Shown here piece after piece: positions 1-34,691 of a DNA stretch of 34,691 bases (position 1 is its first letter; each line of letters begins with the position of its first letter). The notes beneath the pieces are model-generated. The model searched no databases. It saw nothing but the letters and a program-made list of their open reading frames with translations, and was not told where the DNA came from. The position numbers and the translations under genes were made by a program. The DNA is from a bacterium (GTDB taxonomy: Bacteria > Myxococcota_A > UBA9160 > UBA6930). Location of the stretch: contig JAAETT010000581.1 in the NCBI GenBank assembly GCA_024228115.1, forward strand, positions 1-34,691, given 5' to 3'.

Positions 1-31
1 CCAGTGGAAAGCGCCAGGCGCTTTCCACTGG
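1..31. repeat. Perfect 31-bp palindrome at the left edge
   Basis: Arms of 15 bases at 1-15 and 17-31 are exact reverse complements around a single central A. It could be the terminator stem of a gene lying to the left, or part of a mobile-element end, since IS21-like repeats follow 45 bases later. No T tract follows, which argues against a simple intrinsic terminator. The left part may be cut by the window edge. Confidence 0.6.
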
Positions 32-76
32 GGCCCCGGGACTCGGCAGCGGAGAAGCCGGAATCAGAAGAGAAAG

Positions 77-119
77 CGGACATTTCTACTTTGGAGAAAA
101 CCGGACATTTGTACTTTGG
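77..119. repeat. Two direct repeats resembling an IS21-family terminus
   Basis: Two 18-base copies, at 77-94 and 102-119, differ at one base (CGGACATTTCTACTTTGG and CGGACATTTGTACTTTGG). Each is preceded by an A-rich spacer, giving a 25-base period. Repeated copies with a GGACATTT core near the end of an element are typical of IS21-family (istA/istB) termini, where transposase binds. No transposase gene is inside the window, so this would be one end of an element lying to the left, or a solo remnant. Family assignment rests on resemblance. Confidence 0.5.
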
Positions 120-217
120 GCCGACAGCAAGAAGAATCCCCGAGGGGCGCGGGGGTTCACCGCCAAGGGAGCAACCCGTTGGCGGAATGTTGCGCACACA
201 GGAAGACTGACAAACCC

Positions 218-1285
218 GTGCAGCCGATTTCATTCCTCTCGATTCATCGCAGGGCGCTCGTCGTCGCCACATGGATGCTCCTGGCGAGTGCGTTGTCGCT
301 TCGTGCCGAGCCCGGCATCGCACCCTCGCTGCGCGATGAGCAGGGACGCTTCGCGAACGTCGAGGGTCCGATCGGGCACGGGTCGGTTGGCGTCCGCCTC
401 CCTTTCATGTTCCGTCGTTTCGCAGCTTCGCTCTCGCCTCGTCCCGGGGCGGCGAAGGCGGTGGCGAACGACGGTGCGTTTCTGCGCGAGAACGCGAAGC
501 ACAGCACGCCGACCGTAACGTGGATTGGCCACGCGAGTCTACTCGTGCAGATGGATCACGTGACGTTCCTCACGGATCCCAACTGGTCGGACATCACGAG
601 CCCGGTCTCGTTCGCGGGGCCGAAGCGCCTGGTGCCCCCAGGAGTCGCGCTAGAAGATCTTCCACCGATCGATTTCGTGGTGGTCTCGCATAACCACTAC
701 GACCATCTGGATCTATCGACGCTGCGCGCGCTCGCGGAGCGAGACCGCGAGACGCGCTTCTTCGTTCCTCTCGCCAACGCGGAACTCTTGCGTGACAACG
801 GCATCGCGAATGTGCAGGAGCTCGACTGGGGCGATAACGCGGGCGTCGAGGGTGTCGTGATTCACTGCCTGCCCGCGCAGCATTGGAGTCGGCGCGGTGT
901 GCTCGACGAGCGCAAGGCGCTCTGGTCGTCGTGGGCGGTGACGGGGCCGGAGCGGCGGTTCTATTTTGCAGGGGATACGGGCTACTTTGCGGGCTTCGAG
1001 GAGATTGGTGCCAGGCTCGGTCCCTTCGATCTAGCGGCGGTTCCCATCGGGGCCTACGAACCGCGTGCGATGATGCGCGAGTCGCACGTGAACCCCGAAG
1101 AAGCGGTTGCGGCTGGGATCGAAGTCGGCGCGAAGCGCCTGCTCGGCATGCACTTCGGCACATTCGATCTCGCCGACGAACCCCTCGACGAGCCTCCCGT
1201 GCGCATGCGTGCGGCGGGTCGGGCGCGCGGACTCGCCGCCGACGACGTGTGGATCCTCGACGTCGAAGAAACGCGGGCTTTCTGA
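218..1285 (+). CDS. Secreted MBL-fold metallo-hydrolase (NAPE-PLD/UlaG-like)
   Basis: Metallo-beta-lactamase-fold hydrolase of about 355 residues. The metal motif HNHYDH lies at residues 158-163, with further ligand candidates H222, D253 (FAGDTG) and H312 (GMHFG). The spacing resembles the N-acylphosphatidylethanolamine phospholipase D/lactonase-like branch, which cleaves phosphodiester or lactone bonds; the substrate here is unknown. I chose the GTG at 218 because it gives an RR-containing hydrophobic signal peptide ending near SLRA, and GGAAG lies 12 bases upstream. A longer frame to 116 would run through the IS-like repeats and is unlikely. The gene stands alone between the IS-like end and a gene-poor stretch. 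Export to the periplasm is inferred. Confidence 0.85.
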   Translation: MQPISFLSIHRRALVVATWMLLASALSLRAEPGIAPSLRDEQGRFANVEGPIGHGSVGVRLPFMFRRFAASLSPRPGAAKAVANDGAFLRENAKHSTPTVTWIGHASLLVQMDHVTFLTDPNWSDITSPVSFAGPKRLVPPGVALEDLPPIDFVVVSHNHYDHLDLSTLRALAERDRETRFFVPLANAELLRDNGIANVQELDWGDNAGVEGVVIHCLPAQHWSRRGVLDERKALWSSWAVTGPERRFYFAGDTGYFAGFEEIGARLGPFDLAAVPIGAYEPRAMMRESHVNPEEAVAAGIEVGAKRLLGMHFGTFDLADEPLDEPPVRMRAAGRARGLAADDVWILDVEETRAF

Positions 1286-1500
1286 AACGTCGATGACGCT
1301 GGCGGTGCGGTGATCCAACGGGCCGCGGTGCGGACGTTGCGATGAGTCTGCACCTCCGGTTTTCGAGAGGATAGGAGTTCCAACGGGGGTCGTTCTGTGT
1401 TCGATAGGGGAAGATTCTCTGTCCCCGAATCCAAGCTAGTGCACAAGCTGTAGTGATATTTCAACGTTATCCGAGAAACTGGAAACACCACCCTTGCTAA

Positions 1501-1975
1501 GGACGCACCCACTTCAGACATCACCAAGAACTCCTCGAAGCGCCGGATAGATGGATTGACGCACTCTTCCGCATCCGAAGAAACCAGGCACGTCAGTCCG
1601 GTTCGCGCCTGGTCTTCGCGCCCAATCCCACCAAGGGCCAGCCCGTGGATCCCGGGAACGACAACCTCTTCCAGGGCTGGTTCGACGACGGGCATGAGGC
1701 CGCCATGCCCCTTGCCCTGGTGGACGAGCTACAGCTGACCAACACCGTGACCCTCGGACGGATCCAGGGTTTGAGCGTACCCGGACAGGCCGACCCCACC
1801 TGGTAGGCGCTGGCACCGCCCGGAGCCCGTCGGCTGGAGCCTCGGCGGCATCTACGCACGGAAGATCGCCAAGAGCCCGGGGGCGGGCTTGCCCCCTCGG
1901 CTCGGGCTCGGCATAGCCGCGAGTCATCGGACATCAACCAAGACGAACCTTCTTTCTCCTATGCGCTCGTCCCGG
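1501..1975 (+). pseudogene. Possible alpha/beta-hydrolase remnant in two frames
   Basis: Two stretches read like protein but have no start. Frame 1 is open from 1501 to a TAG at 1804-1806 and holds sequence such as NLFQGWFDDGHEAAMPLALV, which I cannot assign. Just after it, frame 2 around 1820-1880 reads PVGWSLGGIYARKIAKSP, a good match to the nucleophile elbow (G-x-S-x-G) and following helix of alpha/beta-hydrolase esterases and lipases. Downstream the reading loses protein-like character. The best explanation is a decayed or truncated gene with at least one frameshift. The link between the two stretches is inference. Confidence 0.35.
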
Positions 1976-2126
1976 GGCTCAGCACGCTCCTTGGGGAAGA
2001 TCGAGGACGGATCGCCAACAGTGCAACCCCAGTGGGCTCGTGTGAGGAGGGTGGGGTGGCGCGGACGGAAAAGGGATCGAGGGGGCCTTCGCGTCCGGGA
2101 GCCGCGATCATGACAGGTCCTCTTCC

Positions 2127-2139
2127 GGGGGGGGGGGGG
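2127..2139. repeat. Run of 13 G
   Basis: An uninterrupted G13 tract in non-coding DNA. Such runs slip in replication and are error-prone in sequencing. No gene or clear promoter is placed where length changes would switch expression, though the small secreted protein ends about 130 bases away. Confidence 0.9.
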
Positions 2140-2270
2140 CAGGTCAGCGGGGGAATTCTCCCCTCCCATGGCCCCTGCGTGGAGGTGATGCCATCCAATG
2201 CCGACCCCGATCGGGCCCCAGGTCGGGCCTCATGCCTGGACCTCACGCCTCACGGGCGCGGAGCCTAGCG

Positions 2271-2618
2271 TCAGCCGACGGCTCTTCGGCGATTCGTCTT
2301 CGGAAACGAGGCCACGATCTCGAGCTTCAGATTTCCCCAACCCAACTCGTTCAGGAAGTGGGTTGCAGAATCCGGGTCCGAGGTAATCACGCGGCCATCG
2401 TCGAAGACAACGGTCGTTTCGTCTTCCCGGATGATGCGGGGCCCTTCTACCGAACGGGCGAAACCCTTGACCAGCGTCCGTGAGGTCAGAATCAACAGGG
2501 ATACGTTGCGCGGAAGCAGGCTACAGGAAGCCACACCCTTGGATGCGTGCCCGGGCGCCGCCGGGGCCGAAGCCAGGATGACGGCAAGAACACCGGATCG
2601 AAGCAGGAGAAACCTCAC
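2271..2618 (-). CDS. Small secreted protein of unknown function
   Basis: About 115 residues from the GTG at 2618. The N-terminus RFLLLRSGVLAVILASAPA looks like a signal peptide, followed by a short mature part with a charged C-terminal half (REDETTVVFDDGRVITSDPD). No domain is recognised. The frame continues upstream to 2777, but that extension has no protein-like features and would overlap the end of the histidine kinase gene. The kinase ends 115 bases upstream on the same strand, so the two may be co-transcribed. No clear ribosome binding site precedes the GTG, so both the start and the gene itself are tentative. Confidence 0.45.
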   Translation of the reverse strand: MRFLLLRSGVLAVILASAPAAPGHASKGVASCSLLPRNVSLLILTSRTLVKGFARSVEGPRIIREDETTVVFDDGRVITSDPDSATHFLNELGWGNLKLEIVASFPKTNRRRAVG

Positions 2619-2733
2619 CTGGTTCGGATCGGAAGCCTCTGATGTGAGCTTGAGGATGCCGCTGCCACGAATTTGCCTAGGGGCGTGCTTGGGGCGGGAC
2701 GAATTGACCCGAACTGGCCCCGTTTCGCGACGA

Positions 2734-4362
2734 TCACGCTTCGTTTGATGGGGAGTTGAGCCGGGCGATCGCCTCACTCAGCTCGGCGAAACGGAAGGGC
2801 TTGGAGAGGAACTCGATCGGATCCTGCTCCAGGCCGGTCCTCACGTCGTAGGGGTCGTGACCGCTGCAGACGACGATCGGCACCCCCGCCCGGATCCGTC
2901 GCAGCGCATCCAGACACTCCCATCCGTCCATACCCGGCATGCGGAGATCCAGGAGGACCACCCCAAAGTCACCGTCGTGCTCACGGAAGCACTCGATGGC
3001 TCGCATGCCGTCGTTCGCCGCGACCACCTCGTAGCCGAGCTGACGCAGCATCTCCGAGAGGATCGCGCGGACGGGCCTCTCGTCATCGATAACGAGGGCC
3101 CGTCCGCCGCCGGCCACCTCGGGCGGAACCTCGTCTGCGGTGGCCTCATGCGGGGAGGCCTGCGCCGGCAGATGGACGACCATCTGCGTGCCTTCGCCCA
3201 TGACGCTCTCGATCTCGATCCCGCCGCCGAGCTCCTGGGCGATGGCTGCTGCGCTGGCGAGCCCGAGGCCGTGCCCGCGCTCCTTCAGGGTGAAGAACGG
3301 ATCGAAGACCCTCTCCTGCAGCTCCGCCGGAATTCCCGGGCCGTGATCGATGACGCGCATTACCACTTCAAGGGCGTCGGCCGTGGTCTCGCCGGCGCGT
3401 TCGAGTTCGATCCGAATGCGGCCCGGCACCGTCTCATTCGCCTCACTGGCATTCAGGATCAGGTTCATGGCCAGCTGTTGGAGCTGCGCCCGCCTAGCGA
3501 GCAGCAGCTCACCTTCGAGGCGGGACACCAGCTCCAGCGTGATGCCCCTGGGAACGACCTGGCGCAGGAGAGCGGTTACGTCGTCGACCTCGGCTTCCAC
3601 GTCGAGGAGTTCCGCGGGCGCGTCCTCTCGTCCGGAGAAGGCCAACAGGCGTGCGGACAGGAGGCTGGCCCGATGCGCTCCGTTCAGGACTTCACCGATC
3701 GATCCCCGCGCCGGATCGGCCTCGGAGAGTTCGCCGAGAGCGAGCTCCGCGTACCCCATGACACCGGTCAGGATGTTGTTGAAGTCGTGTGCGACGCCCC
3801 CGGACACGATTCGGAGACCCTCCAGCGCCTGGGCTTGCTCCCGGGTCTCGTTCGCGCGGATCGCCTGGCGATGCGAGTAGAAGATCACCGAGGGATAGAG
3901 CGTGACCATGGCGAGAACCGGGAGCTCCCAGTTTGGAACGCCGTGGACGACAGCAGCGATCGTCATGCCGACCGTAAGGATCGAGGCGAAGAGCGCGTAG
4001 AGCACTGCGCTGGATCGGCTCTCCGCGACACTGGGGGCTTGCACGACCATCAAGCCGATCACGAGCGCAACGAACCACATGTTCGGCACGAAGTGGACGG
4101 CGACCACGAGCACGGTCAGGTCGAAGAGCGGCTGGATCCACGCGGTCTCCGCTACGGGCAGCTTCCGCTCGAGCAACGTTGCGGCAGGCACGCAGACGAA
4201 GACGAGGGCGCCCGCGAGCCAGAAACGGTTCGGACCGACCTCGGGGACGAGGCAGGCCACCACGGCGATGGCCACGGCAGCGACGTTCCGGAAGAAGAGC
4301 ACGGAACGCTCGCCATACCAAAGGGATTCGAACCAGCGGAACAACGTGGAGGCCTGCGACAT
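2734..4362 (-). CDS. Hybrid sensor histidine kinase with C-terminal receiver
   Basis: A 542-residue membrane sensor. Residues about 23-165 hold roughly six hydrophobic segments. The HisKA-type H-box GGVAHDFNNILTG places the phosphorylated histidine at H192. The ATPase domain shows the N-box (LNASEA, 303-308), G1 (DHGPGIP, 339-345), the FDPFF motif and the G2 box (GHGLGLA, 363-369). A receiver domain follows (about 420-540) with the acidic pair D426/D427, phospho-acceptor D472 in LLDLRMPGMDG, and K521 in SKPF. The HDFNN H-box resembles NtrB-like hybrid kinases. No separate phosphotransfer or output gene is adjacent, so the downstream partner is unknown. The signal may be membrane-related, since there is no large extracytoplasmic domain. 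It is divergent from the TIM-barrel gene. Confidence 0.9.
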   Translation of the reverse strand: MSQASTLFRWFESLWYGERSVLFFRNVAAVAIAVVACLVPEVGPNRFWLAGALVFVCVPAATLLERKLPVAETAWIQPLFDLTVLVVAVHFVPNMWFVALVIGLMVVQAPSVAESRSSAVLYALFASILTVGMTIAAVVHGVPNWELPVLAMVTLYPSVIFYSHRQAIRANETREQAQALEGLRIVSGGVAHDFNNILTGVMGYAELALGELSEADPARGSIGEVLNGAHRASLLSARLLAFSGREDAPAELLDVEAEVDDVTALLRQVVPRGITLELVSRLEGELLLARRAQLQQLAMNLILNASEANETVPGRIRIELERAGETTADALEVVMRVIDHGPGIPAELQERVFDPFFTLKERGHGLGLASAAAIAQELGGGIEIESVMGEGTQMVVHLPAQASPHEATADEVPPEVAGGGRALVIDDERPVRAILSEMLRQLGYEVVAANDGMRAIECFREHDGDFGVVLLDLRMPGMDGWECLDALRRIRAGVPIVVCSGHDPYDVRTGLEQDPIEFLSKPFRFAELSEAIARLNSPSNEA

Positions 4363-4548
4363 GGGGAACCCGATGATAGGGCGGAATCGAGGGAAGCGGC
4401 GAATGGAGCATTCAGCCCGAAATGCATGTTGATATTCGTCCTGGCATCCGGTCTCCCCGCTTCAGGCGCAATCTACGACGCTGCGGTCGGGCCACGCTAG
4501 GCTCACTGGGCGGGTCAGTCGAAAACGATGACGCCGAAGGAAGAGCGA

Positions 4549-5493
4549 ATGACGGAGGGCTCCAGCAGCCTCGGAGCGGAAGACGATCGGTTCGCCTGGC
4601 AATCCCGACCGGGCTGGACCCGCCGTCGCTTCATGGGGGAAGGGCTGTGCTGGGTATGCGCGGTGACGCTTCCGGCCGCTTCGATCGCGAGGGAGGCCGG
4701 TGCGGATCCATTCGATTTCGGGCCCTTCTCGATGGGGATCCAGAGCTTCACGCTTCGCCGGCTCGCCCTGGAGCCGATGCTGGATGTCGTTGCTGAGCTG
4801 GGTCTCTGCTGCGTCGAGGCGATCCCCCAGACGAAGATCTGGTTCTACGAGTTCGGCAACCACGTTCCCATCACCCACGATCGCGATGAGATCCGCCGCA
4901 CGCAGGAGTTGTTTCGGGCCCGCGGGCTCCGGCTTGCGGCGAGTGGCGTCCACGCGATCGATGACGCAACGACCGCCGAGCAGCTTTTCGCGTTTGCGAG
5001 CGCAGCCGAGATCCCCGTACTCACGATCGATCCTGCTCCCGAAGCACTCGATGCCTGTGACCGCCTGTGCGCCAGCCATCCGGAGGTGCGACTCGCGATC
5101 CACAATCACGGCCCGTGGATGCGCTACGACAAGATCGACGACGTGGTGCGGGCACTCGAAGGGCGGCATCCGGGCTTCGGCGCGTGCGTCGACACCGGCC
5201 ACTTCATTCGCTCCGGGGAGGACCCGGTCGATGCCGTTCGGCGTCTCGGAGCGCGCGTCCACGCAGTTCACCTCAAGGACGTCGCCGGTCCGGGGCTGAT
5301 GCCGGAGGCGCGCGTCCTTGGAGAAGGAGGACTCGATCTCGACGGGTTCTTCAGTGCATTGCTCGAGGTCGGATTCGGGCCCCGCGATCCTTTGAGCCTC
5401 GAGTACGAGGAGGATCCGGAGGACCCTGTTCCGGCCATCCGCGCCTCCTTGAGTGCGGCAGCAAGCGCCATCGGGCGAGTGGCCCCGCCCTAG
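4549..5493 (+). CDS. Tat-exported TIM-barrel protein (sugar phosphate isomerase/epimerase-like)
   Basis: A 314-residue protein of the xylose-isomerase-like TIM-barrel (AP endonuclease 2-like) superfamily. It begins with a twin-arginine signal (TRRRFMGEGLCWVCAV) predicting export of a folded, probably metal-bearing protein. Likely metal and substrate residues sit in VEAIP, HNHGP, CVDTGHF, VHLKD, GEGGLD and SLEYE, in the order expected for successive barrel strands. Proteins of this kind are often annotated as sugar phosphate isomerase/epimerase; the substrate here cannot be told. The ATG at 4549 is preferred over the one at 4528 because AGGAAGAG lies just upstream of it. The gene is divergent from the histidine kinase and convergent with the P450 gene. 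Confidence 0.85.
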   Translation: MTEGSSSLGAEDDRFAWQSRPGWTRRRFMGEGLCWVCAVTLPAASIAREAGADPFDFGPFSMGIQSFTLRRLALEPMLDVVAELGLCCVEAIPQTKIWFYEFGNHVPITHDRDEIRRTQELFRARGLRLAASGVHAIDDATTAEQLFAFASAAEIPVLTIDPAPEALDACDRLCASHPEVRLAIHNHGPWMRYDKIDDVVRALEGRHPGFGACVDTGHFIRSGEDPVDAVRRLGARVHAVHLKDVAGPGLMPEARVLGEGGLDLDGFFSALLEVGFGPRDPLSLEYEEDPEDPVPAIRASLSAAASAIGRVAPP

Positions 5494-5513
5494 GCACGTG
5501 GGACGGCCGTCTC

Positions 5514-5530
5514 TGCGGAAACCTTCCGCA
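5514..5530. terminator. Short hairpin between convergent genes
   Basis: TGCGGAA at 5514-5520 and TTCCGCA at 5524-5530 form a 7-bp stem with a 3-base loop, between the ends of the TIM-barrel gene (5493) and the P450 gene (5556). Position suits a bidirectional terminator, but there is no T tract. Confidence 0.35.
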
Positions 5531-5555
5531 TCGGGGGCCCGGGTTGCGAATCAGC

Positions 5556-6881
5556 TCACTTGCGCGTGATCTTCACCAGCAGCCGCGTATAGCCCTTCAC
5601 GAAGGAAGACAAAGGGCGGCTCGGTTCCTCCTGCACTTCGATCCTCTCGAATCGCTCCAGGATCTCCTCCCACAGGACGCGTAGTTGCAGCTCCGCCAGG
5701 CGGCTGCCCATGCAGAAATGGGTGCCGTGACCGAACGATAGATGGCGCACCGCATTGTGGCGTTCGATCTCGAGCGCGTCCGCGTTCTCGAAGACATCCT
5801 CGTCCCGGTTGCCGGACACATACCACATCAGCAGCTGGTCGTATTTCTGGATCTGCTTGCCACCGAGTTCGCAATCCCGAGTTGCGGTTCTTCTCATGTA
5901 GGAGAGCGGCGTCTGCCAACGAATCACCTCGGGCACCATCGTCCGAAGGAGCCCGGGATCGGCGATCAGCTTGTCGTACTGCTCGAGGAACTGGTTGAGC
6001 GCGTACACGCTTCCCGACATCGTGTTCCGAGTCGTGTCATTCCCACCCACGATGAGCAGCAGGATGTTTCCAAGGTGGTCTGCGGTGGACAGGTCCTTGG
6101 TGGCTTCCCCATGCGCGAGCATCGAGATCAGATCTTTGCCAGGGTGCTTCCTGCGTTCTTCCCAGAGCTTCGAGAAGTACGCGAGACACTCCATCAACTC
6201 CTCGCGTTTCTGTGTCTGCGATTCGACGACGCCGCCGGGTTGGGGAATTGCGAAGACGATGTCGGACCATCGGGTCAGCTTTCGGCGATCCTCGAAGGGG
6301 AAGTCGAAGAGCGTGGCCAACATCGTCGTGGTCAGTTCGATCGATACGGTATCCACCCAGTCGAAGGTCTCGCCTTCGGGAAGGGAGTCCAACAGCCGGC
6401 GTGTGCGCTCCCGAATGGGCGGTTCCAGGTTGGCCAGGTTGCGGGGTGCCACTGCTGGTTGCACCGTCTTGCGCTGCTCGGTCTGGCCGGGCGGATCCTG
6501 AGAGATGAAAGGCGGGCGGCCCGCCGGTCGGAGAACTTGCGGAACGTCGGCGCCGACACGGAAGCCCAGGGTGATCCCGTAGGCCGATGAGAACGTCTGC
6601 CAATCCGAGCTGACCGTCTTGATGTCCTCGTACTTCGTGACGGACCAGTAGCGGCCAGCCGATTCGATCTCATTGAAGTGGACAGGGTCTTCCTTGCGCA
6701 ACCGTTCGAAGTAACCCTGCCAGCGATTCTCGCTGAACAGATTCGCGTTCAACGGGTTGATGTCCTTGAGAGGAAGCTCATGGGCCGGGGGAACGTTTCG
6801 GCCGCTCTCCGCTTGTTCGTGCTCGGGGGTCCGGAATTCGGCCGACGCCGACCGGCTCGGCTCCGTTGTTGTCTCGCTCAT
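5556..6881 (-). CDS. Cytochrome P450, CYP153-type (alkane/fatty acid terminal hydroxylase)
   Basis: A soluble P450 of 441 residues. Motifs are the I-helix VGGNDTTRN (278-286), the K-helix ExxR (E318, R321) and the heme loop FGHGTHFCMG with the iron ligand C390. The stretches DWVDTVSIELTT, LLLIVGGNDTTRN, YVSGNRDEDV and LWEEILERFERIEV closely resemble CYP153 enzymes, which hydroxylate the terminal carbon of medium-chain alkanes, alcohols or fatty acids. CYP153 enzymes are class I and need a ferredoxin and reductase; neither is encoded in this window. The start at 6881 is chosen over an in-frame ATG 18 bases upstream because GAGGAGG precedes it directly. It is last in the minus-strand run of HxlR, flavoprotein, GST and P450. 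Confidence 0.88.
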   Translation of the reverse strand: MSETTTEPSRSASAEFRTPEHEQAESGRNVPPAHELPLKDINPLNANLFSENRWQGYFERLRKEDPVHFNEIESAGRYWSVTKYEDIKTVSSDWQTFSSAYGITLGFRVGADVPQVLRPAGRPPFISQDPPGQTEQRKTVQPAVAPRNLANLEPPIRERTRRLLDSLPEGETFDWVDTVSIELTTTMLATLFDFPFEDRRKLTRWSDIVFAIPQPGGVVESQTQKREELMECLAYFSKLWEERRKHPGKDLISMLAHGEATKDLSTADHLGNILLLIVGGNDTTRNTMSGSVYALNQFLEQYDKLIADPGLLRTMVPEVIRWQTPLSYMRRTATRDCELGGKQIQKYDQLLMWYVSGNRDEDVFENADALEIERHNAVRHLSFGHGTHFCMGSRLAELQLRVLWEEILERFERIEVQEEPSRPLSSFVKGYTRLLVKITRK

Positions 6882-6929
6882 TGGAATCCTCCTCTGCAAT
6901 CGAGTACCCGCGGATCGGCGTGTCCGTCT

Positions 6930-7550
6930 CTAGCTGGCGGCTTCCGCCGTGACCCGCGCAATGCTCGGACGCTCGGCCAGCCGGCCCATCAACGCCGCAA
7001 TTTCCGGATGGTCGGCCAGGAGATCCACGCCAACCACGTTCTTGGCGAGCATGCTTGCGAGTCCGAAGCTGTAGTAGGTGTAGAGGTCCGCGATCGTGAA
7101 CTCCTTGCCGGCCGCATAGGGATCACAAACCACCAGACGCGACACGGCCTCCATGCCCTTGGCCAGATCGTCCTTGACCTGCTCCTTGGTTTCGTCGCTG
7201 ACGGGCTTGTTGAAGAGGAGTTCCGGAAGGCAACGGCGTGCGACCAGCTCGACGTCGAGTTTGATGTGGCATGCAAGCTCGATCACCTTGCCCGTGGCAA
7301 ACGGATCACTCGGGAGCAGCGCGGGTTCCGGCTTCAGCTTCTCCAGGTAGTGGAAGATCGCCAGGGATTCGGACATGAACTGCCCATCGACCTCGATCGA
7401 AGGCATCTTGCCCATCGGCGAGCGCTGCAGGGAGTCCTCGTCCTGCGACGGCGGTGCCTTCACCTCTTCGAAGTCCAACCCCTTCTCGATCAACAGGGCC
7501 TTCGTCAGGCTGTAGTAGTTGCTCATCTTCAGGCCATAGAGCTTGATCAT
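6930..7550 (-). CDS. Glutathione S-transferase family protein
   Basis: A 206-residue cytosolic GST-fold protein. The N-terminal thioredoxin-like domain (about 1-80) carries the cis-proline glutathione-binding region MGKMPSIEVDG and the SES motif that contacts the glutathione gamma-glutamyl part. The helical C-terminal domain (about 90-200) has the conserved FTIADLYTYY segment with its N-capping/hydrophobic-staple-like pattern. GSTs conjugate electrophiles to glutathione. The gene starts 17 bases after the flavoprotein stop and ends 48 bases before the P450 start, so it is probably in the same transcript and may detoxify or process products of that pathway (inference). GGAG lies upstream of the ATG. 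Confidence 0.85.
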   Translation of the reverse strand: MIKLYGLKMSNYYSLTKALLIEKGLDFEEVKAPPSQDEDSLQRSPMGKMPSIEVDGQFMSESLAIFHYLEKLKPEPALLPSDPFATGKVIELACHIKLDVELVARRCLPELLFNKPVSDETKEQVKDDLAKGMEAVSRLVVCDPYAAGKEFTIADLYTYYSFGLASMLAKNVVGVDLLADHPEIAALMGRLAERPSIARVTAEAAS

Positions 7551-7567
7551 CGGCTCGTTCTCCGTTT

Positions 7568-8545
7568 TCAGTCGTTCAAGAAACCGGCAAGGCGCCGATT
7601 GATGAGGCCTTCGGCTTCACTCATGATCCGGTCGATCAACTCCTTGCAGGTCGGGATGTCGTGAATGAGGCCCGCCACCATGCCACAGGACCAGGCCCCG
7701 GCATCCATGATTCCCTCGGACATGATGCGCGGATAGACCCCGCCCACCTCTTCGATGATGTCCTTGAACTCGAGCTTGTCGCCGAGTTCCTTCTCCTTTT
7801 CGAGGAGCCTCTCGACTGCCGGATTCGTCAGCACACGCTCCGTGTTGCGAAGCGGGCGCATCACGAGGCGGGTGTCGAGTTCCGAGGCTGCGACGATGGC
7901 CGCCTTGACGTTCTCGTGGACCGGCGCCTCCTGCGTGGCGATGAAGCGGGTGCCCATGTTCATGCCCTCGGCCCCCATCGCAAGCGCCGCCACGAGCGAG
8001 CGCCCATCCGCCATTCCGCCCGAGGCGACGAAGGGGATCTCGAGTTCGTCGGCGGCCCGCGGCAAGAGGATCATGTTCGGAATATCGTCCTCGCCGGGGT
8101 GGCCACCGCACTCGAATCCGTCCACCGAGGCCGCGTCACAGCCGATGCTCTGCGCCTTCAGCGCATGCCGAACCGACGTGCACTTGTGGATGATCTTGAT
8201 CCCCGCATCCTTGAGGATCGGGATGACGGGCTGCGGATTGCGGCCCGCCGTCTCGACGACCTTGACCCCCGACTCCGCGATCACCTTGGCGTAGGCAGGA
8301 TAGTCGGGCGGCGTCAGCGCCGGCAGGAACGTGAGGTTCACGCCGAAGGGCTTGTCCGTCATGTCCTTGCAGCGCGCGATCTCCTTGTCGAGGTCTTCGG
8401 CGGATTGCTGGGTCAGCCCCGTGATGATGCCGAGGCCTCCAGCGTTCGAAACGGCTGCTGCCATTTCCGCAAAGCCGACGTAGTGCATTCCACCCTGAAT
8501 GATGGGGTGCTCGATCCCGAACATCTCAGTGATGACCGTCTTCAT
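7568..8545 (-). CDS. Nitronate monooxygenase-like FMN-dependent protein
   Basis: A 325-residue TIM-barrel flavoprotein of the nitronate monooxygenase/2-nitropropane dioxygenase family. It opens with PIIQGGM and the conserved SNAGGLGIITG. The ECGGHPG motif contains the catalytic histidine of class I nitronate monooxygenases, and ASGGMADGRSLVAALAMGA with MGTRFIAT is the FMN phosphate site. Relatives oxidise alkyl nitronates, but many homologues act as enoyl reductases or have unknown substrates. The role in this cluster, first enzyme of a run with GST and P450, is open. AGGAAACC precedes the ATG. Confidence 0.85.
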   Translation of the reverse strand: MKTVITEMFGIEHPIIQGGMHYVGFAEMAAAVSNAGGLGIITGLTQQSAEDLDKEIARCKDMTDKPFGVNLTFLPALTPPDYPAYAKVIAESGVKVVETAGRNPQPVIPILKDAGIKIIHKCTSVRHALKAQSIGCDAASVDGFECGGHPGEDDIPNMILLPRAADELEIPFVASGGMADGRSLVAALAMGAEGMNMGTRFIATQEAPVHENVKAAIVAASELDTRLVMRPLRNTERVLTNPAVERLLEKEKELGDKLEFKDIIEEVGGVYPRIMSEGIMDAGAWSCGMVAGLIHDIPTCKELIDRIMSEAEGLINRRLAGFLND

Positions 8546-8662
8546 CTTGGTTTCCTTGTATGGCTTCGATGCCTTGAATGGCAGCGAGTAGAGAATCCTG
8601 CGGGTCGATTCCTTCCGACCGCTCGTGTCAGTCTTGCGTATCCAGGTATTCGACGTTTCGAC

Positions 8663-9193
8663 TCAACCCTTCTTCCGGTTCCGCCTGGGTGGCGGCATGG
8701 GCGGGCTCGTCCAGGGCGGCATGTCGCCCATGTTCACATCTTTGGGCCAACCTGGCCCGGGCACGGCCGTGAGTTTGCTCGCGTCGAGGGGAACGCCCTT
8801 GGCGTCCACCGCAATGAGCCCTGCCACTTCCCGGCCTGTTCCGCGTTCCCGGAACTTCGCCGGCACGTTCGCCTCGCCAAAGACCCACTTGTCGCCCCAC
8901 AGACGCATTGCCGTCAAGACGAGCCAGAGATCGCGGCCCTTCTGGGTGAGCTCGTATTCGAACCGTTGGCCCGGCTCGTCGAGGCGCTCCTTCGTGAACA
9001 CTCCGTTTTCCACGAGCCTGGAGAGGCGGTTGGCCAGAATGTTCTTCGCGATTCCCAGATTCGACTCGAAGTGATGGAAGCGGGTCGCGCCAAGAAAAGC
9101 GTCGCGCACGATCAGCAGCGTCCACCAATCGCCCAACTGATCGAGCGTCTGGGCCACGCCGCAATTGATGTGATCGAAACGTTTTCTGGACAC
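8663..9193 (-). CDS. HxlR-family transcriptional regulator
   Basis: A winged-helix regulator of about 176 residues. It has the family features: an early cysteine followed by a helix (NCGVAQTLDQLGDWWTLLIV), FLGATRFHHFES, the recognition region IAKNILANRLSRLVENGVF, and YELTQKGRDL in the wing. HxlR proteins act as dimers and often sense electrophiles or redox change through the N-terminal cysteine. A C-terminal tail of about 60 residues with a proline-rich end (WTSPPMPPPRRNRKK) goes beyond the usual 110-130 residues. The GTG at 9193 is chosen because GAGAGG lies 9 bases upstream and the HTH starts soon after. It is first in the strand run leading to the P450, 117 bases ahead of the flavoprotein gene. 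Confidence 0.85.
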   Translation of the reverse strand: MSRKRFDHINCGVAQTLDQLGDWWTLLIVRDAFLGATRFHHFESNLGIAKNILANRLSRLVENGVFTKERLDEPGQRFEYELTQKGRDLWLVLTAMRLWGDKWVFGEANVPAKFRERGTGREVAGLIAVDAKGVPLDASKLTAVPGPGWPKDVNMGDMPPWTSPPMPPPRRNRKKG

Positions 9194-9215
9194 CGGGTGC
9201 GCCTCTCGAATACCA

Positions 9216-9237
9216 GTTGCGTCACGCAACCTATATA
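9216..9237 (-). promoter_or_regulatory. Candidate promoter and operator of the HxlR gene
   Basis: On the minus strand a TATATA box (9237-9232) is followed after one base by the perfect palindrome GTTGCG-TGA-CGCAAC (9230-9216). The palindrome covers the likely transcription start, 22 bases before the GTG. That layout fits autorepression by the HxlR dimer. No convincing -35 element was identified. Confidence 0.5.
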
Positions 9238-9256
9238 GTGGCACACACGAGGTCAA

Positions 9257-9717
9257 ATTCCTTCCACCGGGCTCCGCGCATGAGGGGCTCGTCCGTGGCG
9301 CGACTCGTCACAGCGTCGACCGAACGGCTCCGAGCCGAGCACCGATCTGCCTCGGACCCACACAGGCCATCCGTTCACGCTTCCGTCGCTGACAGCTGGT
9401 CACGGTTCGCGTAGCCATTGCCATACTTCCCCTGGAAGCACCCGTACCGTTCAATCCGACCGACCCGCGAATCGGTTCGTCGCGGATTCACCGTCCCAAC
9501 CACCGCAGCGGACGGTCGTCCTTCTCGGTCAACAGATTCCGAGACAAACTGAACGGTGTTGCGCCTAGCACGCCCGAGAACCGGATCGGCACATCCGGTT
9601 TCTGCTCTACCCGAACAGCCTTCTCCCGATCCGGCGGGTGGGTGGCGGCTGCGGATCTGGGGGAGAGCGCAAGTGGGAGACCGAGGACGTGTAGGCCTTC
9701 GAACTGTAGGACTTCCC
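9257..9717. other. Intergenic stretch between divergent units
   Basis: About 460 bases between the HxlR promoter region and the sortase-target start. Frames on both strands lack domains and ribosome binding sites. The promoter of the sortase pair should lie here but no clear -35/-10 was found. Confidence 0.5.
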
Positions 9718-11820
9718 ATGATGGGCCTGCTCGGGGTGATGCTGCTGCTCGCCTCGTCGAGCGCTGCCCAGGATCTCGGGGCCACGATGAAGCCCGGCGA
9801 TGCGAAAGCGGGCACCTTGCTGCTTCGCACCGCGAAGGGTCTCAGCCCGGCTCCGACCGTCCATACCGATGTGCAGATCGAGGTCACGGGCATGATCGCT
9901 CGGACCACGGTCCAGCAACGTTTCCACAATCCGGGCGAGGAGTGGATCGAAGGCATCTACGTCTTCCCCCTGCCCGAACGTGCGGCGGTCGACACCCTGG
10001 CTCTGGTGGTCGGAGGCCGTTTGATCGTCGGCGAGATCCAGACCCGGGAGGAAGCGCGGGCAACCTACGAGAAAGCGAAAACCGAGGGGCGCAAGGCCTC
10101 CCTGCTGGAGCAGGAGCGCCCCAATCTCTTCACGACTTCGGTTGCTGGCATCGGCCCCGGAGAGGAGGTCCGGATCGGGATCGAGTATCAGCAGGATCTG
10201 CGATACGACCAGGGCCGCTTTGCGTTGCGCTTTCCGATGGTCGTCGGGCCACGCTCCATCCCGGGCTCCGCGCAAGTCGGCAGCGTCCGGGGAAACGGCT
10301 GGGCCGTCGGCACGAGTGCCGTGCCCGACGCGGCGCGCATCACCCCGCCCGTCGTGCCGCCCGGGAGCGGAAGCATGGATGCAAAGCTCAACCCGGTTCG
10401 CATCCGGGTCGAGCTCGATGCGGGAATGGAATTGGCGCGGATCCACAGCCCGTCTCACGGAGTTCGTGTCCGAAGCCTCGAAGGCACGCGTCATCTGGTA
10501 GAGCTCGCGGAACCGAGCGTGCCGGCCGATTCGGATTTCGTGTTGAACTGGCGGCCCGCACCGGTGGATGCACCGGTGGCCGCGATCTTCCACGAGGAGA
10601 AGGAAGGCGAGCACTACGCCCTGTTGATGATCATGCCGCCCGATCCGCAGCAAGGCAGCGACGAGAGCGTTCCGCGGGAGACGATCTTCGTGATCGACAC
10701 TTCCGGCTCGATGCATGGTGAATCGATGGAGCAGGCAAAGGGCGCTCTGCGTCTCGCGCTGGCACGGCTCCAGCCAGCGGATCGCTTCAACGTGATTGCC
10801 TTCGCAGACACCGCGAGGAAGCTCTTCCCCCGAGCGGACTACGCGCAGCCCACCCAGATCGACGCTGCCCGCTCGTGGGTCGACGGGCTCGCCGCCGAAG
10901 GAGGGACCGAGATGCTGACGGCCCTGCAGGCCGCGCTCGATCCCGCCGAGGAAGCTTCGCGCATACGACAGGTCATCTTCATCACGGATGGGGCCATCGG
11001 AGACGAAGCAAGGCTCTTCTCGGAGATCCGCAAGGGCCTCGGCCGCTCTCGTCTCTTCACCGTCGGAATCGGCTCGGCTCCGAATGCTCACTTCATGGCC
11101 CGGGCCGCCGAACTGGGGCGGGGAACGTCCACGCTCATCGGACAGCTGCACGAAGTGCAGACGAAGATGGCGGAGCTCTTCTCGAAGCTCGAAAGCCCCG
11201 TCCTCTACGATATCGAGGTGGGCTTCGGGGTTCGCCCGGTCGAAAACTGGCCGGAGCGGGTTCCCGATCTCTATCTCGGCGAGCCGATCGTCATCGTAGC
11301 CCGCCTGCCCGAACTCTCCGGTAGTTGGACCACCAAGGGCCGCCGCGATGGTGAGCCCTGGCAGGTGGAGCTCGCTCTCGAAGAGGGGCAACAGCACGCG
11401 GGTATCTCGCGGCTCTGGGCACGTCGGAAGATCGCTTCACTGACGGGTTCGCTCTACGACGGTGCCGATCCGAAGGCCGTGCGAAACGAGATCGTTGCGC
11501 TGGGCCTGCGACACCACCTGGTGACGCGGCATACCAGCCTGGTCGCAGTGGACGTCACGCCTACCGTGCCGGCCGGTGTCGCGCCCGATGCGCGCGCGCT
11601 CCCGACGAACCTGCCGAAGGGCTGGAGCTACGAGCACGTCTTCGGAGAGTTGCGCTCTCGCCAGCAGAATCGTCCCCCGCCGCCGAACGATGTGCTGCGG
11701 TTGACCCGGAACACTCAGCATCTGCCCCAGGGCGGCACCCCTGCTGCGTTGCTGGTGTGGATCGGTGTGGCCTGTCTGCTCACCGGGGCATGGCTCGCGC
11801 TTACACGTCGCGCGGCATGA
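9718..11820 (+). CDS. Sortase target protein with VIT and VWA domains (marine proteobacterial type)
   Basis: A 700-residue exported protein. The signal peptide MMGLLGVMLLLASSSAAQ is followed by a VIT (inter-alpha-trypsin) domain at about 20-150 with VQQRFHNPGEEWIEGIYVFPLP, then a VWA domain at about 310-490 with a full metal site: D327-x-S329-x-S331, T397 and D424. The C-terminus is a sorting-type signal: LPQGGT from residue 669, a hydrophobic helix and RRAA. This is the architecture of the single sortase substrate found beside class GN sortases in Gram-negative bacteria. The motif LPQGG departs from LPXTG. ATG 9718 is chosen because AGGA lies 7 bases upstream and the signal peptide starts there. 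It overlaps the sortase start by 4 bases. A cell-surface adhesive or binding role is inferred. Confidence 0.9.
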   Translation: MMGLLGVMLLLASSSAAQDLGATMKPGDAKAGTLLLRTAKGLSPAPTVHTDVQIEVTGMIARTTVQQRFHNPGEEWIEGIYVFPLPERAAVDTLALVVGGRLIVGEIQTREEARATYEKAKTEGRKASLLEQERPNLFTTSVAGIGPGEEVRIGIEYQQDLRYDQGRFALRFPMVVGPRSIPGSAQVGSVRGNGWAVGTSAVPDAARITPPVVPPGSGSMDAKLNPVRIRVELDAGMELARIHSPSHGVRVRSLEGTRHLVELAEPSVPADSDFVLNWRPAPVDAPVAAIFHEEKEGEHYALLMIMPPDPQQGSDESVPRETIFVIDTSGSMHGESMEQAKGALRLALARLQPADRFNVIAFADTARKLFPRADYAQPTQIDAARSWVDGLAAEGGTEMLTALQAALDPAEEASRIRQVIFITDGAIGDEARLFSEIRKGLGRSRLFTVGIGSAPNAHFMARAAELGRGTSTLIGQLHEVQTKMAELFSKLESPVLYDIEVGFGVRPVENWPERVPDLYLGEPIVIVARLPELSGSWTTKGRRDGEPWQVELALEEGQQHAGISRLWARRKIASLTGSLYDGADPKAVRNEIVALGLRHHLVTRHTSLVAVDVTPTVPAGVAPDARALPTNLPKGWSYEHVFGELRSRQQNRPPPPNDVLRLTRNTQHLPQGGTPAALLVWIGVACLLTGAWLALTRRAA

Positions 11821-12608
11821 ACAGGAAGTACGGGGCTCTCGCGCTCGTCGCGGTGGGTTGCGTCTGCCTCGCGCAGGCGGCATGGATCCCTTTCAAGGCC
11901 CGGCTGGCTCAACTCCTGTTGGCACACGCCTGGGAGCGCATCCAAGCGGAAGGCGTTGATGTTCGTCCTTGGCCATGGGCCGATACCCATCCCGTGGCAA
12001 AGCTCTCGGTGCCCCGCTTGGGGATCGAAAGAATGGTGTTGGCGGGTATAAGCGGGCGCACCCTGGCGTTCGGGCCCGGCCACTACGATGGCAGCGCGCA
12101 GCCCGGGACGGCAGACAATGTCGTCCTGGCCGGTCATCGGGATACCCACTTCGCCTTTCTTCGTGAGTTGGTGGCCGGCGACGAGATCCTTCTCGAGGCC
12201 AGCGGCGGCAGGCGTCAGCGCTTTCGCGTCGATGAGACCCGGGTGCTCCACGAGAGCCAGGCGTCGGTGATGGAGCCGACCGGGCGCGCCGAGTTGACCT
12301 TGATCACCTGCTTCCCATTCGATGCGGTGGTTCCAGGAGGCCCGCTGCGATACGTGGTTCGCGCGGTTCGGGCATCGCGCCCTCGTTCGACGGGGATCGG
12401 TTCGGCACCGATGAAGCAGAGACCGGCGGGTGGCGAGAGGGCCCCTCCATGGCCACCTCGAACCTCCCCTGACGGATCGCAGCGGACTGCGCCCGGCAGC
12501 CCGTCACCCGGAGGTCAGGCGGCGAATGCCCCCTGGAGATATTCGGCGATCTCCTGGAGAAGCTCCTTTCCCGCCGGCACGATCGGGCTCAGTTGGAAGA
12601 AGACATGA
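11817..12608 (+). CDS. Class GN sortase
   Basis: A membrane-anchored transpeptidase (263 residues as read). It has an N-terminal membrane segment (about 6-22), then the sortase barrel with catalytic H107 (LAGHRDTHF), C165 in TLITC and R178 in GGPLRYVVRAVR. It cleaves the LPXTG-like signal of its neighbour and transfers it to an acceptor; in Gram-negatives the acceptor is not well known. The start overlaps the target stop (ATGA), implying translational coupling. The normal family length ends near residue 187. Here the frame runs about 75 low-complexity residues further (rich in P, G, R and S) and overlaps the end of the convergent esterase gene by 94 bases, suggesting an ancestral stop was lost or shifted. 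Confidence 0.88.
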   Translation: MNRKYGALALVAVGCVCLAQAAWIPFKARLAQLLLAHAWERIQAEGVDVRPWPWADTHPVAKLSVPRLGIERMVLAGISGRTLAFGPGHYDGSAQPGTADNVVLAGHRDTHFAFLRELVAGDEILLEASGGRRQRFRVDETRVLHESQASVMEPTGRAELTLITCFPFDAVVPGGPLRYVVRAVRASRPRSTGIGSAPMKQRPAGGERAPPWPPRTSPDGSQRTAPGSPSPGGQAANAPWRYSAISWRSSFPAGTIGLSWKKT

Positions 12609-13465
12609 GGCATGCCTTCGTAGAGATGTCGCTCCACGCGGCCCCCCGCGGCTTCGAGGGCGTCGCCATATGCAGCGCCTTCGTCCCGTAGCGGGTCGAA
12701 TTCCGCGGTGACGAGCAATGCGGGAGGAAGCCCGGCGTGGGAGGCGGCCAGCAAGGGAGAGGCGTGGGGCTCCGTTCCGAGTTCCGGTGCATCTCCGAGG
12801 TAATGGCCGGTGAAGTAGTCCATCGATTCCTTCAAGAGGAAGGGCCCGGCGGCGTTCTCCAGCCTGGAAGGATGGAGATCGACGGAATCGAGCCGAAGAT
12901 CGACGGCCGGGTAGATGAGTACCTGGGCGCAGAGCGAGGGACCCTTCTCATCCCGGGCGCGAAGAGCGACGACCGCCGAAAGGTTGCCCCCGGCGCTGTC
13001 TCCCACGACGGCGATCCGCTGCGGGTCGCCACCGAACTCGCTCGCGTGCTCGCCCACCCAACACAACGCTGCAAAGGCATCGTCGCATGCCGCCGGGTAG
13101 CGATGCTCCGGCCCGCGGCGGTAGTCGACGGAGACGACCACCGCTCCCGCCCCGTTGGCGATCGCCCGGCACTCCTTGTCGTGGCTGTCCAGGTCGCCGA
13201 TCGTCCAGCCCCCGCCGTGGTAGAAGACGACCACTGGGAGCGACCCGTCCCCTTCCGGTCGGTAGCAGCGGATCGGAATTTCTCCCGCTGGCCCCGGGAT
13301 CTTGCGATCGTCCACCGAGGCGACGGCCTCGCCCGGGCCAAACAATCCGCCGAGCGCGAGATACCCCTCCCGCGCATCTTCAGGTGAGAGTTCGTGGGTC
13401 GGCTTGGCGTCCGGGTCCTGCGCCATGGCATCGACCAGGGCCTGGATCTCGGGAGCTAGCGGCAC
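12515..13465 (-). CDS. HSL-family alpha/beta-hydrolase esterase
   Basis: A 316-residue cytoplasmic carboxylesterase of the hormone-sensitive-lipase (bacterial family IV) type. The oxyanion motif HGGGW is at 83-87, the nucleophile S157 is in GDSAGG, the acid D257 is in AEFDPLRD and H287 is in GMPHVFF. Such enzymes cleave short- to medium-chain acyl esters. The start is GTG with GGAG upstream. It begins 46 bases after the kinase gene on the same strand and may share its transcript. No signal peptide is seen. Its 3' end overlaps the extended sortase frame. Confidence 0.9.
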   Translation of the reverse strand: MPLAPEIQALVDAMAQDPDAKPTHELSPEDAREGYLALGGLFGPGEAVASVDDRKIPGPAGEIPIRCYRPEGDGSLPVVVFYHGGGWTIGDLDSHDKECRAIANGAGAVVVSVDYRRGPEHRYPAACDDAFAALCWVGEHASEFGGDPQRIAVVGDSAGGNLSAVVALRARDEKGPSLCAQVLIYPAVDLRLDSVDLHPSRLENAAGPFLLKESMDYFTGHYLGDAPELGTEPHASPLLAASHAGLPPALLVTAEFDPLRDEGAAYGDALEAAGGRVERHLYEGMPHVFFQLSPIVPAGKELLQEIAEYLQGAFAA

Positions 13466-13511
13466 GGGTTCTCCTTCACGACCGGAATGGCGGCGAAGGG
13501 TAGACCAGGAA

Positions 13512-14996
13512 TCAGTCGCCGCGCTTCTCGTCGATCGGCGGGATCTTCGACAACCGGTAGGCCATGTAACGGATCACGCGAAGGGCCATGGCCGGATTGC
13601 AGGTGAGGAAACGCTCCAGCTCGGCGGCGTTCAGTACGCAGGCCCAGACTTCCCCGGCCGCTTTCATCGTGGCGGTACGTGGGATCGATGCCAAGGTGGC
13701 GACCTCGCCGAGAAAGCTGCCCTCTCGGGAAACCCGCGTCAGTTCCTTGCCGTTGCGGCTCACCACCACTGATCCCTGGAGGAGCAGCAGGGCGTAGTAG
13801 GATTTCTCGCCCTCGGCGCACATCACTTCGCCGTCTCCGAACTTCACAAAGTAACCGCGGAAGCCGCGACGCCGACAGATCGAGATGAGCAGAGGGTCGA
13901 CGAGTCGTTCGATCAGTCCGTCGATGTCGGAATCCGAGACATTCGAGCGGTGAGCGGCTGCAAGCGTATCCGCACCCCAATCGGCTCCGTTGCCCTTGGC
14001 CTGAACGCGGGCGAGCACTTCGGCCACGCTGCCGGGCCGCAGGGCCGGATCCAGGTGGAGGAGGCTCATGATCACCTCTTCCAGCTCCGGCGACAGGTTG
14101 AGCCGGAATTCGGAGAGCGGTGGAAGACCGTAGATGGCGTTGCCGTCGTCCTCGCGGACGAGATCGCAGCGCTCCGCCAGGTTGAGGCCCGTGGCCATCG
14201 CCCAGGCCGTGGCACCGACGCTCCATAGGTCGGTACGCAGGTCGTAGCGATCGAAGCGTTCCTGGCGCTGCTCCGGCGCCTGGTAGCCACGGCTTCCCAC
14301 GCTGAACGGAAGCAGGCCGCGTTCGATTCGCGACGCCTGGGAGACACCGAAATCCGTCAGGACGTAGCCGCCGTTTCCATCGAGGAGCACGTTGGCCGGT
14401 TTGATGTCGAGGTGCAGGAGCGAAGCGCGGTGAGCGACATCCAACGCGGAGAGTAGATCTGCCAGCAAACGCCAGATGGCTTCTTCTTCTACGGCGCCCT
14501 GGAGCGGCATGACATCCCGCAGGCTGCCAGAGGGGAAGTTCTCCATCACCACGAACGCGGTGTCGCCCTCGAGGTTCCAATCGTAGACCTTCGGGATGCG
14601 GTCGTGTTCGAGGGCGAGCATGGCGGAGAGCTCGCGCTTCAAGAGTTCCGACGCCTTGCCGCGCCGGGAGCCGAGGATCTTCAGCGCCACGGATTCCGGA
14701 GGGCAATCATCCCTGCGTGGATCCCGGTCGAGGCAGCGCGCCAGGAAGACCGAACCGAACGCTCCGCGTCCGAGCTTGCGGTAGAGCTTGTATCGAAAGT
14801 GCCCGCGGAGTTCCGTGCCGAAACCGGGTGCCGCGGGAGCAGGTGATTCGACCGGCGGCGATCCTGGATCTGCCGGAAGCGATCCCGGATCTGCCGGGCC
14901 GGATTCAGGCGCTTCGCGTGCCGGTGCCTGCGCTCCAGGCGCACTCGAACTGCTGGCCAACTCGGTCGTGGCGTCGTCGGTGTGGGGGCGATCCAC
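13512..14996 (-). CDS. Ser/Thr protein kinase with C-terminal cyclic-nucleotide-binding domain
   Basis: A 494-residue soluble kinase. A Pro/Ala/Ser-rich N-terminal tail (about 12-58, with ADPGS repeats) precedes the kinase domain (about 66-330): glycine loop GRGAFGSV (76-83), K106, catalytic loop HLDIKPAN with D197 and N202, DFG at 215-217, and APE at 240-242. The usual HRD arginine is leucine (HLD, 195-197), making it a non-RD kinase that may not need activation-loop phosphorylation. A cAMP/cGMP-type domain follows (about 380-485), with the phosphate-binding cassette [10 protein letters not shown]...PRTATMKA retaining E431 and R440. Control by a cyclic nucleotide is inferred. The kinase-first order is the reverse of eukaryotic PKG. 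It is divergent from purC, 136 bases apart. Confidence 0.9.
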
Positions 14997-15132
14997 CCCC
15001 TATGCAGCGGCCAAACCCGAAGCCGGCTTGAGTACGCCCGAAAGCCCTACAGGAGGCCTCAAACGCCGTTTCCTGGCCCCCTTGGCGGAGAGTCGATGGG
15101 CAAGGTATCAACGCTGCCAAGAAGGAGACCCC

Positions 15133-16098
15133 GTGCCCGTCGACATGCAGCTGCTCCGAGAACTCGCCGATCACACCCTGGAAGGCACCAACCTTCCCGA
15201 ACTTGGCCACCGCATCCAAGGCAAGGTGCGGGACAGCTACGTCGGTGAGAAGCAACGCACGATCGTGGTCACGGATCGAGTCAGCTGCTTCGACGTGGTC
15301 GTCGGTACACTTCCCCTGAAGGGCCAGGTGCTCAACCAGGCGGCCGCCTTCTGGTTCGAGAAAACCCGGGAGCTCGTGCCGAATCATCTGCTCTCGGTGC
15401 CAGATCCGTGCGTGTCCATCGTGAAGGAAGTCGAGATCCTGCCGGTCGAGTGGGTCTATCGCGGCTACCTCACCGGCGTTTCCTCGACGTCCATCTGGAC
15501 GGCCTACGAGAAGGGCGCCCGGGACTATTGCGGTCACCGCTTGCCCGACGGGATGCGCATGCACGAGCGGTTGGCGGAGCCCCTGCTCACGCCGACCACG
15601 AAGGCGGAACAGGGCGAGCATGACGAACTCACTTCGCGGGAGGAGATCCTTCGCCGCGGCGTCATCAGTGAGGAGTTGTACGACCGTGCCGCCGCCCTTG
15701 GCCATCGCTTGTTCGCCGCCGGGCAGGCCTGGGCAGCGAAGCAGGGGATGATCCTCGTCGATACCAAGTATGAGCTGGGCCTGGATGATCGTGGCGAATT
15801 GATCGTTGCCGATGAGATCCACACGCCCGATTCCTCACGCTATTGGTACGCCGACAGCTACGAGACGGCGCTCTCGGAAGGTTCGAACCCGAAATCTTTC
15901 GACAAGGAATACGTGCGGCGCTGGTTGGTCGAAGAGCGCGGCTACCGCGGCGAGGGGCCGATTCCCGAAATCCCGGTGGAAGTTCGTTGCGAGGCGGCGG
16001 CCCGCTACATCGAGGCGTACGAGGCCGTGACGGGCAGCACGTTCGAGCCGAACGCCGAACCGCCGGAGGCTCGTATTCGCCGGAACCTCGGAGTCTGA
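15133..16098 (+). CDS. purC: Phosphoribosylaminoimidazole-succinocarboxamide synthase
   Basis: SAICAR synthetase (321 residues) of purine biosynthesis: it joins CAIR and aspartate using ATP. Family segments include [65 protein letters not shown] and [13 protein letters not shown]. The length matches the long form (about 300 residues) rather than the 240-residue type. GTG 15133 is chosen because AAGGAG ends 5 bases upstream; the frame is open much further left but only as the antisense of the kinase gene. It heads a same-strand chain with MFS, GNAT and TetR genes, an unusual setting for a purine gene. Confidence 0.95.
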
Positions 16099-16099
16099 T

Positions 16100-17407
16100 C
16101 TGCTGCCCGATTCCGAACCCGGTTCGGCGCCGGAGATCCGCCCCGCCTACGCGAACTACGTACTCGGCCTCCTCTTCCTGGCCTACGTCGTCAACTTCGT
16201 CGACCGCCAGATCCTGTCCATCCTGCTGGAGCCGATCAAGCAGGAATTCGGGGTTTCGGATACTGCGATGGGGTTCCTTACCGGCACCGCCTTCGCGATC
16301 TTCTACGCCGCGGCTGGCATCCCCATCGCGCGTTGGGCCGATGGCTGGGTTCGGCGCAGCATCATCGCGCTGGGTCTGGCGGCATGGAGTGGCTTCACGG
16401 CCGCCTCTGGGTTGGCTCGCAACTTCACCCAGATGGCATTGGCGCGCATTGGTGTTGGCGTAGGAGAAGCGGCGCTTTCACCTCCGGCGCACTCGCTACT
16501 GGCCGACTACTTCCCGCCGGAGCGCCGGGCGACCGCGATGGGCATCTATTCGATGGGCATCCACGTTGGCATCCTGGTCGGGTTGGTTCTTGGTGGGATG
16601 CTCGAGGATGCATACGGCTGGCGGAAGGCTTTTTTCGTGGTTGGCCTGCCGGGCCTCGCCCTGGCTCTGGTCGTGCGGTTGACGGTGCGTGAGCCCGTCC
16701 GAGGCGGGATGGAGAGGGAGTCCAGGCCGTCGGTCGGCTCAGAAGTTCCCAGCGCGGGCGAGGTCTTGCGCTACCTGTGGGCGCGGAAATCATTCCGGCA
16801 TCTGGCCTTCGCCACGGGGCTCACCGCTTTCGGAGGCTATGCCTTTGCCGTCTGGGGGCCGACCTTTCTGCGCCGCGTCCACGACATGGGCGGCGCCGAG
16901 GCCGGCCGCAGCCTGGGGATCGCGATTGGTGTTTCCGGCGCGATCGGTTCGGTGCTGGCGGGTGTCATTGCCGATCGGCTCGGGCACCGTAGCGTGAAGT
17001 GGTATCTCCGCGTGCCCGCGCTTGCCGCCATTGGGCCGCTGCCCTTCCTTCTCTTCTTCTACTTTGAAGGCGATCCGGATGTCGCCTTGATGGCGCTCTT
17101 CCCCGGACTCATGTTGGCCGCGATGTACCAGGGCCCTGTCTTCTCGTTGGTGCAGACAATGGCCCCGTTGCGCATGCGCTCGGTGGCTTCAGCGATCCTG
17201 ATCTTCATCATCAACATGATCGGCCTGGCACTCGGCCCGCAAGCTGTCGGAGTGTTGAATGACACCGTCTTCGCCAGCCACGGCGACGAGGCGATTCGCT
17301 ACTCGATGGCCTGGGTCGGCGTAGTAATGAGTGTGTGGGCCTGCATCCATTTCCTGCTTGCCGCGCGGTATCTTCCCGAGGATCTGCGCGCTGGCCAGGA
17401 GGCGTAG
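16100..17407 (+). CDS. MFS transporter (spinster-like), apparent CTG start
   Basis: A major-facilitator permease of about 435 residues with 12 predicted membrane segments. It shows the MFS loop pattern after helix 2 (GIPIARWADGWVRR), RIGVGVGEAALSPPAHSLLADYFPPERRATAMGIYSMG around helices 4-5, and a charged central loop. The substrate is unknown. The first ATG in frame (16268) would delete helix 1, which is clearly encoded upstream (YVLGLLFLAYVVNFVDRQIL). No ATG, GTG or TTG exists between the upstream stop and 16268, so CTG at 16100 (or 16103) is the best start, with GGAG at 16090-16093. It begins 1 base after the purC stop, implying coupling. Confidence 0.85.
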   Translation: MLPDSEPGSAPEIRPAYANYVLGLLFLAYVVNFVDRQILSILLEPIKQEFGVSDTAMGFLTGTAFAIFYAAAGIPIARWADGWVRRSIIALGLAAWSGFTAASGLARNFTQMALARIGVGVGEAALSPPAHSLLADYFPPERRATAMGIYSMGIHVGILVGLVLGGMLEDAYGWRKAFFVVGLPGLALALVVRLTVREPVRGGMERESRPSVGSEVPSAGEVLRYLWARKSFRHLAFATGLTAFGGYAFAVWGPTFLRRVHDMGGAEAGRSLGIAIGVSGAIGSVLAGVIADRLGHRSVKWYLRVPALAAIGPLPFLLFFYFEGDPDVALMALFPGLMLAAMYQGPVFSLVQTMAPLRMRSVASAILIFIINMIGLALGPQAVGVLNDTVFASHGDEAIRYSMAWVGVVMSVWACIHFLLAARYLPEDLRAGQEA

Positions 17408-17410
17408 CTG
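17397..17410 (+). promoter_or_regulatory. Consensus Shine-Dalgarno with CTG start codon
   Basis: AGGAGG at 17397-17402, then five bases including the MFS stop TAG (17405-17407), then CTG at 17408. A perfect ribosome binding site at ideal distance supports CTG as the real start of the GNAT gene. Confidence 0.6.
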
Positions 17411-18052
17411 CTCCGGCTCGCACCGTTTCCCGTCGCTGAGCTGCCCGAGGCCGCCGAGCTGCTGGCGCGCGCGTTCCGCGATAATCCCCTGAATCGGGCC
17501 GTGATCGGCGGGGTCGCCGAGCGACGCCTGCGTTGCAATCAGTTGGGGATGGCGGTGCACCTGCCCGTTGCCCACCGCTACGGCGAGATGAGTGGCGCGT
17601 GGTGGGAAGGTCAGCTGGTCGGCGTGTTGGCTTCGGTTCCATCTTTCGGTTGGCCACTTCCCGCGCCTGCCTGGGGAGCACGCCTGCGCCTGGCATTTCG
17701 TCAGGGCTTCCGGGTGGCTTCGCGCTGGGCAGAGGTCTCACGCGCGCTCACAGCGAATCACCCGCTCGGTGGGCACGCGTATCTGTCAACGTTAGGCGTT
17801 GCGCCCGAGGCCCAGGGCCAGGGAATCGGTCGGGCCTTGCTCGCGGCCTGGCTCCAGGAGGTCGATTCGAACGGGAGCTGGGCCTGGTTGGAGACCGACC
17901 GCGAGGAGTGTCTGCCGCTCTATCGCGTTGCCGGCTTCGAGATCCAAGGCGAGATGGAGCTTCATGGGGTGCCCATCGCCCTGATGGAGCGGAGGCCAGC
18001 ATCGGACGAAGGGGGTGCCACCGCAGAAGAATCTGCGAAGCTGTTCGCATAG
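17408..18052 (+). CDS. GNAT-family N-acetyltransferase, apparent CTG start
   Basis: A 214-residue acetyltransferase. The acetyl-CoA motif is LGVAPEAQGQGIGRALLAAW, with the pyrophosphate loop Q-G-Q-G-I-G, followed by LETDREECLPLYRVAGFE (motif B). The first conventional start (GTG 17501) would remove the family-typical N-terminal helix LPEAAELLARAFRDNPLNRAVIGG. The CTG at 17408, next to the MFS stop and behind AGGAGG, restores it. MFS and GNAT are in the same frame, separated only by one TAG. The substrate is unknown; co-location with a permease and a TetR regulator suggests modification plus export of a small molecule, perhaps a toxic amine or antibiotic (inference). The stop overlaps the TetR start by 1 base. 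Confidence 0.8.
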   Translation: MLRLAPFPVAELPEAAELLARAFRDNPLNRAVIGGVAERRLRCNQLGMAVHLPVAHRYGEMSGAWWEGQLVGVLASVPSFGWPLPAPAWGARLRLAFRQGFRVASRWAEVSRALTANHPLGGHAYLSTLGVAPEAQGQGIGRALLAAWLQEVDSNGSWAWLETDREECLPLYRVAGFEIQGEMELHGVPIALMERRPASDEGGATAEESAKLFA

Positions 18053-18732
18053 TGGGAGAACAGGCACCGTTCTCGACGCCGGCAGCCGGCGGGCTCCGCC
18101 CCGACGATGGGCGGCTGCTCCGTGGGCGCCGCAGCCGAGCGCGCATCCGGGAAGCCGCCCGCGGGCTGTTCAGGGAGCGCGGCTTCGACGCGACGACCCT
18201 TCGGGCCATCGCTGCCCGGGCCGGGATGGGCGCGAGTTCCCTGTACCGGCATATCCGCAGCAAAGAGGAGCTGTTGGTCGACGAGCTCCACGAGTTGCAG
18301 ACGGAGGCATGGCACCGTTTTCGAATTCGTGAGAATCGTAGTGAAAAAGCTACGCTAGAACGCTTGGGCAGCTTCCTGGACGTCGAACACAGCCTCCTCG
18401 CCCGGGACCCGGATCTAACGACGATCGCCTTGCGGGCGACGACCCATCCGGAGGCAAGGGTCGCCCGTCACGTGTTGGTGCTCCAGGACAGGACGGTCGG
18501 ACTCCTGGCCGAGATCCTTCAGCAGGGCCGGACCCGCGGCGAGCTGGACCGGGGTGTCGACGTTCTGGCAGCGGCCCGCACCATCGCCCACGCCACGAAT
18601 GGCGCTCGGATCGCCTGGGCCAACGGCCTGCTCGACGCTGACGGCTGCCGGGCCGCCGTCCAGACCGCCGTTCAACTCCTCTTCCAGGGAATCGCCGCGG
18701 ACAAGTCAGGCAACTCCGTCCCCGCTGGTTGA
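18052..18732 (+). CDS. TetR-family transcriptional regulator
   Basis: About 226 residues. The N-terminal helix-turn-helix reads IREAARGLFRERGFDATTLRAIAARAGMGASSLYRHIRSKEELL (in shorter parts: RGFDATTLRAIA and GASSLYRHIRSKEE), the standard TetR pattern; the C-terminal part is a helical ligand-binding domain. The GTG at 18052 overlaps the GNAT stop (TAGTG), so translation is coupled. The gene is last in the purC-MFS-GNAT-TetR chain and probably regulates the transporter and acetyltransferase, though no operator is seen near purC. Its last 27 bases overlap the convergent gamma-carbonic anhydrase gene. Confidence 0.88.
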   Translation: MGEQAPFSTPAAGGLRPDDGRLLRGRRSRARIREAARGLFRERGFDATTLRAIAARAGMGASSLYRHIRSKEELLVDELHELQTEAWHRFRIRENRSEKATLERLGSFLDVEHSLLARDPDLTTIALRATTHPEARVARHVLVLQDRTVGLLAEILQQGRTRGELDRGVDVLAAARTIAHATNGARIAWANGLLDADGCRAAVQTAVQLLFQGIAADKSGNSVPAG

Positions 18733-19260
18733 CTTGTTCTTGCGTTGGAAGGCTTCGAACTCGGGGCCGTCCCAGGCGCGGTGATTTCCGTGCCGGTAGG
18801 CCTCGGCGTTGCGGTGGTAGTTCAAGGCATTCAACCGGTTCTCGGCCGTGTTGTCTCGTTGCTTGATGACCTTGGCCGGGAGACCCGCAACGATCGAGTG
18901 CGGTGGAACCCGGGTTCCTTCCCTGACGACGGCGCCTGGGGCGACGATCGAGCCGCGGCCGATCACGGCACCATCCATGACGACCGCGTTGATGCCGATC
19001 AGGCAATGATCTTCGATCACGGCACCGTGGATCGTTGCGTGGTGGGTTATCGAACAGAAGTCGCCGATGCGGGTGGGATCGTCGTAGCCCACATGGATCA
19101 TCACGAAATCCTGGAGGTTGCTCATGCGGCCGACGACGACCTCCTGGCATTCGGAACGAACGACGCAATGGGGCCAGAGCGATGAGCCCTCACCGACGGT
19201 GATTCGTCCGTAGAGTTCTGCGCTCTCTGCGATCCAGGCCTTGGGGTCGATCGATTGCAT
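18706..19260 (-). CDS. Gamma-carbonic anhydrase family protein
   Basis: A 184-residue left-handed beta-helix protein of hexapeptide repeats, with a C-terminal helix (about 140-184). The zinc ligand set of gamma-carbonic anhydrases can be placed: H56 (FVMIHVG), H73 and H78 (ITHHATIHG), with N48, Q50 and D51 before them (SNLQDF). Family members form trimers with zinc between subunits; many homologues (YrdA, CaiE, PaaY-like) have weak or other activities, so hydration of CO2 is not assured. GAGGAAACC precedes the ATG. The gene starts 7 bases after the TraB-like lipoprotein stop, so the two form an operon. Confidence 0.88.
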   Translation of the reverse strand: MQSIDPKAWIAESAELYGRITVGEGSSLWPHCVVRSECQEVVVGRMSNLQDFVMIHVGYDDPTRIGDFCSITHHATIHGAVIEDHCLIGINAVVMDGAVIGRGSIVAPGAVVREGTRVPPHSIVAGLPAKVIKQRDNTAENRLNALNYHRNAEAYRHGNHRAWDGPEFEAFQRKNKSTSGDGVA

Positions 19261-19267
19261 GGTTTCC

Positions 19268-20188
19268 TCAGGGGGCGGCTCCGGTCCGGGGGATGCGCCT
19301 CACGCGCAAGCCCTTTTCATCGAGAAGGGCGGGGATTCCCTCGGCCCCGAGCATATGGCCAACGCCTAACGTAACGAAATAGCGGCCGGGCTCGTCCAGG
19401 AGGTCGGCGATGCCCGCGGCCATGTTGCGGTTGCGCTCGAGAAACACGCGCTCGTGGAAAGTCTCGAGGTTCGGGTCGTCCGTCTCGGGGATGATCAGGC
19501 GTTCGAGCATCTCGAGATCACCGGCGTTCCAGGCGGCGAATACGTAATCCACGAAATCGCCGGCCCGGTCCTGGGTGGCCAGGGCCTCTTCGAGAAGGTG
19601 GATCTGGGTCTCCATCGGCAGGGCATCGAAGAGGCTGAGCTGGAAGTCCGGGGTTTCGAGCCCGATGGTCGCAGCGCCTTTCGTCATTTCGAGGATCTGC
19701 TGTTCGATGCCGAAGCCTGAGTCCGTGTTGGCGGCGGCAAGGCTGAGGCCGAGGAGCTGGAGCGCGGCGACCCAGGGCTCGAAGATCGCGAAGTTCTCCG
19801 CCGGAAGCCCTTCTTTGGCAAGTCGCTCTTCGAAGGCTTCCCAGGTTTCGGCAGACAGCAGGTTCTCGAGGGTCTGGCCCGCGGGTAGGCGGCCCATCTC
19901 CAGGATCGCGATGGCCATGCTCTCTGGATCCAACGCCCCGGGAGATACCTCGTAGACCAGCAACGAGGCCCCGGAGAGCGCCGCTCGGATCTCAGGATCA
20001 AAATCGAGTTGTTCCCGTCCAACGTGGATGGAGCCCAGCAGATGAGCCACCGCTTCCTCGCTTTCCAGGGGGCGAATCTCCCAGAAGACGAGCTGCCCGC
20101 TATCGACGGCGCCCGACGGCGGCGTTGCGCAGGACGCAAAGAGCGCCACGGCGAGAAGCAGGAGAAACCTGGCGAGAAGCAGGTGCAT
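19268..20188 (-). CDS. TraB/GumN-family lipoprotein
   Basis: A 306-residue exported protein. A hydrophobic signal ends at LFASC, making C20 a probable lipidated cysteine. The mature part shows the TraB/GumN features: LLGSIHVG near residue 50, an acidic helix-rich middle, ERNRNMAAGIADLL and VTLGVGHMLGAEGIPALL near the C-terminus. The fold is related to Tiki-type metalloproteases; the H in GSIH and the later ERN and GxxH segments are the conserved metal-site candidates. The bacterial role is poorly known. ATG 20188 is chosen over TTG 20194 because GAGG lies 6 bases upstream. It is co-transcribed with the gamma-carbonic anhydrase-like gene. Confidence 0.85.
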   Translation of the reverse strand: MHLLLARFLLLLAVALFASCATPPSGAVDSGQLVFWEIRPLESEEAVAHLLGSIHVGREQLDFDPEIRAALSGASLLVYEVSPGALDPESMAIAILEMGRLPAGQTLENLLSAETWEAFEERLAKEGLPAENFAIFEPWVAALQLLGLSLAAANTDSGFGIEQQILEMTKGAATIGLETPDFQLSLFDALPMETQIHLLEEALATQDRAGDFVDYVFAAWNAGDLEMLERLIIPETDDPNLETFHERVFLERNRNMAAGIADLLDEPGRYFVTLGVGHMLGAEGIPALLDEKGLRVRRIPRTGAAP

Positions 20189-20260
20189 GAACAACCTCGA
20201 GGGTGGACTCGGCTAGCATAGGCGGCCGTTGCGGGTGCGACAGCGTTGGAGGATGGCCGG

Positions 20261-21238
20261 TTGCGTGCGGTCGTGGTCGATCGGATGATGGAGCCACATG
20301 AGCTTCGGGTGCTCGAGGCGCCAGAGCCGGGGTTGCAGCCCGGCAGCCTGGGCATCGAGGTCAGAGCTGCTGGCTGCAACTTTTTCGACACGCTGATCTG
20401 CAGGGGCCGCTACCAGGTGAAGCCGCCACTGCCTTTCGTGCCGGGCGGTGAAATCTCAGGGGTCGTTCGTGAGCTCGGCGAAGGCGCCGAGGGCTTCGAA
20501 GTCGGCGATCGGGTCAGCTGCTCGCTCGGCAGCACCGGTGGCTATGCAGAGCGCGCGGTCGTGCCTACGACTCGCGCGTGGAAGATGCCCGACGCCATGA
20601 GCTTCGCCGAGGGAGCGGCGCTGCCCATCGTGTATCCCACCTCCTACGCAGGCCTCGTCTACCGGGCACGGCTCGAGGCGGGCGAAACCCTGCTCGTGCA
20701 CGCCGCAGCGGGAGGCGTCGGGATCGCCGCCGTGCAGATCGGTAGAGCGCTCGGCGCCCGGGTGATCGCGACCGCGGGAGGCGAAGACAAGCTCGCCGTG
20801 GCGCGTGAAGCCGGAGCAGAACTCGCGATCGACTATCGCCAGGGCGATTTTGCCGCCCGCGTGATGGAGGAGACAGGCGGGCACGGCGCCGACGTCATCT
20901 ATGACCCGGTTGGCGGCGAGATCTTCGACCAATCCCTCAAATGCATCGCCTGGAATGGACGTCTGCTGGTGATCGGGTTCGCGTCCGGCACGATCCCGAC
21001 CCCGCGTCTCAATCGGGTTCTCTTGAAGAACATCGCCCTGGTGGGCCTGCATTGGCCCCCCTACTTCGAGAAGGAGCCCGAGCGGGTCGACGAAACCTTC
21101 GGGGCGCTCTTCGCGCTCTATTATCGCGGAGCGATTCGCCCCCCGGTGCATCGCAGCTACCCTTTGGAGCAAGCAGCCGAGGCGCTGGCGGAGCTGGCGA
21201 GCCGGGGTACGACCGGGAAGGTCGTCCTCGAGCCGTAG
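20261..21238 (+). CDS. NADPH:quinone oxidoreductase-like protein (zinc-free MDR)
   Basis: A 325-residue medium-chain dehydrogenase/reductase. The catalytic N-terminal domain lacks the zinc ligands of alcohol dehydrogenases ([27 protein letters not shown]). The Rossmann domain has [27 protein letters not shown], the AAxGGVG pattern of NADPH quinone oxidoreductases. Likely substrates are quinones or activated alkenes such as acyl-CoA derivatives. The TTG at 20261 is chosen because GGAGG lies 8 bases upstream; the upstream TTG at 20246 overlaps that site. It is divergent from the TraB-like gene with 72 bases between starts. Confidence 0.88.
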
Positions 21239-21313
21239 CCGTTACCCCAAGCCCGGAATCCCCGCGGGGAGTGCGTTGCGGTCCCCCGCAGAGCCTCCTA
21301 ACCTCCGCCGCTC

Positions 21314-21329
21314 TCGCCCGACCGGGCGA
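21314..21329. promoter_or_regulatory. Inverted repeat ahead of the S14 gene
   Basis: TCGCCCG-AC-CGGGCGA (7-bp arms) lies 18 bases before the rpsN start and just ahead of its ribosome binding site GGAGGG. It could be a repressor site (for example for Zur) or a leader hairpin affecting translation. It does not match a Zur box known to me. Confidence 0.35.
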
Positions 21330-21347
21330 ACGGAGGGATCCTTTCGG

Positions 21348-21653
21348 ATGGCCAAGAAGTCCCAGGTGCTGCGCGATCAGAAGCGCCGCCGGTTGATCAC
21401 CAAATATGCCGAGCGCCGCGCTGAACTGCGCAAGCGGCTGAACGATCCCAACGTCGACGTAGACGAGAAGTACGAGATCCAGGCCGAGTTCGCGAAGATG
21501 CCGCGCAACTCCTGCCCGACCCGGCTCACCCGACGATGTCGGATCAGTGGCCGCTCGAAAGCCGTCTACCGCAAGTTCGGCCTCTCCCGGATCGCGCTCC
21601 GCGAGATGACGCTGCGGGGCGAACTGCCCGGCATGCGGAAATCGAGCTGGTAG
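21348..21653 (+). CDS. rpsN: Ribosomal protein S14, zinc-free long form
   Basis: A 101-residue S14 of the long type. It has the family end [26 protein letters not shown] and [21 protein letters not shown]. It lacks the paired CxxC motifs of the short zinc-binding S14 (only two isolated cysteines), so it does not bind structural zinc. It heads a three-gene cluster with L31 type B and L28, a set known elsewhere as the zinc-sparing paralogues controlled by Zur. Whether this genome also has a zinc-type S14 in its main ribosomal operon cannot be told here. The gap to the L31 start is 2 bases. Confidence 0.93.
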
Positions 21654-21655
21654 CC

Positions 21656-21907
21656 ATGAAGGAAGGGATCCACCCCGACTACCACAAGGTCCTCTTCGTC
21701 GACAACGCGACGGGGAATCAGTGGGTTTCGCGCTCGACGCTCTCCTCGGACAAGACCCAGGAAGTCGACGGCGAAGAGATGCCGGTCATCCGGCTCGAAA
21801 TTTCAGCCGAGAGTCACCCGTTCTGGACCGGCCAGCAGCGCAGCCTGGATGCCGAAGGCCGCGTCGATCGCTTCCGCAAGCGCTACGGCACCAAGGGGAG
21901 CAAGTAG
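21656..21907 (+). CDS. rpmE2: Ribosomal protein L31 type B (zinc-free)
   Basis: An 83-residue L31 of type B. It begins MKEGIHPDYHKVLFVD and contains SRSTLSSDK and SHPFWTGQQ with the C-terminal RVDRFRKRYG. There is no cysteine at all, so the four-cysteine zinc site of type A L31 is absent. Type B L31 replaces the zinc form during zinc starvation in many bacteria. It lies 2 bases after rpsN and 2 bases before rpmB. Confidence 0.93.
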   Translation: MKEGIHPDYHKVLFVDNATGNQWVSRSTLSSDKTQEVDGEEMPVIRLEISAESHPFWTGQQRSLDAEGRVDRFRKRYGTKGSK

Positions 21908-21909
21908 TC

Positions 21910-22191
21910 ATGCCCAAGCGTTGTCAGCTGACGGGTGTTGGCCCCCGGGCCGGACGCAACGTCGCGCACTCCAACGTGAAGACCTGTCGGCGCTTCGACC
22001 CGAACCTCCAGCGCGTTCACCTGCAGAGCGATGCTCTCGGTCGACGCGTTGCCCTGCGCATCACCACCCGCGCCCTGCGCACGGTCCAGAAGCATGGCGG
22101 GCTCGACCCGTACCTTCTGAAGATGGACGATCGCAAGCTCGCTCCGGACGCCGTGCGCTTGAAGCGCAACGTGCAGAAGGCGCTTCGCTAG
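21910..22191 (+). CDS. rpmB: Ribosomal protein L28
   Basis: A 93-residue L28. The N-terminus MPKRCQLTGVGPRAGRNVAHSN and the RRFDPNLQRV segment are typical. The zinc-binding form has CxxC near the start; here only one of those positions is cysteine (CQLTG), so this is the zinc-free version. It is the third gene of the zinc-sparing cluster. L33 (rpmG), often part of such clusters, is absent. No terminator hairpin is seen before the next gene. Confidence 0.92.
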   Translation: MPKRCQLTGVGPRAGRNVAHSNVKTCRRFDPNLQRVHLQSDALGRRVALRITTRALRTVQKHGGLDPYLLKMDDRKLAPDAVRLKRNVQKALR

Positions 22192-22244
22192 CCGGACCCG
22201 GTCGGACTCGGCGCTACCTTCGTGATGCGGGAGGTGGTGGCGAT

Positions 22245-23204
22245 ATGCGGATAGACCCGAAGCTCTTCGCGCCGGAGTCCGTCGATTCCGGAACGCAGCT
22301 GGCCAACGAGGCGATCGAGAAGCTGCTGGCGTCCGTGCCCTCGATCGACACCCGGGACCCGTCCGAAGTTCGAGCGGAACGGGCGAGCGGAAAATCTCCC
22401 ATCGGAGAGCTGGTGAAGCTCGAGCATGCCGAAGTCCGCAGCATTGCGGGACCGGCCGGCGAGATCCCGCTTCGCATCTTGCGACCCGCCGGGGAGGTGC
22501 GAGGAGTGTACCTGCACCTCCACGGGGGTGGCTGGACCCTCGGCGCAGAAGACCAGCAAGACACGATGCTCGACGCGCTCGCCCAGGAGGCGCGCGTGGT
22601 GGTCATGAGTGTTGGCTACCGCCTGGCACCCGAGCATCCCTACCCGTCGGCGCCGGATGATTGTGAGGCGGCGGCGTTGTGGGTGATGGAGAATGCCCGG
22701 GAGTTCGGATCCGAACAGCTGGTGATCGGGGGCGAATCCGCAGGCGCCCACCTCTCGGCCGTCACGTTGTTGCGGCTTCGGGACAAGCATGGCGCCAACC
22801 CGTTTCGCGCCGCCAACCTGGTCTTTGGTGCCTACGATCTGGGTTTCACGCCTAGCGTGCGAAACTGGGGCGAGCGGAACCTCGTCCTCTCGACGCCGAT
22901 CATCGAGTGGTTCACCAGCCACTTCGTGCCCGAGCGAGGCCAACGTCGGGATCCGGACGTATCCCCCCTCTACGCAAGCCTCTCCGGGATGCCACCGGCG
23001 CTATTCAGTGTCGGCACCCTCGATCCGCTGCTAGACGACAGTCTGTTCATGGCGAACCGTTGGGAGAGCGCAGGCTCGGCCGCCGAGCTCGCGATCTATC
23101 CCGGCGGCATCCATGGCTTCAACATGCTGCCGCTGCCGTTGGCCGAGCAGGCCAACGAGCGCTGCCGCCGTTTCGTGGCGGCAGCGCTCGAAGCCGAAGC
23201 CTGA
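22245..23204 (+). CDS. HSL-family alpha/beta-hydrolase esterase (second copy)
   Basis: A 319-residue esterase of the hormone-sensitive-lipase type, paralogous to the one at 12515-13465. HGGGW is at 93-97, the nucleophile S165 is in GGESAG, D260 in GTLDPLLDD and H290 in GGIHGFNML. GESAG rather than GDSAG suggests a different HSL subgroup from the first copy. It starts 53 bases after rpmB behind GAGGTGG, and ends 1 base before the convergent MaoC gene. Substrates are probably short- to medium-chain esters. Confidence 0.88.
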   Translation: MRIDPKLFAPESVDSGTQLANEAIEKLLASVPSIDTRDPSEVRAERASGKSPIGELVKLEHAEVRSIAGPAGEIPLRILRPAGEVRGVYLHLHGGGWTLGAEDQQDTMLDALAQEARVVVMSVGYRLAPEHPYPSAPDDCEAAALWVMENAREFGSEQLVIGGESAGAHLSAVTLLRLRDKHGANPFRAANLVFGAYDLGFTPSVRNWGERNLVLSTPIIEWFTSHFVPERGQRRDPDVSPLYASLSGMPPALFSVGTLDPLLDDSLFMANRWESAGSAAELAIYPGGIHGFNMLPLPLAEQANERCRRFVAAALEAEA

Positions 23205-23205
23205 A

Positions 23206-23625
23206 TCAGCCCTTCAACACGACGATGGCGTTGCCCGGCGTCGTGTTCTTGCCCTTGGCGTTGTTCACGTAGAGGTCGAGCTCGGCAAGCTTCTCGCCGT
23301 TCTCTTCCCATTTGCGCTTCACCGTCCCGCCGAGGGTCATCTCGGCTTCGGGCAGGTCCATGCCGCGGTATTGGCAGGAGAGCTTTCGGATGCGGCCGCC
23401 GTGGTCGAGCCAGTTGGAGACGAGTTCGCCGAGGGCGGCGTACTTGAAACGGCCGTGGATGATGATCGATCCCAGGGCCTTGCTCTGAGGGAAGGCGAAG
23501 TCGTGGTGCAGCGGGTTGAAATCTCCGCCGCCAGCTGCGTACTTCACGAGCTGGGTCACCCCCGGTGCCTTCTTCAGCTCGGGGAGCGCATCGCCTTCTT
23601 TGAAACTGTCGTAGTTGAGAGGCAT
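23206..23625 (-). CDS. MaoC-type hydratase, catalytic subunit
   Basis: A 139-residue single hot-dog protein. The hydratase-2 motif reads YAAGGGDFNPLHHD, with D35 and H40 as the catalytic pair that adds or removes water from an enoyl-/3-hydroxyacyl-CoA or ACP. The following FPQSKALGSIIIHGRF segment is also conserved. It lies 14 bases after a second hot-dog gene that lacks this motif. Such pairs form one functional heterodimer, as in mycobacterial HadA/HadB or steroid-degradation hydratases. The substrate is probably an acyl-CoA intermediate. Confidence 0.87.
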   Translation of the reverse strand: MPLNYDSFKEGDALPELKKAPGVTQLVKYAAGGGDFNPLHHDFAFPQSKALGSIIIHGRFKYAALGELVSNWLDHGGRIRKLSCQYRGMDLPEAEMTLGGTVKRKWEENGEKLAELDLYVNNAKGKNTTPGNAIVVLKG

Positions 23626-23639
23626 GTTCTTCCCCCGGC

Positions 23640-24131
23640 CTAGTAGAAGAGGCCCTGGCCGCGCTGCTTCGCGACGACCGTGCCATCCTGGTTCACGTAG
23701 GTGGTCTCATTCGTGACGATCAGCATCTGGCCGGTCGTCTTGCTCTCACGGATCGTGAGGTCGGAGACCTTCGAGGAGACGCTGAGTGTGTCGCCGGCAC
23801 AGATGTCGGCGAAGTACTCCGTTTCGGTTCCGCCATCGAGCACGTTCTTGAGGCCATGCTTCACGCCGGGCCCGGAGTTCTTTGGCCCGCTGAAGGTATC
23901 GTTGCTCTCGCCGGGGATGAACACCGGCGTGCCGAGGTAGGTAGGCGGGCAGTGCAGGCTGGGATAGCCCGCTGCCTTCGCGGCGGCCTCGTCGAAATAG
24001 ACCCGATCCGTGTAGCCCACGCCGCGGGCGAAGGCACGCACGCTCGTGGTGGTCACTTCATAGGTCCACGGCGGGCTTTCCACGCCTACCGCGGCTTGCA
24101 TCTCATCCGTGATGTCGATCTTCTCGGCCAT
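23640..24131 (-). CDS. MaoC-like N-terminal dehydratase subunit
   Basis: A 163-residue hot-dog protein of the FAS1-type dehydratase/HadA-like domain (VRAFARGVGYTDRVYFDE, YPSLHCPPTYLGTPVF, EYFADICAGDTLSVSSKVSDL). It lacks the D-x-N-P-x-H catalytic motif, so it serves as the substrate-binding partner of the next gene's product. GGAGG precedes the ATG. The nearby acyl-CoA synthetase and quinone oxidoreductase fit a beta-oxidation-like setting, but they are not in one operon with it. Confidence 0.86.
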   Translation of the reverse strand: MAEKIDITDEMQAAVGVESPPWTYEVTTTSVRAFARGVGYTDRVYFDEAAAKAAGYPSLHCPPTYLGTPVFIPGESNDTFSGPKNSGPGVKHGLKNVLDGGTETEYFADICAGDTLSVSSKVSDLTIRESKTTGQMLIVTNETTYVNQDGTVVAKQRGQGLFY

Positions 24132-24201
24132 GGTTCCTCCGTTGCCTTCCGGCAGCCGTCGTGACTGTCCGGATGGGCGCCGGATTCTACCGCAGCCGGA
24201 G

Positions 24202-24766
24202 CTAGCCAGCGGCGGCCAGGACTCCGAGGCCCATGGTGGCCAACACGACGCCGATGGCGAGTTGGGCGATGAACGCCAGAACGCAGACCAGGACGGCCCT
24301 GCCGGTATCCACGTCGAGTGCCTGCCGGACGGCGATCACCCAGGCAATCAACGAGAGAATCGCAGCGGCCAGGACCGCGATCCATCCGAGCAGGGGAATG
24401 ATCCCGAGGACCCGCAGCACCCCAGGAGCCGACGCGAAGCCGAGCGTGCGGAGCAGCTGCGGCAGGTCGGACGAATGGCCCATCATCTGGACGCCCACCA
24501 GCCAGACGACCGCAGCACCGATCACCCAGGCCCGCCAGCAGTACGCCTCCAACCAGGCTCGTCAGTCCGCCGCCGCCGCCCAACGCGCCGATCCCGCCGG
24601 CGACGGCCGAGATCGCCACCACGGCTGCAGCCTGCCCCATGGAGGATTCGTCGTGTTCCACTTCCTCGAAGACCGTGGCGTCGAGCATCAACGCGCCGAT
24701 CACACGCTCCTGGAAGTTTCGCTGGGTCGCCGGGGGACCATCAGGAATCGTCGGGGTCTCGCTCAT
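24202..24766 (-). pseudogene. Yip1-like membrane protein broken by a frameshift
   Basis: Two same-strand frames join into one Yip1-like protein of about 187 residues. From the ATG at 24766 (behind GGAGG) the first frame reads NFQERVIGALMLDATVFEEVEHDESSMGQA and GGLTSLVGGVLLAG, then degenerates. From about 24530 the adjacent frame continues AWVIGAAVVWLVG, then further membrane helices to AAAG at 24202. The span is 565 bases, one more than a multiple of three, as expected for a one-base insertion (or two-base loss) near 24515-24545. Yip1-family proteins have an N-terminal amphipathic part and 4-5 membrane helices; their bacterial function is unknown. It is either a real pseudogene or a sequence error. 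Confidence 0.7.
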
Positions 24767-24885
24767 GGGGCACCTCCTATCCCCTCATCATGGGCGCGTA
24801 GGAAGGCCGTGGCAACTCGTTTCCTGGGAGAGGTCGTCTCCCCGCACCGCGAAGGCCTGATCGGAGGCCCCGCCCCCGTTGCCCG

Positions 24886-25665
24886 TCAACGACGCTGCGA
24901 TTTCTGCGGCTGCCAGACCTCAGCGAGAAGCCAATCCAACGCTTCATCCTGGAACGTGCTCGAGGGCCAGTGACGCCCGCCCTGGTCTGCGTGGAAGGAG
25001 ACGTCGTAGCCGAGTTCCTCGAGGTTTCGCTGCATGGGCTTTGCGACCTGTTCGAAATCGAAGAGCTCGTCGTGGGTTCCGTACTCGAGATAGATCGGCG
25101 GTTTGCGCGCTCCTTCCGGAATGGCGTTGCCGTCGATGACGAGAAAGCCCGCAGCCCAGGCCATCACGGCGCTGAAGATCTCCGGATTCGAGAGGCCCAC
25201 GCCAAGCCCGTAGCTCGCGCCATCCGAATAGCCCAATAGAGCCTGCCGCTCCGGGTCGATCGGGAAGCGGCGCCAGATCAGATCGTAGGCGTACTCGAGG
25301 AAATCCACGTCCGGGCGGTCCGAAGCCGGCGGGCCCGCGGCCGGGTCGAGGGCCGCCCCGCCTGCCACGCCAAGGGCGATCAGATCCCAGGTCATGTGCA
25401 ATGACCTCGGGATCAGGAAGAAGGCTTGCCGGCGCTCCGGTTCGCCTCGGCAGCCCTTCAGCAGAAGCTCGTCCTGGCGGCCCGCACCGTGGAGCAGGGT
25501 GATGAGCGGATACGTCTTCGTGTCGTCGATCTCATCCGGGGTGAGCAGCACTGCTCGATTGGGGCCTTGCTCGATCCATACCAGGCCCTCCGGCCGGTCC
25601 TCCACGGGCTCGGGCGTCTGGTGGGAAATGCGCAGCTTGAGGCTCTCCACGGGCGCTATGATGAC
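24886..25665 (-). CDS. Phospholipase/carboxylesterase-like alpha/beta hydrolase
   Basis: An alpha/beta hydrolase of about 259 residues. Oxyanion region LITLLHGAGR, nucleophile elbow GYSDGAS, acid in YGTHDELFD and histidine in GGRHWP are all in order. The pattern resembles phospholipase/carboxylesterase or polyhydroxybutyrate-depolymerase-like esterases of 220-260 residues. The frame is open to ATG 25701, which would overlap the divergent synthetase start, so GTG 25665 (or GTG 25650) is preferred. No clear signal peptide. The substrate is unknown. Confidence 0.8.
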   Translation of the reverse strand, partial: VIIAPVESLKLRISHQTPEPVEDRPEGLVWIEQGPNRAVLLTPDEIDDTKTYPLITLLHGAGRQDELLLKGCRGEPERRQAFFLIPRSLHMTWDLIALGVAGGAALDPAAGPPASDRPDVDFLEYAYDLIWRRFPIDPERQALLGYSDGASYGLGVGLSNPEIFSAVMAWAAGFLVIDGNAIPEGARKPPIYLEYGTHDELFDFEQVAKPMQRNLEELGYDVSFHADQGGRHWPSSTFQDEALDWLLAEVWQPQKSQRR

Positions 25666-25699
25666 ACGCCCCGCTCTCGTAGCGCATCCGAGGAGTCCC

Positions 25700-27346
25700 A
25701 TGGATTTTCATTTCGGCGAAGTCATCGATGCCATTGCTGGTGCGGTCCCGGACCGCGAGGCCATCGTCTTCCGCGACCGTCGCTACAGCTTCGCCCAGCT
25801 GGCCGAGCGCAGTCGACGTTTCGCGAACGTGCTGGTCGATGCCGGGCTTCGGGTCCAAACGGAGCGCGGAACGCTCGCGGGCCACGAATCAGGCCAGCCT
25901 CATCTCGCGATGTATGCCTACAACGGCAACGAATACATCGAGGGCATGCTCGGCTGCTTCCGGGCGCGGGTTGCTCCGCTGAACGTGAACTATCGCTACG
26001 TGGAAGAGGAGCTCGTCTATCTGTTCCAGAACTCCCAGGCGAAGGCCATTCTCTTCCATGCCGAGTTCGCCCCGAAGGTGGCGGCGCTTCGCGACAAGCT
26101 CCCGAACCTCGAACTGCTGATCCAGATCGCGGACGATTCGGGAGAGCCGCTCTTGCCGGGCGCACTCGACTACGAGACCGCCCTTGCCGCCGCGTCGCCC
26201 GATGGACCCGACGTGGAGGCCTCGCCCGACGATCTCTACATCCTCTACACCGGCGGCACGACGGGCATGCCCAAGGGTGTCCTATGGCGTTCGGCGGATA
26301 TCCACATGGGCGCGATGGGCGGCCGAAAAATGGATGGCACGGAAGTGGCCTCGCTCGAGGAGATCGCGGAAGTGGCGAAGAACGGCCCCGGTCTGAAGTG
26401 CTTGATCGGCCCTCCGTTGATGCACGGCGCGGCCCAGTGGGGTGCTTTCATCAACTTTGGAATGGGCAACGGAGTCGTCTTTCCGAATGACCACCGGAAG
26501 CTCGACCCGGACGATTTCCTTTCGACGGCAGAACGCGAGCGCGCGCTTTCCCTCACCATCGTGGGTGACTCTTTCGCGCGGCCGCTGCTCGACCAGATGG
26601 CGAAGAAGGAATACGACTTGTCCGGCCTCTTCGTGGTCGGGTCGGGTGGGGCACCGCTTTCGACGGCGGCGAAGAAGGAATTCCTCGAGCGCCTTCCGAA
26701 TGTGACGATCCTGGATTCGATCGGCTCTTCGGAGACCGGAGCCCAGGCGAGCAATCCGTCCAACAAGGAGACGGGGGTCTCGACCGGTGATTTCAAGCCC
26801 ATGGCCGGGGCGGTGGTGGTCTCGGCCGATCTCACCCGGGTGCTTTCCCCCGGTGATGACGAAATGGGCTGGTTTGCCCAGGAGGGGCGGGTTCCGCTTG
26901 GCTACCTCGGCGACGCGGAGAAGACAGCGAAGACTTTTCCGGTCATCGCTGGCACGCGCTTCGCCGTGCCGGGGGATCGCGCCCGCTACCGGGAGGACGG
27001 CTCGATCGAGGTACTCGGCCGCGATTCCGTCACGATCAATTCCGGCGGCGAGAAGATCTTCGCGGAGGAAGTGGAGCAGGCGCTGAAGCAGCATTCGGAT
27101 GTCTTCGACGTCGTCGTGGCCGGTCGCCCGAGTGAACGCTGGGGCCAGGAAGTGGTTGCGGTCGTCGCGTTGCGGGAGGGCGTGAGTGCCGACGAGCCCG
27201 GCTTGCTCAGCGAGGCCGGCAAGCACATCGCCCGCTACAAGCTGCCGAAGGCGTTCGTCTTCCGCGATGCCATCCAGCGCAGTCCGTCAGGAAAGGCAGA
27301 CTATCGCTGGGCCAAGGCGCAGGTCGAGGAGAGCCAGGAGGTCTAG
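25700..27346 (+). CDS. Acyl-CoA synthetase (AMP-forming)
   Basis: A 548-residue adenylate-forming enzyme that activates a carboxylic acid to its acyl-CoA. The phosphate-binding loop is YTGGTTGMPKG (183-193), followed by GSGGAPLS, the DSIGSSETGAQ motif, the GDRARYREDGSIEVLGRDSVTINSGGEKIF hinge region (contains GRDSVTINSGGEKIF) and the C-terminal catalytic lysine in PSGKADYRW. It resembles the FadD-type synthetases of lipid and steroid catabolism. GAGGAG precedes ATG 25700. The stop overlaps the convergent gene end by 3 bases within TCTAGA. It is divergent from the esterase with about 34 bases between starts. Confidence 0.92.
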   Translation: MDFHFGEVIDAIAGAVPDREAIVFRDRRYSFAQLAERSRRFANVLVDAGLRVQTERGTLAGHESGQPHLAMYAYNGNEYIEGMLGCFRARVAPLNVNYRYVEEELVYLFQNSQAKAILFHAEFAPKVAALRDKLPNLELLIQIADDSGEPLLPGALDYETALAAASPDGPDVEASPDDLYILYTGGTTGMPKGVLWRSADIHMGAMGGRKMDGTEVASLEEIAEVAKNGPGLKCLIGPPLMHGAAQWGAFINFGMGNGVVFPNDHRKLDPDDFLSTAERERALSLTIVGDSFARPLLDQMAKKEYDLSGLFVVGSGGAPLSTAAKKEFLERLPNVTILDSIGSSETGAQASNPSNKETGVSTGDFKPMAGAVVVSADLTRVLSPGDDEMGWFAQEGRVPLGYLGDAEKTAKTFPVIAGTRFAVPGDRARYREDGSIEVLGRDSVTINSGGEKIFAEEVEQALKQHSDVFDVVVAGRPSERWGQEVVAVVALREGVSADEPGLLSEAGKHIARYKLPKAFVFRDAIQRSPSGKADYRWAKAQVEESQEV

Positions 27347-27909
27347 AGCAAGCGGAAGGATTGAAGCCAACGCTGGACCTCGGGGTCCTGCAACGCGCCC
27401 ACGCCCCGGCCAGTCACTCGCATGGTGAAATGCCGCCCGGCGGCATCGAATTGGTACTCGTCGAGCACGAAGACCTGCCCCGCCGCACGGCGATGGGCGC
27501 GAGCCCGAACGGCTTGATGCTCCCCAACCGGGGCATGATCGATTCGGCTCACCTGCCATCCCCGCTCCGTCAACTCCGCGCGCTGCCTCTCCTCGGCGTT
27601 CGGAGCCTCGTTGTCGCGAGAGGCCGACGTGGGTCCGGCCCAGGCCTCGATTGCCAGGCCGCGTCGCGGGTCGTGGCTCGCGCGCAGTAGTCGGTTGTCG
27701 CCATCCGGCTTCGGAGTTGGCGCAACGACCCATCCGGCTTGGGGCCAGTGATCGAACGCGCACTTCTCGCCGGGAAAGCCGATTCCACCCGCATGCATTG
27801 CGGCCGCGGCCATCAGCCACCCTGCAGAGCCCAACACCCGGATCGCCTTCCATGAACGCCGAAACGAAGGGGACGGGACGTTCCTCGACGCAAGGCGAGT
27901 GCAGCTCAT
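27343..27909 (-). CDS. Membrane-anchored protein of unknown function, coupled to the GH3 gene
   Basis: A 188-residue protein I do not recognise. A basic N-terminus (residues 1-24) precedes a hydrophobic segment (about 25-42, IRVLGSAGWLMAAAAMHAGG), a signal peptide or anchor. The rest is polar with a tidy C-terminal domain (VFVLDEYQFDAAGRHFTMRV, WLQSFRLL). Its ATG overlaps the beta-glucosidase stop (ATGA, 27906-27909), so translation is coupled. That suggests a functional link to the glucosidase, or only shared expression. The final SFRLL resembles the end of small exported PsbP/DUF1795-like domains, but the match is weak. Confidence 0.65.
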   Translation of the reverse strand: MSCTRLASRNVPSPSFRRSWKAIRVLGSAGWLMAAAAMHAGGIGFPGEKCAFDHWPQAGWVVAPTPKPDGDNRLLRASHDPRRGLAIEAWAGPTSASRDNEAPNAEERQRAELTERGWQVSRIDHAPVGEHQAVRARAHRRAAGQVFVLDEYQFDAAGRHFTMRVTGRGVGALQDPEVQRWLQSFRLL

Positions 27910-30407
27910 CCGCGTAGTTCGAATGCGAGGCAATGGGAGAGCGCGCGCGACGATGTGCCGACGTGCAACTCGAAGGCTCCTGGCTCGGCCACCCACGCGT
28001 GAGTCTCAGGATCCCAATAGGAGAAGGCACGGCGATCGAGTTGCAGTGTCGCCTGGCCTTCCTCTCCGGCCGCGAGCGAGACCTTCGTGAATGCTTTCAG
28101 CTCTCGCTCCGGGCGAGGAAGCCGGCTCTCGAGATCGTGCACATAGCACTGCACGACTTCCTGCCCCCGGACTCCTCCGGTGTTTCGCACTGGGACGGTG
28201 ATGACGAGCGGTTCGTCGAGATGGCTCGCATCGGCCGATAGGGATGGCTGTCCGAGTTCGAAGGTCGTGTAGGAGAGCCCGTGACCGAAGGCGAAATGCG
28301 GATCGATTCCTTCCGCATCGTAGTGGCGATGCCCGACGTAGAGATCTTCGGCGTATACGACCCGCCCGTCATCGCCCGGGTAGACCTCCGCGGAGTCCGT
28401 ATGGCAGGGCACGTCGGCGAGCGACCTGGCGAACGTCGTCGGCAGCTTGCCGGAGGGATTGGTGTCACCGAACAAGGCGCTGGCTACGGCCGTGCCCGCT
28501 TCCTGGCCTCCGTACCAGGCCCATAGAATGGCGGGAACCCTTCCTTCCCACTCCATCACGAGGGGAGCGCCAGCATTCACCACCACGGCCGTGCACGCGT
28601 TGGCAGCGGCAACTCGTTCGATCAGCTCCTGTTGCTTGCCGGGAAGTTTCGCGTCCTGCTTGTCGTGCCCCTCGGTCTCCCACTCGGCGTTCAGGCCCAC
28701 GACGACGATGACGGCGTCGGCGCTTGCAGCCAGCTGCTCGGCTTCTCCGAGCGGGTCGTCGGGGAGGGGCGGATGGTGTCCCAGCTTCAGCCCGCCCATC
28801 ATCACCGCCCCCTCTCGGGTGTATTCCACGACGAGCTGGGCCGACTCGCCGGCGACGAGTGGAAGGCTCGCAACTTCTTCGCGGCTTCCAGTTCCGAACC
28901 ATCCTTCCCCGCGAACCTGCTTGCTCCAATTGTCGATGACCAGTTCTCCATCGACGAAGAGCCGGGCCTTCCCCGCGCAGGTGAGTGCGAGCTGGTGCTC
29001 ACCGGTCGCTTGCGGCGTGAACTGGCCGCTGATGCGAACCGAGAAAGCATCTGGATCGACGGCAGGGTCGAAACGCCCGAACCAGGTCGTGTCCATGCTG
29101 CGCATGGGCCGCACGAGCACCGCTTCGCCGGCCAGCTCCAGGCCATTGAAGAAACGAGCTTCGAAGCCTTTCTTGCCCGGCCAGGCGTCCGTTTCCACCA
29201 GATCTGGATCGATCACCGGAAGGCTCTTGTGGCTCGTGCACCCCTGGGCATGGACCAGTTCGATGTCGTCTCCGCAGGCGGCCCGGATTGCGTCGAGGAT
29301 GTGACGCTCGTAGTGAGGTAGAACCCGGGCGCTGCCTCCGCCTTGGATCGACGTGGGCCGGGCGTTCGGGCCGATCACGGCGAGCCGTCGCAGCTGCCCC
29401 CGCCGAAGAGGCAGGATGCTCGCACCGTCGGGGACCGGTTCGTTCTTCAAGAGCACGAGTGCTTCGGAGGCGGCGCGCAGGGCGAGGGCTCGGTGTTCGG
29501 GTCGATCGATGGCCTGCTCCGGCTCTTCGCTCTCGGGCGCATCGAGGGCCCCGGTGCGTGCCATGATGCGAAGGATCCGACGCACCTTGTCGTCGAGTTC
29601 GCTTTCGGAGAGGGCGCCGTCCTTTACCGCCAGGGCCAGAGCCGGACCAAAGAAGCGCGGCGGTCCCGGCATCTCGAGATCGAGGCCGCCGTTGGCCGGG
29701 CCCAGGGTGTCCTGCACAGCAAACCAGTCCGAGACCACGAGCCCGTCGAAACCCCATTCCTGCTTCAGGACGTCCACCAACAATTCCCTGTGGGCGCAGG
29801 CCGGCTTTCCGTTCACCGCGTTGTAGGCGCCCATCACCGTCCAGGCGTTCGCCTCGACCACGGCGGTCTCGAAGGGCGCGAGGTAGATCTCACGCAAGGC
29901 ACGCTCGCTCAGCTCTGAATCGATCGTGTGTCGTTCGAACTCCGAATCGTTGGCCACGTAATGCTTCGCCGAGGTGCCCACACCCTGACTCTGGACCCCG
30001 CGCACGAAGGCGACGGCCAGCCGCGATGTGAGGTGGGGATCTTCCGAGTAGTTTTCGAAGTGCCGGCCTCCCAGCGGCGACCGGTGCATGTTGATCGTTG
30101 GCCCGAGCAATACGTGAGCTCGTTTGGTGCGAGCTTCCTCGCCCAACGCAATGCCAATTTCTTCAACGAGGCCCGTATTCCATGTGGCACCCAGGGCGCT
30201 GGCATTCGGGAAGCACGCGGCACTCACGCCGCCGCCGAGGTTTCCTCCACGCGCGCCGATCGGCCCATCGGTGACCTTGAGCGCAGGGATCCCGAGGCGC
30301 GGCACACTTCCGCCATACCAGATCGAAGAACCGGCAGTGAGGGTCGCCTTCTCGTCGAGGGTCAGCTTTCCCAGGAGTTCTTCGACGCGAGTGTTCTCGT
30401 CGGTCAC
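27906..30407 (-). CDS. Glycoside hydrolase family 3 beta-glucosidase with PA14 domain
   Basis: An 833-residue GH3 enzyme that hydrolyses beta-glucosides from the non-reducing end. The N-terminal TIM barrel (about 10-300) holds NMHRSPLGGRHFENYSEDP, KHYVANDSE and the nucleophile D227 in LVVSDWFAV. The C-terminal sandwich (about 320-650) is split by a PA14 domain at about 410-545 (EARFFNGLEL, GEHQLALTCAGKARLFVDGE), as in KmBglI-like and DesR-like enzymes, where it narrows substrate choice. A fibronectin-III-like domain closes the protein (about 730-830). There is no signal peptide, so it acts in the cytoplasm. The start is GTG with AGGA upstream. Its stop overlaps the next gene. Confidence 0.92.
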   Translation of the reverse strand: MTDENTRVEELLGKLTLDEKATLTAGSSIWYGGSVPRLGIPALKVTDGPIGARGGNLGGGVSAACFPNASALGATWNTGLVEEIGIALGEEARTKRAHVLLGPTINMHRSPLGGRHFENYSEDPHLTSRLAVAFVRGVQSQGVGTSAKHYVANDSEFERHTIDSELSERALREIYLAPFETAVVEANAWTVMGAYNAVNGKPACAHRELLVDVLKQEWGFDGLVVSDWFAVQDTLGPANGGLDLEMPGPPRFFGPALALAVKDGALSESELDDKVRRILRIMARTGALDAPESEEPEQAIDRPEHRALALRAASEALVLLKNEPVPDGASILPLRRGQLRRLAVIGPNARPTSIQGGGSARVLPHYERHILDAIRAACGDDIELVHAQGCTSHKSLPVIDPDLVETDAWPGKKGFEARFFNGLELAGEAVLVRPMRSMDTTWFGRFDPAVDPDAFSVRISGQFTPQATGEHQLALTCAGKARLFVDGELVIDNWSKQVRGEGWFGTGSREEVASLPLVAGESAQLVVEYTREGAVMMGGLKLGHHPPLPDDPLGEAEQLAASADAVIVVVGLNAEWETEGHDKQDAKLPGKQQELIERVAAANACTAVVVNAGAPLVMEWEGRVPAILWAWYGGQEAGTAVASALFGDTNPSGKLPTTFARSLADVPCHTDSAEVYPGDDGRVVYAEDLYVGHRHYDAEGIDPHFAFGHGLSYTTFELGQPSLSADASHLDEPLVITVPVRNTGGVRGQEVVQCYVHDLESRLPRPERELKAFTKVSLAAGEEGQATLQLDRRAFSYWDPETHAWVAEPGAFELHVGTSSRALSHCLAFELRG

Positions 30408-30530
30408 TGGCTGCTGCTCTTCCTGGACGCGCCGGAGGTGGCTGGGATAGCGGTCAAGCCAACGGGTTCGAAACGTACGTGTGACATGATGCTCCGGGGT
30501 TCGTCCGCGAGCAGTGTAGCCCGGCCAGCT

Positions 30531-31483
30531 CTAGTAGGGCTCTGGTTCCGGAATCGCCGGGCGCTGGGCTTGCCAGCTGGCCTCGAGGCGCTCGACGCGC
30601 AAGCGTTCGTGCTCGGCGAAGTGTCGGACGCGCAGTTCGCGAAGCCCTTCTGGGTCGGTCCCTATTGCGAGGAGTTCGTCTCGCTCTACGAGGTAATCCC
30701 CCAATCGGCGATCCCACTCCCGCCGCTCCTCGTCGAGGGCTGCCAGCCGGGCCGCAGCGGCCTTGCCGACGCGGGCCTCGCGAAGCGTCTGGATCTCGGC
30801 ATCGTTCGCACCTGCGTCGCGTAGGGCCGTTTCCTCCTGGGCCAGACGCAAGGGCGCCGTCGTCCGGGCCCGGGTTTCGCGCACGGCGGTCGGGAACTCC
30901 TCCTCGAGTGCGCCGAGGGCAGCCTCTCGTTCCTCCTGGCTGAGAGAGGGGTCTTCGCGAACCCGGCGCATCGCCAACACGACGCGCAGCCGCGCTTCTT
31001 CCTCGCCGAACAATCGCTCGGCGAGCTCAGCTCCGAAACTGCGTCGGCGAAGCTCTCGCAGCCACTGGAGCCTTCGCTCGAGATCTCCACTGGCCGCCAG
31101 GGCAGGGTCGTTCAGCTCCCTCTGAGCCGTAGCGCGGAATGCGAGGAAGCGTTCGGCAAGTTCCTCGGCATCGGCCCAGGCCGCCTCGGGCAGGGCCGAT
31201 GCATGGCGTCGCGGAGCGCGGCATCGAAGGGGCCGGCTTCGAGATGTCGATGCGAGAGAAGGAAGGACCGGAGCCAGGCCAGAGCATCGGGATCCGCGAT
31301 GAATTGGCCCGCGGCATCGACCTGCAAGCGCCCCGAGAGCCCCGAGGCAGTCGGTTCGGCGGCCTGGTTCATCGCAGGCGGAGCGGGAGTCGTCGCAGGT
31401 GCAGCCACCGGGGCGGCTGGCTGCGGCGCCTCCCGGGGGCGTTTGCTCCACAGGAAACCCGCGGCCAGGCCGATTACCAACAA
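30531..31483 (-). pseudogene. Lipase chaperone (Lif type), broken by a frameshift
   Basis: Two minus-strand frames combine to a lipase-specific foldase of about 317 residues. The first, from about 31483, has a membrane anchor (VIGLAAGFLW), a Pro/Ala-rich linker and the family start of the folding domain (GLSGRLQVDAAGQFIAD, LAWLRSFLLS). It then runs off frame after FDAALRDAM. The second frame takes over near 31205 (ALPEAAWADAEELAERFLAF) with the long charged helices of Lif proteins (LRVVLAMRRVREDPSLSQEER). The span is not a multiple of three. It follows the lipase gene closely, the standard lip-lif order. The start is unclear: only TTG codons at 31483/31480 are available and the AGGAG lies 35 bases off. 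Confidence 0.7.
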
Positions 31484-31523
31484 GGCGATGGCGCGGCGGG
31501 AGAAACCTGACGTCTGGCTGCTC

Positions 31524-32456
31524 CTAGAGGCCCAGATCGGCCAGCCGCCGGACGTGGTCCCGGTAGAGCGTACGCGGATCCACCTCCAAGAATGACGTCA
31601 GACCGAGGATCTGGTTGACCTCGTCGAGGTGGTTCATGATCAGCCCGTCGTCGATCACGTCGCCGAACTGGGAACTGCATACGGTGACCAACCCGTCATT
31701 CGCCTGGCCGATATAGAAGAGGCCGGCGATCGCCAGGAGCGGATCCGTCAGGTCGAGGACATTCGTCGACCTGGAGCGACCGGTCCATGAGTAGTACCGG
31801 ATCCCACTCACCACAGCGGGGCCCGGGGTGCAGCCGGCCGGAAGGCCGTCGGGAAAGGTCGTATTGAATGCGGCGATTCCGGAGGGTGCCAGGAAGGCGA
31901 GTCCGGCTTTCGCGTCGAGGGGGTCGGCGGTACCGCCCAGGAGCTCGACGACCGGAGTCAGTAGTGCGCCAAAGAAGGCAAACAACGAGGTTGCGAACGA
32001 ACCATCCAGGTTGATTCCGTCCGCGATGAATCCCGCGACCGAGGTGCCCTTATGGGGCGAGCCAACCGTCGTGACCGAGGCGACCAGGTCCGGCCGCATG
32101 CCCGCGACGTAACGGATGTCGAGGCCGCCCTGGCTGTGGCCGATCAGGTGCACCTTGGCCGCACCGGTGGTGGCGATGATGTTCTCCACCTGGGCTTGAA
32201 GCTGGGCGCCTCGCACGTAGCTGTCGTGGATCGCGCTCACCTGGCTGACGTAGACCTCGGCGCCTTCGTCCTCCATCTCGTCAACGATGCCGTTCCAGTA
32301 GTCGAGGAGATCGACGTAGGTTTCAGCGCCGAGGAAACCGTGGGCAAGGACGAAGGGATACTGGGGAGGCGTCGGGCCGCCACCGCCTCCGCCGCAGTCC
32401 CCCGCCATCAGTACAGGAGCCAGAAGCAGGACCGACAGGTAGCGCGCAATCTTCAT
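31524..32456 (-). CDS. Secreted triacylglycerol lipase, family I
   Basis: A 310-residue exported lipase. After a signal peptide (MKIARYLSVLLLAPVLMAG) comes a glycine run, then the family I core: oxyanion region VLAHGFLG, nucleophile S108 in GHSQGG, acid D254 in QANDGLV, and H276 in MNHLDEVN, the latter beside residues of the structural calcium site. C209 and C260 could form the disulfide of this family. Such lipases are folded in the periplasm by a membrane-bound Lif chaperone, encoded next here, then exported by type II secretion. A cysteine at 21 follows GD and is a poor lipobox. GGAGGG precedes the ATG. Confidence 0.9.
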   Translation of the reverse strand: MKIARYLSVLLLAPVLMAGDCGGGGGGPTPPQYPFVLAHGFLGAETYVDLLDYWNGIVDEMEDEGAEVYVSQVSAIHDSYVRGAQLQAQVENIIATTGAAKVHLIGHSQGGLDIRYVAGMRPDLVASVTTVGSPHKGTSVAGFIADGINLDGSFATSLFAFFGALLTPVVELLGGTADPLDAKAGLAFLAPSGIAAFNTTFPDGLPAGCTPGPAVVSGIRYYSWTGRSRSTNVLDLTDPLLAIAGLFYIGQANDGLVTVCSSQFGDVIDDGLIMNHLDEVNQILGLTSFLEVDPRTLYRDHVRRLADLGL

Positions 32457-32490
32457 GGGATTCCCTCCAGGATCTACCCACGCACTCTAC

Positions 32491-32504
32491 TTACCGACCG
32501 GTAA
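32491..32504. promoter_or_regulatory. Candidate TetR-type operator of the lipase operon
   Basis: Perfect inverted repeat TTACCG-AC-CGGTAA, 34 bases upstream of the lipase start and 24 bases before the end of the MocR gene. ACCGACCGGT-like palindromes are common TetR-family operators, often near fatty acid or lipid genes. The position covers the likely promoter of the lipase. Confidence 0.5.
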
Positions 32505-32528
32505 AGAGGTCAACAAGAATCTCCACGC

Positions 32529-33863
32529 TCAGGTGCCATGGGTGAGAGGCGCCGCTCCGGCCGCCGCCAGGGCTTCCGCCACGCGAGGCGCTTCCCCCAC
32601 AGGGAGCGCCGCCGTCGTCAGCCGCAAGGCCGGCGCGGAGAGCAGCCGATAGCTCTCGCCGGCGCGGACGGCATATCCCCTGGCCAGAAGCCGTTGTACG
32701 GCGGTGGTCTCTTCGGCGACAGGCACCCAGACGTTCATGCCAGACCGGCCATGGGCCGACATTCCGCGTTCGGCAAGCGCCGCCAACAATGCCTCCCGGC
32801 GCGCGGTGTACGTCTTTTCGGCCCTGGCCACGAGGCGCGAAACGCTTCGATCCTTCCAGAGCTTGACGACCAGATGCTGGAGCAGATGGCTCACCCATCG
32901 GGTGCCAAGGAGTTGCCGTCCCTCGACCCGGGCGACCGTCTCCCGGTCGCCGGCCAGGATGGCCAGGCGAAGGTCCGGCCCGAGGGTCTTGGACACCGAG
33001 CGCACGACGGCGAAACGCGGCGTGGCATCTCGGCAGAGTGTCGCGGCGGCTACGCCCGAAGCCTCGGCGTTGTGATCGTCCTCGATGATCAAGATGTCCG
33101 GGTGGCGGTCGAGGATCGCCTGCAACTCCCGGGTGCGAATCGGTGTGAACGCCACACCAGTGGGGTTCTGCGCGCGCGGCGTCAGAACGACCGCACGAGC
33201 ACCACGAGCGATCGCGCGCTCGAGGGCATCGGGAAGCGCTCCGTCGTCGTCGACAGCGACGGGCTCGACCGGATGGCCCATGGCGCGAAGGAGGTGGTAG
33301 ACGCCGCCGAAGCCCGGATCTTCCACCGCCACACGATCGCCGGGCCGAAGATGGGCGAGCAGGACCCGCTCGATGCCATCGAGCGCCCCGCTCACGACGG
33401 AGACCGCGGGGTAGGGGATGCCATCGGAACGCAGCCGGGCCCCGGCCAGTTCGATCAACTCCGGAAGATGGACCTGCTCCGCGTAGAGATGGGGCTCCGG
33501 ATCGAGTTCTGCGAGAAAGGGCCCCAGGCGCGGCAGGAGCGCGGGATCCGGATTTCCGCTGGCGAGGTCCAGGGTGCCCGCCGGAAGGGGTGCCGCGGCC
33601 GGGGCCATCACGGGGGGCGCCGGGCTCACCCGGGTCCCTCGGCGGCCTTCGGTGACGAGCAAGCCCCGGCCGCGAAGCTCCCGATAGGCGGATGAGACCG
33701 TCGTTGGACTGACCTCGAGTTTGCTCGCCAGGGCACGGACCGTCGGCATCAGATCTCCCGGCGAGAGATCGCCGTCGCGAATGGCGGCTTCCACGCTGGC
33801 TGCGATCTCGGCCGCCTGCCGGCCACGGATCACTTCGATAGACTTCTGTAACGCCTGCCTCAT
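32529..33863 (-). CDS. MocR/PdxR-type regulator (GntR HTH plus aminotransferase domain)
   Basis: A 444-residue regulator. The GntR winged helix (about 10-80) contains TVRALASKLEVSPTTVSSAYRELRGRGLL. The rest is a class I aminotransferase-like domain with TPRAQNPTGVAFT, IIEDDHNAE and the PLP lysine in VRSVSKTLGPDLRL. MocR proteins use PLP or PLP-linked amino acids as effectors; PdxR, TauR and GabR are examples. The targets here are probably its own gene and the divergent DJ-1-like gene. The 58-base shared promoter holds a palindrome only 3 bases from its ATG, so translation may be leaderless or the promoter lies close. Confidence 0.9.
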   Translation of the reverse strand: MRQALQKSIEVIRGRQAAEIAASVEAAIRDGDLSPGDLMPTVRALASKLEVSPTTVSSAYRELRGRGLLVTEGRRGTRVSPAPPVMAPAAAPLPAGTLDLASGNPDPALLPRLGPFLAELDPEPHLYAEQVHLPELIELAGARLRSDGIPYPAVSVVSGALDGIERVLLAHLRPGDRVAVEDPGFGGVYHLLRAMGHPVEPVAVDDDGALPDALERAIARGARAVVLTPRAQNPTGVAFTPIRTRELQAILDRHPDILIIEDDHNAEASGVAAATLCRDATPRFAVVRSVSKTLGPDLRLAILAGDRETVARVEGRQLLGTRWVSHLLQHLVVKLWKDRSVSRLVARAEKTYTARREALLAALAERGMSAHGRSGMNVWVPVAEETTAVQRLLARGYAVRAGESYRLLSAPALRLTTAALPVGEAPRVAEALAAAGAAPLTHGT

Positions 33864-33866
33864 GTA

Positions 33867-33882
33867 TTTGTACTGTTACAAA
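33867..33882. promoter_or_regulatory. Candidate MocR operator
   Basis: Inverted repeat TTTGTA-CTGT-TACAAA in the 58-base divergent promoter between the MocR and DJ-1-like genes, 3 bases from the MocR ATG and 39 bases before the other start. It is a local AT-rich patch in GC-rich DNA, suitable for regulator binding and promoter opening. Confidence 0.55.
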
Positions 33883-33921
33883 AAACCGTGACGAGAGCCA
33901 GGCCAGAGGCTGGAGGCATGC

Positions 33922-34527
33922 ATGAATGAGCTACGCGAGGTGACGATCGGAATCCTGCTCTTCGACGACGTCGAAGAACTCGATTTCGTCGGCCCGTTCG
34001 AAGTCTTCGGCGCTCTTCAGAAGGCGACGGGTCGGGGAAAGGTCGTGACGATCGCAGAGGAGGCGGGTCCGATCCGTTGCTTCAACGGTCTTCGCGTGTT
34101 GCCGGACCACACCTTCGCGGATGCCCCGAATCTCGATGTCGTGCTCGTGCCGGGTGGCCAGGGCACCCGCCGGGAGGTCTCGAATGACGCCCTGATCGGG
34201 TGGATTCGAAACGTCGGCGCGGATTGCGAATGGGTCACGAGTGTCTGCACCGGCGCGTTGCTCCTGCACGAAGCCGGTTTCGCGCGGGGCAAGCGGGTCA
34301 CGACGTTCTTCGGGTTCATCGACGATCTCCGCGCGCGCGGCGATGTGGAGGTGCTCGACGGCCCGCGCTTCGTGCGGGATGGCAATCTCGTTACATCCGC
34401 CGGGGTCTCGGCTGGAATCGATATGGCGCTCTGGTTGGTTGGCCAGCTGCACTCACCCGACGTGGCGCGTCAGGTGCAGCGGGGAATCCAGTACGAACCG
34501 GCACCGCCCTACACGGCGGAGGTCTAG
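33922..34527 (+). CDS. DJ-1/PfpI-family protein (class I GATase-like)
   Basis: A 201-residue DJ-1/PfpI-superfamily protein. The nucleophile C109 sits in the elbow TSVCTGALLL, and the N-terminus ILLFDDVEELDFVGPFEVF is typical of the isonitrile hydratase/AraC-N-terminal subgroup. GIDMALWLVGQLH near the C-terminus is also conserved. Known members hydrate isonitriles or act as chaperones or glyoxalases; the activity here is unknown. GGAGG lies upstream of the ATG. It is divergent from, and probably controlled by, the MocR-type regulator. Confidence 0.88.
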   Translation: MNELREVTIGILLFDDVEELDFVGPFEVFGALQKATGRGKVVTIAEEAGPIRCFNGLRVLPDHTFADAPNLDVVLVPGGQGTRREVSNDALIGWIRNVGADCEWVTSVCTGALLLHEAGFARGKRVTTFFGFIDDLRARGDVEVLDGPRFVRDGNLVTSAGVSAGIDMALWLVGQLHSPDVARQVQRGIQYEPAPPYTAEV

Positions 34528-34691
34528 CTCCAATCCGTCGTATTGAGGTGGAGGCCGGACATTGAAATGGCCCTGCGAGTGTGAGATGAAGGAGTTACGA
34601 GGCTTCTCCACCGACACCCAACAAGGCCACTTCAGTGCGATTGATTCAAGGCTCTATTCGGACTCACGTCAAGGGTTTTCTTCCGGTCGTC
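34528..34691 (+). other. Right edge with a short open frame and an imperfect inverted repeat
   Basis: An ATG at 34586 opens a frame running to the window end (MKELRGFSTDTQQGHF and so on), without a good ribosome binding site. A partial inverted repeat links 34557-34572 with 34625-34640 (11 of the first 13 bases match). The low-GC, repeat-like character hints at a mobile element or a new gene, but nothing is recognised. Confidence 0.2.

Follow-up and report, generated by a model that had tools for sequence, protein, structure and literature searches.

The sorting signals that accompany class GN sortases carry, with a single exception among the pairs gathered here, either threonine or glycine at P1, and the choice between the two covaries with two pocket positions of the partner sortase, residues 83 and 105. 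This family-wide switch was uncovered by a check proposed in a sequence-only reading of one locus, namely alignment of target C-termini and a search for covariation between an LPQGG motif and sortase pocket residues. Glycine at P1 was found to go with sortase residues 105 and 83, the top two columns after correction for phylogeny. The locus itself proved genuine but ordinary, belonging to a known family, and the novelty claimed for its motif is not upheld.

Class GN (marine proteobacterial) sortases (TIGR03784) and their targets (TIGR03788) were described together with the VIT/VWA family (PMC3237569). The window, the whole stretch of 34,691 nucleotides analyzed here, comes from an uncultured, metagenome-assembled Myxococcota lineage and, unlike the described hosts, does not belong to the Proteobacteria in the current sense. 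As in the described systems, both proteins score above the family cut-offs, the two genes are adjacent, and a single target bears a tripartite C-terminal signal. The target is encoded on the plus strand at 9673–11820, within a reading frame open from 9556 to 11820. GTG at 9673 is the preferred start, being preceded by GGGGGAG, lengthening the signal peptide, and adding basic residues to it; ATG at 9718, the start adopted in the sequence-only reading, is also possible. The TIGR03788 score is 751.3 bits (cut-off 551.65) over residues 48–698. A signal-peptide core, MMGLLGVMLLLASSSAA (9718–9768, plus strand), probably followed by cleavage before QD, precedes a VIT domain (9862–10188; PF08487, 117.9 bits, residues 49–157 of the protein P0001) and a VWA domain with a DTSGSM metal-site motif (10681–11130; PF13768 and PF13519, residues 322–471).

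The C-terminal tail of the target, HLPQGGTPAALLVWIGVACLLTGAWLALTRRAA, has all the elements of a TIGR03788-type protein with an adjoining sortase gene: the sorting motif LPQGGT (P4 to P2′, 11722–11739) aligned with the LPQTAT of 199 pairs and preceded by His, a hydrophobic membrane segment of about 20 residues (11743–11802), and the basic tail TRRAA before the stop (11803–11817), or HLPQGGT-TM-RR in short. Scored alone, the 45-residue tail reaches 17.0 bits with the LPXTG anchor model (cut-off 15.9). Glycine occupies the place of the LPXTG threonine, as the sequence-only reading had observed.

The paired glycines recall GlyGly-CTERM, another tripartite tail that members of the VIT/VWA family can carry (PMC3237569) and that belongs with rhombosortase, a rhomboid enzyme unrelated to sortase. 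Two rhombosortases in the window's genome (L130 and L131, on contigs C171 and C61) exceed the TIGR03902 cut-off, at 98.8 and 90.9 versus 84 bits, and GlyGly-CTERM tails are documented on bacterial VIT/VWA homologues (PMC3237569). We nevertheless regard it as very improbable that the LPQGG tail serves as a GlyGly-CTERM-like signal for a rhombosortase rather than for the neighboring sortase. The tail exceeds the LPXTG anchor cut-off and gives no GlyGly-CTERM hit with the NCBIfam models at E values up to 10, on which ground that assignment was rejected; the class GN sortase gene overlaps the target gene; and relatives with LPQGAT or LPRGAT, which lack the glycine pair, adjoin the same kind of sortase.

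The sortase gene (263 codons, 11817–12608, plus strand) starts with the ATG at 11817 that overlaps the target stop TGA (11818–11820) in the sequence ATGA. Its product scores 207.7 bits with TIGR03784 (cut-off 158.25) and also matches Pfam Sortase. The catalytic His107 (12135–12137), Cys165 in LTLITC (12309–12311), and Arg178 (12348–12350) are invariant in both alignments (A1 and A2). An AlphaFold2 model (mean pLDDT 86) displays the sortase β-barrel together with an N-terminal helix at residues 3–45, the membrane-anchor feature. All 50 Foldseek matches listed for this model are sortases, and the best PDB match among them is 2LN7, B. anthracis SrtD. The nearest named record, Deltaproteobacteria bacterium Meg19_02_Bin_150 (L050), encodes a sortase 92% identical to that of the window. 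Past the conserved domain, the frame continues through 12375–12608 (about 75 codons), an extension without counterpart in the relatives inspected (L007 and L009) that overlaps a convergent hydrolase gene (12515–13465, minus strand) by 94 bases; it may reflect a lost stop or an assembly error. Beyond the hydrolase, a Ser/Thr protein kinase fused to a cyclic-nucleotide-binding domain is encoded at 13512–14996 on the minus strand.

A profile search of the whole 6.4 Mb genome for three families (target, sortase, and rhombosortase) retrieved one target and one sortase above the cut-offs. The pairing of a class GN sortase with a single adjacent VIT/VWA protein stands as first described. Of the phylum's classes, only that of the window yielded class GN sortases (22/379 genomes). 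Two genomes (G013 and G042) hold VIT/VWA homologues below the TIGR03788 cut-off (L017 and L018), and no class GN sortase was found in them.

Class D sortases (NF033746 and NF058671, LPxTATN-specific) offer the closest solved fold (2LN7) and a similar LPxTA-T motif, but they are Gram-positive enzymes with Thr at P1. The window's sortase falls below the cut-offs of both models (89.6 versus 165 bits for NF033746, by which class D identity was rejected, and 97.7 versus 140 bits for NF058671). A second, class-D-like sortase occurs in other families of the window's order (L042, L043, L044, L045, and L047), scoring 140–143 bits with NF058671 in two scanned loci; none was found in the window's genome. 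In 5/5 loci with a readable upstream gene, this sortase gene lies directly 3′ of one for an 80–100 aa protein that combines a lipidation signal with a sorting signal: a lipobox signal peptide is followed by a stalk rich in Pro, Glu, and Val, by LPKTAS or LPETAG, and then by a membrane helix with a basic tail. Such a protein could be a sortase-made tether between outer membrane and wall. The class E enzyme SrtE1 (LAXTG) resembles the present case in that its signal departs from LPXTG at one position and the departure is matched by a subsite residue (PMC5148588), but there the change lies at P3 (Pro to Ala) and is read by a β3/β4 tyrosine.

The frequency of glycine at P1 was assessed with sortase/target pairs gathered from the window's class, 80 named genome contigs of many phyla, plasmids, and groups around named Gammaproteobacteria, Alphaproteobacteria, Acidobacteriota, Betaproteobacteria, and Nitrospira genomes. 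Motifs were extracted by an HMM-anchored procedure, which replaced a first extraction of 87 pairs. The 199 distinct pairs, from many phyla, comprise 142 with Thr at P1, 56 with Gly, and 1 with Ser; glycine accounted for 52/151 of the pairs used for trees, and 48 later pairs raised the total. The family consensus is LPQTAT-P and not LPXTG, the reference against which the motif had been judged unusual. LPQGG in the typical family consensus had been named in advance as evidence against the proposal, and this is half the case: the commonest motif in 156 distinct tails is LPQTAT (31), followed by LPQGGT (13), LPQGAT (10), and LPRTAT (10). The maximum-likelihood sortase tree requires at least 25 T/G switches at P1; a second, built with the tested columns left out, requires 28. 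The exact motif LPQGGT recurs within the window's genus, in another family of the same order (f4), and in Acidobacteriota. Given these counts, switches, and occurrences, glycine is a common alternative rather than an oddity of one lineage. The window differs from the TIGR03784/TIGR03788 majority in bearing Gly rather than Thr at P1, but with Gly in 56/199 pairs, Thr does not define the TIGR03788 family.

To identify sortase positions that accompany this choice, every frequent column state in an alignment of 151 sortases (431 states) was tested for association with P1 = Gly. Residue 83 ranks first in the raw Fisher test (1.9e-9). Pagel's test of correlated evolution, applied to the 151 pairs, puts residue 105 first (Ser, LRT 30.7) and residue 83 second (Leu, LRT 22.0); after correction for 431 tests with 4 degrees of freedom, 105 is still significant and 83 alone is borderline. 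With all 199 pairs, the LRTs are 27.6 for non-Leu at 83, 19.9 for Ser/Thr at 105, and 33.3 for either Gly-type change, and for each of these three tests 0/40 null simulations reached the observed value. The second tree, free of the tested columns, gives 30.3 (83) and 17.4 (105). Counting the one Ser system with the Thr systems, Met or Ile at 83 accompanies Thr in 3 pairs and Gly in 23, and Leu accompanies Thr in 140 and Gly in 33; Ser or Thr at 105 divides 80 to 8 and Gly or Asn 3 to 16. Exceptions are 3 Thr systems with M83 and 8 Gly systems with Ser/Thr at 105. Ala at 105 is also associated with a non-Ala P1′.

The 48 later pairs served as a held-out set, thin on glycine, with only 4 Gly pairs, of which Nitrospirota supplied 3. 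The hypothesis on residue 83 was written before the set was gathered, and that on residue 105 was formed after gathering, before its column there was looked at. Ser or Thr at 105 occurs in 31/44 Thr and 0/4 Gly pairs; non-Leu at 83 occurs in 0/44 Thr and 1/4 Gly pairs, which is consistent with the hypothesis and goes no further.

The positions of both residues fit a role in reading P1. Residue 105 (12129–12131) lies two before the catalytic His107, at the place of A140 in spySrtA and of residue 118 in SaSrtA, which published work assigns to the P1 subsite. In spySrtA, the methyl of the P1 Thr faces A140 and the P4 Leu faces the β6–β7 loop (PMC9520033); directed evolution of SaSrtA traced specificity at motif position 4 to residues 104, 118, and 182 (PMC9126251). 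Residue 83 (12063–12065), an S3/S1 pocket position, is the Leu of a conserved L-x-x-G stretch that precedes the GPGH loop; by hand alignment it corresponds to SaSrtA L97 and falls close to SrtE1 Leu221, a residue packing on P3 (PMC5148588). Residues 83 and 105 may set P1 specificity in class GN sortases.

The same data might be read as neutral drift of a loosely read motif, in which the sortase is blind to P1 and the pocket association stems from shared ancestry. The number of P1 switches, the occurrence of both forms with L83/A105 enzymes, and the scarcity of switches on strongly supported branches all suit such drift; when only the starred branches are kept, 3 independent switches are left, too few for a sign test. 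Yet P1 is confined to Thr, Gly, and one Ser in the 199 pairs analyzed, and the model-based tests are strong on two trees, with both of the top columns being pocket columns. We therefore judge drift to be unlikely.

Which residue is P1 also bears on these associations. In a shifted register, the Thr two residues downstream (LPQ[T/G][A/G]T) would be the true P1, cleavage would follow it, and the T/G place would be a neutral spacer. That Thr, less variable than the P1 place, is present in 142/156 distinct tails, and spySrtA acting on a substrate with Leu at P1′ shows alternative cleavage one residue on (PMC10763551). The constancy is, however, overstated, since the motif search rewarded T or G at P1 together with T at P2′; tails left out by the search often lack the downstream Thr (LPQTAA, LPQTAN, IPKTAL, FPRTAL, and MPQTGL), and most of those with a readable motif have Thr at P1. 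The T/G place, moreover, covaries with residues assigned to P1/P3 by class A structures and by directed evolution, and an aromatic P4 is associated with residue 146 of the β6/β7 loop (LRT 15.4, 0/40 nulls), as expected for the standard register. Aromatic P4 shows no association with residues 83 or 105, nor P1 with residues 146 or 78. P3 against residue 78 is a fitting but weak association (LRT 10.5, reached by 1/40 nulls). On this evidence a shifted register is distinctly improbable, and the standard register is used below.

The window's own enzyme has neither Gly-type pocket change (83, 105). It carries L83 and A105, a pair found with Thr in 52 and with Gly in 18 of the 199 pairs; a relative of the same family (L005) shares L83/A105 and has an LPQTAT target, and one of the same genus (L007) has M83. 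Because L83/A105 goes with both forms, LPQGG requires no enzyme change in the window, and because its sortase has no Gly-type change, the window adds nothing to the covariation. The earlier suggestion that cleavage specificity differs in this lineage is thereby divided: P1 does covary with the pocket across the family, but glycine is too widespread, and the window's pocket too unchanged, for the difference to belong to this lineage.

We consider it likely that the locus pairs a dedicated class GN sortase with a single target of its own, with glycine as a standard P1 state. The target would be exported by Sec and retained in the inner membrane through its C-terminal helix, and the membrane-anchored sortase would cut between the two glycines (LPQG|G), the acyl-enzyme then being resolved by some nucleophile of the Gram-negative envelope. 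Glycine would be one of two standard states of the family, Ser/Thr at 105 being read mostly with Thr, Met/Ile at 83 or Gly/Asn at 105 mostly with Gly, and the window's L83/A105 with either. The analysis establishes the gene pair, its family membership, the conserved catalytic residues, the two-state motif, and the covariation, whereas cleavage, the bond cut, the acceptor, and the control of specificity by the two positions are inferred; we found no biochemical work on class GN sortases in the open literature. Among PdsO/PdsR/PdsS-type neighbors, an OmpA/PdsO-like gene lies directly upstream of the target in 16/62 relatives with room for one (L123:804–1637, L076:1133–1852, L070:817–1734, and 13 more); no such gene adjoins the target in the window.

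For the family as a whole, the analysis provides what is, to our knowledge, the first map drawn from sequence of signal recognition by class GN sortases, with P1 assigned to residues 83 and 105 and P4 to the β6/β7 loop, in what appears to be the same register as that of the well-studied class A enzymes. Whether class GN sortases form a natural two-state system, in which enzyme and single target have switched together between Thr and Gly many times by way of a permissive L83/A105 state, seems to us an evenly balanced question. If they do, natural sortases that accept glycine at P1 exist, and the map predicts enzymes cutting after glycine, which would be useful for protein ligation.
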